From: an uncultured Porphyromonadaceae bacterium
GTDB taxonomy: Bacteria > Bacteroidota > Bacteroidia > Bacteroidales > Muribaculaceae
Reading direction: 5' to 3'
Assembly: GCA_947643665.1 (NCBI GenBank)
Contig: CANRWW010000014.1
Coordinates: 1 to 64,000, forward strand
DNA length: 64,000 nt
The notes beneath the pieces are model-generated. The model saw nothing but the letters and a program-made list of their open reading frames with translations, had not been told where the DNA came from and did not search any database. This document shows positions 1 to 64,000 of the stretch, in pieces (the first letter of the stretch is position 1; each line of letters starts with the position of its first letter). A program made the position numbers and the translations under genes.

Positions 1-210
<210 letters not shown>

Positions 211-256
211 TTAATTGTTAGTTGCTGTTAAAACTGGCTGAATATCAGCGGTTTTA

Positions 257-291
257 GCGCTCACTGTCTTTATAACAACCGACAGGTGCGC
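257..291 (-). promoter_or_regulatory. Hairpin in the gap 5' leader
   Basis: Between the gap promoter and its ATG the minus strand can form GCGC-CTGTC/GACAG-GCGC, a two-part stem around a loop of about 12 bases. It has no U tract, so it is more likely an mRNA-stabilising or regulatory leader fold than a terminator. The role is unknown. Confidence 0.35.
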
Positions 292-302
292 TTTAAGCGA
301 TA

Positions 303-310
303 CAAAGGTA
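303..310 (-). promoter_or_regulatory. Bacteroidota -7 element for gap
   Basis: Minus strand reads TACCTTTG, an exact TAnnTTTG. No matching TTG at -33 was found at ideal spacing. It implies a leader of about 120 nt for gap. Confidence 0.5.
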
Positions 311-363
311 CTAATTTTTCTCAAAAAATCTTATTCCGGTGGCATAATAATTAAAGAAATATT

Positions 364-780
364 TCAGTAATTAACCGTTTTTTCCATACGGGCTTTTCGG
401 GTGTGTCTGCTTTTTTGCCACTTGATGATTCTGATGATTATGACGGTGATATAAGCGGCTGTTATGATATATGCCCACCAAGGAGATTGCCCATGCCGGG
501 CGTTGACAAGGAGCATATATAATATGAACCCATAGCGTGTGGCTCCGATAATCGCACTTTCAGGCACTATGCTCACTGTTTTTAGCGCTGCTGCCACTGC
601 ATATGCCACTGTCGCCACGAGAGAAAGCAATACGATTGTCGGGGCGATCAAGGAATCCGTATAACAGTTCCACCATACCAGTGCCGTGGATGCTGTGATG
701 AGGGTACATCCCATAAACTCGCTGTTGGAGATGCGTGTAATGAATTTTTGGATTGCTGTGAGTTTTGATTGGTAGGTCAT
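364..780 (-). CDS. Small multi-pass membrane protein of unknown function
   Basis: 138 residues starting MTYQSKLTAIQKF. The ORF track begins 44 codons earlier, but that part overlaps the upstream DUF2284 gene, and the internal ATG leaves a normal 25-base gap. There are about three to four hydrophobic segments (around residues 20-40, 45-70, 80-100 and 105-120) and a basic tail (WQKSRHTRKARMEK), suggesting an inner-membrane protein with a cytoplasmic C-terminus. I recognise no family. It lies downstream of and parallel to the DUF2284 gene, so the two may be co-transcribed. The reading frame is the only sizeable one here and has plausible codon use; function unknown. Confidence 0.55.
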   Translation of the reverse strand: MTYQSKLTAIQKFITRISNSEFMGCTLITASTALVWWNCYTDSLIAPTIVLLSLVATVAYAVAAALKTVSIVPESAIIGATRYGFILYMLLVNARHGQSPWWAYIITAAYITVIIIRIIKWQKSRHTRKARMEKTVNY

Positions 781-805
781 GACATGTGTTTCATCTTTTG
801 TAAGT

Positions 806-1333
806 TCAATAAAAGAGTGCGCAGACCAAGGTGAGGTATTTTGGTAGCATCCCGTCTGTGCTCCATAGTAATCGGATGCCAAAAAGATCTGTGAGTGTAA
901 GGCTGATGTCAAATCCGTAAGCCTCTAGCGATGGGCGCACTTTTTCCGGATGACGGCATGGAAGCCCGCATGGGCGGGTGCATGTTCCGGGGGAGCAGTT
1001 CAGGCATTCTCCCACGAATGTGAATGCGAGACCGCCGGTCTCTTTTTCGCGCCGAAGCAGTTCGGCCTCAATCCGCTCCCTGACGGGACGCATAACGGCT
1101 GCGGCTTCCGACAGCGGGAGCCAGGTAGTGTCGGGATAGATTCTTGTGGCGATTATTTCGGCTGTGTCGTAGGCGGCAAGTTTATCGGCAGGATCGTAGT
1201 CGAACGGGGGGCATCCCCACCGTTTGCCGTAGTTACCGCATTGGCGGCATAAACCGATGAAGCGCTCCCCATCGCGGAAGCGCTCCATGTATTCTCTGAC
1301 CGCTATAGTGCGGGTGAAAGTTTCTGTTCTCAA
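806..1333 (-). CDS. DUF2284 cysteine-rich metal-binding protein
   Basis: 175 residues. Cysteine motifs fit the DUF2284 family: GLCRQCGNYGKRWGCPPF near the N-terminus, then CLNCSPGTCTRPCGLPCRHP in the middle, the usual layout of this putative metal-binding family of unknown function. The start is not ATG. The upstream frame is open back to the in-frame stop of der and contains no ATG, so TTG at 1333 gives the family-length N-terminus (RTETFTRTIAVREYMERF); the ATG at 1288 would remove about 15 residues but keep all cysteines. It follows der by 36 bases on the same strand, probably by read-through from the der promoter. Chemical role not known. Confidence 0.8.
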   Translation of the reverse strand: MRTETFTRTIAVREYMERFRDGERFIGLCRQCGNYGKRWGCPPFDYDPADKLAAYDTAEIIATRIYPDTTWLPLSEAAAVMRPVRERIEAELLRREKETGGLAFTFVGECLNCSPGTCTRPCGLPCRHPEKVRPSLEAYGFDISLTLTDLFGIRLLWSTDGMLPKYLTLVCALFY

Positions 1334-1369
1334 AACTGGTATCCGGTGTGCGAGTGGTGACGGGTATGG

Positions 1370-2686
1370 TTATTTCTCGCGCATGAATACTTGCACAGGG
1401 GTGCCGTTGAAGTTCCAATGCTCGCGCAACTTGTTTTCAAGGAAACGCCGGTATGGTTCCTTTACCCACTGCGGGAGGTTACAGAAGAATATGAAGGTGG
1501 GTACGGGCGCTCCCTTGAGCTGTGTAACATATTTGATCTTGATATATTTGCCTTTGTTGGCGGGGGGCGGATATGCCCCGATCTCCTCAAGCATCACCTT
1601 ATTGAGTTGGGAGGTCGTCACTTCCCGGCGCCGGTTGTTGTATACATCCACAGCTGTTTCTATCACCTTGTAGATGCGTTGCTTGGTAAGGGCCGAGCAA
1701 AAAATAATGGGGAAGTCTGTAAACGGGGCGAAACGGTTGCGAATGGCTTGCTCGAAATGTTTCTGGGCTTCCATGCTTTTGTCTTCTGCTATGTCCCATT
1801 TGTTGACACACACCACAAGCCCTTTCTTGTTGCGCTGTATGAGGCCGAAGATGTTCGCGTCCTGGCTTTCAATGCCTCTGGTGGCGTCAATCATCAGGAT
1901 GCATACGTCGGATGCCTCAATGGCACGTATTGATCGGATTACGGAGTAGTATTCGATGTCTTCGTTTACTTTCTGTTTCTTGCGGATACCGGCTGTATCT
2001 ACGAGATAGAAATCGAATCCGAATTTGTTGTACCTGGTGTATATGCTGTCGCGTGTGGTTCCGGCTATGTCTGTTACTATATGCCGGTCTTCACCGATGA
2101 ATGCATTGATGAGCGACGATTTTCCGGCGTTGGGTCGTCCGACGATTGCGAAGCGCGGTATTTCTTCCAGTTCTTCCTCGTTGTCATCAGGTTCCGGCAG
2201 TTTCTTTACAATTTCGTCAAGGAGGTCTCCGGTGCCGTATCCGCTTACGGCGCTTACGGGATATGGCTCTCCTAGGCCGAGGCTGTAAAACTCAGGCACA
2301 TTGTACAGCCATTCGTTGGAGTCCACTTTGTTGGCTACCAGGAGCACAGGTTTCTTTGATTTGCGCAGTATCTCCGCTACATGGTCGTCAAGGTCAGTGA
2401 CGCCATTCATGGCGTCAACTACAAACAGTATTTCGTCTGCCTGTTCTATGGCGAGATGCACTTGTTTGTTTATTTCCCCTTCGAAGATATCATCGGAGTT
2501 TACTACCCATCCGCCGGTATCAACGATGGAAAATTCGTGCCCCGTCCAGTCGACTTTGCCATACTGGCGGTCGCGGGTGGTGCCTGCGGTCTCGTCGACT
2601 ATGGCCTGGCGAGATTCGGTAAGCCGGTTGAAAAGGGTCGATTTGCCCACATTGGGGCGTCCGACAATAGCTACAAGTTGAGACAT
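1370..2686 (-). CDS. der: Ribosome assembly GTPase Der (EngA)
   Basis: 438 residues, the normal length. Two tandem Ras-like GTPase domains: the first has GRPNVGKST (about residue 9), DTGG and NKVD; the second has GRPNAGKSS (about residue 182), DTAG and NKWD. A C-terminal KH-like domain ends with the basic [19 protein letters not shown]. Der binds the 50S subunit and is needed for late large-subunit maturation in the cytoplasm. It is transcribed from its own TATCTTTG promoter, with era immediately upstream on the same strand. The neighbouring pair of assembly GTPases, Era and Der, is common in Bacteroidales. Nothing looks broken. Confidence 0.97.
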
Positions 2687-2719
2687 AAGTTTCTTAGGTG
2701 TTCTGCGTTAAAATCTTTG

Positions 2720-2727
2720 CAAAGATA
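2720..2727 (-). promoter_or_regulatory. Bacteroidota -7 element for der
   Basis: Minus strand TATCTTTG lies 34 bases upstream of the der ATG, an exact TAnnTTTG at a sensible distance. Confidence 0.5.
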
Positions 2728-2820
2728 ATTCATTTTTATTCCTCTGGCAAAGGGGGGAATAAAAACCTGAGGGGAGGGAGCTGTGGAAGGGCTAGGCTTT
2801 TCGTGATTAGGCGCGGGATA

Positions 2821-3819
2821 TCATTCGATGTATCCGAACGCCTTCAGTTTGTTTTCGCGGTTGCGCCAGTTGGGTTCTACTTTTACGTGCAGTTCAAGGT
2901 ACACGCTCTTGTCGAAGAATTTTTCTATGTCCTTACGGGCTGCGGTGCCGACTTTTTTAAGCATGGATCCCCCTTTGCCGATAAGAATACCTTTCTGGCT
3001 GTCACGTTCCACGAAAATTGTAGCCATTATATGGATGGAGTGCTCGCTTTCGTCGAATTTTTCAACGATCACTTCCACGCTGTACGGTATCTCCTTTTCG
3101 TAGTTGGTAAGTATCTTTTCACGTATGATTTCTGTGACAAAGAACCGTGCGGGTTTGTCGGTAAGGGCGTCTTTGCCGAAATAGGGTGGTGACGGCGGCA
3201 GCAATTCCACTATGTGTGCCATCAGATTGTCCACGTTGAAGTGTTCTTTTGCCGATAAGGGGAATATTTCGGCATTTGGAAGTATCTCCTTCCAGCGTGC
3301 TACAATCACATCCAGTTCACCGTTGTTTTTAAGAAGGTCAACTTTGTTGATGACCAGCAGTACCGGTATGGTTTCTTTTGCTACACGCGCCACAAAATCC
3401 GCATTCTTGGTGGGATCCTCCACCACGTCTGTGACGTACAGCAGTATGTCTGCATCGGTCAATGCTCCCTGTGCATAGCTCAACATGCTTTCCTGCAGCT
3501 TGTAGTTGGGTTTGAGGACCCCGGGCGTGTCGGAAAAGACAATCTGGTATCCAGGGGTATTGACGATGCCTGTGATGCGGTGGCGTGTAGTCTGTGCTTT
3601 CGAGGTTATAATGCTTACCCGTTCCCCGACAAGGTCGTTCATCAATGTTGATTTACCGACATTGGGGTTACCCACTATATTTACAAATCCGGCTTTGTGG
3701 TTTTTGGCGGGTGTGTCGTCCGGACATGCCACTCGGTCGGTTGCATCTGCAAAAAGTTTTTCTGTCTCCAGGCGTTCGGTCTCGGCGTTCGCTCTCTCTT
3801 CTTTGTTGTAGTCGCTCAT
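2821..3819 (-). CDS. era: GTPase Era
   Basis: 332 residues, slightly longer than typical Era (about 300) because of an acidic, charged N-terminal extension of about 40 residues before GFVNIVGNPNVGKST. The GTPase motifs are GNPNVGKST, DTPG and NKVD. The C-terminal KH domain has the GKGGSMLKKVG loop that binds the 3' end of 16S rRNA. Era couples 30S maturation to growth and acts in the cytoplasm or at the membrane. The ATG used is the only good one upstream of the extension; a start inside the extension is possible. A -7-like TATTTTTG overlaps the fabH terminator just upstream. Confidence 0.96.
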   Translation of the reverse strand: MSDYNKEERANAETERLETEKLFADATDRVACPDDTPAKNHKAGFVNIVGNPNVGKSTLMNDLVGERVSIITSKAQTTRHRITGIVNTPGYQIVFSDTPGVLKPNYKLQESMLSYAQGALTDADILLYVTDVVEDPTKNADFVARVAKETIPVLLVINKVDLLKNNGELDVIVARWKEILPNAEIFPLSAKEHFNVDNLMAHIVELLPPSPPYFGKDALTDKPARFFVTEIIREKILTNYEKEIPYSVEVIVEKFDESEHSIHIMATIFVERDSQKGILIGKGGSMLKKVGTAARKDIEKFFDKSVYLELHVKVEPNWRNRENKLKAFGYIE

Positions 3820-3855
3820 ATCTGATTGTTTTTTGTCTTTTAGTTTAGGATAAAC

Positions 3856-3885
3856 AAAAATAGCATCTTAAAAGATGCTATTTTT
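3856..3885 (-). terminator. Rho-independent terminator of fabH, overlapping a possible era promoter
   Basis: A perfect 14-bp inverted repeat (AAAAATAGCATCTT and its complement) with a two-base loop, flanked by T-rich sequence on the minus strand. It sits 55 bases past the fabH stop. The distal arm contains TATTTTTG (3855-3862), which matches TAnnTTTG and could be the era promoter. Confidence 0.8.
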
Positions 3886-3940
3886 GAAAACTTTTCCAGC
3901 CTCTGTGTAGAAACGATACACTTTTATGGCTGAAGTAGGG

Positions 3941-4924
3941 TTACATATCCCAAACCAGAAGCATTGATCCCCAGGTGAATCCTGCTCCAAAGGCTGTGAG
4001 AAGAATTTTGTCTCCTTTTTTGAGCTGGTTCTTGTATTCGTCAAGACAGATGGGTATGGAAGCAGCTGATGTGTTTCCGGTGTGCTGGATGTTTACAAGT
4101 ACTTTTTCTGAAGGTATGCCGGCGCGTGAGCTTACAGCCTCTATTATGCGGAGGTTGGCCTGGTGTGGCACGAGCCAGTCTATGGTGTCGGCGGTGAGGT
4201 TGTTGCGTTTGAGTATGTCCACCGAGGCGGTGTACATGTCGGTAACTGCGTTCTTATATACGTTCTTACCGTCCTGGAAAAGATAGTGCAGTCCTTGGTT
4301 GATCGTTTCCTGTGTAGTCGGTTTGGCAGATCCTCCTCCCCACATCACCAGATGCTCAAGGCCGCGTCCGTCCACGTGGAACACTGCATCAAGCACTCCT
4401 ACTCCGCTCTCTTCCGTAGGCTCAACCATTACGCAGGCTGCCCCGTCGCCGAACAGCGGACAGGTGGCGCGGTCGTTGTAGTTGATCATTGACGACATTT
4501 TCTCCGCGGCAACCACAAGCACTTTTTTACGTAGACCGCTTTTTATGTATGCTGCGGCATCTTCAAGTGCCACTATGAAACCTGCGCAGGCTGCCTGTAT
4601 GTCATAAGCGTAGGCATTTTTTAGTCCGGCGCCTTCACATATGATGGAACCTGTGGATGGAAAACGGTAATCCGGATTGGAGGTCGCGCAGATGAGGAGT
4701 TCCACTTCGGCGGGATCGGTATGGGTTTCGGCCAGCATTTTCTTTACTGCCTCGATACCCATGTATGATGAGCCGGCATCTTTTTTGAGGATGCGGCGCT
4801 CCTTGATGCCGACGCGTGTGGTGATCCATTCGTCGTTGGTATCAACCATCTTCGACAGCATCTCATTGTCAAGGATGTCGTCTGGGATATATGACGCGAT
4901 ACCGGTAATCTTGGCGTTGAGCAT
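3941..4924 (-). CDS. fabH: Beta-ketoacyl-ACP synthase III (KAS III)
   Basis: 327 residues. The catalytic triad of KAS III is visible: Cys in AACAGF, His in VPHQANLRI and Asn in HTGNTSAAS. The enzyme condenses acetyl-CoA (or branched acyl-CoA) with malonyl-ACP to start type II fatty acid synthesis in the cytoplasm. It is the last gene of the DUF177-rpmF-fabH group, an arrangement long known in bacteria that links ribosome parts with lipid synthesis. A leaky hairpin lies between rpmF and fabH, and a strong terminator follows. Start: ATG giving MLNAKITGIASYIPD, the usual N-terminus. Confidence 0.96.
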   Translation of the reverse strand: MLNAKITGIASYIPDDILDNEMLSKMVDTNDEWITTRVGIKERRILKKDAGSSYMGIEAVKKMLAETHTDPAEVELLICATSNPDYRFPSTGSIICEGAGLKNAYAYDIQAACAGFIVALEDAAAYIKSGLRKKVLVVAAEKMSSMINYNDRATCPLFGDGAACVMVEPTEESGVGVLDAVFHVDGRGLEHLVMWGGGSAKPTTQETINQGLHYLFQDGKNVYKNAVTDMYTASVDILKRNNLTADTIDWLVPHQANLRIIEAVSSRAGIPSEKVLVNIQHTGNTSAASIPICLDEYKNQLKKGDKILLTAFGAGFTWGSMLLVWDM

Positions 4925-5004
4925 ATCAGTACTTGGTTAGTAATGGTAGAACGTGAAGAAACCGGTTACGGTTCCCCCAGCTGTTGCGTTTTTTTAATTT
5001 GTTC

Positions 5005-5044
5005 AAAAGGCTGCCGGTGTGAGCGTGATGCTCTGGCAGCCCTT
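5005..5044 (-). terminator. Attenuator-like hairpin between rpmF and fabH
   Basis: On the minus strand GGCTGCC pairs with GGCAGCC and is followed by a short CCTTTT run. It lies between the rpmF stop and the fabH start, so it may lower fabH transcription relative to rpmF. Confidence 0.55.
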
Positions 5045-5066
5045 GTTTGATTACGAAGCCTGGACG

Positions 5067-5252
5067 TTATACGACGGCGTTCTTTTCAATAGCGATTTTA
5101 CCGCGGTAGTAGCCACATTCGTTGCAAACGCAGTGGTAAACATGCCATGCGCCACAATTGGGGCATATTGCAAGGGTAGGCATAGCCGCCTTGTCATGTG
5201 TGCGACGTTTTGCTGTGCGGGTCTTTGATTGTCTTCTTTTAGGATGTGCCAT
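5067..5252 (-). CDS. rpmF: 50S ribosomal protein L32
   Basis: 61 residues, beginning MAHPKRRQSKTRTAKRRTHD, the standard L32 N-terminus. It carries a zinc ribbon: CPNCGAW and CVCNECGYY, so it is the zinc-binding (C+) form with four cysteines. L32 is a small protein of the large ribosomal subunit. It lies 51 bases downstream of the DUF177 gene and upstream of fabH on the same strand. Confidence 0.98.
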   Translation of the reverse strand: MAHPKRRQSKTRTAKRRTHDKAAMPTLAICPNCGAWHVYHCVCNECGYYRGKIAIEKNAVV

Positions 5253-5303
5253 TGTTGTCTAATATATTATTTTCTTGTTGTTTTTTAATGTAAATGCGAG
5301 GGA

Positions 5304-5840
5304 TCAATCTCCGGCGGATTGGTCTTCCGGCATGGAATCTATTTCGTCAATAAGTTCATCCTCAAGGTCTGCATCTTCATCACCCGGAGCATGGGCGCGA
5401 TGCTTTTTAAGGAGCGAACTCATGGCGCGGTTGCATTTTCCCAGAGGATGCACATGCTTGATAGGTATCGCCAGTGATACTGTATCGAAAATTATGTATG
5501 CTATGTTGAGGAACGCATCTGTCCCAGGTATTTCCATGAAATCGTCTGAGTCGTTGTAGTCCTCTCCATATCTTACATTTATGCAGTATGTGGTGTCTAT
5601 GTCTATGGGGAGATCGTCAAGACATCTGTCGCAAGGCACAGTAACGGTGCCTTTCAGCACAAACGACAAGTTGTATACATCGTGCTGATATGTCACAGTG
5701 AGTTCCACGTTGACATCGGCATCACGCACATCGGTGCTTTCCATGTTCGCGAAGAACTGCTTGTCAAGATGATACTCAAAAGTATGTGTGCCCTCAGCGA
5801 GGCTTCGCAGGGGCAATTTAAATTGACTGAACTTTCCCAT
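5304..5840 (-). CDS. DUF177 (YceD-like) protein
   Basis: 178 residues starting MGKFSQFKLPLRSL. The ORF track extends 19 codons upstream to a TTG, but a perfect TACCTTTG promoter element lies inside that extension, so the ATG at 5840 is the real start. The core has the DUF177 CDRCLDDL motif and a highly acidic C-terminus (GDEDADLEDELIDEIDSMPEDQ). The family is linked to rRNA and ribosome assembly in bacteria and plastids and is nearly always next to rpmF, as here. It heads the DUF177-rpmF-fabH operon. Confidence 0.9.
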   Translation of the reverse strand: MGKFSQFKLPLRSLAEGTHTFEYHLDKQFFANMESTDVRDADVNVELTVTYQHDVYNLSFVLKGTVTVPCDRCLDDLPIDIDTTYCINVRYGEDYNDSDDFMEIPGTDAFLNIAYIIFDTVSLAIPIKHVHPLGKCNRAMSSLLKKHRAHAPGDEDADLEDELIDEIDSMPEDQSAGD

Positions 5841-5866
5841 AGCTATAGTCTGCGGAAAAAACTGTG

Positions 5867-5874
5867 CAAAGGTA
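5867..5874 (-). promoter_or_regulatory. Bacteroidota -7 element for the DUF177-rpmF-fabH operon
   Basis: Minus strand TACCTTTG, exact TAnnTTTG, 26 bases upstream of the chosen ATG. It decides the start of the DUF177 gene. Confidence 0.65.
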
Positions 5875-5925
5875 TGTATTTTCTCTTTGATTAGCAACTT
5901 TTACTAAAAAAATCCGCATTCAATT

Positions 5926-6855
5926 CTAAAACAGCGGGCGGAAAAGGCGTAACGCACCGCGTATGTTCCGGGCGGTGAGGGCTTGGGCGGCGCGTAATAG
6001 TGTCCTGTAAAACGGGCACTGTTCGTCGGCGAGTGTGGATGCCATCAGTTTGCTGCTTAGGTCGCTGGATCCTTCTGAAGCATACAGTCCGGCGAGATGT
6101 GCGCGACGCAGGCGTACCCACCGTTTGTGGCGCATGGTTTCCAAATTGGTTTCTATTGTGTTGAGCGACGACTCCCAGCGACCGGTTCCTTGGGTGAAAC
6201 TTGTGCCTGTGATGGACTCCTGTTGTTGGAATATGTCTACTGTAGGAATCCCTTTTAGTTTAAGCATTACAGGGTTGAGTTTCAACAATCTTGTGCCTAG
6301 TTCTATGTCGTTCCATCCGAGGATGGAGTTATCCCATCCCCCCGCTTTTCTGATGATTGAGGTGCGTGCGGCGTAACGTTGTGTGGCCATGCTGCCGTTC
6401 ATGATGTTGTGCCACAGTGGCGATATGGCAGAAAATATAGCGGTACGGGTGCGGCCGTGTATGTCGTGCAGGGTGACGTCCCAGCCCACAATATCGGGAT
6501 GCGACGGGTGGTTGAATCCGCGCATGGCGCGTTCCACATGGGTAGGGTGCATGATGTCGTCGCTGTCAAAGAACATTACATATTCCGAGGTGGTTTCCGC
6601 CAGTCCGCGGTTGCGTGCGGCGGTGGCTCCCGGAATGCTTTCCCGGAGTATCTCTATGGAGAGGCCGGGCTGCTCGTTCTCGTTTTTCCAATGTGCCACA
6701 ATCGTATCGGTACCGTCGGTGGAGCCGTTGTCCACAATTATCACCCGCAATGGCCGGAATGTCTGTGCTGCTATGCTTCGTAGGGTGCGGCCTACTATTG
6801 CAGCACGGTTGTATACTGGCATTATTATGGTTATCGGAAATTGGGTATTGTCCAT
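5926..6855 (-). CDS. Family 2 glycosyltransferase (GT-A fold)
   Basis: 309 residues. N-terminal GT2 signature ITIIMPVYNRAAIVGRTLRSI, nucleotide-binding VDNGSTDGT, the ATAARNRGL motif and the metal-binding FFDSDD (about residue 97), with an EL-containing acceptor region (GWNDIELGTRLL). It transfers a sugar from an NDP-sugar, probably at the cytoplasmic face of the membrane during surface polysaccharide or glycolipid synthesis; substrate unknown. Last gene of a three-glycosyltransferase block on the minus strand, 12 bases after the ATP-grasp/GT fusion, so co-translated. The C-terminus (about residues 230-309) is basic and may contact the membrane. Confidence 0.9.
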   Translation of the reverse strand: MDNTQFPITIIMPVYNRAAIVGRTLRSIAAQTFRPLRVIIVDNGSTDGTDTIVAHWKNENEQPGLSIEILRESIPGATAARNRGLAETTSEYVMFFDSDDIMHPTHVERAMRGFNHPSHPDIVGWDVTLHDIHGRTRTAIFSAISPLWHNIMNGSMATQRYAARTSIIRKAGGWDNSILGWNDIELGTRLLKLNPVMLKLKGIPTVDIFQQQESITGTSFTQGTGRWESSLNTIETNLETMRHKRWVRLRRAHLAGLYASEGSSDLSSKLMASTLADEQCPFYRTLLRAAQALTARNIRGALRLFRPLF

Positions 6856-6867
6856 CTCGGTCTGGTG

Positions 6868-8634
6868 TTAGTGTGCGGATAGGTGCCGGCGTGCGTATAT
6901 TGCGCCTTGAGTCATCCGTATCAGTGACATTCCCAATGGCGCACGCCCCCTGCGGTATGTGCGCCAACTGTTGACGATCACTGCCGGGAGCCATGAAAGG
7001 GGGCGTCTGAGTGCTATGAGCGCTCCTACCGCACGTAGGGTGCCTGGGTCAGTTATTTTTCTGGCTCCGGTAGGGATGCCGTGATGGGTGGTGATTACAA
7101 TCGGGAAGAAACGTCCTTTGTATCCCCTGGCATCGGCCAGCATGAGGAAGAGATCCTCTTCACCGCATGTGAGGTATGTGGTACCAAGGCCAAGCCGCGG
7201 GTCGAAACTTATGGCATCTGCTCCCATAGACATCGTACGCCTGAAGGCTATCTCGAAACTCACGGGGTGGAAGCCTTTTGGGAGGCGGTTGTACGGGATT
7301 TCGGCGTCGGGATATGTCTTGTAAACAGGCTTGTCGTATTTGAATGTGGCAAAGTCTGTTTCAGGATTGCGGTTGAAGCTGTCTATGACGGATTGGAGTT
7401 GCGCCGGGGTGTATGTCAGATCGTCGTCGGCGATAAGTATTATGTCGCCGAGTGCATGGCCGATGGCATTGTTGCGGTTGTTGCTCAGCCCGACACTGTC
7501 GGTCCGTATTATTTTTATGTCTGGTCTGTTTGACAGGGCTGCCGGAGCAGGGGTGCCGGAATGACGTTGCCATGAGACTACATATTCCACACCGGCGACT
7601 TGTGGGAGGTTCATGGCGTCCACGCGTGCGATGCCGTCGGCACCTATGGTTGATATCGTCACGCTAAGGCGCGGCGCCTGTCCGCGGACAGGCAATGTTA
7701 TACTGTCAGCTATGAGCCTGAGGGCGACGTCAGACAATGAGGCTTTTCTTTTCAACGCCGCCGGTGTGAAAGTGAATTCCCCGAAATATGCTTTTCCTGC
7801 CACGTCGTAGAGATCAAGCCGCACAAAAGGTATGTTTGCCGCAAGTATGCGGCAAGCCTCTTTCATCCTGTCTAATGAAGCGGGACGCGGTATGTCCGGG
7901 CCTGCCGCCGCAATGTGCGGTAGCACCCATTTGTCCTGTCTGTGCCAGTCCATGTCGTAGACTGTGACGCGTTTCGTATCTGGGCCATTGTAATCCCTGT
8001 CTGTGCATACCATGCACATGACAGGTTCTCCGTTGGTGCAGAAGAATTTGTAGTCGTAAAGACCTTTCTTCCCCGGTTCTTCAAGGAGTGATTCGGCGAT
8101 GATTGCCGGTTTTATTCCGGCATAGTGTGTTTCTGCCGTGTAACTTCCGTATGTGGTTTTTAATGAGCGATCCAGTTGGGTGGTGATTTTCCTAAGCGGT
8201 GCTTTGGCCTTGTCGCGCACAATGGCGAGGTCTGCGCATCCGTTGTTCGGTTTTATGACGAAAGATGACGGTAGGCTGCCGAAATCAATGTCGGATGCAT
8301 GTTCCCAGTGCCCGTAAAGCGGTATGAGCATGTCTGCACATCCTTTTTCCGCTACATATTCCCTGGCTTTGAATTTGTCGGCGAGCATGCTCCATTGCGA
8401 TATGTCGGTGTTGAATTGTATCCACCGCATCTTTTCGGAAAATTCCGAGGGATGCGTCCAGTTTATTGGACGCCCGTAATCGCGTTGGAACAGTTCTTCC
8501 GCGCGTTTGCGCGGTGCCTGTGCATATCTGGCTCCGCGCACCTTCTGGATAAACTTTATCAGTGGAAGGTGGATCCTTTTTTTCAGATAATTGCGGATGT
8601 ATGCCGCGGCGGTATGTCGTGATGGATCATGCAT
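6868..8634 (-). CDS. Fusion of a TupA-like ATP-grasp domain and a GT2-like glycosyltransferase
   Basis: 588 residues from the ATG at 8634, which overlaps the upstream stop (ATGCATGA); the ORF track starts 25 codons earlier, inside the upstream gene. Residues about 20-320 resemble TupA-type ATP-grasp proteins: FVIKPNNGCADLAIV, LYDYKFFCTNGEPV, and FVRLDLYDVAGKAYFGEFTFTP near the domain end. Residues about 330-570 form a GT-A glycosyltransferase with SVTISTIGADGIARVDAM, LSNNRNNAIGHALG and a DDD metal motif (IILIADDDLTY). ATP-grasp enzymes form amide or ester bonds through acyl phosphates, so the protein could attach an amino acid or peptide to a glycan and also add a sugar (inference). Both catalytic regions look intact. 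Confidence 0.82.
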   Translation of the reverse strand: MHDPSRHTAAAYIRNYLKKRIHLPLIKFIQKVRGARYAQAPRKRAEELFQRDYGRPINWTHPSEFSEKMRWIQFNTDISQWSMLADKFKAREYVAEKGCADMLIPLYGHWEHASDIDFGSLPSSFVIKPNNGCADLAIVRDKAKAPLRKITTQLDRSLKTTYGSYTAETHYAGIKPAIIAESLLEEPGKKGLYDYKFFCTNGEPVMCMVCTDRDYNGPDTKRVTVYDMDWHRQDKWVLPHIAAAGPDIPRPASLDRMKEACRILAANIPFVRLDLYDVAGKAYFGEFTFTPAALKRKASLSDVALRLIADSITLPVRGQAPRLSVTISTIGADGIARVDAMNLPQVAGVEYVVSWQRHSGTPAPAALSNRPDIKIIRTDSVGLSNNRNNAIGHALGDIILIADDDLTYTPAQLQSVIDSFNRNPETDFATFKYDKPVYKTYPDAEIPYNRLPKGFHPVSFEIAFRRTMSMGADAISFDPRLGLGTTYLTCGEEDLFLMLADARGYKGRFFPIVITTHHGIPTGARKITDPGTLRAVGALIALRRPLSWLPAVIVNSWRTYRRGRAPLGMSLIRMTQGAIYARRHLSAH

Positions 8635-9775
8635 TATGGTGTTTTGCTGTTTTTGCCATGAGGCGTTCTTCCCAGAATCGGGCAAAACGGCTGGCGACGA
8701 TTGTGGCATCGTTATGGCGCATCACAAATTCGCGGCTCTTAAGTCCACGGCGTCGCAGTTCTCCCGGTGGTGATGTTATTATCTTCTCGAACATGGTTGT
8801 CATGGCGTCTACATCAACCGGGCTGTTGAACATCGGCTTGTTGTCGCTTTCGCCGATGAAGTCGTAATATTCCGGTTCGGCTCCCGTGACGGCGCATTGT
8901 CCGTTGGCCATTGCCAGAAGCGCGTTAGTGGCAGGCGAGTAGCTGTAGGCCTGGTCTATGACCACGTGTGCCGAGGCAAGCAATTGCCTGTATTCGGCTA
9001 TGGGCCTGTTTTCCACAATGATAAGTTCCGCTTTTCCCGGATGGCGCTCTATGGCGCGTCTGGCGGCTATTTCAAGCCTGTCGGTTCCTTTTGCCGTCAG
9101 TCGTCCGGCGTGCCTGCCGAGGAACAGACGTATGGTTTCGGGGTTCTCCGGTATTTCCACAGGTGTGGATGCTTCCATATCAATGGGTATTCCTCCGTAT
9201 GCCCTGCGATGCTGTGGCAGTCCCCGGCAGATAGCAAGGTAATATTCGTATAGTACGGCAACAGCGCCGTCAATATTGCCGTATATGTAGTTGCAGTGGC
9301 CGGTTAGTTGGTTGGATTGCCAGTCCCGTAGCAGGTGCGGGCGCTCTATTGCCATAGGTGCCGGTGAGCCGAAGTGCATATACTCGGTGTATTGAAGGGG
9401 GGACGCCGGGTCAAGACATTCATTGACATACAGGGAGTCGGTGCTTAATGCCGTGAGGAAAACGGAGCGGTTGTTCCGCTTTACAATGTCAAATATGCGG
9501 CGCACGCGGTCTGGCTGCAATTGCAGGAACAAGGGGCTGTGTATCGCCACCACGTCGAATCCTTTGAGCCGTGTGGTGCATAACCGCAGCATGCGTATGT
9601 AAAGCTCCATGCCGCCGGCTTTTCCGGGCAACCGCCGGCTTATGTCAATGTCGCGTGGCGTCTGCATCCATCCGGTGCCGTTTGATGCCACGATTACTTC
9701 GTGCCCCAGATTCCTGAGGCCAGTGGAAAGCGTGTTGTGGCAGTTGCTGGCGTCGCCGAGGAGGAGTATTTTCAT
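8627..9775 (-). CDS. GT4-like (GT-B fold) glycosyltransferase
   Basis: 382 residues. N-terminal Rossmann start MKILLLGDASNCHNTLSTGL and a C-terminal half with the nucleotide-sugar-binding pattern of GT4/GT1 enzymes (IRLFLGRHAGRLTAKGTDRL, then AELIIVEN and SYSPATNALLAMANGQCAVTG). The EX7E-like motif is weak, so the exact family is uncertain. It probably adds a sugar to a surface polysaccharide. The gene precedes and overlaps the ATP-grasp/GT fusion by 8 bases, pointing to translational coupling. No membrane segment is obvious. Confidence 0.75.
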   Translation of the reverse strand: MKILLLGDASNCHNTLSTGLRNLGHEVIVASNGTGWMQTPRDIDISRRLPGKAGGMELYIRMLRLCTTRLKGFDVVAIHSPLFLQLQPDRVRRIFDIVKRNNRSVFLTALSTDSLYVNECLDPASPLQYTEYMHFGSPAPMAIERPHLLRDWQSNQLTGHCNYIYGNIDGAVAVLYEYYLAICRGLPQHRRAYGGIPIDMEASTPVEIPENPETIRLFLGRHAGRLTAKGTDRLEIAARRAIERHPGKAELIIVENRPIAEYRQLLASAHVVIDQAYSYSPATNALLAMANGQCAVTGAEPEYYDFIGESDNKPMFNSPVDVDAMTTMFEKIITSPPGELRRRGLKSREFVMRHNDATIVASRFARFWEERLMAKTAKHHNA

Positions 9776-9813
9776 GGATGCAGAGGTGTGTCGGGAGTTG
9801 GCGGAATCGTTTC

Positions 9814-10920
9814 TCAGAGGTATCGTGCCACAGCCGATGACAGTTGTGTTATGTTGTCTACACGTTCCACCAGTTCTCCACGGCGGTTTATTACGAATGT
9901 GGCTGGCAGGTTTGTCACATTGTATTTCATAAGGTTTGTAGCCCCATGTTTAGGTGAGTTGAATACCGCTATCCATGGAATGTTGGCGGCAGCCTGGCGC
10001 CATACGAATTCGTCATTGTCAACCGACACCTGGTAAATCTCTATGCCGGCATTCTTGTTCGCGTCGTAAATCTTGGCGAGTTCCAGATTTATGGCTGGGG
10101 AGTTCTCGGCGCCGTATGCGGTGAAATTCAGTATCATGACTTTCCCTTTGGCGGCTTCTTCTGTCAGGCTGCGCTCCTTGCCGTTGCGGTCAAGGAGTGA
10201 GATTTCCGGTAAGGTTATCTCATTTGCTACAATCGTATCGGTGGCTGCCCTCAGGCCGTTTGACCGGCGGCTTGACAGGTATAGCTGGCTGAGATAATCG
10301 GTACGCGGGTCATTAGGGCGTTTGGATACGAAAGCGTTAGCCACGGCACCTATCATTTTCAGGTCAGACCTATCTTCGGGGTTGAACAGCGGCGTATCGC
10401 CTACGCGTCGGAAAAGAGTGTAATATGCCACTATGCCCGAAGGATCGCTCAGTATGAGCTGTGCCAATGCGCGTTTAAGCTCCGGGTCGTATGCCACAGC
10501 CTGCTCTCCCTGTCCGGCTACTACTTTGTATATAAGGTCGTTGATCTGCTGCATTTTTTCGGCAGATGTGCTGCCGGCTAGTTTATAGCCGTTTGAATAT
10601 GCGGAAGTGTCAGCCGTGATGGTCACTGTCTCGGTGCTGTCAATAGGGAAATATAGTGATTCTTTCCCCAATGTGAGGCGATATACCTCGGGGTGGCCAG
10701 CAGGTATCTGCCGTGTTTTGAATTTACCATCGGAATTTACCTTGACGGTATCAAGCGCGTACCATTGCCCGAAATTGTTGGGGGCTTCAAGGATGAGTTC
10801 TTTCCCTTCTGCCCCTGTTACGGTGCCTTCTGCCTGCCATTTTTTGTCGGAACATGAAGAAAGGGCGGCTATCATGCAGGTACCTGCGGCTATGGCCAGA
10901 TTTCTGACGGAGGTTTTCAT
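9814..10920 (-). CDS. Lipoprotein with DUF4369-like and thioredoxin-fold domains, lacking the redox CXXC
   Basis: 368 residues. Lipoprotein signal MKTSVRNLAIAAGTCMIAALSSC with a clear lipobox at Cys23. Residues about 30-125 form a beta-rich DUF4369-like domain (GTVTGAEGKELILEAP). The C-terminal part (about 235-368) is a TlpA/ResA-type thioredoxin fold: GKVMILNFTA, EIYQVSVDNDEFVWRQAA and the cis-Pro region NLPATFVINRRGEL. Where active family members have WCxxC, this one has YGAENSP, so it cannot do dithiol chemistry there. It is likely periplasmic and may be a binding or chaperone-like derivative (inference). It follows the HIT gene by 24 bases and precedes the glycosyltransferases. Confidence 0.85.
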   Translation of the reverse strand: MKTSVRNLAIAAGTCMIAALSSCSDKKWQAEGTVTGAEGKELILEAPNNFGQWYALDTVKVNSDGKFKTRQIPAGHPEVYRLTLGKESLYFPIDSTETVTITADTSAYSNGYKLAGSTSAEKMQQINDLIYKVVAGQGEQAVAYDPELKRALAQLILSDPSGIVAYYTLFRRVGDTPLFNPEDRSDLKMIGAVANAFVSKRPNDPRTDYLSQLYLSSRRSNGLRAATDTIVANEITLPEISLLDRNGKERSLTEEAAKGKVMILNFTAYGAENSPAINLELAKIYDANKNAGIEIYQVSVDNDEFVWRQAAANIPWIAVFNSPKHGATNLMKYNVTNLPATFVINRRGELVERVDNITQLSSAVARYL

Positions 10921-10944
10921 CTGATTGGCGTTTTAGAAAATCGC

Positions 10945-11340
10945 TTATTCAAATTCGGCAGCTATTGCGTCAGCTGTTTTTTGCATTTCTTCTGCGGGGA
11001 GGGTGAGTTTTTCTCCACAGAAGTTCATGTCGGCCCCGGTGTTCATCGGCACAAGATGCACATGTGTGTGCGGTACGTCAAGTCCTATGACAGTGATTCC
11101 TACTTTTTTGCATGGTATGGCTTTCCTGATGGCTTTTGCCACGCGTTTTGCAAAACGCATAAGGGAGGCGTATTCCTCATCGGAGAGGTCAAAAATATAG
11201 TCCACCTCCTTTTTGGGGATTACCAGCACATGCCCCGGATGCACGGGGTTGATGTCAAGGAATGCTAAATGGTTGTTGTCTTCGGCAACCTTGTAAGATG
11301 GTATTTCACCGGCTGCAATGCGGGAAAATATGGATGGCAT
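10945..11340 (-). CDS. HIT-family nucleotide hydrolase/transferase
   Basis: 131 residues. Canonical histidine triad HTHVHLVP near residue 95, preceded by HPGHVLVIPKKEVDYIFDL typical of the HinT/HIT branch. These enzymes hydrolyse AMP-lysine or other adenosine phosphoramidates. It lies between greA and the lipoprotein gene on the same strand; in Bacteroidales greA and a HIT gene are commonly adjacent. Cytoplasmic, no signal. The exact substrate is not determinable from sequence. Confidence 0.94.
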   Translation of the reverse strand: MPSIFSRIAAGEIPSYKVAEDNNHLAFLDINPVHPGHVLVIPKKEVDYIFDLSDEEYASLMRFAKRVAKAIRKAIPCKKVGITVIGLDVPHTHVHLVPMNTGADMNFCGEKLTLPAEEMQKTADAIAAEFE

Positions 11341-11413
11341 TTTTTTGGGGGGAAAATAAGAAGTTGGGAAATATTGAAATCAAAAAACGGGAAATATGGG
11401 GAACATGGAAAGA

Positions 11414-11884
11414 TCAGATTGAGATCTCTTCTATTTCAAATTTCATAAGTCCTGCGGGTACACGTATTTCTACAATGTCACCGACTTTGTGCCCCAGAAG
11501 TCCTTTGGCGATGGGGGTGGAAGCCCCGATTTTTTTGTCGCGTAGGTTTGCTTCTGAATCGGCTACTATAGTGTATTCCACGCTCATGCCGTTGGCGGTA
11601 TTTTTGATTTTCACCTTTGAGAGGATATTTACTTCGTCGGTGTTTAGTTTTGTTTCGTCAATAAGGCGTGCGTTTGCCACGAGATCCTTTAATTTGGCAA
11701 TTTTCATCTCAAGCATGCCTTGTGCTTCTTTGGCAGCGTCGTACTCAGAGTTTTCAGAGAGGTCTCCTTTGTCGCGTGCTTCAGCTATGGCAGCTGAAAT
11801 ACGCGGACGTTCCACACTTTCGAGGTAGGCTATTTCTTCCATCTTTTTTTTATAGCCATCCTTGGTCATGTAAGTTAAAGCCAT
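11414..11884 (-). CDS. greA: Transcription elongation factor GreA
   Basis: 156 residues, normal length. The N-terminal coiled coil carries the acidic tip region (DKGDLSENSEYDAAKEAQ) that enters the RNA polymerase secondary channel to stimulate transcript cleavage. The C-terminal FKBP-like domain has the GLLGHKVGDIVEIRVPAG motif. It frees backtracked RNA polymerase. It is the first gene of a minus-strand run leading into HIT and the polysaccharide genes; no exact TAnnTTTG was found just upstream. Confidence 0.97.
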   Translation of the reverse strand: MALTYMTKDGYKKKMEEIAYLESVERPRISAAIAEARDKGDLSENSEYDAAKEAQGMLEMKIAKLKDLVANARLIDETKLNTDEVNILSKVKIKNTANGMSVEYTIVADSEANLRDKKIGASTPIAKGLLGHKVGDIVEIRVPAGLMKFEIEEISI

Positions 11885-12121
11885 GATATTTAGTCTTTTT
11901 GATTATTATACAATGCTGTGGCGCTTTTTACGGTGTGACAAAAAAGATAGCGCCTCGCCCGGTTTTTCCACGGGGGAGACCCTAAAATCAGTTATTGCCA
12001 GCATGTTTTACGTTTGCGCAGGGGCAAATTTAGGCATAATATTTTGATTTCCCAAATTATCCGTCTGAATTCTAGGAATTATTCAAAATGATACGTGTTT
12101 TTTAGTTTCGGGGATTTTGAG

Positions 12122-12129
12122 TAATTTTG
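12122..12129 (+). promoter_or_regulatory. Bacteroidota -7 element for prfB
   Basis: TAATTTTG, 25 bases upstream of the prfB ATG. The rest of the 11885-12154 gap shows no gene. Confidence 0.5.
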
Positions 12130-12154
12130 CGGTCATAAAAGAAACAATGTTAGT

Positions 12155-13276
12155 ATGATTACGCAGGAACAACTGAAAGAGACGGTGGAGCGTAAGGACG
12201 CTTTGAAAAAATATCTTGATGTTGACAATAAGAAAATACAGATAGAGGAGGAGGAACTTCGCACCCATGTGCCTGATTTCTGGGAACATCCTAAAGAAGC
12301 CCAGGCACAGATGAAAAAAATAAAGGATCTGCAGGCATGGGTAAACGGGTACCAGGATGTGGAGACTGCCGTGGATGAACTTTCAAACGGTTGGGACTTC
12401 TACAAGGAGGAGCTCCTGGAGGAGGCAGAACTGGATGCCTTGTATACCGATGCCGTAAAGAAGATTGAGGCTCTTGAGCTGCGCAACATGTTGCGTCGCG
12501 AGGAAGACCATATGGGTGTGGTCCTCAAAATCAATTCAGGTGCCGGTGGTACTGAAAGCCAGGACTGGGCTTCAATGCTCATGCGCATGTATCTCCGCTA
12601 TTGTGAGAAGCATGGTTACAAAACCTCCATTGCGAACTTGCTTGAAGGTGACGAAGCGGGCATAAAGTCATGCACAATCAATGTTGAAGGCGATTTCGCA
12701 TACGGTTATCTGAAAAGCGAAAATGGGGTTCACCGTTTGGTGCGTGTATCCCCTTACAACGCCCAGGGCAAGCGCATGACTTCTTTCGCCTCGGTGTTTG
12801 TGACTCCTCTTGTGGATGATACAATTGATGTGAAGATAGAGCCGGCCTTGATGTCATGGGATACTTTCCGAAGCGGTGGTGCCGGTGGACAGAATGTGAA
12901 CAAAGTGGAGTCGGGCGTGCGTCTGCGCTATCAGTACACAGACCCGTATACGGGAGAAAAAGAGGAGATACTCATAGAGAATACTGAAACTCGCGACCAG
13001 CCTAAGAACCGTGAGAATGCGTTGCGCCACTTACGTTCGATCCTTTATGAAAAGGAGATGAACCATCGTCTTGAGGAGCAGGCAAAGGTAGAGGCCGGAA
13101 AGATGAAAATAGAATGGGGGTCGCAGATCAGGAGTTATGTGTTTGACGACCGCCGTGTAAAAGACCATCGTACCGGTTTCCAGACCTCTGACGTAAATGC
13201 TGTGATGGATGGAGACCTTGACGGTTTCATAAAGGCATATCTGATGGAGTTTGCGGAGTCTATCAGCAATGAGTGA
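12155..13276 (+). CDS. prfB: Peptide chain release factor 2, in a single unshifted frame
   Basis: 373 residues, full RF2 length. It has the GGQ catalytic loop (RSGGAGGQNVNKVES) and the GVHRLVRVSPY region where RF2 carries its SPF-type tripeptide; here it reads SPY. RF2 recognises UGA and UAA and releases the peptide. Most bacterial prfB genes contain an in-frame UGA near codon 26 bypassed by +1 frameshifting at CUU-U. Here KKYLDVDNKK is read straight through (TATCTTGATGTT), so the extra base and the UGA are absent. The gene has its own promoter and a strong terminator. Confidence 0.97.
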   Translation: MITQEQLKETVERKDALKKYLDVDNKKIQIEEEELRTHVPDFWEHPKEAQAQMKKIKDLQAWVNGYQDVETAVDELSNGWDFYKEELLEEAELDALYTDAVKKIEALELRNMLRREEDHMGVVLKINSGAGGTESQDWASMLMRMYLRYCEKHGYKTSIANLLEGDEAGIKSCTINVEGDFAYGYLKSENGVHRLVRVSPYNAQGKRMTSFASVFVTPLVDDTIDVKIEPALMSWDTFRSGGAGGQNVNKVESGVRLRYQYTDPYTGEKEEILIENTETRDQPKNRENALRHLRSILYEKEMNHRLEEQAKVEAGKMKIEWGSQIRSYVFDDRRVKDHRTGFQTSDVNAVMDGDLDGFIKAYLMEFAESISNE

Positions 13277-13293
13277 CATTTCTGTGAAAAAAT

Positions 13294-13335
13294 AAATGTC
13301 CGGCTGGCCCACATCTGGGCCAGCCGGACATTTTT
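13294..13335 (+). terminator. Strong rho-independent terminator of prfB
   Basis: A perfect 17-bp stem (AAATGTCCGGCTGGCCC with its complement), six-base loop, then TTTTT. Confidence 0.95.
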
Positions 13336-13642
13336 GTATGTATATCAGTCCTAAGTAAGTCGTGGGAATGTTTGAAGCCGATAAGTAAAAATAACCGGCG
13401 GTCTCCTCATCGGGGATCGCCGGCTGATGGTTTAAATAGTTGATGTCTGCGGAAGGATTGTTTTATGTAGGTTTTGAAGCGTAGTGGCTTCCGCAGCTAT
13501 GTAATCTATTGCTTTATTATCTTTACGTATCTTATGACTGTTTGGAGAGGAAAAGGTTTAACCGGTTGGAAAAAATATTTCAAAAAAAGTGCCGGACGGG
13601 AGGAAAAAGATAAAAATGAGTTGAAAAGCAGTAAAAATGGTA
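13336..13642 (+). other. Non-coding, structured interval upstream of the redox operon
   Basis: No convincing gene. There are two further hairpins: CCGGCGGTC/GATCGCCGG at about 13398-13427 and CTGCGGAAG (13447-13455) with CTTCCGCAG (13488-13496). Neither has a U tract on the plus strand. The 64-codon ORF from 13474 starts at TTG and has no recognisable features. The interval may hold an RNA leader or small RNA. Confidence 0.35.
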
Positions 13643-13673
13643 TTGTGGGGAAGTGGTGGAAAATGTAATTTTG
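13643..13673 (+). promoter_or_regulatory. Bacteroidota promoter of the redox operon
   Basis: TTG (13643-13645), 20-base spacer, TAATTTTG (13666-13673): both elements at the expected distance. The ATG of the polyferredoxin gene is 105 bases downstream. Confidence 0.75.
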
Positions 13674-13778
13674 CAGTTGTAGCAGGATTTTTATATCACA
13701 TTATGAATTAAGTGGCTGTTAAAAACAGGAGGGTACATATGCACCGGATTTTTACCAGCGCTTGCTAAAAACAAGTAT

Positions 13779-15266
13779 ATGTTAAGAAAAATACGTATTG
13801 GACTGGCTGCTGCCGTGTGGGTGGCGATAACGCTATTGTTCTTGGATTTTACGGGAATCGCCCATGCGTGGTTCGGATGGCTTGCGAAAATACAGTTCCT
13901 GCCGGCGGTGCTTGCCTTGCATGCTGGAATAGTTGTGGCACTGGTGGCTCTCACCCTTTTGTTCGGCAGGGTATATTGCTCGGTGATATGTCCTCTAGGT
14001 ATCATGCAGGACGGCATCGCGTGGTTCGGCAAGAAATCACGCAGGAACCGTTATGGTTATTCTCCTGCGAAAAATTGGCTCCGATATGGTGTGTTCGTGC
14101 TTTTTATCGTGGCGCTTGTTGCAGGCATCGGATCTGTGGCGGCTCTTTTGGCGCCATATAGCTCCTATGGGCGAATTGCACAGAACCTTCTTGGCCCGGT
14201 ATGGGCATGGGGAAACAATATCCTGGCATATCTGGCTGAGCGTGCCGGGAGTTATGCTTTTTATGAGGTGGATGTATGGGTGCGCGCATGGACAACTTTT
14301 GCCGTTGCCGCTGTGACATTCGTGATACTTGCCGTGCTCGCTTACAGGAACGGCCGCACATACTGCAATACGATCTGCCCTGTAGGTACATTGCTTGGTG
14401 CACTTTCCCGTTTTTCATTGTTCCGTCCTGTGATTGATACCACCAAATGCAACGGATGCGGGTTATGTGCCCGAAACTGCAAAAGCGCGTGCATAGACAG
14501 CAAAAACCACACAGTGGATATGTCGCGATGTGTGGTATGTATGGATTGTGTGGAAAAATGCCATAAAAACGCCATAAGTTATACCTGGCGCCGCCGTCGG
14601 GCTGTAGCCCCTTCTTCTGAAAATACCGCCGGCGCCGATGGTGGCCGCCGTCGTTTTCTTGGTGCTACTGTCGCTGTGGCTTCTGCCTCGGCTCTGCATG
14701 CGGCAGACAAGACCGTGGACGGAGGGCTTGCAGCCATAACAGAAAAGCAGAAGCCGGAACGCCGCACCCGCATAGCACCTCCCGGAGCCGTAAGCCTGCG
14801 GCATATGGCACAGCATTGCACGGCATGCCAGCTTTGTGTGGCAGCCTGTCCGAACGGTGTGCTGCGTCCTTCGGGGGATATGATGACGCTTATGCAGCCA
14901 GAGGCATCATATGAGCGCGGTTACTGCCGTCCCGAATGCACGCGCTGTTCTGAGGTCTGCCCGGCAGGAGCGATACATCCGATCGACATAGCCGACAAAT
15001 CGTCAATACAGATCGGCCATGCCGTATGGGTGAAAACAAATTGCGTGCCGTTGACAGATGGTGTGGAATGCGGCAATTGTGCCCGCCATTGTCCTGCTGG
15101 AGCCATACAGATGGTGCCGTCTGACCAGTCGGATCCGCACTCGGTAAAAATCCCGGTCGTGAACCATGAACGTTGCATAGGATGTGGCGCCTGTGAGAAT
15201 CTATGCCCCGCCCGTCCGTTCAGTGCCATATATGTGGAGGGGCATGAAGTGCACAAATATGTCTAA
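13779..15266 (+). CDS. NapH/NapG-like membrane polyferredoxin with an internal Tat-like motif
   Basis: 495 residues. Residues 1-215 are a NapH/NosR-type membrane part with about four to five TM helices and two CxxxCP motifs (YCSVICPLG, YCNTICPVG). Two 4Fe-4S ferredoxin clusters follow (CNGCGLCARNC, CVVCMDCVEKC). Then comes RRRFLGATVAVASASALHA, a twin-arginine-like start plus hydrophobic stretch, and a NapG-like region with four more clusters (CTACQLCVAAC, CTRCSEVC, CGNCARHC, CIGCGACENLC). It probably carries electrons from a membrane donor to a periplasmic or membrane acceptor. First gene of a four-gene operon whose next member is an Fe-S aldo/keto reductase, a likely partner. Confidence 0.85.
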   Translation: MLRKIRIGLAAAVWVAITLLFLDFTGIAHAWFGWLAKIQFLPAVLALHAGIVVALVALTLLFGRVYCSVICPLGIMQDGIAWFGKKSRRNRYGYSPAKNWLRYGVFVLFIVALVAGIGSVAALLAPYSSYGRIAQNLLGPVWAWGNNILAYLAERAGSYAFYEVDVWVRAWTTFAVAAVTFVILAVLAYRNGRTYCNTICPVGTLLGALSRFSLFRPVIDTTKCNGCGLCARNCKSACIDSKNHTVDMSRCVVCMDCVEKCHKNAISYTWRRRRAVAPSSENTAGADGGRRRFLGATVAVASASALHAADKTVDGGLAAITEKQKPERRTRIAPPGAVSLRHMAQHCTACQLCVAACPNGVLRPSGDMMTLMQPEASYERGYCRPECTRCSEVCPAGAIHPIDIADKSSIQIGHAVWVKTNCVPLTDGVECGNCARHCPAGAIQMVPSDQSDPHSVKIPVVNHERCIGCGACENLCPARPFSAIYVEGHEVHKYV

Positions 15267-15286
15267 TCCTTAGCCATTGCCTGATA

Positions 15287-16705
15287 ATGATGATAAAGAC
15301 AACAATCAACAATATGGATCGTCGCGGGTTTCTGCGGCGTGTAGGTATAGGCACGGCAGCCGTGGGGGTTGCCGCGTTGCCAGGATGCAGCCCTAAGACG
15401 GAAGTGAGTGCTGATGAATACTCTGCTGATACGTCGGATATCCCTACTGACAAGATGACATTCCGAAGGAATCCTTCTACCGGAGACAATGTGTCGCTGC
15501 TCGGTTATGGCTGCATGCGTTGGCCTACAGTGAAGGGTGAGGATGGCCGCGACGGTGAGGAGATTGACCAGGAGATGGTGAACAGGCTCGTTGACACGGC
15601 TATCGCGCACGGGGTGAATTATTTTGATACGTCGCCTGCTTATTGCAGGGGGCGTTCGGAGCATGCCACCGGTATAGCGTTGAGCCGGCATCCACGTGAT
15701 AAATATTTTATCGCGACGAAGATGTCAAATTTCGCTCCTTCCACCTGGAGCCGCCAGGCTTCGATTGACATGTACAACAATTCGTTGAAAGAACTGCAGA
15801 CTGACCATATAGACTATATGCTCCTCCACGCCATAGGGATGGGTAGGGGGATGGACGAATTCAACGCCCGTTATATAGACAACGGCATACTTGATTTCCT
15901 GCTTGCCGAGAGGGAGGCGGGACGCATTCGCAATCTCGGATTTTCATACCATGGTGATATAAAGGTGTTTGATCACCTTTTAGCGAACCATGACAAATAT
16001 AAGTGGGATTTCGTGCAGATACAATTGAATTATCTTGACTGGCACCATGCCAAGGAGATAAATTCCGGCAATACCAATGCCGAATATCTGTATGGAGAAC
16101 TTGAAAAACGGGGTATCCTCGCCGTGATAATGGAACCGCTGCTGGGTGGACGTCTGTCGAAAGTGCATGACCATGTGGTGGCGCGACTCAAACAGGCCGA
16201 GCCAGAGCGCAGTGTGGCGTCATGGGCATTCCGTTATGCCGGTACCCATCCGGGGGTGCTTACGGTGCTTAGTGGAATGACATATATGGAGCATCTGACC
16301 GATAACCTGCGGTCGTTCTGCCCTTTGAAACCTTTGACTGGCGATGAGATGCAATTCCTTTATGATACTGCAGACCTGATGATGCAATTTCCTACGATCC
16401 CGTGCAATGACTGCAAATATTGCATGCCATGCCCTTACGGGCTTGACATACCGGGAATCATGTTGCACTACAACAAATGTGTCAACGAGGGCAATGTGCC
16501 CGAGAGCGCCCAGGCTGAGAATTACCAAAAAGCGCGGCGCGCTTTTCTTGTAGGATATGACAGGTCTGTGCCGAAACTACGTCAGGCCAACCATTGCATA
16601 GGTTGCAACCAGTGTTCCAAACACTGCCCCCAGTCAATAAATATTCCTGCCGAACTGGCGCGGATAGACCGGTTTGTGGAACAGTTGAAACAGGGCACGT
16701 TATGA
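15287..16705 (+). CDS. Tat-exported aldo/keto reductase with C-terminal 4Fe-4S clusters
   Basis: 472 residues. The N-terminus has a twin-arginine motif DRRGFLRR, a hydrophobic stretch and a lipobox-like ALPGC, so it is probably exported folded and may be lipid-anchored. The aldo/keto reductase barrel (about 45-340) includes YFDTSPAY, KYFIATKMS and MLLHAIG, the Asp-Tyr-Lys-His tetrad regions. The C-terminus has ferredoxin-like clusters CNDCKYCMPCPYG and CIGCNQCSKHCPQS. It may reduce an unknown carbonyl substrate in the periplasm with electrons from the polyferredoxin encoded 20 bases upstream rather than NADPH (inference). The following gene overlaps by four bases. Confidence 0.88.
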   Translation: MMIKTTINNMDRRGFLRRVGIGTAAVGVAALPGCSPKTEVSADEYSADTSDIPTDKMTFRRNPSTGDNVSLLGYGCMRWPTVKGEDGRDGEEIDQEMVNRLVDTAIAHGVNYFDTSPAYCRGRSEHATGIALSRHPRDKYFIATKMSNFAPSTWSRQASIDMYNNSLKELQTDHIDYMLLHAIGMGRGMDEFNARYIDNGILDFLLAEREAGRIRNLGFSYHGDIKVFDHLLANHDKYKWDFVQIQLNYLDWHHAKEINSGNTNAEYLYGELEKRGILAVIMEPLLGGRLSKVHDHVVARLKQAEPERSVASWAFRYAGTHPGVLTVLSGMTYMEHLTDNLRSFCPLKPLTGDEMQFLYDTADLMMQFPTIPCNDCKYCMPCPYGLDIPGIMLHYNKCVNEGNVPESAQAENYQKARRAFLVGYDRSVPKLRQANHCIGCNQCSKHCPQSINIPAELARIDRFVEQLKQGTL

Positions 16706-17166
16706 AGCCGGTCGGCGATAAAGAGCGAAAAGCAGCTATAGATGAACTGTTGCAAAGCGGCTGCTCCTGCGTAGTGTGCAATGGGGGAGGATTCCATAAG
16801 TACCACCGTAAGGGGGTGGCAGACCTTTACTGGCTGTTGACAAAATGCCCTGCCGCACTAGAAGGGGCGTTTGTAGCCGATAAGGTTGTGGGAAAAGGTG
16901 CTGCCGCGCTTATGGCGCTTGGCGGTGTGTCCGGTGTCTGGACTTCGGTTATAAGCCGTCCTGCCCTGGAGCTTTTTGAAAGAGCCGGTATGGAAGTGGA
17001 GTATGGAGAGGTTGTGCCTAACATCATAAACCGGGAGGGTACAGGACTGTGCCCGGTGGAAACGCTTTGTACGGATGCCACGACTCCACAGGAATGCCTG
17101 CCTCTGATCAGTAAATTCATTGAGCAAAAATCTCTAGAAAATCATCCTATTGACAATATAAAATAA
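16702..17166 (+). CDS. DUF1893 protein
   Basis: 154 residues from the ATG at 16702, which overlaps the stop of the reductase gene (ATGA); the ORF track starts 36 codons earlier inside that gene. DUF1893 features: SCVVCNGGGFHKYHRKGVADLYWLL near the N-terminus, DKVVGKGAAALMALGGVSGVWTSVIS in the middle, and GTGLCPVETLC near the end. The family has a cytidine-deaminase-like fold in the solved Thermotoga structure, but its activity is unknown to me. Operon membership suggests it serves the redox genes. No signal peptide, so probably cytoplasmic. Confidence 0.85.
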   Translation: MKPVGDKERKAAIDELLQSGCSCVVCNGGGFHKYHRKGVADLYWLLTKCPAALEGAFVADKVVGKGAAALMALGGVSGVWTSVISRPALELFERAGMEVEYGEVVPNIINREGTGLCPVETLCTDATTPQECLPLISKFIEQKSLENHPIDNIK

Positions 17167-17188
17167 TTTTGATTACTTATAAGAAAAG

Positions 17189-17692
17189 ATGGAAGCTACA
17201 GTAAAACTTCATTCTTACAATTACAGCGATTACCGCACTTATATGTATGCGGCAATTTTTATCGCGGGTAATATACTCTTTCCACAGCTTGCACACTTGA
17301 TGCCCCAAGGTGGCCTGATATGGTTGCCGATATATTTTTTCACCCTTGTAGGGGCATATAAATATGGCTGGCGCATAGGGTTGCTTACCGCAATCTTTTC
17401 ACCATTTGTGAATCACTTGCTGTTCGGCATGCCTTCTGCCGCTGTACTGCCGGCGATATTGCTTAAATCCACCCTGCTCGCTTTTATCGCTTCTGCTGTT
17501 GCCAGACATTCCGGCGCGGTCAGCTTGCTTTCCATGTTGTTGGTAGTGGCCGGCTATCAGTTTGCGGGCACCCTGGGTGAGATGTTGATATTGCCTGTGT
17601 GGACCGACGCTTTCCAGGATTTGTGTATCGGATGGCCCGGTATGCTGTTTCAGGTAGCGGGCGGATACGCCTTGCTTAAGGCAATGAAGTAA
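17189..17692 (+). CDS. Small multi-pass membrane protein, ECF transporter S-component-like
   Basis: 167 residues with about five to six hydrophobic helices (starting near residues 16, 38, 60, 85, 108 and 140). Size and layout match S components of energy-coupling factor transporters, the membrane subunits that bind a vitamin or metal. No substrate motif is recognised. It ends the redox operon, 22 bases after the DUF1893 gene, suggesting it may import a cofactor or substrate for that system (inference). An unrelated small membrane protein cannot be excluded. Confidence 0.6.
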   Translation: MEATVKLHSYNYSDYRTYMYAAIFIAGNILFPQLAHLMPQGGLIWLPIYFFTLVGAYKYGWRIGLLTAIFSPFVNHLLFGMPSAAVLPAILLKSTLLAFIASAVARHSGAVSLLSMLLVVAGYQFAGTLGEMLILPVWTDAFQDLCIGWPGMLFQVAGGYALLKAMK

Positions 17693-17815
17693 GAAGTATA
17701 AACGTAAAAAATCTGGTATGAGGGCGTGTTATAATGGCCCATCTGGAACCATTCTTGGCCGAGCCAAGCGACCACAGGTCAATGACTGACAGCACCCTCG
17801 CCAACTGGGCAAAAA

Positions 17816-17859
17816 CACGATGGTGTGTCAAAATTCGCGAATTTTGACACACCATCGTG
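17816..17859. terminator. 44-bp perfect palindrome, probable bidirectional terminator
   Basis: CACGATGGTGTGTCAAAATT plus CG, followed directly by its exact reverse complement (22-bp arms, no spacer). It lies between two converging genes, with AAAAA before and a T-rich tract (TATATTTTTG) after, as expected of a two-way terminator. Confidence 0.75.
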
Positions 17860-17885
17860 CTATATTTTTGTATGGTTTTGGATGA

Positions 17886-18578
17886 TCAGTCTTCAAGATA
17901 GTAGACGATTGTGGATACTACGCGTACTTTTTTTACAGAGGGGTTTGAGGTGTCTTCAATGGAAAACTGGCCCTGGTTTGCTGTTTTCATTTTCCCTACC
18001 TGGGAACCTGAATCTTTGGCGAATTGTGCAGCTGCCTCACGCGCGTTTTTGGTGGCATCGGCGATCATCGCAGGCTTTATTTCGTTGAGGGCGGTGTATT
18101 GGTAGTTGATATATGAGTTGCTGAACGGGATGCCCTCTTTGAGCAGTTCAGATTGGCGTCCGATAAGTTCTTGTACTTGTTTTACTTTGGCTGTGTTTAC
18201 TGTTACGGTGCAACTAAGTGAGTAATTGTATTTGAAATTGCCTGATGAGTACTGGTTTGTCAGTGCGTTGTATGTGTCGGGCGTGCCGATCGTTATGTCT
18301 TCTTTTGTTATGCCGTTTGATGTGAGGAAGGCCACTATTTTTTGGTTGTATGAGGTCATCTGGTCATATAGCGCCATCAGATCGTTTCCTGCAACGCTGT
18401 ATTGTATCGGCCATGTCACGTTGTTTGCTTCCACCTCGCGTTCTGCCAGCCCTTTGACTGTGACTTGACGATCCCGGAAGGCCATGTTGTTGATGCCTGA
18501 ACGGATAAATATTCCAAGGAAGAAAATGCCGGCTGCGATCAGCAGGGCCGCGATGATGTTTGTGGAGTTAAGTTTCAT
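17886..18578 (-). CDS. SIMPL domain (DUF541) protein
   Basis: 230 residues. An N-terminal hydrophobic anchor (NIIAALLIAAGIFFLGIFI) is followed by the SIMPL/DUF541 domain: VTVKGLAEREVEANNVTWPI, then a long helical region and C-terminal VRVVSTIVYYLED. The family is periplasmic or membrane-anchored; members have been linked to oxidative stress and membrane function, but the biochemical role is unclear. Likely tethered to the inner membrane and facing the periplasm. Single gene, convergent with the redox operon. Confidence 0.88.
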   Translation of the reverse strand: MKLNSTNIIAALLIAAGIFFLGIFIRSGINNMAFRDRQVTVKGLAEREVEANNVTWPIQYSVAGNDLMALYDQMTSYNQKIVAFLTSNGITKEDITIGTPDTYNALTNQYSSGNFKYNYSLSCTVTVNTAKVKQVQELIGRQSELLKEGIPFSNSYINYQYTALNEIKPAMIADATKNAREAAAQFAKDSGSQVGKMKTANQGQFSIEDTSNPSVKKVRVVSTIVYYLED

Positions 18579-18809
18579 GATTCACAGGGTTTGTTTTATA
18601 GTTGTCTGTTTAATGTGACTTTGAACTTTTACGATGGTTTAAATGAAAAATAAAAATGCAGTGAAAAGGGATATCAGCCGGGATGGGCCATGACGTGATC
18701 AGGAAATTGCAAGCATAAGTGTCATTGATATAATGCCTCGGATCGGTTTTTTGTTTATGGCGGCAGTATTTTTTGTCTTTTGGGGCACCGGATGGGATTT
18801 CCTGACGCG

Positions 18810-18817
18810 TAACTTTG
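18810..18817 (+). promoter_or_regulatory. Bacteroidota -7 element for the amidase gene
   Basis: TAACTTTG, 34 bases upstream of the amidase ATG. No TTG at ideal spacing. The rest of 18579-18851 shows no supported gene. Confidence 0.45.
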
Positions 18818-18851
18818 CCGTCGGTAAAGATAATTTATTAAAAATGAGTTT

Positions 18852-19295
18852 ATGGAGGTAATTGATTGTGATAAACGTATTGTGGCATCGGTGGATGCGT
18901 TGGATCTGTCTTGCAAACGTAAGATAGACCTGGTGGTGCTTCATTGCAGTGCCACTCCGGATGGGCGCGATGTATCGGCAGCGGATATCAGGCGTTGGCA
19001 TCTTGAACGCGGATTCGCCGACATCGGTTACCATTTTGTGGTTCGGCTTGACGGTACCGTGGAGGTAGGGCGTGCCATAGGTCGTACAGGTGCCCACTGC
19101 AAAGGCTACAACCGCCATTCTATCGGTATATGTTATATTGGCGGGGCTGACGCTTTGCTCCGCTCCAAAGACACCCGCACTCCGCAGCAGAAACTGGCGC
19201 TCGCCATGCTGCTCGAAAAGATAAGAGGTGTTTATCCTGATGCGGTTGTAAAAAAGCACAAGGAACTTTCCGCTACGGATTGCCCTGGTTTTTAG
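18852..19295 (+). CDS. N-acetylmuramoyl-L-alanine amidase (T7 lysozyme/PGRP-like)
   Basis: 147 residues. Amidase_2 fold with zinc ligands: LVVLHCSATPDGRDV (His near residue 36), GYHFVVRLDGTVEVGR and the C-terminal HKELSATDCPGF. This type cleaves the bond between N-acetylmuramic acid and L-alanine in peptidoglycan and is close to phage endolysins. No signal peptide is visible, which fits a phage-derived or cytoplasmic protein. It ends directly after CPGF, a few residues shorter than many relatives. It stands alone, without phage genes nearby. Confidence 0.85.
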   Translation: MEVIDCDKRIVASVDALDLSCKRKIDLVVLHCSATPDGRDVSAADIRRWHLERGFADIGYHFVVRLDGTVEVGRAIGRTGAHCKGYNRHSIGICYIGGADALLRSKDTRTPQQKLALAMLLEKIRGVYPDAVVKKHKELSATDCPGF

Positions 19296-19422
19296 GTGGC
19301 GCCCGGTTTTGTGGTGCGCATGTTCCGTAAATAAGGGTGGCAAGAGGTGTGGTTCCCATATTTTGTCCTGTATGTAAAGGCAAAAAACGGAAAGTGAATA
19401 TGCGGAATTTAAGAAAATACAG

Positions 19423-19430
19423 TAACTTTG
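19423..19430 (+). promoter_or_regulatory. Bacteroidota -7 element for the yitT-like gene
   Basis: TAACTTTG, 88 bases upstream of the ATG. Confidence 0.45.
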
Positions 19431-19518
19431 CGGTCGTCTGAAAGTGCCCGAGCCGATGTGGTAAACCATGAGTGCTTGATGGTGTTTTATTATCTGTAGT
19501 TTAATTATAAATAGAGAT

Positions 19519-20523
19519 ATGACAATTCCACGTCCGAAACTTTGGCTGTATGCCAAAGATTACATGCTGATAATATTCGGCATAGCCCTTTATGGGCTGG
19601 GCTTTTGCGCGTTTATCGCGACGGCGCCCGACAAGGTGGTGATCGGCGGTATGGCGGGTCTGAGCCAGGTGGTAGATATGGTTACATTCGGTCTGTGGGG
19701 ATTCCATGTACCGTATTCGGTTACTATCTTTACGGTGAATGTGATAATGCTGGCTCTGGCGTGGAAGATTGTGGGGCGTACGTTCGTGATAAGGACGCTC
19801 TTCGGCGTTGTAGTGATCTCGCTGATGTTCGCCCTGTTCCAGCCGATGTTCACTTTGCCTCCTGTTGCCGGCCAGACGTTCATGGATATAATAATCGGGG
19901 CTGTGTTGTGTGGCCTGGGCATCGGTCTGGTATTCATACACAACGGCTCTACAGGTGGCACTGATATCGTGGCGGCTGTAGCTTCGAAGAAGAGTAATGT
20001 GTCAATAGGGCGTGCCATGATGTATTTCGACCTCACGATCATTTCCTCTTCTATGCTTCTGAAATTCGTGTTTATTCCGGATTTTGATTTTCAGGCGGCT
20101 GTGCCCCCCCTGGTATATGGCCTGATAACGCTTTTCGTAATACCTTTCATGGCCGACATGATGATAAATACCAACCGTATGGCTGTGCAGTTCACTATCT
20201 TCTCCCCGAAATGGGAAGAGATAGCGACAGCGATCAACAATGAGGCGCAGCGCGGTTGCACGGTGCTCAACGGCATGGGCTGGTATTCCAAGAAGGAGGT
20301 AAAGGTGCTTCTGGTAATGTGCCGCAAGATAGAGTCGGTGACGATATTCCGTATCATAAAGTCTATAGACAAGGATGCATTTATCACCCAGGCACAGGTA
20401 AATGGTGTGTATGGCAAAGGCTTCGATGAGATAAAGCTGAAGATGAAACCAATGGCGCATAGGCGGGATGGTGAAAAACCTGATCTCCCTCCGCGTCCTG
20501 AGCCAAACTCCAAGATAATCTGA
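19519..20523 (+). CDS. YitT family membrane protein (DUF161 + DUF2179)
   Basis: 334 residues. Five to six TM helices (about residues 15-215) with the DUF161 motif GSTGGTDIVAAVASKKS, then a soluble DUF2179 domain (about 225-315: RGCTVLNGMGWYSKKEVKVLLVMCRK). The family is widespread and membrane-bound; the transported or sensed molecule is not established. Its own promoter and the hairpin after it suggest a single-gene unit. The C-terminal tail is proline- and charge-rich. Confidence 0.9.
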   Translation: MTIPRPKLWLYAKDYMLIIFGIALYGLGFCAFIATAPDKVVIGGMAGLSQVVDMVTFGLWGFHVPYSVTIFTVNVIMLALAWKIVGRTFVIRTLFGVVVISLMFALFQPMFTLPPVAGQTFMDIIIGAVLCGLGIGLVFIHNGSTGGTDIVAAVASKKSNVSIGRAMMYFDLTIISSSMLLKFVFIPDFDFQAAVPPLVYGLITLFVIPFMADMMINTNRMAVQFTIFSPKWEEIATAINNEAQRGCTVLNGMGWYSKKEVKVLLVMCRKIESVTIFRIIKSIDKDAFITQAQVNGVYGKGFDEIKLKMKPMAHRRDGEKPDLPPRPEPNSKII

Positions 20524-20545
20524 CCGGATCCGAAGATTTACAATC

Positions 20546-20588
20546 AAGGGCAATTTGCGTAGAGTTATTCAGTTCGCAAATTGCCCTT
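20546..20588. terminator. Bidirectional terminator between yitT-like and trpS
   Basis: AAGGGCAATTTGCG and CGCAAATTGCCCTT form a perfect 14-bp stem around a 15-base loop between two converging genes. Confidence 0.8.
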
Positions 20589-20610
20589 TGTAATGCTGGT
20601 ATGCAGGCTG

Positions 20611-21702
20611 TTATTTGTTTGAGCTGTATTTTTTTGCTTGTTCGGCAATTAGGGCTGCATCATCGAAGTAGTTGATCTTCATGGCGGCACGGACTTCGGC
20701 GAGTGTCTGTGCCGCTACGGCACGTGCCTCTTCCGAGCCTTTGCGGAGTATCTCGTAGACAGCGGGTATGTCCTGTTCGAACTGTTTGCGGCGCTCTCTG
20801 ATGGGGGCGAGTGTCTCCTCAAGTACGTTGATGAGGAGTTTCTTTACGGTGCCGTCTCCCAGTCCGCCGCGTGTGTAATGGTCTTTAAGCGCCTGCAGGT
20901 TCGGATAGTCCGGGAGGTATTTTGCAAAATGCGAGTCGTTGCTGAATGCGTCAAGGTAGATGAATGGGCAGTTGCCTTCGAGGTGTCCCGGTGAGTCGAT
21001 AGTGAGGTGCTCGGGATCGGTGTACATGCTGTTTACCTTCTTTTTCAGTTCTTTTGGCGTGTCGGAAAGGTAGATGCAGTTGCCTAGCGACTTGCTCATC
21101 TTGGCTTTTCCGTCGGTTCCCGGCAGACGCATGCATACGGCGTTGTCGGGGAGGAGTATTTCCGGTTCCACCAGGGTCGGGCCGTATGTGTTGTTGAAGC
21201 GGTTGACGATTTCGCGTGTAAGTTCGATCATCGGTGCCTGGTCCTCACCTGCGGGTACTGTCGTGGCTTTGAACGCGGTAATGTCAGATGCCTGGCTTAC
21301 TGGATAGCAGAAGAACCCTACCGGGATGGACTGTTCGAAATTGCGCATCTTGATCTCTGTCTTTACCGTCGGGTTGCGTTGCACGCGGCTCACGGTCACG
21401 AGATTCATGTAGTAGAATGCCAGTTCGCAGAGTTCGGGAACCTGGCTTTGTATGAAGATAGTGGTTTTTTCAGGGTCTAGACCTGCAGAAAGATAGTCAA
21501 GGGCAACTTCAATCACATTCTGACGCACTTTTTCAGGGTTGTCGGCATTGTCGGTTAGTGCCTGTGCGTCGGCGATCATTACAAATATCTTGTCAAATTC
21601 GCCGGAGTTCTGCAGTTCCACGCGCCGGCGCAGCGACCCTACGAAGTGGCCTACGTGAAGACGGCCGGTCGGCCGGTCACCTGTGAGTATTATTTTCTTC
21701 AT
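20611..21702 (-). CDS. trpS: Tryptophanyl-tRNA synthetase
   Basis: 363 residues, class I synthetase. The HIGH-like motif is RLHVGHFVG near the N-terminus and the KMSKS loop is [10 protein letters not shown] at about residue 200. It charges tRNA-Trp with tryptophan in the cytoplasm. Transcribed alone from a TATCTTTG promoter and ending at the shared terminator. A lysine-containing C-terminus ([11 protein letters not shown]) completes a normal-length enzyme. Confidence 0.97.
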
Positions 21703-21727
21703 TATGTGCAGTTTTCTTATTTTTATG

Positions 21728-21735
21728 CAAAGATA
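21728..21735 (-). promoter_or_regulatory. Bacteroidota -7 element for trpS
   Basis: Minus strand TATCTTTG, 26 bases upstream of the trpS ATG. Confidence 0.55.
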
Positions 21736-21760
21736 TGATTTTTTTTTGTGAAATAATAAC

Positions 21761-21768
21761 TATATTTG
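21761..21768 (+). promoter_or_regulatory. Bacteroidota -7 element for the M16 peptidase gene
   Basis: TATATTTG, about 92 bases upstream of the ATG. It lies back to back with the trpS promoter. Confidence 0.45.
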
Positions 21769-21859
21769 TCGGTGAGAATGCCAGGTGTCATTGACGAGCC
21801 TGTAATTCAATCATTCAGAGATATAAACAAGAACCTGTTATCACGAAATCGGCAATCGC

Positions 21860-24853
21860 ATGAAATCAAGACGACTATTATTTACGCTGGCCGTTGCCAT
21901 TATGTTTTGCGGGCTGTCCACAGCATCTCCACGCAAAGCCAGAACGGCTTCAGCACCTGTGCATACCACCAAGTATGTGTATGATACCGTAGCGGGTGAT
22001 CCGTTGAAAACCAAGATTTATACCCTTCCAAACGGACTTAAGGTGTATATGACCGTAAATAAGCGGGAACCACGCATCCAGACCTATATAGCGGTAAAGG
22101 TCGGGGGAAAGAACGATCCGGCAGAGACAACCGGCCTGGCCCATTATTTCGAGCACCTTATGTTCAAAGGCACTCCATCGTTCGGTACGGTCAATTATGC
22201 CGCAGAAAAACCGATGCTTGATGAGATAGAGGCGCTTTTCGAGACATACCGCCAGACAACCGACTCCGTGGCCAGGGCACGGCTTTACCATCGCATAGAC
22301 TCAATCAGCTACGAGGCTTCCAAACTAGCCATTCCCAATGAGTATGACAAGATGATGTCGGCTATCGGAGCCAACGGGACCAATGCTTATACGTCAACTG
22401 ATGTGACATGCTATGTGGAGGATATTCCGTCGAACGAGCTGGAACGATGGGCAATGGTACAGAGCGACCGTTTCAAGAATCCTGTTATCCGTGGTTTCCA
22501 TACTGAATTGGAAACTATCTATGAGGAGAAAAACATGTCGCTTACCAATGATGCCAGAAAAAGTTATGAAAAATTGCTTGAAGTGTTGTTCCCATCGCAT
22601 CCGTATGGCACACAGACTGTGTTGGGTACCCAGACTCATCTCAAGAACCCGTCAATCACCAACATAAAGAAATATCATGGCGAATGGTATGTTCCTAACA
22701 ACATGATAGTGGCAATGTCCGGCGATTTTGATCCCGATGAGGTTGTGGATGTGGTGACACGTTATTTCGGAGATATGAAGCCTAATGATAATCTGAAATA
22801 CCTGGCTGTAAAACCTGAGAAGCCTTTTACGGAGCCTGCCCGTGCCGAAGTATGGGGCAACGACGCCGAGAGCATAATGCTGGCATGGCGTGCCCCAGCC
22901 GCCAGGGAAGACGATATGCTGGTGCTGGACATAATATCGTATGTGCTTGCAAACGGTTCGGCCGGTCTTATGGACCTGGATCTGAATCAGGCACAGAAAG
23001 TTCTGTCTGCAAGTTCGTTTGTCTACGATATGGCCGACCAGGGTGCGTTTATCATGTCGGGACGTCCGCGTGAGGGCCAGACGCTGGCTGAGGTAGAGGC
23101 GCTGATGCTTGCAGAACTTGACAAGGTGAGGAAGGGTGAGTTTTCTGAACAGTTGCTTGAGGCGATAAAAGCCAACGACCTGTTGCTGTTCGAGAAAGCG
23201 ATGATGCAGAATACCAACCGCGCCCAGATGTTTGTCAATACTTTTGTCAATGGTGAGCCGTGGGCAGATTGGGTGAAGTCGCTAGAACGCCGCCGGAACA
23301 TTACCAAGGATGAGCTGGTAGCAGTAGCGAACAAGTATCTTGGCGCTTCCAACTATGCAGCCATATCCAAGCGCCAGGGCACACCGCGCGATGAAATAAA
23401 GATTTCCAAACCGGCCATCACACCTATTGTGACCAACCGCGACACTGCTTCCCGGTTCCTCACCCAGGTTGTGGGCACTCCTGTGCAACCTATTGATCCG
23501 GTATTTGTGGACTATAAGAAAGATCTGAGGTCTGTCATTCTTGCCAACGGTACGCAATTGCTTTACACCCACAACCCGAACAATGATCTGTTTGATATCA
23601 CGCTCATTTACGAGAGTGGAAGCTGGGCAGACCGTTATCTGCCATATGCGGCAGAGTATATAAAACTTATAGGTACCAAAGACATGACAGCAGCCCAGGT
23701 GAGCGAGGCGTTTTATGGGCTGGCTTGCGATTTCAACGTGTCTATAGGCAACCGCCGTTCCTATATTGTGCTCAGTGGTCTTGGAGCTAATATGACCAAG
23801 GCGCTACAGCTTCTTGAAAAACTGCTTTCCGAGGCAGTGGCAGATCCGCAGGCATGCGAGGATTATCTGAACCGCCTGCGTAAGGCACGTAGCGACGCAA
23901 AGGCCAACCAGCGCCGTAACTTCTCCAGGCTTGCCGAATATGTGCGTTACGGGGAAGATTACGTAAAAGCCAATAACCTTACTGACGAGGAACTGAACGG
24001 CATTACAGGAGATAAACTTCTCGGTTCACTCCGTAATCTCGTGGGACTTGCCCACCGCATAATCTATTATGGACCGCAGGAAGAGCAAGAGGTGGTGGCT
24101 GAACTTGACGAGAACCATATGAAAGGTGTAGGGCTTAAAGCTCCGGACGATTTCAAAAAATGGATACCGCTGGCAACTGACGAGACTGTGATATATGTGG
24201 CTCCATATGAAGCCAAACAGTTGTATATGACAATGTTCAGCGCCGATCCGAAGCCTTATGACCCGGCATTGCATCCGTCGGTTGAAATGTATAACGAGTA
24301 TTTTGGCGGTTCAATGAACTCCATAGTCTTTCAGGAAATGCGTGAGGCACGTTCGCTGGCATATTCGGCATGGGCGGTATTGGTAGAACCGGGTCGCATT
24401 GATTTGCCGTATACCTACCAGTCGCAGATCGCAACCCAGAATGACAAACTGATGGATGCGGTGGGTGCTTTCAACAGCATAATCAACGATATGCCCCAAA
24501 GCGAACCTGCCTTCAAACTGGCAAAAGAGGGTGTTGAATCGCGTCTACGCACCAAAAGGGTCATAGAAGATGACATTGCGTGGACATATATCCGTGACGA
24601 GGACCTGGGGCTTGCCCCGTCGCTTGACGGCAATGGCAAGAACCGCTCGGCGGGCCTCAACCTGGACCGGCAGCTTTTCGAAGCTCTCCCATCAATGACA
24701 CTTGACGGGCTTGTGGAATTCCAGCAGGGAAATATAAAAGGGAAGAACTACCGTTATGGCATCCTGGGCAAAACAGAAGATCTTGACCTTGACGCCATAT
24801 CACAGCTGGGACGTGTGGTAATCCTGACACCTGAACAGATATTCGGATATTGA
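21860..24853 (+). CDS. Secreted two-domain M16 (insulinase-type) metallopeptidase
   Basis: 997 residues. Signal peptide (MKSRRLLFTLAVAIMFCGLSTAS) directs it to the periplasm. The first M16 half has the inverted zinc site HYFEH (about residue 98) with the downstream Glu in YEEKNMSLTND; the second half lacks HxxEH, as is normal for the inactive partner domain. These peptidases form a clamshell and degrade peptides. It resembles the large PqqL-like M16 proteins of Bacteroidetes. Single gene with its own promoter. Confidence 0.92.
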   Translation: MKSRRLLFTLAVAIMFCGLSTASPRKARTASAPVHTTKYVYDTVAGDPLKTKIYTLPNGLKVYMTVNKREPRIQTYIAVKVGGKNDPAETTGLAHYFEHLMFKGTPSFGTVNYAAEKPMLDEIEALFETYRQTTDSVARARLYHRIDSISYEASKLAIPNEYDKMMSAIGANGTNAYTSTDVTCYVEDIPSNELERWAMVQSDRFKNPVIRGFHTELETIYEEKNMSLTNDARKSYEKLLEVLFPSHPYGTQTVLGTQTHLKNPSITNIKKYHGEWYVPNNMIVAMSGDFDPDEVVDVVTRYFGDMKPNDNLKYLAVKPEKPFTEPARAEVWGNDAESIMLAWRAPAAREDDMLVLDIISYVLANGSAGLMDLDLNQAQKVLSASSFVYDMADQGAFIMSGRPREGQTLAEVEALMLAELDKVRKGEFSEQLLEAIKANDLLLFEKAMMQNTNRAQMFVNTFVNGEPWADWVKSLERRRNITKDELVAVANKYLGASNYAAISKRQGTPRDEIKISKPAITPIVTNRDTASRFLTQVVGTPVQPIDPVFVDYKKDLRSVILANGTQLLYTHNPNNDLFDITLIYESGSWADRYLPYAAEYIKLIGTKDMTAAQVSEAFYGLACDFNVSIGNRRSYIVLSGLGANMTKALQLLEKLLSEAVADPQACEDYLNRLRKARSDAKANQRRNFSRLAEYVRYGEDYVKANNLTDEELNGITGDKLLGSLRNLVGLAHRIIYYGPQEEQEVVAELDENHMKGVGLKAPDDFKKWIPLATDETVIYVAPYEAKQLYMTMFSADPKPYDPALHPSVEMYNEYFGGSMNSIVFQEMREARSLAYSAWAVLVEPGRIDLPYTYQSQIATQNDKLMDAVGAFNSIINDMPQSEPAFKLAKEGVESRLRTKRVIEDDIAWTYIRDEDLGLAPSLDGNGKNRSAGLNLDRQLFEALPSMTLDGLVEFQQGNIKGKNYRYGILGKTEDLDLDAISQLGRVVILTPEQIFGY

Positions 24854-24912
24854 AGCGTGCAGGCAGGTATTAAAAAAGTTGAAGAGGGGTAGCTAATGCG
24901 GGCAAAATTTTG

Positions 24913-24920
24913 TAAATTTG
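24913..24920 (+). promoter_or_regulatory. Bacteroidota -7 element for fba
   Basis: TAAATTTG. It implies a 5' leader of about 100 nt before the fba ATG and explains why the ORF-track extension to 24918 is not coding. Confidence 0.5.
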
Positions 24921-25025
24921 CCGAAAATTAGCATGGGGCGGCAGAGGCATTACTGCCATTTGCAACTTTTAAACCTGCATGCCGGTTGTCTGAATTTACG
25001 ACTAAATATATTTATATTAACTAAC

Positions 25026-26027
25026 ATGGTAAGCTATAAAGAATTAGGTCTTGTAAACACCCGTGAGATGTTTGCAAAGGCTATCAAGGGTGGCTATGCT
25101 ATCCCCGCTTTCAACTTCAACAACATGGAGCAGCTCCAGGCCATCATCAAGGCTGCTGCCGAGGAGAAATCTCCTGTTATCCTCCAGGTTTCAAAGGGCG
25201 CACGCAACTATGCCAACGCCACTCTGCTCCGTTATATGGCTCAGGGAGCTGTAGCATATGCTAAAGAACTTGGCTGGGAAAATCCCCAGATCGTGCTCCA
25301 TCTTGACCATGGCGACAGCTTTGAGCTTTGCAAGAGCTGTATTGACAGCGGTTTCTCTTCCGTAATGATTGACGGTTCACACCTTCCTTATGAGGAGAAC
25401 GTAGCCCTCACAAAGCAGGTTGTAGACTATGCACACCAGTATGACGTTACAGTAGAAGGTGAGCTTGGCGTGCTCGCCGGCGTTGAGGATGAGGTTTCTT
25501 CAGATCATCACACTTATACTGATCCTGAGGAAGTAATAGATTTCGCTACCCGCACAGGTTGCGATTCTCTCGCTATCTCAATCGGTACCAGCCACGGTGC
25601 ATATAAGTTCACTCCCGAGCAGTGCACACGCGACCCGAAGACCGGTCTTCTCGTGCCTCCTCCATTGGCATTCGAGGTTCTTGACGCCGTTATGGAAAAA
25701 CTACCCGGTTTCCCCATCGTTCTCCATGGCTCAAGCTCAGTTCCCCAGGAATATGTAAAGACTATCAACGAACTTGGCGGCAAACTGCCTGACGCTATCG
25801 GTATTCCCGAAGAGGAGCTCCGTAAGGCTGCAAAGAGCGCTGTATGCAAGATCAACATTGACTCAGACAGCCGTCTTGCCATGACAGCAGCTATCCGCAA
25901 GGTCTTCACCGATAAGCCTGGCGAATTTGACCCCCGTAAATATCTCGGTCCGGCCCGTGACGAGATGGAGCGCCTCTACAAGCACAAAATTGAAAATGTG
26001 CTCGGCTCCAACGGAAAGGCTGAATAA
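25026..26027 (+). CDS. fba: Class II fructose-bisphosphate aldolase
   Basis: 333 residues from the ATG at 25026 (MVSYKELGLVNTREMF); the track's upstream extension lies over the promoter and leader. Zinc and substrate motifs: VLHLDHGDSFE, the GSHLPYEENV turn, a central GVLAGVEDE segment and IVLHGSSSVP. It splits fructose-1,6-bisphosphate in glycolysis and works in reverse for gluconeogenesis, in the cytoplasm. Codon choice differs from its neighbours (strong preference for CTC/CTT, AAC, ATC and GCT), as expected of a very highly expressed gene. Followed by a strong terminator. Confidence 0.97.
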   Translation: MVSYKELGLVNTREMFAKAIKGGYAIPAFNFNNMEQLQAIIKAAAEEKSPVILQVSKGARNYANATLLRYMAQGAVAYAKELGWENPQIVLHLDHGDSFELCKSCIDSGFSSVMIDGSHLPYEENVALTKQVVDYAHQYDVTVEGELGVLAGVEDEVSSDHHTYTDPEEVIDFATRTGCDSLAISIGTSHGAYKFTPEQCTRDPKTGLLVPPPLAFEVLDAVMEKLPGFPIVLHGSSSVPQEYVKTINELGGKLPDAIGIPEEELRKAAKSAVCKINIDSDSRLAMTAAIRKVFTDKPGEFDPRKYLGPARDEMERLYKHKIENVLGSNGKAE

Positions 26028-26070
26028 TCCTCAGACTCTTCATAGCCTGTATCAAGGCTGACAAATTATG

Positions 26071-26106
26071 CGCTCCTGCATCCGGTATGGTTGCAGGAGC
26101 GTTTTT
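26071..26106 (+). terminator. Terminator of fba
   Basis: GCTCCTGCA pairs with TGCAGGAGC, followed by GTTTTT. Confidence 0.9.
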
Positions 26107-26138
26107 ATGCTTTGGTATGGCGATATCTTGTTTTGTGG

Positions 26139-26657
26139 TCAATATGCGGACAAGGAAGCGTATGGCGGTATGGAGGGGAGGAAGCGGACGGCACGGGCTG
26201 CATAATCAATGGTACAACAGTAATGTGAGAGGCCGTTGGAGACAATAAGTACCGGCACCTGAAGCACCATGTTGTAACGCACTATCTGGTCAAATACCTC
26301 TTGTGTTATATTTATATGGGGAGCCTTGTATTCAATGATCATGATGGGTTTGAGCCCTTGTGGTGAATAGAGTACCGTATCGCACCGGCGTGAGGTAGAG
26401 TTCAGCGTTATGCTTACTTCATTGGCAAGCAGCGGGCCTGGATATCCTAGGTTCTCTGTGAGATAGTGTACAAAATGCTGGCGCACCCATTCTTCCGGAG
26501 TGAGCGCCACAAAGCGCCGTCGCAACGGGCAATATACCCTCATGACTCCATCGTCGGATTGGCGTACATGGAGATGTGCGGGCGGTAGGTTGAGTTTGGG
26601 AAAATCGCTTAAGTTTTTTAACAAGATGGAAAAATTGTTGGTTTCACTGCGGTACAT
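26139..26657 (-). CDS. HsdR N-terminal-like (PD-(D/E)XK) protein
   Basis: 172 residues from the ATG at 26657 (MYRSETNNFS); the track's longer form would overlap the divergent holA start. It matches the short HSDR_N_2-type proteins of Bacteroidetes: RRRFVALTPEEWVRQHFVHYL, then a nuclease-like core RRCDTVLYSPQGLKPIMIIEYKAP, i.e. D...EYK. Despite the name these lack helicase and methylase parts, so this is not a full type I restriction system. Role unknown; nucleic-acid processing is likely. Divergent from holA with about 63 bases between. Confidence 0.8.
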   Translation of the reverse strand: MYRSETNNFSILLKNLSDFPKLNLPPAHLHVRQSDDGVMRVYCPLRRRFVALTPEEWVRQHFVHYLTENLGYPGPLLANEVSITLNSTSRRCDTVLYSPQGLKPIMIIEYKAPHINITQEVFDQIVRYNMVLQVPVLIVSNGLSHYCCTIDYAARAVRFLPSIPPYASLSAY

Positions 26658-26720
26658 TTCGCAGTATGGAAAATAGTGCGTAAATTTACGAAAATATTTG
26701 TAGATACACCTATTTTGACC

Positions 26721-27764
26721 ATGGCTGAAACCGTGACATTCCAGAGCATATGCCGTGACTTGCGCGCAGGTCGCCCGGCTCCGTTGTATCTGATACATGG
26801 GGAGGAAGGGTATTATATTGACGCGCTCGTCAAGGAATTCGAAGCCATGGTGCCGGAAGGAGACCGCGATTTCGACCTTACCACGCTTTATGCGCCTGAG
26901 ATAGATTCTGCAAAGGTTGTTGAGAACGCTTGCCGCCGGTATCCTATGCTCGGCCCGCGCCAGGTGGTGATACTCAAGGAAGCCCAGGCTGTGAATGCGG
27001 ATTTCCTGAAACCGCTTGCCGCTTATGCTTCCAAGCCTACACCGTCTACGGTGTTGTGCGTATGTTTTCGTGGAGCCAAAGCCAAAGGCGCGGAATTCCT
27101 GAAAGGGGTTAAAGCCGGTGGCGGTGTCATTTTTGAGGCACTTAAAGTAAAAGAGGCCCAGATACCTACTGTTGTCAGTGCTTTTATAAAAGAGCGAGGG
27201 CTGAGTGTTGATCCCAAGGCGTTGCTTATGTTGTGCGACTTTGTAGGCACTGACTTAAGCCGTCTTTACAACGAGGTCGCCAAACTCACAGTTACACTCG
27301 GGCAGGGTGCGATGGTCACACCGGAGGCTGTGGAGCGTAATATAGGCATTTCCAAGGAGTACAACAGTTTTGAGCTTACCCGTGCGCTTGCGGAGAGGAA
27401 TATGCCAAAAGTCATGGCGATCTATTTTAACTACAAAGGCAATCCGAAAGCGCATGCGGTTCAACCGCTTGTGTCTCTCATATTCAATTTATTCGCCAAT
27501 GTGCTTGCCGCGCAGTATTCGGTTGATAAATCTGAGCGCGGACTTATGCAGGAGCTTGGTTTCAGTTCGCCTTGGCAACTCAAAGATGTCAAGGTCGCCA
27601 TGGGCAATTACAATGCATGGCAGGTGATAGAGATAATAGACAAACTGAGGGAATTTGAGTGCGCCTCCAAGGGAAACGGGTCAAGGCAGGATCCTTACGA
27701 CCTCTTTTTTGATCTTCTTACCCGCATATTGAATCCATTGGGCATGAAAGGTGTGAGAATCTGA
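26721..27764 (+). CDS. holA: DNA polymerase III subunit delta
   Basis: 347 residues from the ATG giving MAETVTFQSICRDLR; the track begins 15 codons earlier at a less likely position. HolA features: PLYLIHGEEGYYIDALVKEF at the N-terminus (degenerate P-loop-like AAA+ fold), a middle helical region ALLMLCDFVGTDLSRLYNEVAKL and a C-terminal collar domain. Delta opens the beta clamp in the clamp loader. The next gene is 23 bases downstream on the same strand. Confidence 0.93.
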   Translation: MAETVTFQSICRDLRAGRPAPLYLIHGEEGYYIDALVKEFEAMVPEGDRDFDLTTLYAPEIDSAKVVENACRRYPMLGPRQVVILKEAQAVNADFLKPLAAYASKPTPSTVLCVCFRGAKAKGAEFLKGVKAGGGVIFEALKVKEAQIPTVVSAFIKERGLSVDPKALLMLCDFVGTDLSRLYNEVAKLTVTLGQGAMVTPEAVERNIGISKEYNSFELTRALAERNMPKVMAIYFNYKGNPKAHAVQPLVSLIFNLFANVLAAQYSVDKSERGLMQELGFSSPWQLKDVKVAMGNYNAWQVIEIIDKLREFECASKGNGSRQDPYDLFFDLLTRILNPLGMKGVRI

Positions 27765-27787
27765 ATGGAAAAATATTGATATAGCAT

Positions 27788-29209
27788 ATGAACATATCCG
27801 TGTATAATATACGCATAATGTTGGCGTCTGTGGTTTTGGCTATGGGAGCATCTGTCCTTAAAGCCGCCACAGTGGAGGATGCCCGCCGCCTCGCCGAGGA
27901 TGGCAATCTTGACGATGCCATAGAGATGCTGCGAAAACTTGAGGCGGAACAATCAAAGGACGCTTCAATACCCAAGCTGCTTGGCGACTATTATATGGCA
28001 GTAGGTGAGGAGGATAATGCCCGCGACGCCTATGAACTCGCACGTAAGAAAGGGAGCCGTGAGGCTATTCTGGGACTGGCTGAGATGGCAAATACCAACT
28101 ATGATGTGGATGGTGCCAGGGCGCTTGTTGAGGAATATCGCAAGACTTTGAAGAAAGGTAAGCGTGTGATAGCCGAAGATGAGTCGGGAGATCTGTCGGA
28201 GCGTATTGACCGTATAGAAAACGCACTTGATCGTGTTGAAATGATAGAGGTGGTGGACTCCCTTGTGGTGGATGCGGAAGATTTTTTCCGTCATTACAGG
28301 CTAAGTCCTGAGGCGGGTTCCCTGAATTCCACGGAGGTGCTTCCCGAAGGATTCGGATATGCAGATCCCACAGTGGTTTATGAGCCTGAGAGCGGCCGTG
28401 AGATGATATGGGCTGCCCCTGGCGAGAACGGGGCTTTTAGTCTGTTCTCCTCGTCGGCACTGTATGGTGATACGTGGGAGCAGCCGGTGCCGCTTGGAGA
28501 TCATCTCGGTGGGGGAGGAGATGCGAATTATCCGTTCCTTATGCCGGACGGTATCACACTTTATTTCGCATCTGACGGAGAAGAGTCGCTGGGAGGCCTT
28601 GACCTGTTTATATCCAGGCGTGATGAAGACGGCTTTTTGCAGCCACAGAATCTCGGTATGCCATATAATTCCCCATATGATGATTATATGCTTGCCATTG
28701 ACGAATTTACCGGTGCCGGATGGTGGGCTTCTGACCGTAATCGTATTCCTGGAAAAGTGACAATATACATTTTTGTGCCTCAGGAGCTGCGTAAGAATGT
28801 GAGTCCTGACAGCCCTGATCTGGTTGCCCGTGCGCGTATGAACGCTATCCGCACCACATGGAATGAAGGCACCGACCGGCAAGCCCTCCTGGAAAAGATT
28901 GGTGCTATTTCCACAGACAAAAAATCCTTGTCGCGCCAGTTTGATATATATATACCCGGCCGGGGTGTTGTTACGAATTTCAATGATTTCAGGAATCCGG
29001 CATCGCGCGAGTCAATGCATGCCTATCAGGTGGGAGTTGCCAAGGTGACTGAAGCGGAGCGCCGTCTGGCTTCACTGAGGGCGGCTTATGCAGCTGGCAA
29101 CCATGACACATCTGATGTTATAGCATCACTTGAGAAGGAGCTGGAAAGCGCCCGTGCCGGGCTTGTGGAGCTTCGCAACAAAGTTGTCGGTTCAGAACTG
29201 GAAAAATAA
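27788..29209 (+). CDS. Secreted TPR and PD40 (WD40-like) repeat protein
   Basis: 473 residues. N-terminal signal-like segment (MLASVVLAMGASVLKAA), TPR-like helices at about 30-130, a PD40/beta-propeller-like part at about 190-330 (GYADPTVVYEPESG, FLMPDGITLYFASDGEESLGGLDLF, MPYNSPYDDYM) and a C-terminal coiled coil (about 410-470). The propeller repeats resemble those of PorE/TolB-type periplasmic proteins, but the usual OmpA peptidoglycan-binding domain is missing. It probably acts in the periplasm or at the outer membrane as a scaffold (inference). It may share a transcript with holA. Confidence 0.75.
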   Translation: MNISVYNIRIMLASVVLAMGASVLKAATVEDARRLAEDGNLDDAIEMLRKLEAEQSKDASIPKLLGDYYMAVGEEDNARDAYELARKKGSREAILGLAEMANTNYDVDGARALVEEYRKTLKKGKRVIAEDESGDLSERIDRIENALDRVEMIEVVDSLVVDAEDFFRHYRLSPEAGSLNSTEVLPEGFGYADPTVVYEPESGREMIWAAPGENGAFSLFSSSALYGDTWEQPVPLGDHLGGGGDANYPFLMPDGITLYFASDGEESLGGLDLFISRRDEDGFLQPQNLGMPYNSPYDDYMLAIDEFTGAGWWASDRNRIPGKVTIYIFVPQELRKNVSPDSPDLVARARMNAIRTTWNEGTDRQALLEKIGAISTDKKSLSRQFDIYIPGRGVVTNFNDFRNPASRESMHAYQVGVAKVTEAERRLASLRAAYAAGNHDTSDVIASLEKELESARAGLVELRNKVVGSELEK

Positions 29210-29271
29210 CATAAGGGGGAACCAGCGCAAGGTTACCTCCTCCGAGTTGAGTTATATGACTTTTTGATATC

Positions 29272-30732
29272 ATGACCGCATTTCTGGTTTCGCTGGCAGT
29301 GCTTGTCGGCGGTTATATCGTTTATGGGGCATTTGTGGAAAAAGTTTTCCGCATAGATCCGGCGCGTCCTACTCCTGCGGTATCAATGGCTGACGGTGTG
29401 GATTTTGTGCCCATGCCTGCCTGGAAAGTATTTCTCATCCAGTTTCTTAATATAGCCGGATTGGGTCCGATATTCGGTGCCATAATGGGTGTTATGTACG
29501 GGCCGGCGGCTTTTTTGTGGATAGTCCTGGGAACTATTTTTGCAGGTGCCGTCCACGATTATGTGGCAGGAATGATCTCGCTCCGCAGAGGCGGGGCGTC
29601 GTTGCCTGAAATCGTAGGGCAGGAACTTGGCACTGGTATCAAGCAGGTAATGCGGGTGTTTTCTGTCGTGTTGCTTATCCTGGTAGGAGGTGTGTTCGTG
29701 GTTACAACTTCCGGTCTGCTGGCGTCGCTCACTCCGGAAAGCCTGGATGCTACATTCTGGGCTATTGTTATTTTCCTGTATTACCTTCTGGCAACGATGT
29801 TTCCCATAGATAAAGTGATCGGGAATGTATATCCGCTTTTTGCCGCGGTTCTTATTTTTATGGCGGCGGCACTGGTGGCAGTGATGCTGTTCGGCACGGT
29901 GGAGATGCCGGACCCGTTTGCCGGAGGTATGGGAAACCGCTATGCCGGTGAGCTTGCCGATACCCATCCTCTTTTCCCGATGCTGTTTATTTCCATTGCC
30001 TGCGGCGCCATATCCGGCTTCCATGCGACACAGTCGCCCATGATGGCGCGGTGCATGAAAAACGAGCGTCTTGCCCGTCCCATATTTTATGGTGCTATGG
30101 TGGCCGAGGGGATTGTCGCGCTCATATGGGCTGCCGCCACAATTACTTTTACCGAAGGATATGACGGCCTTGCTGCATATATGGCCCAACCGGGGCATAG
30201 TCCCAGTTCTCTCATACATGACATATCAACGGGTTGGCTTGGGACGATCGGCGGGTTGTTTGCGATAATCGGTGTGATAGCCGCACCTGTCACCACGGGG
30301 GATACGGCGCTGAGGAGCGCCCGTCTGATAGTGGCTGATTTTACCGGTTTCCCGCAAGGAAAGCTGTGGAGGCGTGCGGTAATAAGCATACCGCTTTTTG
30401 TGCTCACTTTTGTGGTGATGACTATTGACTTCAATGTCTTGTGGCGTTATTTTGCCTGGAGCAACCAGACTCTTTCGGTATTCACGCTGTGGGCATGCTC
30501 GGTATATCTGGCACGCCACGGGAGGCTATACCATATCACTTTGCTTCCGGCGATGTTCATGACAGTGGTAACAACGTCGTATATCCTTGTGGCTCCGTCG
30601 CCTGAGGGGTTCGGTATAGGCTATGACGCGGGAATATGGTGTGGTGTGGCTCTGGCGTTTCTTCTGACGGCATGTTTTGTCAGGTATCTCGGCTCTCTCC
30701 GGCGTCAGCCGACCTCGGTAAGAGGAGACTGA
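29272..30732 (+). CDS. cstA: CstA family transporter
   Basis: 486 residues with about 12-13 TM helices. CstA motifs: FLIQFLNIAGLGPIFGAIMG, VHDYVAGMISLRRGG and IACGAISGFHATQSPMMARCM. It is the short form; E. coli CstA is about 700 residues. CstA-type proteins import pyruvate or peptides during carbon limitation. It has an acidic-proline segment near residue 210 and no obvious promoter directly upstream. The PHP phosphatase gene lies directly downstream. Confidence 0.9.
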   Translation: MTAFLVSLAVLVGGYIVYGAFVEKVFRIDPARPTPAVSMADGVDFVPMPAWKVFLIQFLNIAGLGPIFGAIMGVMYGPAAFLWIVLGTIFAGAVHDYVAGMISLRRGGASLPEIVGQELGTGIKQVMRVFSVVLLILVGGVFVVTTSGLLASLTPESLDATFWAIVIFLYYLLATMFPIDKVIGNVYPLFAAVLIFMAAALVAVMLFGTVEMPDPFAGGMGNRYAGELADTHPLFPMLFISIACGAISGFHATQSPMMARCMKNERLARPIFYGAMVAEGIVALIWAAATITFTEGYDGLAAYMAQPGHSPSSLIHDISTGWLGTIGGLFAIIGVIAAPVTTGDTALRSARLIVADFTGFPQGKLWRRAVISIPLFVLTFVVMTIDFNVLWRYFAWSNQTLSVFTLWACSVYLARHGRLYHITLLPAMFMTVVTTSYILVAPSPEGFGIGYDAGIWCGVALAFLLTACFVRYLGSLRRQPTSVRGD

Positions 30733-30776
30733 TGATATTTTCGTTTTTTCTCTCGCTCCTGCAAATGTTTTTTCTG

Positions 30777-31589
30777 ATGGATATAATTGAAATACTGGAG
30801 GGATACAGGAATTACACTCTCCATTCACATACGGAATTTTGCGACGGGCGTGCCCAGATGGAGGCATTTGCCCGAGAGGCGGTGCGCCGTGGATTCAGGC
30901 ATTATGGTTTTACACCCCATTCTCCCGTGCCGATTGAATCGCCTTGCAATATGGCGGCGTCGAAAGTGCCGGAATATCTTGCCGAAGTAGAGAGGATACG
31001 TGCCGCTTATGGGGAATCATGCCGTTTTTATGCCGGTATGGAAGTTGACTATCTGGGGGAAGACTGGGGTCCCTCCTCTCCATATTTCAGCGGGTTACCG
31101 CTTGACTATACCATAGGCTCAGTGCATTTCATCCCTGCGCAAAGCGGGGAACTGATAGATATAGACGGACGTTTCGAACGCTTTGCACGCAATATGGAAA
31201 CGCATTTCCATAATGACATACATTATGTGGTGGAGACTTTCTACCGCCAGTCAATGGGTATGCTTCAGGCCGGTGGTTTTGATATACTCGGCCATTTCGA
31301 CAAGATAGCACAAAATGGTTCGCTATATCATCCGGGGCTTGAAGACGAAGCCTGGTACAAGGCGCTTGTAAACGAGTATATCGATGCGATCATAGCTTCC
31401 GGCATAGTGGTCGAAGTAAATACCAAAGCCTATGCAGAACATAAGCGCTTTTTCCCCGGGGAACGGTATTTTGCACGGCTTAAAAGTGCCGGTGTGCCAG
31501 TCGTGGTCAATTCCGATGTGCATGTACCGGCGCTGATGGATGCCTCGCGTGTGGATGCGTTCTCGCTTCTGGACAATATCAGTGCATGA
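30777..31589 (+). CDS. PHP-domain phosphatase (histidinol-phosphatase family)
   Basis: 270 residues from the ATG at 30777 (MDIIEILEGYRNYTLHSHTEFCDG), matching relatives; an ATG at 30732 that overlaps the cstA stop is an alternative. PHP metal-binding motifs: TLHSHTEFCDG, GFTPHSP, FYAGMEVDY, GHFDK, and VVNSDVHVP near the end. HisK-type PHP enzymes hydrolyse histidinol phosphate, but many relatives act on other phosphates. Its 3' end overlaps the convergent helicase gene by 11 bases. Confidence 0.88.
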   Translation: MDIIEILEGYRNYTLHSHTEFCDGRAQMEAFAREAVRRGFRHYGFTPHSPVPIESPCNMAASKVPEYLAEVERIRAAYGESCRFYAGMEVDYLGEDWGPSSPYFSGLPLDYTIGSVHFIPAQSGELIDIDGRFERFARNMETHFHNDIHYVVETFYRQSMGMLQAGGFDILGHFDKIAQNGSLYHPGLEDEAWYKALVNEYIDAIIASGIVVEVNTKAYAEHKRFFPGERYFARLKSAGVPVVVNSDVHVPALMDASRVDAFSLLDNISA

Positions 31590-32895
31590 GGGTGATTTTC
31601 ACCTTCGTGTTTTTGATGCGGTAAGGGGATACGGCTTCCAATGTCTGGCGTGCCTTGTCGCGCGGTATGGCAACAATGGCGTTGTGATCGTTGACTACGA
31701 TTTTCCCGACTTCTTCTTTTGAAAGCCCCCCTTTCTGTATCAGGAAACCGGCTATGTCTCCACGCGATATTTTTTCTTTTTTTCCGGCATTGAAATATAG
31801 TGTTGCCATATGGCTTGTTATGCCTCCGTCGGCAGGTGCTTTTCCGGATGGGTATAACTCTCGCTCCCATGATACAGCGCCGGGGATATTATCGCCATCG
31901 GCGATAATCACGTAGGCTGTGCCTGAGGCGCCCATGCGGGCGGTGCGTCCGTTGCGGTGTGTCCAGCTTTCGGGGGAGAGGGGGAGATGGTAATGGATCA
32001 CATAGTTTACACTGTCAATGTCAAGGCCGCGCGATCCGAGGTCTGTGGAAACCAGGATAGGTGTGGTGCCGTTGTTGAAGAGGTCTATGGCAAGCTGTCG
32101 TTCGCGTTGTTCCAGGCCTCCGTGATACAGACCGGCAGGGAAATGGTTCTTCTTTAGGAAATTGAATACACGTTCGGCGCTTTCCCTGTGGTTTACGAAT
32201 ACAATCGCGCGGCCGTCGGGGAGTGAGCGCAGAAGGTCTGCGAGGGTGGCGAGTTTGTCGCGTTCTGGTGAGTTTACGCGCACTGTCTGTAGGCGTGGGC
32301 GGGTATTGTCACTGGTGAAATCCATCGTTTCCGCATCGCGCATGGGTATGAAATCAGGTATTTCATCCAAAGCGGTGGCGGATGTGAGCATTACCAATTT
32401 CGGGGAATGCATGCGACGCGTGATGTGTCGCATTTCGTCAAGGAATCCGAGTTCAAGTGATTTGTCGTATTCGTCAAATATGAGTGCCTTTACTTCGGAC
32501 AGATCAATATTGCCGCGTGTTATGTGGTCAAGGAGGCGTCCCGGTGTAGCCACGATTATGTCAGGCGTTACGGAAAGCGAGTTTGTTTCATCGCTCATGG
32601 CATGTCCGCCGTAAAAAGCCACTGTTTTCAACCCTGCCGCTACCGGGCGTATCACATCGGCTATCTGCAGTACGAGTTCACGTGAAGGTGCCAGGATTAC
32701 TGCCTGTACGTTGCCTTTGGAGGGGTCAAGAAAGCGCAGCAGCCTTATTGCGAATGCTGCGGTTTTTCCAGACCCGGTTGGAGCTAGCAGTATCAGTTTT
32801 TGTGCGTCAGTTGCTACCATCAACTGCTGCATCTCATTGAGCTGCCGTATGTTGTGGCGCTCTTTCAGGCGGTCAAGTATAATCCGTGGATCCAT
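31579..32895 (-). CDS. DEAD-box RNA helicase with a DEYD motif
   Basis: 438 residues from MDPRIILDRLKE (ATG at 32895). An ATG at 32940 overlapping the upstream stop (ATGA) is possible, but its extra residues look random. Helicase motifs: Q-motif RQLNEMQQ, LAPTGSGKT (motif I), PSRELVLQ (Ia), TPGRLLDH, DEYD (motif II, where most have DEAD), TSAT (III), and C-terminal VFVNHRES, STDLGSRGLDID and HRNGRTARMG. It unwinds structured RNA, in ribosome assembly or turnover. A short RNA-binding-like C-terminal domain follows. Last gene of the pyrE operon. Confidence 0.93.
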   Translation of the reverse strand: MDPRIILDRLKERHNIRQLNEMQQLMVATDAQKLILLAPTGSGKTAAFAIRLLRFLDPSKGNVQAVILAPSRELVLQIADVIRPVAAGLKTVAFYGGHAMSDETNSLSVTPDIIVATPGRLLDHITRGNIDLSEVKALIFDEYDKSLELGFLDEMRHITRRMHSPKLVMLTSATALDEIPDFIPMRDAETMDFTSDNTRPRLQTVRVNSPERDKLATLADLLRSLPDGRAIVFVNHRESAERVFNFLKKNHFPAGLYHGGLEQRERQLAIDLFNNGTTPILVSTDLGSRGLDIDSVNYVIHYHLPLSPESWTHRNGRTARMGASGTAYVIIADGDNIPGAVSWERELYPSGKAPADGGITSHMATLYFNAGKKEKISRGDIAGFLIQKGGLSKEEVGKIVVNDHNAIVAIPRDKARQTLEAVSPYRIKNTKVKITLMH

Positions 32896-32936
32896 TGGGG
32901 AATATGAATTTATAGTTTTAGGAATCAAACGGCCAT

Positions 32937-33440
32937 TCATCGTGAGATTACACGGTATTCTCCGTTCGGGCCATTGCCGACCATATAGCGTGTAAGACCG
33001 AAACCAGATTTTGCAGCAGGACCTGATGTGGGGGTGCCGTAATTTACAAATACATCGTAATGGCTTCCGCATTTGGGGCATACGGCATCGGTGGTCTCCA
33101 TGTCTATTTTTATCCTGATGTCAGGGCTGTTTTCCACCGGACAGCTGAGGTCGTATGCCCTTGGGATGCCGTTGATATCTGCGACTAGCAACACCCCTCC
33201 ATAGCCTGTTTTCATAACAGCCGTGTAAGGGAAGTTTTCGGGCAGTCTCAGAGAGGGGATGAAATATCTGTATGACAATGCTCCAGGGACACCATACTTG
33301 TCCCATACGGCTTGGTTGGTGAATGTAATCCATACGGCTGCCGGTGGTGTGCGTTTGTTGTCGACATGGTGACAAGCTGCGGGCATTAAGGCGCCTGCGG
33401 CTATTATCAGTGTTTTGAGCAAGTATTTGCAGATTTTCAT
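32937..33440 (-). CDS. Lipoprotein with Cys-Pro motifs (Rieske-like or zinc site)
   Basis: 167 residues. Lipoprotein signal MKICKYLLKTLIIAAGALMPAAC, then a compact domain with AYDLSCPVE and VCPKCGSHYDVFVNYGTPTSGPA. The two Cys-Pro clusters sit where Rieske-type proteins hold their cluster, but the usual CxH/CxxH histidines are not complete (one Cys in the first motif and CPKCGSHY in the second), so a zinc site or degenerate Rieske domain is possible. Inner- or outer-membrane lipoprotein, function unknown. Between the SRPBCC and helicase genes on the pyrE strand. Confidence 0.75.
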   Translation of the reverse strand: MKICKYLLKTLIIAAGALMPAACHHVDNKRTPPAAVWITFTNQAVWDKYGVPGALSYRYFIPSLRLPENFPYTAVMKTGYGGVLLVADINGIPRAYDLSCPVENSPDIRIKIDMETTDAVCPKCGSHYDVFVNYGTPTSGPAAKSGFGLTRYMVGNGPNGEYRVISR

Positions 33441-33466
33441 CTTTTTCAGGGAGAGTCTCAGATTGA

Positions 33467-33886
33467 TTAACGGCTCAGCCCGGCAATGAGTTCACCGAAC
33501 TTGTCTGCCGCTTTCTGTAGTTGAGGTCCGATAAGCGGACGTAACATGGCCGGTATTTCCACGTCAATCAGTGTCTCTACTTCCGAGGTGTTGTCGGAAA
33601 CAGGTCTGATATCCATAGTCATTGTCAGAGGTACCGGGGAAGATGCGGTACCGAAAACTATACGGTCAGGCCGTTCGCGTTTCTGTACACAGAATTCTAT
33701 GGCGCCAACCTGCGGTGTGACAATCTTGATTGTGTCAGCGGTAAATTCAACATCTCCCACCTGCGAGCGCTGCTCCGGTGTGAGTGTGTCAAGTGCTTGC
33801 TGCAGGTGGCTAAGATTGCTGAAACGGTCAAACAGCTCTTCCTGTGGGCGATTGATTGTCTGTGGGGTGCTTTTATATGTAGCCAT
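33467..33886 (-). CDS. SRPBCC-fold (START/polyketide cyclase-like) protein
   Basis: 139 residues. Layout of the SRPBCC helix-grip fold: YKSTPQTINRPQEELFDRFSNLSHL at the start, beta-rich middle (DIRPVSDNTSEVETLIDVEIP) and a long C-terminal helix. Such proteins bind a hydrophobic ligand in a deep cavity; the ligand is unknown. Cytoplasmic. It is directly downstream of pyrE. Confidence 0.78.
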   Translation of the reverse strand: MATYKSTPQTINRPQEELFDRFSNLSHLQQALDTLTPEQRSQVGDVEFTADTIKIVTPQVGAIEFCVQKRERPDRIVFGTASSPVPLTMTMDIRPVSDNTSEVETLIDVEIPAMLRPLIGPQLQKAADKFGELIAGLSR

Positions 33887-33964
33887 ATGTTTTTGCTAAA
33901 AAATGGCGGTTGCGCGGCGCATTACAGCACCGGGGCAACCGCCTGTATGTTTATAATGGATATA

Positions 33965-34618
33965 TTATTCTATAGTGGTGTCACGGTGGGGAGCCCAGCT
34001 TGAAGGGTCTTTACGCCATTGCTGTAGTGTCGCCACATCGTTTTTGCCGATGAAACCGGTATTTAAGGCGACTTCAAGGAGCGCCTCGTAGTTGCTGAGT
34101 GTGGTGAGACGGATACCTGCTTCCTTGAAGCGCTCTTCAGCTATGGGGAAACCGTAGGTGAACATGGCAACCATGCCTATTACCTCTCCTCCCGCCATGC
34201 GTATGGCTTCGGCTGCTTTCAGGCTGCTCTGGCCGGTAGATATGAGATCCTCAATCACCATCACTTTCTGACCATGGGAAAGCGAGCCTTCAATGAGGTT
34301 TTCCAGGCCATGGTCTTTGGGAGTGGAGCGCACATAGATGTATGGAAGTCCCAGCAGGTCGGCTACCATAGCTCCTTGGGCGATAGCTCCCGTAGCAACT
34401 CCTGCGATCACATCGGGCATTTCGTAATTTTCGAGTATTATACGTGTAAGCTCTGTTTTGATGAAAGTGCGCACGGTTGGATACGACAATGTGCGGCGAT
34501 TGTCTGTATATATGGGTGATTGCCAGCCTGACGCCCATGTGAACGGATTATCTGGCTGAAGTTTTATTGCGCTGACTTTCAGTAATTTCTCGGCGAGAAG
34601 GTGTTCGAGCTTTTTCAT
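33965..34618 (-). CDS. pyrE: Orotate phosphoribosyltransferase
   Basis: 217 residues. PRPP-binding motif VMVIEDLISTGQSSLKAAEAI with the upstream KDHGLENLIEGS loop and the N-terminal NPFTWASGWQSPIYTDNR orotate region. It makes OMP from orotate and PRPP in de novo pyrimidine synthesis (cytoplasm). It heads a minus-strand operon (pyrE-SRPBCC-lipoprotein-helicase) behind a TAATTTTG promoter. Confidence 0.96.
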   Translation of the reverse strand: MKKLEHLLAEKLLKVSAIKLQPDNPFTWASGWQSPIYTDNRRTLSYPTVRTFIKTELTRIILENYEMPDVIAGVATGAIAQGAMVADLLGLPYIYVRSTPKDHGLENLIEGSLSHGQKVMVIEDLISTGQSSLKAAEAIRMAGGEVIGMVAMFTYGFPIAEERFKEAGIRLTTLSNYEALLEVALNTGFIGKNDVATLQQWRKDPSSWAPHRDTTIE

Positions 34619-34701
34619 ATCTTTAATGGTTTCAGATCATTTGGTGAAATGGGAAAGAGACATTTACACGGAAGTCTGGCATACATCCAGTTTCATTACG
34701 C

Positions 34702-34709
34702 AAAATTAA
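34702..34709 (-). promoter_or_regulatory. Bacteroidota -7 element of the pyrE operon
   Basis: Minus strand TAATTTTG, 84 bases upstream of the pyrE ATG. The 34619-34912 gap contains this and the ferredoxin promoter and no gene. Confidence 0.5.
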
Positions 34710-34853
34710 TGATTTTCTCCGTAATTATTGTTGAATAAGAGAAGAAAAATTTGAGTCATCATATATATTACAGCGCTTGCCGGTTGCATCTGTCATTTGT
34801 TGCTTTTAAGTGTTAAAAAACCTTTTGCGGGTGGAAGATTGGGTTCAATTGAT

Positions 34854-34861
34854 TATTTTTG
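34854..34861 (+). promoter_or_regulatory. Bacteroidota -7 element for the ferredoxin gene
   Basis: TATTTTTG, 51 bases upstream of the ferredoxin ATG. No TTG at the right spacing. Confidence 0.45.
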
Positions 34862-34912
34862 CAGCCGGAAAAACCATCTTTTGAGTAACATTTTCAAAAA
34901 AAAGACACAATT

Positions 34913-35083
34913 ATGGCTTACGTAATTACTGACAAATGTGTAGCTTGCGGCACATGTCTTCCCAACTGCCCCGTTGAAGCGATTTCTGAGGGTGACATCT
35001 ATGTAATTGATCCCGACACCTGCATCGAGTGTGGCACTTGCGCTGAAGTTTGCCCCAGCGAGGCTATCATCCCCGGTGAATAA
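34913..35083 (+). CDS. Two-cluster [4Fe-4S] ferredoxin (missed by the ORF track)
   Basis: 56 residues, too short for the supplied track. It begins [15 protein letters not shown] and holds two CxxCxxCxxxCP clusters ([24 protein letters not shown]), the classic clostridial-type 2[4Fe-4S] ferredoxin. It is a soluble one-electron carrier, likely for pyruvate:ferredoxin oxidoreductase and hydrogenase- or nitrogenase-like partners elsewhere. Codon use (GGC, TGC, ATC) suggests high expression. Flanked by its own -7 element and a terminator, so a single-gene unit. Confidence 0.95.
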
Positions 35084-35103
35084 TCGGATCGAATGAAACA
35101 TAG

Positions 35104-35142
35104 CAATCGGCTTCTGCCAGTGCGGCGGGAGCCGATTGTTTG
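35104..35142 (+). terminator. Terminator of the ferredoxin gene
   Basis: CAATCGGCT pairs with AGCCGATTG, followed by TTTG. Confidence 0.75.
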
Positions 35143-35198
35143 TACAGTAATTTCCTGCCTGAAAATTCAAAACCAATCAAATCCATACCCTATTGTAT

Positions 35199-37517
35199 AT
35201 GAAAAAGCTATTATGTATTTCAATGGCGGTTGTATCCTTGGCCGCTATGGCACAGGTTGAGCATGTAAATCCGATGATCGGTACCGACGGTATGGGGCAT
35301 ACCTTTCCGGGGGCATGCGTGCCGATGGGAATAGTGCAGCTTAGCCCTGATACGGATACCATACCCCATAACGTAAACGGGTCGTATCAACACGATGTTT
35401 ACAAATATTGTGCGGGTTACCAGCATACGGACAATACGATAGTCGGTTTCAGCCACACACATATGAGCGGTACCGGACATTCTGACCTGGGAGATATACT
35501 TATAATGCCTGCCACGGGTAAACTTAAGCTGAACCCCGGCACCGCAGAGGATCCGGATAGCGGATACCGTTCACGTTTCTCGCATTCAACAGAGAAATCA
35601 ACCCCCGGTTATTATGAAGTGACATTGGACGACTATGGGGTGAAGGCACGCCTTACCGCCACCCAGCGTGTAGGGGTACATTCGTATACGTTTCCGTCAG
35701 GGAAAGATGGCCGTATTGTGGTGGACCTGAACCATGGTATATATAATTACGACGGTAAGACGCTTTGGGCTGCCATGCGTGTTGAGAACGATACCTTGAT
35801 TACCGGTTACCGTATAACCAACGGATGGGCGCGTACGAATTATACATATTTCGCCATTTCCCTTTCCAAACCTATCAAGAATTACGGCTATACTGACAGG
35901 CAAAAGAGCAACTATATGGGCGGATGGCGGAAATTCCCTATAGAAAGGAATTTCCCGGAAATGGGCGGACGTAAAGTCGCGGCATATTTCGAGTTCGACA
36001 TGGCATCTGATCCGGAGCTTGTGGTAAAGGTGGCGCTTTCAGGTACTGGTACAGACGGGGCATTGCGCAATCTACATGCCGAGGCGGCTGGTAAAGATTT
36101 CAATACCATAGCGGCAGATGCTGCTGATAGCTGGAACCGTAATCTGGCAACTATACAGGTGGAAGGGACACCTGACCAAAAAGCTATGTTCTATACATCG
36201 TATTACCATACGATGATAAATCCGTCGGTATATATGGATGTGGACGGCAGATATCGCGGTCTTGACCAGAATATACATCAGGCCGACGGCTTTGACAATT
36301 ATACTATTTTTTCATTATGGGACACCTACCGTGCCGAGCACCCATTGCTTATGCTGATGTTTCCGAAGCAGGCTGCGCATATGGCGCAATCCATGCTCCG
36401 GCACCAGCAGCAGAGTGTGCACGGCCTTCTTCCTATATGGAGCCATATGGCGAATGACAACTGGTGCATGAGCGGCTATCATGCTGTTTCGGTCTTGTCA
36501 GATGCTTTGGTCAAAGGTGCGGATATCAATGCCGAGGAAGCCCTTGAGGCAATGACAGCAACATCCAATGTACCATATTTCGACGGAATTGAGCACTATA
36601 TCCGTCTGGGTTACGTCCCGTTTGACAGGAACGGCACGGCAGCATCCACCACATTGGAATATGCCTATGATGACTGGGCCATTTACAGTGCCGCCATGAA
36701 GGCAGGCGACAGCGATATTGCCGAGAAATACCGCAAGCGGGCAATGAATTACCGTAATGTTTTCGATATGTCTACCGGATTCGCCCGTCCGAAATATTCC
36801 GACGGCTCTTTCAAGAAAAACTTTGATCCCATGCAGACTTCCGGTGAGGGATTCATAGAGGGAAATTCGTGGAATTTTTCATTCCATGTGCCACATGACG
36901 TGGCAGGCCTCATAGATATAATGGGTGGCGACAAGAAGTTTGTGGAACGGATTGACAGCCTGTTTGCCATGCATCTCCCACCGGAGTGCTATGCCGATAA
37001 TGAGGATGTGACGGAAGATTGCCTTATCGGCGGGTATGTGCATGGAAATGAACCTAGTCACCATATCCCTTATCTTTACGCCTGGACTTCACAGCCTTGG
37101 AAGACCCAGTATTGGGTGCGTGAGGTGATGAACAGGATGTATAAAAACCATATCCGCGGTCTTAGCGGGAATGATGACTGCGGCCAGATGTCAGCATGGT
37201 ATATATTTACTGCCATGGGGTTCTATCCGGTGTGTCCGGGCACAGACCAGTATGTGCTTGGAGCGCCATATATGCCCTATATGAAGGTGAGCCTGCCTAA
37301 CGGGAAAAGCCTTGAGATCAAGGCTCCAGGTGTCAGCGATAAAAACCGGTATGTGAAGTCTGTCATGCTAAACGGCACACCGTATGACAAACTGTATCTG
37401 ACACACGACGACATTATGGCCGGTGGTGTGCTTGAATTCCAGATGGCTTCATCACCTTCAAAAAAACGCGGGTTGAAAGCCAGCCAGAAACCATATTCGC
37501 TTTCAAATGCCATGTGA
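35199..37517 (+). CDS. GH92 alpha-mannosidase, secreted
   Basis: 772 residues from ATG 35199 (MKKLLCISMAVVSLAAMAQ, a signal peptide with no lipobox); the track's first M is a TTG. GH92 landmarks: NPMIGTDGMGHTFPGACVPMG, GFSHTHMSGTGHSDLGDI, a central NPSVYMDVDGRYRGLD, and GNDDCGQMSAWYIFTAMGFYPV near the end. Calcium-dependent GH92 enzymes remove mannose from N-glycans and yeast mannans in the periplasm or at the cell surface. No SusCD pair or regulator is next to it. It precedes the rhamnose operon but appears to be a separate transcription unit. Confidence 0.95.
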   Translation: MKKLLCISMAVVSLAAMAQVEHVNPMIGTDGMGHTFPGACVPMGIVQLSPDTDTIPHNVNGSYQHDVYKYCAGYQHTDNTIVGFSHTHMSGTGHSDLGDILIMPATGKLKLNPGTAEDPDSGYRSRFSHSTEKSTPGYYEVTLDDYGVKARLTATQRVGVHSYTFPSGKDGRIVVDLNHGIYNYDGKTLWAAMRVENDTLITGYRITNGWARTNYTYFAISLSKPIKNYGYTDRQKSNYMGGWRKFPIERNFPEMGGRKVAAYFEFDMASDPELVVKVALSGTGTDGALRNLHAEAAGKDFNTIAADAADSWNRNLATIQVEGTPDQKAMFYTSYYHTMINPSVYMDVDGRYRGLDQNIHQADGFDNYTIFSLWDTYRAEHPLLMLMFPKQAAHMAQSMLRHQQQSVHGLLPIWSHMANDNWCMSGYHAVSVLSDALVKGADINAEEALEAMTATSNVPYFDGIEHYIRLGYVPFDRNGTAASTTLEYAYDDWAIYSAAMKAGDSDIAEKYRKRAMNYRNVFDMSTGFARPKYSDGSFKKNFDPMQTSGEGFIEGNSWNFSFHVPHDVAGLIDIMGGDKKFVERIDSLFAMHLPPECYADNEDVTEDCLIGGYVHGNEPSHHIPYLYAWTSQPWKTQYWVREVMNRMYKNHIRGLSGNDDCGQMSAWYIFTAMGFYPVCPGTDQYVLGAPYMPYMKVSLPNGKSLEIKAPGVSDKNRYVKSVMLNGTPYDKLYLTHDDIMAGGVLEFQMASSPSKKRGLKASQKPYSLSNAM

Positions 37518-37528
37518 ACAGGTTTAAA

Positions 37529-37560
37529 TTTGTGTATGGGCAGAGGAAGTATTATCTTTG
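37529..37560 (+). promoter_or_regulatory. Bacteroidota promoter of the rhamnose operon
   Basis: TTTG (37529-37532), 20-base spacer, TATCTTTG (37553-37560): an almost ideal match. The rhaB ATG is 65 bases downstream. No RhaR-type regulator gene lies in the window. Confidence 0.85.
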
Positions 37561-37624
37561 TGCAATAAGCATGAAAAACTGAAGTGTCCCTTATGCCGAG
37601 GCATGGGAGCTTATTTATAGACAT

Positions 37625-39067
37625 ATGGATAGTACTTATCATTTTGCTGTGGACCTGGGGGCGACCTCGGGACGCACAGTGCTCGCTACTTATTGTGGCG
37701 GGAAAGTGTGCATGCGGGAACTGACACGTTTCAGGTATCCGATGTTGCCGCTTAACGGACATTTATACTGGAATCTCCCCCTGATATACCAGGAGATACT
37801 TGACGGGCTGAAAAAATGTGTGCAGGTATTTGCCGGGGAAGGAATAGACCTTTCAAGGCTGGTATCCATGGGTATAGACAGCTGGGGATGCGATGTGGCG
37901 TTTTTCCACAAGGACGGGTCTCTTTCCGGTCTTCCGTATTGTTACCGCGACAATCACACGGTCGGAGCCATGGAGAAATTCTGTGAAAATATGCCTGAGG
38001 ATGTGGTGTATGAAAAAACCGGCATCCAGTTCATGGATTTTAACACGTTGTTCCAGCTTGACACGATCCGACGCATGTCTCCTGAAATCATAGATGGGGC
38101 GGATAAGATACTTTTCATTCCTGACGCACTTGCTTATATGCTTACGGGAAAGGCTGTGATGGAATATACGGTTGCGTCTACGTCGCAGATGCTGAATCCA
38201 GGCACAGGCGATCTGGATCGTGGGATCCTTGATGCATTGGGGATTACACGCGACAAGTTCGGCACGATGGTATATCCGGGATATATGATAGGCCGTTTGT
38301 GCGGGCAGGTGCAGGATTATACCGGTATCGGGGATCTGCCGGTAATAGCTGTCGCCGGCCATGATACGGCTTCGGCTGTGATAGCAGTTCCGTCTCCGGA
38401 CAATGATTTCGCATACATAAGCTGTGGTACATGGTCGCTGCTCGGTGCCGAAGTTGACCACCCTGTCATAACAGCGAAGAGCCGTGAATATAACTTTACA
38501 AACGAAGGGGGCATTGACGGTACTACGCGACTTTTGAAAAATATCTGCGGTTTATGGATATTCGAGCGTTGCCGTGAAGAGTTTGCCGGGGTGCCGGAAG
38601 ATGTGCCGGCTGTCGCGTCTCTCTGTTTGGAATCATGTTGCGGAAGTCTGATCAATCCTGACGACCCGATGTTTGCCAATCCGGCTTCCATGACCGGTGC
38701 CATTTGTGAATTCTGCCGCCGCACCGGGCAGGAGATCCCCGAAACGCCCGCAGACTATGTGCGTGTGATTTTCCGTAGCCTTGCCGTGCGCTACAGGGAG
38801 GTGCTTGGGATGCTTAAGGAATTGTGTCCGTCAGACATAAAGCGGTTGCATATAATCGGTGGAGGTTCGCAGAACCCATACCTGATGCAGTTTGCCGCCG
38901 ATGAGACTGGTCTGCCGGTGACCGCCGGCCCGGCGGAATGTACCGCCTTAGGAAACATCCTTGTGCAGTTGCGCGCTTGCGGAGTATTGGAGTCACTATC
39001 CGACATGCGTAACGTTGCCGTAAATTCAACAGAGACCTTAATTTATTTACCCAATATAAACAAATGA
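37625..39067 (+). CDS. rhaB: L-rhamnulokinase
   Basis: 480 residues, FGGY kinase family. Signatures: DLGATSGRTVLATY (phosphate 1), DSWGCDVAFF, AGHDTASAVIAVP, and LHIIGGGSQNPYLMQFAADETGLPV in the second half. It phosphorylates L-rhamnulose to rhamnulose-1-phosphate in the cytoplasm. First gene of the operon and overlaps rhaA by four bases (ATGA). Order rhaB-rhaA-rhaT-rhaD is typical of Bacteroides-type rhamnose catabolism. Confidence 0.96.
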   Translation: MDSTYHFAVDLGATSGRTVLATYCGGKVCMRELTRFRYPMLPLNGHLYWNLPLIYQEILDGLKKCVQVFAGEGIDLSRLVSMGIDSWGCDVAFFHKDGSLSGLPYCYRDNHTVGAMEKFCENMPEDVVYEKTGIQFMDFNTLFQLDTIRRMSPEIIDGADKILFIPDALAYMLTGKAVMEYTVASTSQMLNPGTGDLDRGILDALGITRDKFGTMVYPGYMIGRLCGQVQDYTGIGDLPVIAVAGHDTASAVIAVPSPDNDFAYISCGTWSLLGAEVDHPVITAKSREYNFTNEGGIDGTTRLLKNICGLWIFERCREEFAGVPEDVPAVASLCLESCCGSLINPDDPMFANPASMTGAICEFCRRTGQEIPETPADYVRVIFRSLAVRYREVLGMLKELCPSDIKRLHIIGGGSQNPYLMQFAADETGLPVTAGPAECTALGNILVQLRACGVLESLSDMRNVAVNSTETLIYLPNINK

Positions 39068-40317
39068 AAGAGGAACTTATAACACGGGCTTACGACATAG
39101 CCCGTGAACGTTATGCCGCTATCGGCGTGGATACGGAGAAAGTATTGTCACAGATGCAGGATTTCCATCTGAGCATGCATTGCTGGCAGGCTGATGATGT
39201 GGCAGGATTTGAGACGCAGGGTGGCGAGCTTACAGGTGGCATCCAGGTTAATGGAAATTATCCGGGTAAAGCCAGGAACATAGATGAACTCAGGTCTGAC
39301 ATACTTTATGCCATGAGCTTGATTCCCGGCAGGCACCGCCTGAACCTTCATGAGATATATGGCGACTTCGGCGGCAAATTCGTTGACCGAGATGAGGTTA
39401 CAGTAGATTATTTCAGAAGCTGGATAGACTGGGGCAAGGAGAATGGCATAAAGCTGGACTTCAACTCCACATCTTTTTCACATCCAAAGAGCGGTGACCT
39501 CACACTGTCAAACCCGGACAAAGGGATACGTGATTTTTGGATTGAGCACTCAAGAAGATGCCGTGCAATATCGCAGGCAATAGGGGAGGCCCAACAGGAT
39601 CCGTGTATCCTCAATACATGGATCCACGACGGTTCCAAAGATATCACGCTCAACAGGTATATGTATCGGGAGCTGCTCAAGGAGTCTCTGGATACGATTT
39701 TCGAGCATAAATATGACTGGATGAAAGACAGCGTGGAGTCGAAGGTGTTCGGCATCGGGCTTGAAAGTTACACAGTCGGTTCCAACGATTTTTATACGGC
39801 CTATGCTTCAAGGAATAATATGATGATAACACTTGACACCGGGCACTTCCATCCTACGGAAAGTGTTGCCGACAAGGTATCGTCAATGTTGTTGTTCGTT
39901 CCGGAGCTGATGCTCCACGTAAGCCGTCCGGTGCGTTGGGATTCTGACCATGTGACCATTATGGATGATCCGACGATGGATCTTTTCAGCGAGATTGTGC
40001 GTGCCGGCGCCCTTGAACGCGTGCATTACGGCCTTGACTATTTCGATGGGACGCTTAACCGTATCGGTGCGTATGTGATCGGTTCCAGGGCTGCCCAGAA
40101 GTGCATGCTCCGTGCTTTGCTTGAGCCGGTTGAGACTCTGCGCGGGTATGAGCTTTCAGATAAGAAATTCCAGCGCCTGGCTCTGCTTGAGGAGTGCAAG
40201 AATCTACCGTGGAATGCCGTGTACGATATGTTCTGTATGCGGAACAATGTACCAGTCGGTGAGGCGTTTATCGCGGAAGTAGAGAAGTATGAAGCTGAGG
40301 TGACCTCAAGAAGATGA
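39064..40317 (+). CDS. rhaA: L-rhamnose isomerase
   Basis: 417 residues, full length. RhaA features: HLSMHCWQADDVAGFE near the N-terminus, NLHEIYGDF, NSTSFSHPKS, TWIHDGSKDI, and TLDTGHFHPTESVADK with metal-binding Asp/His. It converts L-rhamnose to L-rhamnulose with divalent metal. Start overlaps the rhaB stop (ATGA), so translation is coupled. Confidence 0.96.
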   Translation: MKEELITRAYDIARERYAAIGVDTEKVLSQMQDFHLSMHCWQADDVAGFETQGGELTGGIQVNGNYPGKARNIDELRSDILYAMSLIPGRHRLNLHEIYGDFGGKFVDRDEVTVDYFRSWIDWGKENGIKLDFNSTSFSHPKSGDLTLSNPDKGIRDFWIEHSRRCRAISQAIGEAQQDPCILNTWIHDGSKDITLNRYMYRELLKESLDTIFEHKYDWMKDSVESKVFGIGLESYTVGSNDFYTAYASRNNMMITLDTGHFHPTESVADKVSSMLLFVPELMLHVSRPVRWDSDHVTIMDDPTMDLFSEIVRAGALERVHYGLDYFDGTLNRIGAYVIGSRAAQKCMLRALLEPVETLRGYELSDKKFQRLALLEECKNLPWNAVYDMFCMRNNVPVGEAFIAEVEKYEAEVTSRR

Positions 40318-40327
40318 CAGTCTTGTA

Positions 40328-41356
40328 ATGGAAATCATAATAGGGCTTCTGATAATAGCCTTAGGTGCTTTCTGCCAGTCAAGCAGTTATGTGCCTATCA
40401 ATAAAATACGTTCGTGGAGCTGGGAAAGCTACTGGATAGTGCAGGGTGTCTTTGCATGGGTCCTGTTGCCTCTGGCTGGAGCCATGCTCGCAGTGCCTGA
40501 AGGACATTCGCTGGCTGAATTGTTCATGCGTAATCCGGAAGCGACATTTCTGACAGTCGTTTTCGGTGCGCTATGGGGTATCGGAGGGCTTACGTTCGGT
40601 CTTTCAATGCGCTATCTTGGGGTGGCTCTGGGGCAGTCGATAGCTCTCGGCACATGCGCCGGATTAGGCACTGTGCTCGGCCCTGTTGCGCTTAACATGC
40701 TGTATCCCGGCCATGGAATGCTCTCCACCCTCACGGTCTCGGTGATCATCGGTGTGGTCGTGACACTTGCCGGTATCGCCATCATAGGTGTGGCAGGTTC
40801 CATGAAATCGGCATCTCTCAGCGATGATGAAAAGAAAACTGCGGTAAAGGAATTCAATTTCCCAAAAGGCATAGTTGTAGCGTTGTTGTGCGGCCTTATG
40901 AGCGCATGTTTCGCCATAGGGCTTGCCGTAGGCGGCGAGATACGGTATGAGGGGGTAGACCCTATGTTTGAGACGCTTCCGGCGACACTTCTGGTGACAC
41001 TCGGCGGTTTCGTTACAAATGCGGTTTATTGTTTCTTCCAGAACTCCAGGAACCATACATGGGGCGACTACATGAAAGGCCAGGTGTGGATCCACAATCT
41101 GGTGTTCTGTCTCCTTGCAGGCGCTTTGTGGTACAGCCAGTTTTTCGGGCTGTCGCTAGGCAAGGGTTTTCTTGCCGGTTCCCCCGCGCTTCTGGCTTTC
41201 GCATGGTGCATGCTTATGGCTCTGAACGTGGTGTTTTCCAACGTGTGGGGTATCATATTGAAAGAATGGAAAGGTTGCAGCAGAAAGACAGTAATGGTGC
41301 TTGTCGCAGGCATAACAGTGCTTATAGTGTCAACTTTCCTTCCTCAAATCCTTTAA
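40328..41356 (+). CDS. rhaT: L-rhamnose/H+ symporter
   Basis: 342 residues with about 10 TM helices. Begins MEIIIGLLIIALGAFCQSSSYVPINKIRSWSWESYW, the RhaT start, and contains GLTFGLSMRYLGVALGQSIALGTCAGLGT. It imports L-rhamnose with a proton across the inner membrane. 10 bases after rhaA and 11 before rhaD. Confidence 0.95.
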   Translation: MEIIIGLLIIALGAFCQSSSYVPINKIRSWSWESYWIVQGVFAWVLLPLAGAMLAVPEGHSLAELFMRNPEATFLTVVFGALWGIGGLTFGLSMRYLGVALGQSIALGTCAGLGTVLGPVALNMLYPGHGMLSTLTVSVIIGVVVTLAGIAIIGVAGSMKSASLSDDEKKTAVKEFNFPKGIVVALLCGLMSACFAIGLAVGGEIRYEGVDPMFETLPATLLVTLGGFVTNAVYCFFQNSRNHTWGDYMKGQVWIHNLVFCLLAGALWYSQFFGLSLGKGFLAGSPALLAFAWCMLMALNVVFSNVWGIILKEWKGCSRKTVMVLVAGITVLIVSTFLPQIL

Positions 41357-41367
41357 AGTAAATTCAA

Positions 41368-42177
41368 ATGTCAATATTGGATAACAGACCCGGCCTGGAC
41401 AATGTGGTCGGGCAAGTAGCTGAAACTGCCGGTTATCTCTGGCAGAAAGGGTGGGCCGAGCGCAACGGCGGAAACATTACGGTAAATGTCACGGAATATG
41501 CCGATGACATGATGCGCGATATGCCGGCGATCAGCAAACCTATTGCAATCGGCATGGCTCTACCGAACCTAAAAGGGAGCTTTTTCTTTTGCAAAGGAAC
41601 CCAGAAAAGGATGCGCGACCTGGCACGCCGGCCGATGGAAAACGGCTCGGTAATCCGCATACTTGATGACTGCGCACATTATGAGATCATTGCCGATAAC
41701 CTTGTAATGCCTACTTCTGAGTTGCCCTCGCATTTGGCCGTGCACAATTACCTTATAGGGAAAGGCTCCTCATACAAAGCCTCCCTGCATACACATCCCA
41801 TAGAGCTTGTGGCAATGAGCCATAATCGGGAATTTATGGAAAAAGATGTGCTTACACGCATGCTATGGTCAATGATCCCAGAGACAAAGGCTTTTGCTCC
41901 GCGCGGGCTTGGGATGGTACCCTATATGCTACCCTCATCAACGGCGCTGGCTGATGCCACCATCAATGCCATTGATGATGATTATGATGTGGTGATGTGG
42001 GAGAAGCATGGCGTATTTGCTGTGGAGAACGATATAATGTCGGCTTTCGACCAGGTGGATGTGCTCAACAAGAGTGCCAATATCTACATGTGCGCCCGCT
42101 CTATGGGATTTGTACCCGACGGCATGACGGAAGCGCAGATGACCGAATTGTCAACGGTGTTCAATCTCCCCAAATAA
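41368..42177 (+). CDS. rhaD: Rhamnulose-1-phosphate aldolase
   Basis: 269 residues, class II (zinc) aldolase. Zinc motif SLHTHPIELVAMSH and the downstream WEKHGVFAV with a further His; N-terminal GWAERNGGNITVNV. It splits rhamnulose-1-phosphate to dihydroxyacetone phosphate and L-lactaldehyde. Last gene of the operon; its 3' end overlaps the convergent M50 gene by 27 bases and no terminator is evident between them. Confidence 0.95.
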   Translation: MSILDNRPGLDNVVGQVAETAGYLWQKGWAERNGGNITVNVTEYADDMMRDMPAISKPIAIGMALPNLKGSFFFCKGTQKRMRDLARRPMENGSVIRILDDCAHYEIIADNLVMPTSELPSHLAVHNYLIGKGSSYKASLHTHPIELVAMSHNREFMEKDVLTRMLWSMIPETKAFAPRGLGMVPYMLPSSTALADATINAIDDDYDVVMWEKHGVFAVENDIMSAFDQVDVLNKSANIYMCARSMGFVPDGMTEAQMTELSTVFNLPK

Positions 42178-43344
42178 CATTGTCTCCGTAGTGTCATTTT
42201 CTGCTTTCCGCAGCAGTGATTCCATTATAGCCAGGTCACTTTTTACTTCACCTTGAAGTAGATAGCCATTACGGCGTTTGAGCAAGGTGTTGTAAATGGT
42301 CCTGGCTTTATTTATGTCGTTGTCAAGATATAACGATATGGCGAATGATATTCGCTCCTTTGAGGACATTACTTTACGGTAAGTTTCGATATATCGTTCA
42401 AGTCTGGTGTCGTAAAGTTCTTTTGCGCGATTGGTGCGCCCTGTGACTAATGAGGTGAATACCAGTTCGCATGCGATTTCAGTAGTATAAAGTGGCATTA
42501 GCTCGCTTTTATGGCTGTACAGATTCTCGAAGTTATTATGTGCATCTTCCCATTTCATCAGGTCTATTAGTCTGGTGGCTGCCATCAATGGAATCGAAAC
42601 CTCAAGGGGATTGCGGTAATCGGTGTCTTTATCTGCCTCAAACCACTCATCCGGTATGTCTTTTGGGCGCACTCCCTCTTGGATCAGTGCGTTGCAACGT
42701 AATTGAAAAACCATTCCCGGCTTACTTTTTTTATCCTTAAGCAAACGCCAGATATTGTAGGCATCGTTGCCTATTCCTCCCATTTGCATGGGTATGCCGT
42801 TTGTGATAATCAAAAACAGGTCAACAATAGTAAATATTACAGCAAATTCATGTATGAAAGGATGCACATGAATCCATAGCAGCGGCAACACTGGCAATAA
42901 TGCGATCACATTTGCGATTATTCCACCGAGATTGTACCATACTATTGGAATTTTTTCTATCGGTAAATCGGGAGGAGCAAGCAGGCATTGTCCGCCTGTG
43001 CCTGATACAGCGAAGCGTTTTATACATAGTTTGCCGTTCAACCGGATAAACGTGAGGTTAAACAGGCGGAATGACACAAAACGGTAGCCGGTCAGCATTC
43101 CACATACAAGATGTCCTGCTTCATGTATGGCTATAAGCGACAATAAGGAGGCAAATAAACTTCCGATGCCGATTAAGCCGGCTGATATACCTTTGCTTAT
43201 ATCCAGATTTGCCAGATCGGAAATGAATTTCCCAAATGTAATGTCTGTAAACAGTACTATCACGAGTGTGCTGATAACCAGTCCGCCTATTGCGCCGGCA
43301 ACCAGTCCTGCAAGAATCTTGATCAGGCCTTTCAGGGTGTTCAT
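42151..43344 (-). CDS. M50-like membrane metalloprotease with C-terminal helical repeats
   Basis: 397 residues. About five to six TM helices (residues 5-215) with a zinc motif HEAGH in SLIAIHEAGHLVCGML, and a second metal-ligand region GGIGNDAYNIWRLL, the usual M50/site-2-protease layout. The C-terminal 180 residues are helical (TPR-like spacing), possibly a substrate-binding arm. Family members cut within membranes, for example anti-sigma factors or signal peptides; the substrate here is unknown. It ends the long minus-strand operon, overlapping the GT2 stop by four bases. It appears more AT-rich by eye than the rha operon next to it, which may hint at transfer. Confidence 0.8.
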   Translation of the reverse strand: MNTLKGLIKILAGLVAGAIGGLVISTLVIVLFTDITFGKFISDLANLDISKGISAGLIGIGSLFASLLSLIAIHEAGHLVCGMLTGYRFVSFRLFNLTFIRLNGKLCIKRFAVSGTGGQCLLAPPDLPIEKIPIVWYNLGGIIANVIALLPVLPLLWIHVHPFIHEFAVIFTIVDLFLIITNGIPMQMGGIGNDAYNIWRLLKDKKSKPGMVFQLRCNALIQEGVRPKDIPDEWFEADKDTDYRNPLEVSIPLMAATRLIDLMKWEDAHNNFENLYSHKSELMPLYTTEIACELVFTSLVTGRTNRAKELYDTRLERYIETYRKVMSSKERISFAISLYLDNDINKARTIYNTLLKRRNGYLLQGEVKSDLAIMESLLRKAENDTTETMLFGEIEHR

Positions 43345-44351
43345 TGGTCGGTGTTGCGAGGGAGTTTGGAGTAACGGCGTATTGCACGGAGATAATATGC
43401 CGTTAGGATGTTTGTGCGTGACATCGGAAGGTGCAGGAGATTGCGCTCAGGATGTTGTGTATATTGATGCCGCATGGTGCGGAAGTCCCTGTGGGCACGC
43501 AATATGGCATTGGCGTTTGCAAAATCGAATGTCAGCATGAATTTTATCCATGCGAGAGTATCAAGCAGGCGACGCCGGAGCAGGGTTTTCCGCAGGTCGG
43601 TTTCCGGTAGGTTCTTGTGTAACAAAAGGAGATTGTTACGGAAATTCAGATATGTTTTGCGCGGATTGGATGCCGGTAGGCTCCCTCCTCCGAGGTGATA
43701 CACACGTGATGCCGGTATAGCGGCTATGTCGTAGCCAGCCAGATGTATTCGCCAGCATAGGTCTATCTCCTCCATGTGTGCGAAAAACATCTTGTCAAGC
43801 CCTCCGGCACTTTTATACAGTTCAGTGCGTATCATCAGTGCTGCTCCTGTAGCCCAGAATATGGGTATGGGGGTGTCGTATTGTCCGCGGTCTGTTTCCA
43901 CCGCACCGAATATGCGCCCGCGGCAATAAGGAAATCCGTTGCGGTCAATGAATCCTCCTGATGCACCTGCATATTCAAATTCAGTAGGTTTCTTATAGCT
44001 GAGTATCTTAGGCTGGCAAGCACCTATTTCCGGGTTTTCGTCCATGGCTTCCACAAGGGGTTCAAGCCATCCGCGTGGCACTGATACATCCGAATTGAGG
44101 AGGACGGTATATTCATGTCCTGTCATGGATATGGCCCGGTTGTACCCTTCTGCAAATCCGAGGTTCTCTTTAAAAGCCAGTATCTTTACGGTAGGGAATT
44201 TTTCTTGTAAGACCTGCAGTGAATCGTCGGTGCTTCCGTTGTCGGCTACAATTATCTCAGCCATCCCCTCGGGTGTATTGTCGACCACCGAAGGGAGAAA
44301 TTCTTCAAGGAGCCTGGCTCCGTTCCAATTAAGTATTATAACTGCGACCAA
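43341..44351 (-). CDS. Family 2 glycosyltransferase with a TTG start
   Basis: 336 residues. GT2 pattern: VAVIILNWNGARLLEEFLPSV, VADNGSTDDSL, GFAEGYNRA and the DxD-type LLNSDVSVP, then GAALMIRTELYKSAGGLDKMFFAHMEEIDLCWR. It resembles dTDP-Rha:NAG rhamnosyltransferase-type enzymes. Only TTG at 44351 gives the family N-terminus (M-VAVIILNWNG); no ATG lies upstream in frame before a stop. It acts on surface glycans at the membrane. The gene lies 143 bases after the acyltransferase gene, with an inverted repeat in the gap. Confidence 0.88.
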   Translation of the reverse strand: MVAVIILNWNGARLLEEFLPSVVDNTPEGMAEIIVADNGSTDDSLQVLQEKFPTVKILAFKENLGFAEGYNRAISMTGHEYTVLLNSDVSVPRGWLEPLVEAMDENPEIGACQPKILSYKKPTEFEYAGASGGFIDRNGFPYCRGRIFGAVETDRGQYDTPIPIFWATGAALMIRTELYKSAGGLDKMFFAHMEEIDLCWRIHLAGYDIAAIPASRVYHLGGGSLPASNPRKTYLNFRNNLLLLHKNLPETDLRKTLLRRRLLDTLAWIKFMLTFDFANANAILRAHRDFRTMRHQYTQHPERNLLHLPMSRTNILTAYYLRAIRRYSKLPRNTDQ

Positions 44352-44364
44352 AATATAGGGCGTT

Positions 44365-44478
44365 AGAAGTTAGGGCAGGGGGTATGTAAGCAAGAAAAGC
44401 TGCCATGAAGACAAGGGTATTAAGAAAGCTAGGAGATATAAGAAGTATTCTTGCTTGACTTCTCAAGCTCTAACTTCT
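44365..44478 (-). repeat. Imperfect long-range inverted repeat in the GT2/acyltransferase gap
   Basis: AGAAGTTAG (44365-44373) and CTAACTTCT (44470-44478) are exact complements 96 bases apart, with several smaller AAGAAGT/ACTTCT pieces between. It may form a hairpin in the operon RNA. No poly-U, so not a clear terminator. Confidence 0.4.
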
Positions 44479-44494
44479 GTACTTCTTATTTTTC

Positions 44495-45397
44495 TTATAC
44501 ACTTATGCGCCATCGGTTGTGTGACCAGAGCCAGATGGAGGGATTGCGGCGGATGGTGCGGGAAAGAAGGGAGGCATATCGGTCCGTTATGGCGAAGTCA
44601 GGAAGCTCACGGGGGTGCTCCGTGATGAGCGTGATATCAATGTGGTAGTGTCCGCGTGAGGTCTTATGCATGTCTAAATATACAACTGCGGCGTCAAGAC
44701 GGCGGGCAACCGTTTCTGTGCCTGTAATGAATGGGGTGGCGTGGTTGAGGAAATTAACAACATGCCCTTCGTCACCGTGGCTGAGTTTCTGGTCGCTCAT
44801 AAAGCCGGTAATCGTGGGTATGTTCATGCGCCTGTATCGCATGAGATCAAGAAATGCCACTTTCTTTTTAAGCGATACCGATCCGAAACGGCTTCTGAGG
44901 CTGAGCATAAGTGCATCCATCATTTTGTTGCGTAAAGGCCGGTATACCTGACAGAATTCAGCGTGTTTTTTATCGGAGTTGATGTCGCTCCAGAGTGTAA
45001 TGGATGTCACCCATTCCCAATTGCCGCAATGTGAGAAATATGCCACTACCGGTTTCCCTTCATAAAGGAGCCGGTCTACAGTTTCGATGCCGCTGAAAGT
45101 CATGCGGCTTTTCATCTCCCCGTCGGATATGTGGAAGAGTTTTATTGTTTCGAAGATGTAGTCTGTGAAATTGCGGTAGAAACGCCGCCTGATGCGCAGT
45201 ATTTCCTTTTCTGATGCGTCAGGGAAAGAATCGCGCAGGTTACGTGTTATTATTTTCCTGCGGTAACGCACCAGATAGCAGATTGTCACAAAAAGCAGAT
45301 CGCTTATGACATAGAGTGCCATCATGGGGAGATGCGCTACTGCGGCCAGTATCCCACGGACAATCCTGTAAGCTGTTGTATGGTTGGTGTCTGCCAT
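44495..45397 (-). CDS. Lipid A acyltransferase family protein (LpxL/LpxM-like)
   Basis: 300 residues. An N-terminal membrane anchor (LPMMALYVISDLLFVTICYLV), then the LPLAT core with YFSHCGNWEW (the HxxxxE/D-type catalytic motif) and a PTITGFMSDQK segment. It transfers an acyl chain to lipid A or a related precursor at the inner membrane. Late/acyloxyacyl type is likely but the exact position is not determined. The ATG overlaps the mtaB stop (TAATG). Confidence 0.88.
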   Translation of the reverse strand: MADTNHTTAYRIVRGILAAVAHLPMMALYVISDLLFVTICYLVRYRRKIITRNLRDSFPDASEKEILRIRRRFYRNFTDYIFETIKLFHISDGEMKSRMTFSGIETVDRLLYEGKPVVAYFSHCGNWEWVTSITLWSDINSDKKHAEFCQVYRPLRNKMMDALMLSLRSRFGSVSLKKKVAFLDLMRYRRMNIPTITGFMSDQKLSHGDEGHVVNFLNHATPFITGTETVARRLDAAVVYLDMHKTSRGHYHIDITLITEHPRELPDFAITDRYASLLSRTIRRNPSIWLWSHNRWRISV

Positions 45398-46788
45398 TAT
45401 ATTATGAAACTGGAGGGTAATGGCGCAAGTTCACCGCGCACGTGGCAATCACCGATTTCGGTAGGTATGAGTTCCAGGAGCCTGACTCCGACAATTGTAT
45501 TGTCAAGCCGGGCAGGGGCTTCAACGGAAACTTTCAGATAATTGTCTGTGAATCCGCTCATCGGTGATCCGGGTTTGCCATGTTCAAGAAGGACCGGACG
45601 TACCGTGCCGATGAATTGTGAGGCAAATTCCTGCATTTTTTTTTCTGAAATGCGCAACATTTCATTAACACGCCTGTGTTTTTCTTCTGGTGTCACAGTG
45701 TGCGGTATGTCTAGTGCTTTTGTGCCTGGACGTTCCGAATAAGGGAATATGTGGAGGCGTGTCACAGGCAGGCTGTTTATAAATTCGCGTGATCTGATGA
45801 ACTCCTCGTCGGTTTCGCCGCGTGCGCCGGCAATAAGATCCACACCGATAAATGAATGTGGTATCAGTTCCTTTATTCGTTCTATCTTATGGCGGAACAG
45901 TGCGGTGTCGTAGTGCCGGTGCATAAGGCGCAGCACTTTGTCGGAGCCGCATTGCAGTGGGATATGGAAGTGTGGCATGAATCGTCGGGAACCTGCACAG
46001 AACTCAATTATTTCATCTGTAAGCAGATCAGGTTCTATGGATGATATGCGGTAGCGTTCGATGCCTTCTACTTTGTCAAGTTCGCGTATAAGATCCAGAA
46101 ATGTCTCACTGCCCCGGACTAGTGTCCGGTTGCCGTCATTGTCTGCCTTTTCCACACGTTTGCCGAAGTCGCCTATGTTTACCCCGGTAATGACAATCTC
46201 TTTTCCCCCGGAATCAGCGACTTGCCGGGCCTGTGCCACCATCTGATCCACTGTGCCCGAACGGCTGCGTCCGCGTGCGGCTGGTATGGTGCAATACGTG
46301 CACCAGCAGTCGCATCCGTCTTGTACTTTCAGGAAGTAGCGTGTGCGGTCTCCCCGCGAACATGACGGGGTAAATGTGCGCATATCGGAAGCCGGGCGCA
46401 CATGGTTTTGCTGTTGTTTTGATTCTAGCCAGTTATGCAGGAATGCGGCCAGGTCTCCCTTTCTGTCATTGCCGGCAACTATGGCGACCCCTTCAAGTGA
46501 AGAAACTTCTTCAGGCTTGAGCTGTGCATAACATCCTGTGACAAGTATGTCGGCTTTCGGGTAACGGCGGTGGAAGGAACGTATTGTCTGGCGGCACTTC
46601 TTGTCTGCCAGTTCAGTGACACTGCAGGTGTTGATTACAATTATGTCTGGCTTTTCTCCTCCGCTTACACGCGTGATGCCGGCGTCAGCGAATGTGCGTG
46701 CGACGGTAGATGTCTCAGCGAAGTTCAGCTTGCATCCGAATGTGTGATACAGGGCTTTCAGTGTGCCGAATGTTCCTTTGTCTATCAA
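45397..46788 (-). CDS. mtaB: tRNA t6A37 methylthiotransferase MtaB
   Basis: 463 residues, radical SAM methylthiotransferase. N-terminal UPF0004 domain with YHTFGCKLNFAETS and NTCSVTELADKKC, radical SAM Cys motif GCDCWCTYC (CxxxCxxC), and a C-terminal TRAM-like region. It adds a methylthio group to t6A at tRNA position 37. N-terminal GCKLN and SVTELA fit the MtaB branch rather than MiaB or RimO. In the serB operon. Confidence 0.93.
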   Translation of the reverse strand: MIDKGTFGTLKALYHTFGCKLNFAETSTVARTFADAGITRVSGGEKPDIIVINTCSVTELADKKCRQTIRSFHRRYPKADILVTGCYAQLKPEEVSSLEGVAIVAGNDRKGDLAAFLHNWLESKQQQNHVRPASDMRTFTPSCSRGDRTRYFLKVQDGCDCWCTYCTIPAARGRSRSGTVDQMVAQARQVADSGGKEIVITGVNIGDFGKRVEKADNDGNRTLVRGSETFLDLIRELDKVEGIERYRISSIEPDLLTDEIIEFCAGSRRFMPHFHIPLQCGSDKVLRLMHRHYDTALFRHKIERIKELIPHSFIGVDLIAGARGETDEEFIRSREFINSLPVTRLHIFPYSERPGTKALDIPHTVTPEEKHRRVNEMLRISEKKMQEFASQFIGTVRPVLLEHGKPGSPMSGFTDNYLKVSVEAPARLDNTIVGVRLLELIPTEIGDCHVRGELAPLPSSFII

Positions 46789-46840
46789 AGTGTATGGTTT
46801 ATAATTGATGGTTAGAAATTAACCGGCTGTTGCTCCAGGT

Positions 46841-48076
46841 TTAGGAAATATATGAGTCTTTAAAGCCGAGGAAATAGAGTACCCCGTCGATTCCGATTGT
46901 GGATATCGACTGTTTGGCGGTGGCTTTTACTTTCGGTTTCGCATGGAAGGCAACTCCGAGGCCGGCAGTGGAGAGCATGGGCAGGTCGTTGGCTCCGTCT
47001 CCCACTGCGATGGTCTGTGCGATGTTTACATTTTCCACCTGTGCGATGAGTTTCAGCAGCTCGGCTTTGCGTTTTCCGTCAACGATTTCACCTACGTAAT
47101 TGCCGGTAAGTTTTCCGTCTGCCACTTCAAGTTCGTTGGCATATACGTAATCGAACCCGAATTTGCGTTTGAGGTATTCTCCGAAGAATGTGAATCCGCC
47201 GGATAGGATTGCGGTCTTGTATCCGGCTCGTTTGAGTACTTCCATCATGCGCCCCACACCTTCGGTTACCGGTAGCTCATGGGCTATCTCTTCCATTACC
47301 TCCACATCAAGTCCTTTCAACAGGGCGACACGTTCGCGGAAGCTCTCGTTGAAGTCTATTTCGCCGCGCATGGCGCGTTCCGTGATAGCTTTTACCTGTT
47401 CTCCCACGCCGGCTCGTTCTGCAAGCTGGTCAATGCATTCAGCCTGAATCAAAGTGGAGTCCATGTCGAAACAAATGAGGCGACGGCAACGACGGTACAT
47501 ATTGTCCTCCTGCAAGGATATGTCAAACCCTTCTTCAGAGGATATCTGTATGAAACGGCTCTGCATTTCAGCACGGTCACGCGGGGTGCCGCGCACTGAA
47601 AATTCTATGCAGGCCTTTGCCTGCGGTTGTTCTCTCTTGTCAAGCGGCGGACGTCCGGTAAGACGCTGTATCGCGTCGATGTTCAGCCCCTGTTCAGCTA
47701 TTACGTCAGACACCATGGCGATGTTGCGTGCCGACAGGCTTCGGCCGAGCAGTGTTATTATCCAGCGGTTTTTCCCTTGCCGGTTTACCCAAGCCTGATA
47801 TTCTGCCACTGTTGTGGGTGAGAAACGGATTTTCACCCCCAGGTCATATGCCTTGAACAGCAAGTCTTTCAGTATATCACCTGATACGTCGCTTGTGGTG
47901 CGGAACAGTATGCCAAGTGAAAGATTATGGTGTATGTCGGCCTGTCCTATGTCAAGTATGTCGGCATCGTATCGGGCAAGTATCGAAGTCAGTGCTGCAG
48001 TTACGCCCGGTTTGTCCTGTCCGTTTATTGTAATAAGTATTATCTCAAGGTTGCCGTCTATATTTTCGGTTTCCAT
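46841..48076 (-). CDS. serB: Phosphoserine phosphatase with N-terminal ACT domains
   Basis: 411 residues. Residues about 10-180 hold two ACT-like domains (IILITINGQDKPGVTAALTSIL); residues about 190-400 are HAD phosphatase: ICFDMDSTLIQAECID (DxDST), TAILSGGFTFF and AVGDGANDLPML. It makes serine from phosphoserine; the ACT domains may sense serine (inference). Same strand between mltD and mtaB. Confidence 0.94.
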   Translation of the reverse strand: METENIDGNLEIILITINGQDKPGVTAALTSILARYDADILDIGQADIHHNLSLGILFRTTSDVSGDILKDLLFKAYDLGVKIRFSPTTVAEYQAWVNRQGKNRWIITLLGRSLSARNIAMVSDVIAEQGLNIDAIQRLTGRPPLDKREQPQAKACIEFSVRGTPRDRAEMQSRFIQISSEEGFDISLQEDNMYRRCRRLICFDMDSTLIQAECIDQLAERAGVGEQVKAITERAMRGEIDFNESFRERVALLKGLDVEVMEEIAHELPVTEGVGRMMEVLKRAGYKTAILSGGFTFFGEYLKRKFGFDYVYANELEVADGKLTGNYVGEIVDGKRKAELLKLIAQVENVNIAQTIAVGDGANDLPMLSTAGLGVAFHAKPKVKATAKQSISTIGIDGVLYFLGFKDSYIS

Positions 48077-48100
48077 ATCTTTCTCTGGTGATGATGTCGG

Positions 48101-49879
48101 TTATTTTAACTTGATTTTGTCTCCGGGTTTGAGCTTGCTTCCGTCAATCCCGTTAATACGCTGCAGCTCTTTGACCGTCGTTCCATGTTTTTTGGCTATC
48201 TTGTAAAGACTTTCGCCTTTGCGCACAGTATGGATTTTTGGCGAGGTTTTCTTGCCGGATGATTTGTTCGTATTTTTTGCTGCCGGTTTTTCCGCCGCAG
48301 TTTCCTGTTTTGCTTTTGAGTTGTTGAAAGTTTCAGTTACTTTAGTGTTTACAGTCCCGGTGCTATCCGCAGGAGCTTCCTGGACGGGTGTTTCCGTTGT
48401 TGCGTCTGCCACATTTGTAGAAGTGCTGTCTGCAGGTGTATGGGGGGTATCCGTAACGGCAGCGATATCTGTAGCATTGGATGGGGTCTCTTCCGCCATT
48501 TCTATGTTGTCGTTTTTGACAAGCAGTTCGTCATCCTCGTCTGGCTGTATCTTATACGGGCGGAATTCATCTTTTGTGGTTACGATCTTCAATGACTGGC
48601 CTCGCTTCGGACGGGATATGTTTTTATTCGCACGCTTTATGGTGGCAACTGTCACACCATATTTTTTTGCGATAGAAGAGAGTGTTTCGTTGCGTGCCAC
48701 TTTATGGTATTTCACATCTTCTACCGTGACCCATTCGCCCTCTACACCGTTCACTGTGGCCGTGCGGGGTTCAAGGCCTGTGGCTGGCTCCACTACGTCG
48801 CGCCGGGCATAAAGCCCTGCATCGCGTGCGGCTATGGATTTCTCGCTGATTATATATGAGTAAACCTGGTTTGCCGGAAGTACCAGTGAATATGGCCGGA
48901 TATCGCCCGGTATTTCCTGTTTGCGGTATTGCGGGTTTAATATTTTTAATTCTTCTACAGGGAGCTGCAATACGTCTGCTATCTGTTTGAAGTTCACTCT
49001 GTGATGCACATGTACGGAGTCGGTGACGATGGGGCGTTTTGCCAGTGCCGGCGATATGTTGTGCTTGTTGTAGTGGTTCATCACGTATGTGGCTGCTATG
49101 AAGCATGGCACATATCCGCGTGTCTCTTTGGGAAGATATGGATATATGGCCCAGAAGTCGCGACGTGTGCTGTCGGTGTCTGCTCCGGCACGTCTCAGGG
49201 CTTTGTTTACATTGCCTGGTCCACAATTGTAGGCTGCTATTGCAAGCGACCAGTCGTTGTATATGTCGTGTAGCTGGCGGAGATATTTTGTAGCAGCTGC
49301 GGAAGAGGCCACGGGATCACGCCGTTCGTCAACGAGTGTGTTGACTTCCAGGCCTAGCCCTCTTGCGGTTGATAGCATTATCTGCCATAATCCTGTAGCG
49401 CCAGCACGGCTGACGGCATCGGGGTTGAGTGCCGATTCTATGACCGGCAGGTATTTGAGTTCAATCGGAAGTCCTTCTCTTTCAAGTGCTTCCTCGAATA
49501 TAGGCATGTAATAAAGGCTCATGCCCAGCATGCTCTCTACCAAAGACCGCTTTTTCCCGGTATACATGTCAATATATGTGCGTACTACCGAGTTAAATGG
49601 CATTTCAATGATTGTGGGTATGCTTTTCAGGCGCTTTATGATCTCTTCGTCGGATGTTGCAACGTCCGGTCTTATATCCGCTTCCTTGTCAAGTGCCGTA
49701 TAGTTTTTGAGATACCAGTTCTGCATCATTTCGTTCACGTCTGTTTCCACGCTTTCAGGGAATACGATTGTGGAGTCGTTGCAGTGTTCTGCTACCGAGA
49801 GTATTGATGGCCTTGCGCTCAGGCAGACTGCAGAGCAGGTCAAACAGAATGCCAGTATATATTTCAGAGTAAAATTCAT
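48101..49879 (-). CDS. mltD: Membrane-bound lytic murein transglycosylase D with LysM domains
   Basis: 592 residues. Signal peptide at the start (YILAFCLTCSAVCLSARP), a family-1 lytic transglycosylase domain (about 120-270) with VIESALNPDAVSRAGATGLWQIM, then LysM domains at about 400-450 (YHKVARNETLSSIAKKYGV) and at the C-terminus (HTVRKGESLYKIAKKHGT), separated by a Thr/Ala/Glu-rich linker. A third LysM-like stretch (NFKQIADVLQLPVEELKILN) comes just after the catalytic domain. It cleaves peptidoglycan in the periplasm. It follows the DUF5683 gene by 8 bases. Confidence 0.93.
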   Translation of the reverse strand: MNFTLKYILAFCLTCSAVCLSARPSILSVAEHCNDSTIVFPESVETDVNEMMQNWYLKNYTALDKEADIRPDVATSDEEIIKRLKSIPTIIEMPFNSVVRTYIDMYTGKKRSLVESMLGMSLYYMPIFEEALEREGLPIELKYLPVIESALNPDAVSRAGATGLWQIMLSTARGLGLEVNTLVDERRDPVASSAAATKYLRQLHDIYNDWSLAIAAYNCGPGNVNKALRRAGADTDSTRRDFWAIYPYLPKETRGYVPCFIAATYVMNHYNKHNISPALAKRPIVTDSVHVHHRVNFKQIADVLQLPVEELKILNPQYRKQEIPGDIRPYSLVLPANQVYSYIISEKSIAARDAGLYARRDVVEPATGLEPRTATVNGVEGEWVTVEDVKYHKVARNETLSSIAKKYGVTVATIKRANKNISRPKRGQSLKIVTTKDEFRPYKIQPDEDDELLVKNDNIEMAEETPSNATDIAAVTDTPHTPADSTSTNVADATTETPVQEAPADSTGTVNTKVTETFNNSKAKQETAAEKPAAKNTNKSSGKKTSPKIHTVRKGESLYKIAKKHGTTVKELQRINGIDGSKLKPGDKIKLK

Positions 49880-49887
49880 CGGTCAAA

Positions 49888-50895
49888 TTAGAAGTTAAAC
49901 GCCCATACAAGTCCTACGGATGGTTTTACATTTCTGCCGTCCTGTATCAATGTGGGTGATACGTCCATAGTCAGGTCTGGTGTGATGTCAAAATGTGAGA
50001 GTGAGGCGTCGACATATGCGTCGACCATGGCGATCAGGTATACTCCGATCATGCATATTATGCAGAGGTCGCGGTTGCGGCGGAAGTAATTCTTACGGGA
50101 ACGGATCACGTTTTGCAGCCATGCTTTGTCAAGGTTTTCTTCCTTGACGTTCGGTGCGAACAGGTCCATATAGCTTTTTGTATCCGGATCATTGTCAAGC
50201 AGGTCGGCATATGCTTTGGTGTAGTCACGCAGCATGCCGTTGTTCCAGTTTGTCGCATATGCCAGCCCGAGGTATCCTCCTACAACGATGGGGAGTTTCC
50301 AGTATCGCCGGTTGTAAACCTGTCCTAGCCCTGGAAACAGTGCGGCGAACCATACGGCTTTGGTAGGATCGGGGGAAAATTCCACTTTGCGGGGTACCCA
50401 TTCGTCAGGTTTTTTCTTTGGGATCATTGCCAGGGAATCTGCTTCCAGTATCTCGCCGGCAGTCATTGCAGTGGAGTCGTTGTCATTGAAGGCGCCCAAC
50501 ATGTCGGGGTATTCTTCTTCAATCTGGCGACGGTTTATGTCTATCGCGACGGTATCAACCGGGGTGGCTTCCAGATGCCCGTCTTTCAGTTCGATTTCAT
50601 CTTCTACTACAGCGGCAGGTTGTGTGACAGGCTTTCCTATGGATATGGAGTCGGGAAGAGCTTGCACGTCATCAGGTCCGTTTGCGGGTGATTTTTTTGG
50701 GGTGCGTGCCACCGGTAGGTTGTGCGACGGTGGTGCCTGGTTCTGGCCGGGAGCCTGTGCGGATGCGGTGATCTCGGCATATGTCTGCAATGGGCAAGCC
50801 GACACAAGCAATGTCACAGCCAATGCGGCAGTGACAGAGCGCTTGCATTGCTCCTTTATGGAGCAAAACCAACGTTTGCTGATTATATTTCTCAT
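49888..50895 (-). CDS. DUF5683 domain protein, secreted
   Basis: 335 residues from the ATG at 50895. The track's TTG start lies within the TAATTTTG promoter, so the ATG (MRNIISKRWFCSIKEQ) is preferred. A hydrophobic segment (about 20-40: VTAALAVTLLVSACPL) is a signal or anchor, possibly with a lipobox Cys. The C-terminal DUF5683 domain (about 170-330) has DPTKAVWFAALFPGLGQVYNRRYWKLPIVVGGYLGLAYA. The family is a conserved Bacteroidetes envelope protein next to MltD; role unknown. First gene of the long minus-strand operon. In many Bacteroidales parA-parB precede this gene; here they are absent. Confidence 0.85.
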   Translation of the reverse strand: MRNIISKRWFCSIKEQCKRSVTAALAVTLLVSACPLQTYAEITASAQAPGQNQAPPSHNLPVARTPKKSPANGPDDVQALPDSISIGKPVTQPAAVVEDEIELKDGHLEATPVDTVAIDINRRQIEEEYPDMLGAFNDNDSTAMTAGEILEADSLAMIPKKKPDEWVPRKVEFSPDPTKAVWFAALFPGLGQVYNRRYWKLPIVVGGYLGLAYATNWNNGMLRDYTKAYADLLDNDPDTKSYMDLFAPNVKEENLDKAWLQNVIRSRKNYFRRNRDLCIICMIGVYLIAMVDAYVDASLSHFDITPDLTMDVSPTLIQDGRNVKPSVGLVWAFNF

Positions 50896-50946
50896 ATATG
50901 GTGATTCTCCCGGCAGGGAGATTCTTTTTCGTTTGGTAACCAATGG

Positions 50947-50954
50947 CAAAATTA
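50947..50954 (-). promoter_or_regulatory. Bacteroidota -7 element of the DUF5683-mltD-serB operon
   Basis: Minus strand TAATTTTG, 51 bases upstream of the ATG at 50895. It decides the DUF5683 start. Confidence 0.55.
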
Positions 50955-50999
50955 GCGAAAAAAAGGCGGATTTTATCTGCTGGAGAGCATGAAAAATGC

Positions 51000-51007
51000 T
51001 AAATTTG
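51000..51007 (+). promoter_or_regulatory. Bacteroidota -7 element for the sialate esterase gene
   Basis: TAAATTTG, 91 bases upstream of the ATG, back to back with the DUF5683 promoter. Confidence 0.5.
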
Positions 51008-51098
51008 CATAACTGTTTAATTTTTTTACATTATTTTATCTACCGGCGGCTTTGGCCGATTGTTACGGCCAGTCGTATTTAATACCCTGATTAATAAA

Positions 51099-53039
51099 AT
51101 GAAGAAAGTTTATGCACTTGCTGCGGGAATGCTTTTTAGTAGCGCGGTTTCGGCAAAAGTGACTTTGCCGAAGTTTATTACCGACAATATGGTGCTCCAG
51201 CAAAATTCAACATTGACTCTTCCCGGACATGCAGCTCCGGGCGCTAAGGTTTCTGTAAAAACCGATTGGCTTGGCAATGAACTGACCACCAAGGCCGGTG
51301 CCGATGGTTCGTTTAAAATATCCGTGCCGACTCCGGCTGCGGGCGGTCCTTTTACGATGATAATATCTGACAGTGATAATGAATCCCCGCTGGTGCTTTC
51401 CAACCTCCTTTCCGGTGAGGTATGGCTCTGCTCGGGGCAGTCCAACATGGAGTTCACTGTAGGCAACATGAACTGGGGGGCGTATCTGATGGACCGCGAT
51501 GAAGTGGTGGCCACGGCGCAACATCCCGACATACGGTTGTTGCGCATGAAGAAGAATACCAGCTTCAAACCTATGGATGATGCCGAAGTTGAGTTTGGCG
51601 GATGGGTAGAGGCATCTCCGGCGACAATGAATTTCTCTGCCATAGGTTATCTGTTCGCGCTCCAGATGCAGAAAGAACTCGGAGTACCCGTAGGGATAAT
51701 GGAAGCGAGCTGGGGAGGAACCCCTGCAGAGGCGTGGACGGCATATGACGCATTGAAAGGTGTGGCTGGTTTCGAGGGGGAGCTTGCTACAATGGATAAG
51801 GCTGGCTTTGACGGTTCGAAGATGGCTGATGCCCACAAGGAGAATATGGAAAACTGGTTTGCTGCTCTTGACAAGGCGGGTAAGACTTTTGATATCGGCA
51901 GGATGCAGACCGGCAGTGAGTGGGGTAAGATGCCGTTGCCGGAACAATGGGAAAAAACGGTATTGCCCGGTTTTGACGGTGTAGTCTGGCTGCAGCGTGA
52001 ACTTGAACTTCCTGCCTCGGCAGCAGGTAAGCCGCTCGAACTGGCGGTTGGTATAGTTGATGACCTTGACGACACTTATTTCAATGGTACAAGGGTCGGA
52101 GGATATGAGGATCCACGCGGACAGAGAAATTATACTGTGCCTGGCAATCTGGTGAAGGCAGGCAAGAATGTGGTGACCGTCAGGGTTGTGGATTTCATGG
52201 GCGACGGCGGTATCATGCCCGGTTCGGTGATGGAGGCAAAAACCGGAGGGGAGACATATCCTCTTATTGGAGAATGGAATTATATGGCCGATGTCACGGC
52301 CGACAAATTGCCGCAACGCCCGTCGGCTCCTTCCGGACCCAACTATCCCACGGTGCTTTACAATGCGATGTTGCATCCCTTGAAAGGGATCCCGTTCAAG
52401 GGTGTGTTATGGTATCAGGGATGTGCCAATGTGGGGCGTGACGTGCAGTATGAGAAACTTTTCAAGACATTGATAAACAACTGGCGCGAGACGTTTGACA
52501 ATCCCGATATGCCGTTTTATTTCGTGCAGCTCGCAGGTTTCCAGGCTCCCAAAAATGTACAGCCCGATTCCCAGTGGGCACTTCTGCGTAACAGTCAGGC
52601 AAAGGCTCTTGAACTGCCTAATACAGGGATGGCAGTGGCGATAGATCTTGGTAATCCTGTGGATATACATCCGGCGAACAAGCAGGAGGTGGCACGCCGT
52701 CTTGGCCTGATTGCATTGAACCGCGACTACGGCCGGAAAGATATTGTATATGCCGCTCCTGTGCTTGTTTCGTCAAAAGCCGACGGAAACCGTATGGTGC
52801 TTAAATTCAATGGGACCCTCAAGCCGACTTCCAATGCGCTGACCGGTTTCATAATCGGCGATAAAGACGGAAATTTCGCTTATGCCAATGCACGTTTGGA
52901 AGGTAATGATACCGTTGTGCTCACATCTCCTTTGGTAACGAAGCCGACAGTGGCGCGGTATGACTGGGCCGATTATCCCGGTGGCAACCTTTACGGCACC
53001 ACCGGCCTCCCGGTAGCCCCGTTCGCAACCGACAAGTGA
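51099..53039 (+). CDS. Sialate O-acetylesterase (SGNH/SASA family), secreted
   Basis: 646 residues from the ATG at 51099 (MKKVYALAAGMLFSSAVSA signal peptide); the track starts at TTG 13 codons earlier. SASA domains: LPKFITDNMVLQQ at the N-terminus, the catalytic SGQSNMEF block (about residue 115), an inserted jelly-roll (about 290-400, VVWLQRELELP) and PVDIHPANKQEVARRL with the Asp-His pair. It removes O-acetyl groups from sialic acid or similar sugars so mucin glycans can be degraded. The last 69 bases (DYPGGNLYGTTGLPVAPFATDK and stop) are part of the 165-bp repeat. Confidence 0.92.
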   Translation: MKKVYALAAGMLFSSAVSAKVTLPKFITDNMVLQQNSTLTLPGHAAPGAKVSVKTDWLGNELTTKAGADGSFKISVPTPAAGGPFTMIISDSDNESPLVLSNLLSGEVWLCSGQSNMEFTVGNMNWGAYLMDRDEVVATAQHPDIRLLRMKKNTSFKPMDDAEVEFGGWVEASPATMNFSAIGYLFALQMQKELGVPVGIMEASWGGTPAEAWTAYDALKGVAGFEGELATMDKAGFDGSKMADAHKENMENWFAALDKAGKTFDIGRMQTGSEWGKMPLPEQWEKTVLPGFDGVVWLQRELELPASAAGKPLELAVGIVDDLDDTYFNGTRVGGYEDPRGQRNYTVPGNLVKAGKNVVTVRVVDFMGDGGIMPGSVMEAKTGGETYPLIGEWNYMADVTADKLPQRPSAPSGPNYPTVLYNAMLHPLKGIPFKGVLWYQGCANVGRDVQYEKLFKTLINNWRETFDNPDMPFYFVQLAGFQAPKNVQPDSQWALLRNSQAKALELPNTGMAVAIDLGNPVDIHPANKQEVARRLGLIALNRDYGRKDIVYAAPVLVSSKADGNRMVLKFNGTLKPTSNALTGFIIGDKDGNFAYANARLEGNDTVVLTSPLVTKPTVARYDWADYPGGNLYGTTGLPVAPFATDK

Positions 53040-53135
53040 CAATACCCCGTTGGGTATATTAGACAGGCGGTTTGCCGTAAAGTTCGGCAAACCGCCTGTC
53101 TGCATTACAGACCCGTCAGGTCTGTTTGTTCAAAG
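52971..53135. repeat. 165-bp direct repeat, copy 1 (3' end of the sialate esterase gene plus terminators)
   Basis: Identical to 56951-57115 except for two bases near the left edge (GATTATCCCG here, GATTATTCTG there). After CAAAG the two copies diverge but still share TAGCGGATGCCA within about 25 bases. It includes the last 22 codons and stop of the esterase and three consecutive hairpins. Confidence 0.98.
53041..53130 (+). terminator. Triple hairpin after the sialate esterase gene
   Basis: Three stems in a row: ATACCC/GGGTAT; AGACAGGCGGTTTGCCG with its exact complement (17-bp stem, 7-base loop, 53061-53101); and ACAGACC/GGTCTGT (53107-53125) followed by TTGTT. Strong termination in at least one direction. 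The same array recurs at 57021-57110. No gene was seen in 53136-53271. Confidence 0.85.
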
Positions 53136-53271
53136 TTGTAGTAGCGGATGCCAATCAAGCGATAAAGTAAATAAATTTCGGTAATTATTTACGACATTAC
53201 CTTAGTTTAAGCAAAATCTGGTTGTTTTCCTGTATATGTCCATATCGCGTAAGTATTAAGGTGGTTTATAT

Positions 53272-54295
53272 TCATTGGCTGTCGAACTCCAATTCTTTCT
53301 CTATTTCCTCAATCGTAGGCAAACTGCCACGGAAGTCTTTTGGCAAGGCTTGTCCTAATTCGTAGTCGGATATTCCGATTGGCTTTTGTATATCACGTAA
53401 GGCGTATTCAGCCTTGACACGGTCTTTGCTTCTGCAGAGCAGCAAGCCGATAGTTTGATTATCTCCCTCCCGGCAAAGAATATCATCTACAGCAGAGCAA
53501 TAGAAATTCAGTTTGCCGATATATTCCGGCATGAACTCCGTATCTTTCAACTCAATCACCAAATAGCGGTGTAGAAAGGTATTGTACATCAATATGTCAA
53601 TATAATAATCCATCACCAGATACTTCTATGTGATACTGCCTACCCATGAAGGCGAATCCGGCTCCAATTTCCACGAGAAATTTCTCCACATGATTGACCA
53701 GGCCGATTTCCACATCACGCTCATTATACTGGTCGGTGAAAGTCAGCATATCAAATATGTACGGGTCTTTGAGCATTGATTTTACATCGTTTGTCTCAGG
53801 TACAGGCAGGGTTTCAATGAAATTGTTCGCCAAAGCTCCATGCTTGCCATAGTCGTCAAGTTTGATGGCTTCTTGCAAATAGCGTGTGTTCCAATGCGCT
53901 GTAATGCTTTGAGTCATGTACCAATAACGTGCCCGAATGTCTTTGACCTGCTGTAAGAGGATAAGATTATGCGTCCATCCTAAATGCTTTATAGGCAGAG
54001 TGAAATTGTACTCTTCCAATTGCGCAATCACTGATTGCGCAATTGGAGAAACCACCCCTTTAACCATCGTAAGTTCTTGATTATATTCGTTGAAGAACTG
54101 TATCATACACTGCATATTGCGTACGGAAAATCCCTTTATCTCGGAATAATCGTTCTTCAAATCCACGGACAACCGCTGTAAAGTTTTCTTACCCCAACCG
54201 TCTGCATCTTTGCTGTACATTCCGCCAATATCCCAATACATCCTGAGCATTTCTTCATTGGCGGCATATATAGACCGTTGCTGGGCAATTAGCAC
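53272..54295 (-). pseudogene. Frameshifted DUF1016/YhcG-type PD-(D/E)XK nuclease
   Basis: Two overlapping ORFs give one protein. The N-terminal half (232 codons) has the DUF1016 N domain (YWDIGGMYSKDADGWGKKTLQRLS, FSVRNMQCMIQFF, YWYMTQSITAHWNTRYLQ). The C-terminal half (114 codons) has the nuclease core DYYIDILMYNTFLHRYLVIELK. An extra G around 53611 (GATGGATTAT instead of GATGATTAT) causes the break. The N-terminus also has no good start: the frame is open to a stop just before GYAALLRKIKQRV with no ATG. YhcG-like proteins often travel on mobile DNA with restriction modules. Sequencing error is possible, but the missing start supports decay. Confidence 0.82.
54016..54046. repeat. 31-bp palindrome inside the DUF1016 pseudogene
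   Basis: CCAATTGCGCAATCA, one base, then its exact complement TGATTGCGCAATTGG. In the minus-strand frame it encodes PIAQSVIAQLE. Confidence 0.7.
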
Positions 54296-54646
54296 CCTTT
54301 GTTTTATTTTTCGAAGCAGTGCTGCATAACCTTAATTTTAGTTTAAGGAGTAATTATGTTGATTATTAGTGGTATATCTATCTATTATTGTACTAAATTC
54401 GTACTATTTAGACAATTGGATGAAAACGAATATAACTGATTTATGGATAATTTACGGTCGTTAACTTTATTTATTTGCCTTGATTTTCCTTTTCCTTTTC
54501 GTTGGTAAGAGTAGAGGTGTTTATGGATGCTGGTGAAAAGAAAAATTGATAGAGGTATTTCTCTTTTGCCCGGCATATATTTATTGGTTTGGTTCAGTTT
54601 AGATGTATATATCTACGATTGAACTAAACTTATTTTTGCCAGCCTA
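54296..54646. other. AT-rich interval without a supported gene
   Basis: No recognisable ORF. The first part may be the decayed upstream end of the DUF1016 gene; the rest is AT-rich and leads to the promoter of the structured RNA. Confidence 0.4.
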
Positions 54647-54677
54647 TTGACATTAACCGCAAAATGTTGCAACTTTG
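54647..54677 (+). promoter_or_regulatory. Promoter of the structured RNA
   Basis: TTG (54647-54649), 20-base spacer, CAACTTTG (54670-54677): one base off TAnnTTTG with ideal spacing. Confidence 0.6.
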
Positions 54678-54683
54678 CAGTTG

Positions 54684-54895
54684 ATTGGGAGAAGTCCCGT
54701 CACGACATTTTGATAATTAAGAAGCGTTATGCGTAATCTTGTGATTTGAGAACGTATGAAATTTGACAAATAGCACAAGGATTAGCATAGTGGTTCTCAC
54801 GCTTATAGCGTGGGCTGCTATTGTTACATCTGTGCTAATGGTTTCCTACGACCTTCAAATCAAGACGTGGCATAGTTGGCTCACGTTTTCTTTTT
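54684..54895 (+). ncRNA. About 210-nt structured RNA with its own promoter and terminator (Bacteroidales-1/6S-like candidate)
   Basis: The segment from just after the promoter to a terminator (AAGACGTG and CACGTTTT around a 12-base loop, then CTTTTT; 54862-54895) contains no ORF. It folds as a long irregular rod: GATTTGA (54743-54749) with TCAAATC (54855-54861); ATTAGCATAG (54781-54790) with CTGTGCTAAT (54830-54839); inner hairpin CACGC-TTATA-GCGTG. The paired ends, large central bubble, size and terminator resemble the Bacteroidales-1/6S-type RNA class (from memory; not checked). It could instead be a leader with an attenuator for the T9SS gene starting 45 bases later. Exact ends are inferred. 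Confidence 0.65.
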
Positions 54896-54940
54896 AGAAC
54901 CAATCTCTCCACAGAGTCAGTGGCGACAAACAATTATGAA

Positions 54941-56353
54941 ATGAAAATAATTCACATCATCACAATCGCAGCTGCTCTTGTCGGCACATCCGCTGTCTCT
55001 GCGCAAACTCTGGTAAAGGAGATGAACGGTGCCGACACACGTTTCATCCCCGGGCAGTACATGAAGAATGGTGAAGCCGCCATCTATTTTTCCGAGGATG
55101 AATACGGATATAGAGACGGCAGCACGAAATACACGGCTGAAATCTTTGATTTTGAACTAAACCCTCTCAAATCATTTAATTTTCCCATACTGCGACCATA
55201 TTGCGTATTTGAGGAAAGAGCATCTACCGGTACTCAGGAAAAATCCCGTGTGATTAAGAATTCCCGCTTTACAATAAACGAGGCGGACGGAATTCCTTCC
55301 ACTTCAGATATGGAAGCCCGCAAGAACGCTTTCATTAATTACATTTACGAGACGCTAAGATACACTGACCCGTCTGTTACTCTTGACTTATTGCAGAATG
55401 GCACAAGGGTTGAGGATAACTATGTCTTTATCGTTGTCCCTTTTCAGAAGGGAAACGGATGGTATGAGTTTGAGGAATACCTCAGAGCTATTGAGGCCTA
55501 CCTTGAGCCTTCTGGTATGTGGGGCTTCTCCTATCGTTACTCCATCCAGACTCAGAAATACAATGGAGATTGGAGCAAACGCGCTTGGGAGGATGTCACA
55601 ATAAGCAACTTCTGTACCCCACGTTGCAACGATGTCGCCAGATTAAACGACTGGAACGGTGGCGTCTATCTGCCGTTTTCTCAGACTTTCTTCAACGATG
55701 ACGATGCTTTCGAATATGTCCGTTTCAAAGCAGAGGTTGCTGAAGGGGGAGAGAGCAATTTCAGCAGTGTGTCAGATGGGACGCAATCACCTGAAGAATC
55801 TCTTTTTGGCATTACAGATACTGACCGCGACGGCGATGGCGAAACAGACTACAGGCGCACAGTGTTCGGTGTTCATTACACAGGCCTGGAGGTCGTCAAC
55901 GAAAATAATCAGGTTCTTTACACTTTCCCGATGCCCGATAACGCCGAGGGGAAACCAAGCGTTGAGTTCTTCAAATCCGACAATAGCATTCTTGCACAGG
56001 TCAATTACAATTGGCATGATGAACAAGGGCACTATGTACAAACCGTAAGATTCTATCGCATTGACAAGGCTACGGGTAGTGTCGCAAAGGTTGTCAAGGA
56101 AGAAAATCACATTACCGCACGGCCAAATCCTGCGTCAAAGGGAACACCGGTAGTTGTGGATGTGCCGGCTTCTACAAGTGAGCGTACTATCCGAGTCAAT
56201 ACCATTAATGGTTCCACCATTATGAGCTTTATAATCGAAGCCGATGAGACACAAGTTTCTGTGCCTACTGATAATCTTACATCCGGTATTTATCTCATAA
56301 CTCTCACTGATAAAGGCCACACATCAGAAACCTGCAAGATTATCGTTCGATAA
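54941..56353 (+). CDS. Secreted protein with T9SS type A sorting domain, unknown function
   Basis: 470 residues from ATG 54941 (MKIIHIITIAAALVGTSAVSAQ signal peptide); the track's GTG start 7 codons upstream is less likely. The body (about 25-390) matches no family I know; it is rich in aromatic and acidic residues and has a DTDRDGDGETDYRR calcium-loop-like stretch near residue 293. The last about 80 residues (ARPNPASKGTPVVVDVPAST...LTSGIYLITLTDKG) are a type A T9SS C-terminal domain, so it is exported and attached to or released from the cell surface. It lies inside the repeat-bounded island. Confidence 0.8.
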   Translation: MKIIHIITIAAALVGTSAVSAQTLVKEMNGADTRFIPGQYMKNGEAAIYFSEDEYGYRDGSTKYTAEIFDFELNPLKSFNFPILRPYCVFEERASTGTQEKSRVIKNSRFTINEADGIPSTSDMEARKNAFINYIYETLRYTDPSVTLDLLQNGTRVEDNYVFIVVPFQKGNGWYEFEEYLRAIEAYLEPSGMWGFSYRYSIQTQKYNGDWSKRAWEDVTISNFCTPRCNDVARLNDWNGGVYLPFSQTFFNDDDAFEYVRFKAEVAEGGESNFSSVSDGTQSPEESLFGITDTDRDGDGETDYRRTVFGVHYTGLEVVNENNQVLYTFPMPDNAEGKPSVEFFKSDNSILAQVNYNWHDEQGHYVQTVRFYRIDKATGSVAKVVKEENHITARPNPASKGTPVVVDVPASTSERTIRVNTINGSTIMSFIIEADETQVSVPTDNLTSGIYLITLTDKGHTSETCKIIVR

Positions 56354-56382
56354 AACTTGTTCGCACATTTTTCAGAATTTAT

Positions 56383-56433
56383 AAAGAGTCCAAAACATTG
56401 TTGAAAAATTCAGTAATGTTATGGACTCTTTTA
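56383..56433 (+). terminator. Terminator of the T9SS cargo gene
   Basis: AAAGAGTCC pairs with GGACTCTTT, extended by ACATT/AATGT, then TTATTATT. Confidence 0.75.
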
Positions 56434-56627
56434 TTATTCCGTTGAAAACGTGTGTAGCAATGGGGTACGGCTTCCCATTAAGCCGTATCGGGATTTCCAA
56501 GGGGTTGACCTCTTTGGCATATGTGGATATTTTCAGCGTTGACTTGTCAATGCGGCTCGGAAAATTCCATAATATTCTAAGCTAAGGAATTTCCGGATGG
56601 CGTAATTTCCGTGCCGCCGCTGCACGG
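56434..56627. other. Interval without a supported gene
   Basis: Short open stretches in several frames but no recognisable protein or motif. Possibly remnant sequence. Confidence 0.4.
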
Positions 56628-56801
56628 ATGGAACTGTTGCACCGGGTATATTGGTTTACCATTATACTCGGTGTAATGATTGCAGTAAGTATAGTCGGAC
56701 TTATCTGTTATTTGGTAGCAGTAACAGACACTGATAATTGTCAGCGTCGGGCAATGAGAAAAAAAGAGCGTTCACGGCAGTGCTTGCGGTTGAGGCGATG
56801 A
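56628..56801 (+). CDS. Small putative membrane peptide (low confidence)
   Basis: 57 residues: short basic start, one hydrophobic helix (WFTIILGVMIAVSIVGLICY) and a very basic tail (RRAMRKKERSRQCLRLRR). Below the track's 60-residue limit. No promoter or family recognised; may be chance. Confidence 0.25.
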   Translation: MELLHRVYWFTIILGVMIAVSIVGLICYLVAVTDTDNCQRRAMRKKERSRQCLRLRR

Positions 56802-56950
56802 TTTTTCGGAGAAAAAGAAATCCCGAAACATATCCTCGAAAGTCATCAATCAAATTATTAACTACTTGTATGTTTGTATTCTTAGCCATACTTTTCTTTA
56901 ATTCGTTTACATATTTACTCTTTTTATTCGGTCGTATGTCAAAATCTCAC

Positions 56951-57115
56951 GATTATTCTGGTGGCAACCTTTACGGCACCACCGGCCTCCCGGTAGCCCC
57001 GTTCGCAACCGACAAGTGACAATACCCCGTTGGGTATATTAGACAGGCGGTTTGCCGTAAAGTTCGGCAAACCGCCTGTCTGCATTACAGACCCGTCAGG
57101 TCTGTTTGTTCAAAG
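56951..57115. repeat. 165-bp direct repeat, copy 2
   Basis: Second copy of 52971-53135, 3,980 bp downstream, two mismatches. The terminal 22 codons and stop of the esterase and all three hairpins are present, but no esterase gene precedes them. They are in frame with a short upstream ORF (56738-57019) that encodes one or two hydrophobic segments. Confidence 0.98.
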
Positions 57116-57260
57116 CATTGTCTTAGCGGATGCCAGATCACGAATTTGGTTGTTTCGGAACCTGATTTGAGGATATACATGCCGGATGCAAGACATGTGA
57201 TGTTTTTTCAGTGCCATTGTAAACGATGCGTCCATGTGTGTCGTATATGCTTATTCAGGA
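57116..57260 (-). pseudogene. Decayed T9SS type A sorting-domain remnant
   Basis: The minus strand reads IYDTHGRIVYNGTEKTSHVL in one frame and continues as ASGMYILKSGSETTKFVI in another, together a typical type A T9SS C-terminal domain broken by a frameshift. No gene body is recognised upstream (57261-57747). It is convergent with the esterase-type terminators in copy 2. Only a tail remains. Confidence 0.6.
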
Positions 57261-57747
57261 CTTTATGTATGTGTGTCGTAGTGTGGTTCTGTTTTGTCTT
57301 CTATAGGTATGGTGGTGTTTTTTTTAGTTGATAATATAAGGGTTCCCATCTTCCTTCGGCTCCTTTGGATTAGGATATAAAATAAGGTGTGAGGATTGTA
57401 TCTTGTCTTATCCGTAATTCAAGTCTTGGTATACTTTCTGCATGGATAAAACAATAGCCCCACACAGAGATTGCTCTATATGGCTGCCGTTAACGACAGG
57501 GTATAAGCATTTGATGCAGGTGCTATTGCCAGTTCTATTTTCATGCAGAATTCCAACGACCAAGTTTGAATTACGAAAATAAAATTTCAATAACACCTTA
57601 ATATCAGTAAAAATCACATTGGGCCAGCTCTTTGGCTTTTTGCGAATTATTTACAAAGGTAATAAGTAGGGGCTATGTTTTCCGCTTTTTTGTAAGCAAT
57701 ATAACCGACAGTTTTCAGTCTTGGTTTCTTACCATCCGGATACTAAA
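57261..57747. other. No supported gene
   Basis: A 69-codon minus ORF (57408-57617) shows no recognisable features. The sequence is AT-rich and may be the degenerated body of the T9SS-type gene. Confidence 0.35.
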
Positions 57748-57778
57748 AAGCGATGTGCCGGATTTTGGCACATCGCTT
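57748..57778 (-). terminator. Terminator of serS
   Basis: AAGCGATGTGCC and GGCACATCGCTT form a 12-bp perfect stem with a 7-base loop, followed on the minus strand by TTTTTAG. Confidence 0.9.
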
Positions 57779-57800
57779 AGTTCTTGTTTCTGTATGGCGG

Positions 57801-59072
57801 TCAGTCAATGATGTCGAAGCCGGTATAGCGTCGAAGGCATTCTGGTATGATTATGCCTTCCGGTGTCTGGTTGTTTTCAAGCAGGGCTGCCATGATGCGG
57901 GGGAGTGCCAGTGCCGAGCCATTGAGGGTGTGGCACAGTTTGGTTTTCTTGTCGGCACCGCGGTAACGGCATTTGAGGCGGTTTGCCTGATATGTTTCGA
58001 AATTTGATACGGAAGATACTTCCAGCCAACGTTTTTGCGCGCCTGACCATACTTCGAAGTCAAAGGTTATGGCAGAAGTGAAGCTCATATCGCCTCCGCA
58101 CAGACGTAAGATATGCCATGGGAGACCGAGCTTGTCAAGAAGTCCCTGCACATGGTCTTTCATTTCTTCCAGTGCGGCATAACTGTTTTCCGGACGCTCA
58201 ATTCGTACGATTTCAACCTTGTCGAACTGGTGCAGGCGGTTGAGGCCGCGCACGTCTTTGCCGTAGCTTCCGGCTTCTCGTCTGAAACATGCTGAGTATG
58301 CGCAGTTCTTTTTGGGCAGTTCCTCCTCGCGTAGGATCACATCGCGGTATATGTTGGTTACAGGAACTTCTGCTGTAGGTATCAGGTAGAGATCGTCAAG
58401 TTGGCAATGGTACATCTGTCCCTCTTTGTCGGGAAGTTGCCCGGTCCCATATCCGGAAGCGGCGTTTACTACGTAGGGTGGTTCTATTTCAAGGTAACCG
58501 GCTTTGTTTGCCTCATCAAGGAAGAATTGTATGAGGGCACGTTGCAGACGTGCTCCCTTGCCCATATATATGGGAAATCCGGCGCCGGTAATTTTTACTC
58601 CGAGATCGAAATCTATAAGGTTATATTTTTTAGCGAGATCCCAATGGGGGAGGGCATCCTCTCCAAGCTCAGGCATTGGGCCGCCGGTTTTCTCTACAAC
58701 GTTGTCTGCGGCGGAAGTTCCATGCGGCACCATGGCGCATGGAAGGTTGGGGATTGTTACCAACAGATCGTGTTGCTCCTGTTCGGTATCTGCAAGTTGC
58801 TGCGCAATGGCGCGTTGTGCATCTTTAAGGCCTGCGACTTGTGTCTTGGCTTGTTCCGCCTCTTCGCGTTTACCCTCTTTCATGAGTGAACCGATGGAAG
58901 CTGCTATGCGGTTTAGCTCTGCTGCTTTGTTGTCGTTATCCAATTGGAGCTGACGGCGCTGTTCGTCAAGGGCTATTACTTTTTCAATAGCTTCCTTCCC
59001 GTTGAATCCCTTTATGGCGAGGCGCTCCACTACCTCTGCCGGATTGGCTTTTATCTGTTGAAGAGTAAGCAT
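57801..59072 (-). CDS. serS: Seryl-tRNA synthetase
   Basis: 423 residues, class II synthetase. N-terminal coiled-coil arm (about 30-105) that grips the tRNA-Ser variable arm; motif 2 FRREAGSYGKDVRGLNRLHQF and motif 3 GSALALPRIMAALLENNQ. It charges tRNA-Ser in the cytoplasm. Single gene with promoter TTTG-N19-TAAATTTG and a clear terminator. Confidence 0.97.
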   Translation of the reverse strand: MLTLQQIKANPAEVVERLAIKGFNGKEAIEKVIALDEQRRQLQLDNDNKAAELNRIAASIGSLMKEGKREEAEQAKTQVAGLKDAQRAIAQQLADTEQEQHDLLVTIPNLPCAMVPHGTSAADNVVEKTGGPMPELGEDALPHWDLAKKYNLIDFDLGVKITGAGFPIYMGKGARLQRALIQFFLDEANKAGYLEIEPPYVVNAASGYGTGQLPDKEGQMYHCQLDDLYLIPTAEVPVTNIYRDVILREEELPKKNCAYSACFRREAGSYGKDVRGLNRLHQFDKVEIVRIERPENSYAALEEMKDHVQGLLDKLGLPWHILRLCGGDMSFTSAITFDFEVWSGAQKRWLEVSSVSNFETYQANRLKCRYRGADKKTKLCHTLNGSALALPRIMAALLENNQTPEGIIIPECLRRYTGFDIID

Positions 59073-59108
59073 TTGATTATGCTGTTATTGATTTTTTCTT
59101 TTGAACTG

Positions 59109-59139
59109 CAAATTTACCAATTATTTATGTTATGGCAAA
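59109..59139 (-). promoter_or_regulatory. Bacteroidota promoter of serS
   Basis: Minus strand TTTG (59136-59139), 19-base spacer, TAAATTTG (59109-59116). Confidence 0.75.
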
Positions 59140-59260
59140 CAATTTTGTTGCAAGGAAGATTATCCTACACAATTTCTGCTATGGTGTGCTTATCAGGAGG
59201 AATTATTTTTGGTATTATTTGGAATTTAGTCTTGCTTTTAACATTTATTAAATTAAATCG

Positions 59261-59292
59261 TTGCCAGTGGGAGATCTTTTTGTATAATTTTG
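59261..59292 (+). promoter_or_regulatory. Bacteroidota promoter of the secreted-protein pair
   Basis: TTG (59261-59263), 21-base spacer, TAATTTTG (59285-59292), about 128 bases before the ATG at 59421. The 59073-59420 gap holds this and the serS promoter and no gene. Confidence 0.65.
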
Positions 59293-59420
59293 TGGTGTTT
59301 GAAAATGCGGTGTTTTTCTAGCAATTTGGCACGATAAACGGTTTGTTGTCGTGCAAAGTGTTTGTAAAAGTCGTTGTGTGAAATAAAACTGGACTCCAAA
59401 AAATTATAATTATCATATTT

Positions 59421-62036
59421 ATGAAGCAAATTTTATCCAGAATTACGGTTGTGTGTGCTGTAGCTGCGATATCTCAGTTATTGTCCGCTACAAAAAACGT
59501 GGTACTATCCGATTTCAGTTGTTCTCCAGCCGAGGTTATGGCTGATCTTTCAGGAAAAGCTGAGTTTATGCTTACTTTCACAGTCACCAACAGTGGCGAT
59601 GAGGATATTATGGCAGGTGACGGGGGATATATGTTCCAGGCGGGTGAATTCAATTTCCTAGGTGACATTACAATGGAGCTAGGTGAATTTACAGGCGATA
59701 TAGACATACCGGTCGGTGGGACGGCTACTGTGGCGATGCCTTGTTCCGTTACACTTCCCGACATAAGCAGCGACAAGAACGTTACAATAAAGGTAAAGGA
59801 ATTTTTTTGTAATACTGTTGTTCCTGAGTATGCTTATCAGTGCAAGAAGGTGAATGTGTTGTCGCCTGTGGCACGGCTTGGCGTCAAAAGCGGGAACTTG
59901 ACAATTTCATCAGGATCTACAATCAACTATGGCATGGTACCGGTAGCTGAGGCTGATGTGACGGTGAGTGTTTCCAATACGGGGCGTTCGCCTCTGGTGA
60001 TAAGTGAAATAGCTTTTGATGAAAATCTGGATGGAACAGTTGTCTTGACCTCCCTTCCTCTCACAGTTGAGGCTGGTGCGGAGGCCGATGTGGCAATGGG
60101 CCTTGGCACTGTTGCCAAAGGTATGAAAGGTGTGGTCACAGTTAAATATAATGATGCTGTGGCAGACAATGAATTTATTTATAACATCCGTGCTGCAATT
60201 ATTGGTGAGAGTGATGCTGTAGAGCAATTCGCCAATGGCGTGCCTGCCGGATGGTATATCTCGGCTGCTCCCGGAGTGGAAGGGGCAAACTTATGGAGCA
60301 CCCGCACAGTCAGCGGCAATCCTCTTGTGACACAAGGTGACGCAGACAAGAAATCGCGTCTTATAACTCCTCTTGTGACTGTGGATCCTTCACGTAGCCT
60401 CACCCTTATGGCCGGACATGCTTATGTGCCGTTCAGTGACAATTCTGTACTCACGGTATATTATTCCAAGGATAGATCCGAATGGACTGAACTTGGTAAA
60501 ATTGTAAAAAGCGTAGGGTCACAGCGTAAGCCATTCAATACGTTTGAATGGACAGATGAGAAGAGCAACCAAATGGAATGGTATAACTTCTCTTTGTCGC
60601 GTATGGAAGCGGGGGATTATTATTTCGCTTTTGAGGCCGGAATGTGCATATTGGATAATATTTACCCGTTGCCTGTAGCTACGGTAAGACAGGATATGCT
60701 GATAGAGTCGTTCGTCGTGCAGGAAGAGGGCATGGTGAATTACCCTATGACATTTGCAGTAAATATATCCAATATGGCAGCTATGCCTGTTGATGCCGGC
60801 GCTTATGCTTTGACACTTTTTGAAAATGGCGTGGAGGTTGCGGAAGTGGTTACCGGCAATATAGAGCCATATGCGTTATTGCCGTTGAAAGTAGATTATG
60901 TGCCACATGCCGAGGGTACCAATGTTTACAAGATGATGCTGTCATATGAAGATCGCAGCATGGCTGCGGAGGGTACGGGCGTGGTTTTGGCTGAATCTTC
61001 TGAAATTCCTGTGCAGATAGGCGGGGTGGACGGGATAAGCAACCGGATTCCACTTAATATGGATGCATTCGCCTCTAAAATGCAGACAATAATTACAGCC
61101 GATGAGATCGGGCTTGCTCCCGGTTCCATGATTACAGAAATCACGCTTCTTGGCGCGAATACCTCTTATGAGACCACAAAAAAATTTGCCCTGGCACTTG
61201 AAACTGTTGATAAAGAAGAGTTTGTAGAGGGGGATATTTTTGAAGAGCCTGCATCATTCGTTTTTGAAGAGAAAGATGTGGTTTTTCCCAAAGCGGGATC
61301 TGATACGGATGCGGCAAAATTTGTGGTCACTCTGGATTCTCCTTTTGTATATGATGGTGGCAATCTGCTTCTTACGGTAAAGCGAGCCAATGGCTTCTCT
61401 TCAAATTTGAAATTTGCTTACCATAAGCCGGCAGGTTTGTCCAATTCCCTTCCGGAGCCATTGCGCACATTGGGCGTGTCAAAGTCGTATGCTATGTCCG
61501 ACGAGAAGACTGATCTTATGAATGAAGTGCCGACGGTGGTGCTCTCAGTTCCGGTAGAGCCGATGAAAGCCATGGGGATAGTAGTAGACGGCGCCCAGGT
61601 AGTGGCAGGCGCATCATTGGTCCTTAAGGCTGGTGACGTGCAATATTACGGTGTCACCGATGCTGAAGGCAAATTTGAGATTCCGGTGATCCAAAGAGGC
61701 ATATATACACTCTCAATAGATTACAATGGGACGGAATACAGCTATTCCAGGCCTGTTAAAATGACTGGTACAGACCCTGTGGATCTTAAAGTCAATCTTC
61801 AGACTACCGGCATCGGCACCAATTGTGCTGAGACTGTAGAGATAATCGTATCAGGCCATATTGTGACTGTGCTTGATATTGATGGTACCGTAAATGCATT
61901 TACCTTGGACGGTCGTATGGTGGCATCGGCGATTGCTAATGGAGATGTGGACATTAATTTGCCTGCCGGATTGTATATAGTGGAGATAAAAGATGACAAT
62001 GCCGTTCGGACAGTTGTAAAGATTTGTGTAAAATAA
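59421..62036 (+). CDS. Large secreted surface protein with a T9SS-type C-terminus
   Basis: 871 residues with a signal peptide (MKQILSRITVVCAVAAISQLLSA). The body is made of beta-sandwich repeats: an N-terminal CARDB/Ig-like part (about 30-260), a choice-of-anchor-like module (about 270-420), another Ig-like part and a carboxypeptidase-regulatory-like domain near 720-790 (DAEGKFEIPVIQRGIYTLSIDYNG). The last 75 residues (VTVLDIDGTVNAFTLDGRMV...LPAGLYIVEIKDDNAVRTVVKICVK) are a T9SS type A sorting domain. Probably a cell-surface or secreted adhesin or matrix protein; no catalytic domain recognised. First of a tandem pair. Confidence 0.8.
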   Translation: MKQILSRITVVCAVAAISQLLSATKNVVLSDFSCSPAEVMADLSGKAEFMLTFTVTNSGDEDIMAGDGGYMFQAGEFNFLGDITMELGEFTGDIDIPVGGTATVAMPCSVTLPDISSDKNVTIKVKEFFCNTVVPEYAYQCKKVNVLSPVARLGVKSGNLTISSGSTINYGMVPVAEADVTVSVSNTGRSPLVISEIAFDENLDGTVVLTSLPLTVEAGAEADVAMGLGTVAKGMKGVVTVKYNDAVADNEFIYNIRAAIIGESDAVEQFANGVPAGWYISAAPGVEGANLWSTRTVSGNPLVTQGDADKKSRLITPLVTVDPSRSLTLMAGHAYVPFSDNSVLTVYYSKDRSEWTELGKIVKSVGSQRKPFNTFEWTDEKSNQMEWYNFSLSRMEAGDYYFAFEAGMCILDNIYPLPVATVRQDMLIESFVVQEEGMVNYPMTFAVNISNMAAMPVDAGAYALTLFENGVEVAEVVTGNIEPYALLPLKVDYVPHAEGTNVYKMMLSYEDRSMAAEGTGVVLAESSEIPVQIGGVDGISNRIPLNMDAFASKMQTIITADEIGLAPGSMITEITLLGANTSYETTKKFALALETVDKEEFVEGDIFEEPASFVFEEKDVVFPKAGSDTDAAKFVVTLDSPFVYDGGNLLLTVKRANGFSSNLKFAYHKPAGLSNSLPEPLRTLGVSKSYAMSDEKTDLMNEVPTVVLSVPVEPMKAMGIVVDGAQVVAGASLVLKAGDVQYYGVTDAEGKFEIPVIQRGIYTLSIDYNGTEYSYSRPVKMTGTDPVDLKVNLQTTGIGTNCAETVEIIVSGHIVTVLDIDGTVNAFTLDGRMVASAIANGDVDINLPAGLYIVEIKDDNAVRTVVKICVK

Positions 62037-62064
62037 AATTGGAGACTTAATTAATATAATTCAA

Positions 62065-64000
62065 ATGAAACGAGTCTTTTCAGTGACAATGATCACATTA
62101 TTCACGGTTTTGGCGGCTATGGGGAGCGTTCCGGCGGGACTGGAAACCGATATCGCCGAAAATATGGCAACAGTGCCGACAGACAGCACTACAATGGCCG
62201 CACAGCTCAGGAAAAACTGCCGTCTGCACCATGACGGCGCCATGTATGCGTCAAAAAAGGTTGCCAAAACCGATGCAAAGGCATATACCGTTGCCGATGG
62301 CCTGAAATTGTATGGTGGCTTGGTTTACAGTGACGGGTGGAGTTCAAGTTATGCCCCATACGGTATATATTCCGTCACCACTACAGCTCCTGTCAAGGTT
62401 GGGCAGTTCTACCTTGGAGATATGTACAAAATGGGTGGCGGCGGTTTCTATGCCGAGGGGAAGTATTATTGCATAGACTATGAGATCCGTAGTTTCGACA
62501 ACCAGGAGGTGGTATATACTACATTGTATATAAACGATGCCAATCCGTTCAAATACACCACGAGTGTAAGTCTTGGCATGAGCCATATAGCCAAGGACCT
62601 GACTTTTGACCCTATTGAACAGAGGGCATATGGCATATTTTCTGTGGGATCATTGGAAAACCGATATCTGCTCGGTGCAATGAACCTGAAAGATTACAAG
62701 ATAGAAGAATTGTTCGACCTTGACCAGATACACGTAGCCATAGCGGCGGATTCAAAGGGAAACATCTTCACTATAGGTGAAGATGGGGTGTTGTATCGTT
62801 TGGATAGGAACGCACGTTCGTTGGTGGAAGTGGGTACGACCGGCGTGTCGGTAGACAATCGGTATGCACAGTCTGCGACTTTTGACATGGAGAGCGGCAT
62901 CCTATACTGGGCGGCGCTGCATTCAGACCTTACCACGGCTCTCTATAAAGTTGACACCTCTACCGGGTTGGCTTCGAAAATAGGTGATTTTCCTGACAAC
63001 GAAGAGTTTGCCGGGTTATATATCCCAGATGCCACAGCTCCAGGTGCTCCGGCCTCGGCGGATGAACTGTTTACGGATTTTATTGATGGATCCTTGAGCG
63101 GGGTTGTAGCTTTTGATTCCCCGAAGGTATGCCAGGACGGATCCCAGTTGTCAGGGGACATTACTTACCGGCTGAAAATAAACGGTGAGGAAACCGATCG
63201 GGGTACTGTGCGTGCCGGCAAGCGTAATTTTGAGATAGGGGTGACATTGCCGGACAATGGTTACTATACGTTCACATTGACGCTTGAGAATGCTGCCGGC
63301 AAAAGTTTCCCTACATCGCTTCGTGAGTATATGGGGCAGGATAGCCCGTCGGCATGTACAGGTGCAACCGCCACTAATTCCGACCGCGGTGGGGTGGTGA
63401 GCCTTAAATGGCACAAACCGCGAGGCAGCATGCATGGAGGGTATGTGGATTTTCAGAATATAACCTATGATGTGGTGCGTATGCCTGATAACGTGCAGGT
63501 GGCGACAGCATTGGCTGACACCATATTTACAGACAATATCAGCAGTACTGCGCTGAAATGCTACCGTTATATGATAACTCCTGTATCACATGGGCAGAAA
63601 GGTATCGCAAGCCTTACAAATAAAGTCGCTGTAGGGCATGTGGCCCAGGTGCCATATTATGAGACATTTGATACGGGTGTGGATTTCAGCACATTTTCTG
63701 TCGCAGATATTGATGGCGATGCTGACGGCGCGCAGGGTACATGGGGATATTCCGGATATAAGGAGGGCGTTGCCACAGCAACACCTGCCGGTGGACGGAA
63801 TACAGGGAATGCAAAAAATGACTGGCTGTTCACTCCTCCGGTACATTTGCGTAACGACCGTACATACAAGGTGATATATCAGGCCATGAGCCAAGGAAAT
63901 TCCATAGTGCCGGGCTTCAGGGAATATATGGAGGTGAAACTCGGAGATGCCGCCACGGTTTCTGCCATGACAGAGACACTACTTGAAAACTCACTGATTG
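62065..64000 (+). CDS. Large secreted surface protein, partial (runs off the window)
   Basis: 645 complete codons to the window edge, open throughout and absent from the ORF track because it has no stop. Signal peptide MKRVFSVTMITLFTVLAAMGSVPAG. Residues about 70-310 look like a beta-propeller (IYSVTTTAPVKVGQFYLGDM, DSKGNIFTIGEDGVLYRLDR, DMESGILYWAALHSD), then a Fn3/Ig-like part (about 320-530) and the start of a choice-of-anchor J-like jelly-roll (YYETFDTGVDFSTFSV, NDWLFTPPVHL). It follows the previous gene by 28 bases and is probably co-transcribed. A T9SS domain is expected beyond the window. Confidence 0.8.
   Translation, partial: MKRVFSVTMITLFTVLAAMGSVPAGLETDIAENMATVPTDSTTMAAQLRKNCRLHHDGAMYASKKVAKTDAKAYTVADGLKLYGGLVYSDGWSSSYAPYGIYSVTTTAPVKVGQFYLGDMYKMGGGGFYAEGKYYCIDYEIRSFDNQEVVYTTLYINDANPFKYTTSVSLGMSHIAKDLTFDPIEQRAYGIFSVGSLENRYLLGAMNLKDYKIEELFDLDQIHVAIAADSKGNIFTIGEDGVLYRLDRNARSLVEVGTTGVSVDNRYAQSATFDMESGILYWAALHSDLTTALYKVDTSTGLASKIGDFPDNEEFAGLYIPDATAPGAPASADELFTDFIDGSLSGVVAFDSPKVCQDGSQLSGDITYRLKINGEETDRGTVRAGKRNFEIGVTLPDNGYYTFTLTLENAAGKSFPTSLREYMGQDSPSACTGATATNSDRGGVVSLKWHKPRGSMHGGYVDFQNITYDVVRMPDNVQVATALADTIFTDNISSTALKCYRYMITPVSHGQKGIASLTNKVAVGHVAQVPYYETFDTGVDFSTFSVADIDGDADGAQGTWGYSGYKEGVATATPAGGRNTGNAKNDWLFTPPVHLRNDRTYKVIYQAMSQGNSIVPGFREYMEVKLGDAATVSAMTETLLENSLI

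What the first reader, a model, noticed from the sequence alone, without database searches (positions are those of the whole stretch)
54647..54895. Structured RNA of about 210 nt with its own promoter and terminator inside the island
Promoter (TTG-N20-CAACTTTG), a long imperfect rod with terminal pairing GATTTGA/TCAAATC and a central stem ATTAGCATAG/CTGTGCTAAT, and a U-tract terminator without any ORF. The layout recalls Bacteroidales-1 and 6S-type RNAs. If so, it is odd that a housekeeping-type RNA sits within a repeat-bounded segment; it could also be a decoy or a leader controlling the T9SS gene 45 bases downstream.
Basis: partly seen in the sequence, partly recalled or inferred. Interest (0 to 1): 0.65.

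Follow-up and report, generated by a model that had tools for sequence, protein, structure and literature searches.

The report
Structured leader RNA of mobile genes
The spot holds one copy of a large folded RNA, apparently undescribed, that sits at the start of the messages of hundreds of unrelated genes in gut and related bacteria, often cargo genes of mobile DNA such as antibiotic-resistance genes, and probably controls whether they are made into protein.

Summary
Window 54684-54923 is one copy of a large RNA family with no match in Rfam 15. It scored 169 bits with a model built here. I found copies across Bacteroidales (74 of 247 sampled genomes, up to 11 each) and more rarely elsewhere in class Bacteroidia. 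The fold is strongly supported: 97% of cells paired in 95 diverse copies, and 28 of 38 pairs with compensatory changes.

It is a 5' mRNA leader, not a housekeeping RNA. A TAnnTTTG promoter lies 50-53 nt before it in most copies. An ATG follows about 50 nt after it. A further hairpin (P8), ending a median 15 nt before the ATG, pairs through its loop with the rod (P7 pseudoknot) and covaries.

Downstream genes are unrelated: secreted proteins and lipoproteins, zinc-ribbon proteins, toxins, a beta-lactamase. In 26 of 107 loci the leader sits between a mobilisation relaxase gene and the cargo. The window copy lies in a degenerate mobilisable island.

It is not Bacteroidales-1, which the genome encodes elsewhere. 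Most likely it controls translation in cis; ligand or partner unknown.

The parts
54647..54677 (+). Promoter: TTG (54647-54649), 20 nt, CAACTTTG (54670-54677; consensus TAnnTTTG). Expected start of transcription about 54684 (inferred).
   Evidence: Sequence; TAnnTTTG at a fixed place, mostly 50-53 nt before P1, in 135 of 145 copies, shuffled mean 5.
54686..54699 (+). P0: short 5' hairpin UGGGA/UCCCG; its sequence varies between copies while the stem is kept
54701..54713 (+). Conserved linker CACGACAUUUUGA between P0 and P1
   Evidence: alignment of 55 copies
54720..54726 (+). P1 5' strand AGAAGCG (closing helix of the rod; partner 54884-54891)
54743..54749 (+).
   Evidence: covariation
54753..54760 (+). 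P3 5' strand CGUAUGAA (partner UUCCUACG 54843-54850; one U-C mismatch in this copy). Swaps between CGUAGGA and CCUGAGA types elsewhere.
54771..54777 (+). P4 5' strand UAGCACA (partner UGUGCUA 54831-54837)
   Evidence: 6 of 6 pairs with compensatory changes
54787..54821 (+). P5/P6 apical domain with the near-invariant hairpin CUCACGC-uuaua-GCGUGGG
54719..54890 (+). Whole rod as covered by covariance model R1 (169.3 bits)
54884..54895 (+).
   Evidence: not conserved as a terminator
54875..54882 (+). P7 5' strand GUUGGCUC (pseudoknot partner 54914-54921)
54909..54923 (+). P8 hairpin CCAC-agaguca-GUGG whose loop GAGUCA is the P7 3' strand; ends 17 nt before the start codon
54941..56353 (+). Led gene: secreted protein of 470 aa with signal peptide and T9SS C-terminal sorting domain (PF18962)
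56508..56612 (+). Sequence that in other elements lies between toprim and mobV, the expected place of oriT; no mob gene is present here
52970..53135 (+). Left direct repeat bounding the island (3' end of the sialate O-acetylesterase gene and its terminator)
56950..57115 (+). Right direct repeat, 99% identical to the left one
   Evidence: empty site in relative G002

Best explanation
The element is a member of a Bacteroidia-wide family of large 5' leader RNAs that has no match in Rfam. Transcription starts at the TAnnTTTG promoter. The first ~240 nt of the mRNA fold into a long rod (P1-P6). Just upstream of the start codon a hairpin (P8) docks by its loop onto the rod's 3' flank (pseudoknot P7). 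The leader acts in cis on the one gene behind it, here a T9SS-secreted protein. Because P8 ends 12-18 nt before the ATG in most copies, at the edge of the 30S footprint, I think docking and undocking of P7/P8 most likely sets access to the start codon: translational control, perhaps with a ligand or protein bound by the conserved internal loops and apical hairpin. The leader travels with accessory genes and is the usual front end of cargo behind the relaxase gene in some mobilisable elements. Shown: conserved fold, promoter, fixed spacing to ATG, P7/P8 covariation, link to relaxase genes. Inferred: action in cis, translational level, existence of a signal. My odds: cis-acting leader 0.9; translational rather than other level 0.5.
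For: Fold: 95 diverse copies, 97.1% of cells paired, 28 of 38 pairs with changes on both sides, covariation score 0.566 against 0.05-0.08 for slid partners. Strand: near-invariant G-U pairs (UG 80 of 95; GU 72 of 85) fix the + strand as the functional one. Promoter at a fixed place in 135 of 145 copies. Median RNA-to-ATG distance 50 nt, quartiles 42-55, over 117 loci. P8 followed by ATG: 94 of 114 copies with P7 of 5 bp or more and P8 of 4 bp or more; distance to ATG median 15, IQR 12-18; 82 different P8 stems; P7 strands covary, matched classes scoring 16.4 and 14.6, swapped classes 11.1 and 10.0. Unrelated downstream genes: 88 clusters among 175 proteins; no Pfam family in more than 2 of 77 representatives. 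Relaxase gene 86-132 nt upstream, same strand, in 26 of 107 loci; mobV-leader-blaMUN-1 on plasmid pBUN1.
Against: No expression data were available; transcription, start site and read-through are inferred. The window copy has a U-run after P1 that could end some transcripts. A few copies in other orders (L239, L240, L243, L245, L246, L248) have no clear gene start at the usual distance and a U-run, so part of the family may be stand-alone RNAs. No ligand, protein partner or shared pathway is known, and a leader that only stabilises mRNA would leave much the same traces except the P8-ATG spacing.
Confidence: 0.72

Rival explanations
1. Transcription attenuator: closing of the rod (P1 with its U-run), or a local hairpin ACGUG/CACGU before the U-run, ends transcription unless a signal prevents it; P7/P8 belongs to the read-through form.
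For: In the window a local hairpin GACGUGGC..GCUCACGU stands before UUUUCUUUUU in the minimum-energy fold. Many distant copies end in CACGCUUUUUUU.
Against: A run of five or more T follows P1 in only 23 of 99 copies. The local hairpin is broken in copies such as L044, L046, L076 and L040 while P1 is kept. The tight P8-ATG spacing points to translation.
Confidence: 0.2
2. mRNA-stabilising or ribosome-recruiting leader without a switch: the compact structured 5' end protects the message or holds the ribosome near the start codon, which would suit cargo genes that must work in many hosts without a Shine-Dalgarno signal.
For: Led genes share no pathway; leaders travel with mobile genes between genera; spacing to ATG is kept.
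Against: The conserved unpaired bases and invariant apical hairpin are more than plain stability would need.
Confidence: 0.25
3. Stand-alone trans-acting small RNA (housekeeping or regulatory) ending at the U-run.
For: Own promoter, U-run, no ORF; six copies in other orders lack a gene start at the usual distance.
Against: Spacing to ATG and the P7/P8 element beyond the U-run are conserved; up to 11 diverged copies per genome before unrelated genes; no Rfam match.
Confidence: 0.07
4. A DNA-level site of the mobile element (oriT, attachment site or terminator) rather than an RNA.
For: Often next to relaxase genes; imperfectly palindromic, so weak model hits appear on the other strand.
Against: G-U pairs are kept on one strand only; promoter and start codon at fixed places; most copies have no relaxase next to them; the likely oriT lies on the other side of mobV.
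Confidence: 0.03

Closest known systems
Bacteroidales-1 RNA (RF01693)
   Same: Similar length (179 model positions) and taxon; orphan structured RNA found by comparative genomics (PMC2864571)
   Different: No hit of its model to the region; the genome has a separate true copy on C4; no known tie to start codons or mobile cargo
6S RNA / 6S-Flavo (RF00013 / RF01685)
   Same: Long rod of similar size
   Different: No hit; multi-copy mRNA leader rather than a single stand-alone RNA; the 6S-Flavo whole-genome search had no positive control
Orphan riboswitch candidates and riboswitches controlling many unrelated genes (for example second-messenger riboswitches)
   Same: Large conserved fold with pseudoknot just before start codons of diverse genes
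   Different: No ligand or common function known; led genes are mainly accessory or mobile; aptamer function untested
Candidate structured RNAs of human microbiomes (Fremin and Bhatt 2021, PMC8040213)
   Same: That catalogue includes Bacteroidetes candidates, one palindromic (HMP2_4078) near D5 primase and integrase genes
   Different: The models described in its text are shorter (38-132 bp) and its tables were not readable here, so overlap with part of this RNA can be neither shown nor excluded
Leader RNAs of antitermination (put, EAR, JUMPstart), from general knowledge
   Same: Structured element between promoter and gene
   Different: Those lie before long operons; here spacing to the start codon is kept and single genes are common; no sequence relation found in the Rfam search

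Membership tests
Bacteroidales-1 (RF01693) | Match to the family model at gathering score (60 bits) | tested here: not met
   No match in the window nor at E up to 10 in 54400-55100; the genome's true copy is at C4:2492-2680, 114.9 bits
6S RNA / 6S-Flavo (RF00013, RF01685) | Match to the family model | tested here: not met
   No match to any Rfam 6S family in the region; 6S-Flavo found nowhere in the genome, though no control genome rang
6S RNA / 6S-Flavo (RF00013, RF01685) | Binds RNA polymerase and templates product RNA | not testable with these tools
   needs biochemistry
Any family of Rfam 15 | Score at or above the curated threshold | tested here: not met
   Window and 27 loci with other copies: no hit on the RNA
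cis-acting structured 5' leader RNA | Conserved RNA secondary structure with compensatory changes | tested here: met
cis-acting structured 5' leader RNA | Promoter upstream and start codon downstream at kept distances | tested here: met
cis-acting structured 5' leader RNA | Co-transcribed with the gene | not testable with these tools
   no transcriptome available
Riboswitch | Binds a small ligand that changes expression | not testable with these tools
   needs in-line probing or reporter tests
Intrinsic terminator | G+C-rich hairpin directly followed by a U-run, conserved | tested here: not met
   run of five or more T in 23 of 99 copies; local hairpin not conserved

The most novel reading that the evidence does not exclude
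A portable RNA expression module: mobile elements of Bacteroidota place unrelated cargo genes (resistance, toxins, secreted proteins) behind one common structured leader, which a host factor or signal common to the whole class reads, so that cargo is expressed under shared control in any host. The set of controlled genes would be defined by mobility instead of by pathway.
Probability: 0.3. Interest if true: 0.88.

Novelty: new variant of a known kind. Interest (0 to 1): 0.7.

Why it matters
Bacteroidota dominate the human gut and mostly use no Shine-Dalgarno signal, so how they regulate translation is poorly understood (general knowledge). A ~240-nt leader class spread over at least 53 sampled genera, found before an extended-spectrum beta-lactamase gene, DarT-like genes and secreted proteins, would give a testable entry to that question. 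It would also show how mobile cargo is expressed across hosts, and supply a marker for finding cargo in mobilisable elements.

Tried and rejected
- Rfam scans at gathering threshold and at E up to 10: nothing at gathering, otherwise only weak, chance-like hits (mostly eukaryotic microRNA and lncRNA families).
- Bacteroid-trp (RF01692), searched first under a wrong accession: absent.
- 6S-Flavo: absent in this genome, but the control did not ring, so weak.
- Common pathway of led genes: none.
- Leader-peptide attenuation: many Bacteroidales copies read AUG CUU AUC UUG followed by a stop at GUUAUGCUUAUCUUGU, but the AUG is part of the P1b helix and is missing in distant copies (GUUUAGC, GUUAGC), so I do not think it is a peptide.
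- Fixed tandem cassette arrays like integrons: two leaders close together occur (L282, L088), but most copies are single.
- The blaMUN-1 leader in E. coli complete genomes: no match.
- Search of papers for core sequence strings: no relevant paper.

Full report
WHAT IS THERE. The window lies on contig C14 of a 2.6-Mb Bacteroidales genome. At 54647-54677 there is TTG-N20-CAACTTTG. Behind it is a stretch with no ORF of 60 aa that folds to -66.1 kcal/mol, z = -3.7 against 200 shuffles. The next gene starts at ATG 54941 and encodes a 470-aa protein with a signal peptide and a T9SS sorting domain.

A FAMILY, NOT A SINGLETON. The genome has one copy, but 31 of 61 genomes in a relatives search (own genome included) have it, up to 8 per genome. 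I aligned 50 copies, built a covariance model R1 and found matches in 74 of 247 Bacteroidales genomes and 53 of 165 genera, up to 11 per genome. In a phylum sample 14 of 297 matched, all in class Bacteroidia. Strict filters were used in the large searches, so counts are lower bounds.

THE FOLD. On 95 diverse copies aligned to R1, 97.1% of cells form standard pairs, 28 of 38 pairs show changes on both sides, and the covariation score is 0.566; sliding the partners by 1-3 columns gives 35-46% and 0.05-0.08. This alignment is fitted to the model and so leans towards it; the independent MAFFT alignment of 50 copies gives the same picture (94.9%, 20 of 38 pairs). P3, for example, swaps between CGUAGGA/UCCUACG and CCUGAGA/UCUCAGG. 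G-U pairs are frequent on the + strand, which would be A-C on the other, so the functional molecule is an RNA of the + strand.

THE 3' END. Just before the P1 3' strand lies CAGUUCC or UUGGCUC; some 25-35 nt later its complement lies in the loop of a hairpin P8, whose stem differs almost from copy to copy (82 different 5' strands among 94). Both are present in 94 of 114 nonredundant copies; P8 ends a median 15 nt (IQR 12-18) before ATG. Swapping strands between the two sequence classes lowers the helix score from 16.4 and 14.6 to 11.1 and 10.0 (first seen). In the window: GUUGGCUC 54875-54882, P8 CCAC-agaguca-GUGG 54909-54923, ATG 54941. P8 lies downstream of the supposed terminator, so the conserved unit requires read-through. 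A run of five or more T after P1 is present in only 23 of 99 copies.

PROMOTER AND SPACING. TAnnTTTG is found in 135 of 145 copies, mostly 50-53 nt before P1; shuffled sequences give 5. The distance from the RNA end to ATG has a median of 50 nt (quartiles 42-55). Both ends of the leader are thus fixed by conservation.

WHAT IT LEADS. 175 downstream proteins fall into 88 clusters. Recurrent are a secreted family 'FLGIPVDGTK' (19), zinc-ribbon proteins (14), Crp-like regulators (7), small lipoproteins and a 6-member family of ~110 aa. Pfam finds no family in more than two of 77 representatives. On plasmids it precedes blaMUN-1 directly behind mobV on the mobilisable pBUN1, a DUF4433 (DarT-type) gene behind a mob gene, and lies upstream of an AbiE pair. 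Among 107 loci with upstream sequence, 26 have a Mob relaxase ending 86-132 nt upstream on the same strand. blaMUN-1 is the gene whose 7.6-kb island was reported to have crossed phyla (PMC10989005).

THE WINDOW'S ISLAND. Between the esterase gene and serS there are 4.8 kb; in relative G002 the two genes are 88 bp apart, so this is an insertion. It is bounded by 166-bp direct repeats. It contains a split DUF1016/YhcG nuclease gene, the leader with its cargo, and at 56508-56612 a sequence that in L103, L174, L183, L204 and pBUN1 lies just upstream of mobV, where oriT is expected. No mob gene is present. I read it as a degenerate or cis-mobilisable element (inference).

HOW IT MOST LIKELY WORKS. 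A cis-acting leader is well supported (about 0.9). The level of action is inferred: the fixed P8-ATG distance argues for translation initiation (about 0.5 overall), with attenuation and plain stabilisation or ribosome recruitment as main rivals. No ligand or partner can be named.

COMPARISON. Not Bacteroidales-1 (true copy elsewhere), not a 6S family, not any Rfam 15 family. Literature searches found no description, but subscription papers and supplementary tables could not be read, so prior listing as an unnamed candidate is possible (PMC8040213).

LIMITS. No transcriptome; the phylogenetic independence of copies was not corrected for; the model was built from the window's relatives and misses distant members.

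Noticed in passing
window 53037-57800: Insertion between the sialate O-acetylesterase gene and serS, bounded by 166-bp direct repeats (99% identical); relative G002 has the empty site (88 bp between the genes).
   Followed up: yes
window 53272-54295 (-): DUF1016/YhcG PDDEXK nuclease gene split into two overlapping frames at about 53597-53616; probably frameshifted.
   Followed up: partly
window 56508-56612: Sequence found elsewhere between toprim and mobV (expected oriT position), here without a mob gene: a possible cis-mobilisable remnant.
   Followed up: partly
G000:C4:2492-2680 (L289): The genome's true Bacteroidales-1 RNA (114.9 bits), an orphan family of unknown function.
   Followed up: no
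L099:4662-4728 and L099:5153-5320: A FopS small RNA (RF04319) lies about 430 nt upstream of a leader copy on the same strand in Bacteroides muris; possibly chance.
   Followed up: no
L282:1250-1414 and 2375-2539: Two nearly identical leaders in tandem, each before a copy of the same gene family.
   Followed up: no
L239, L240, L243, L245, L246, L248: Copies in other orders of Bacteroidia with a U-run after P1 and no gene start at the usual distance; perhaps a stand-alone form of the RNA.
   Followed up: partly
L215 (pBUN1) 4001-4219: The leader directly precedes the extended-spectrum beta-lactamase gene blaMUN-1 behind mobV.
   Followed up: partly
L070, L076, L073, L044, L046: Related loci share leader and flanks but carry different genes between them, as if cargo were exchanged at one site.
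   Followed up: partly
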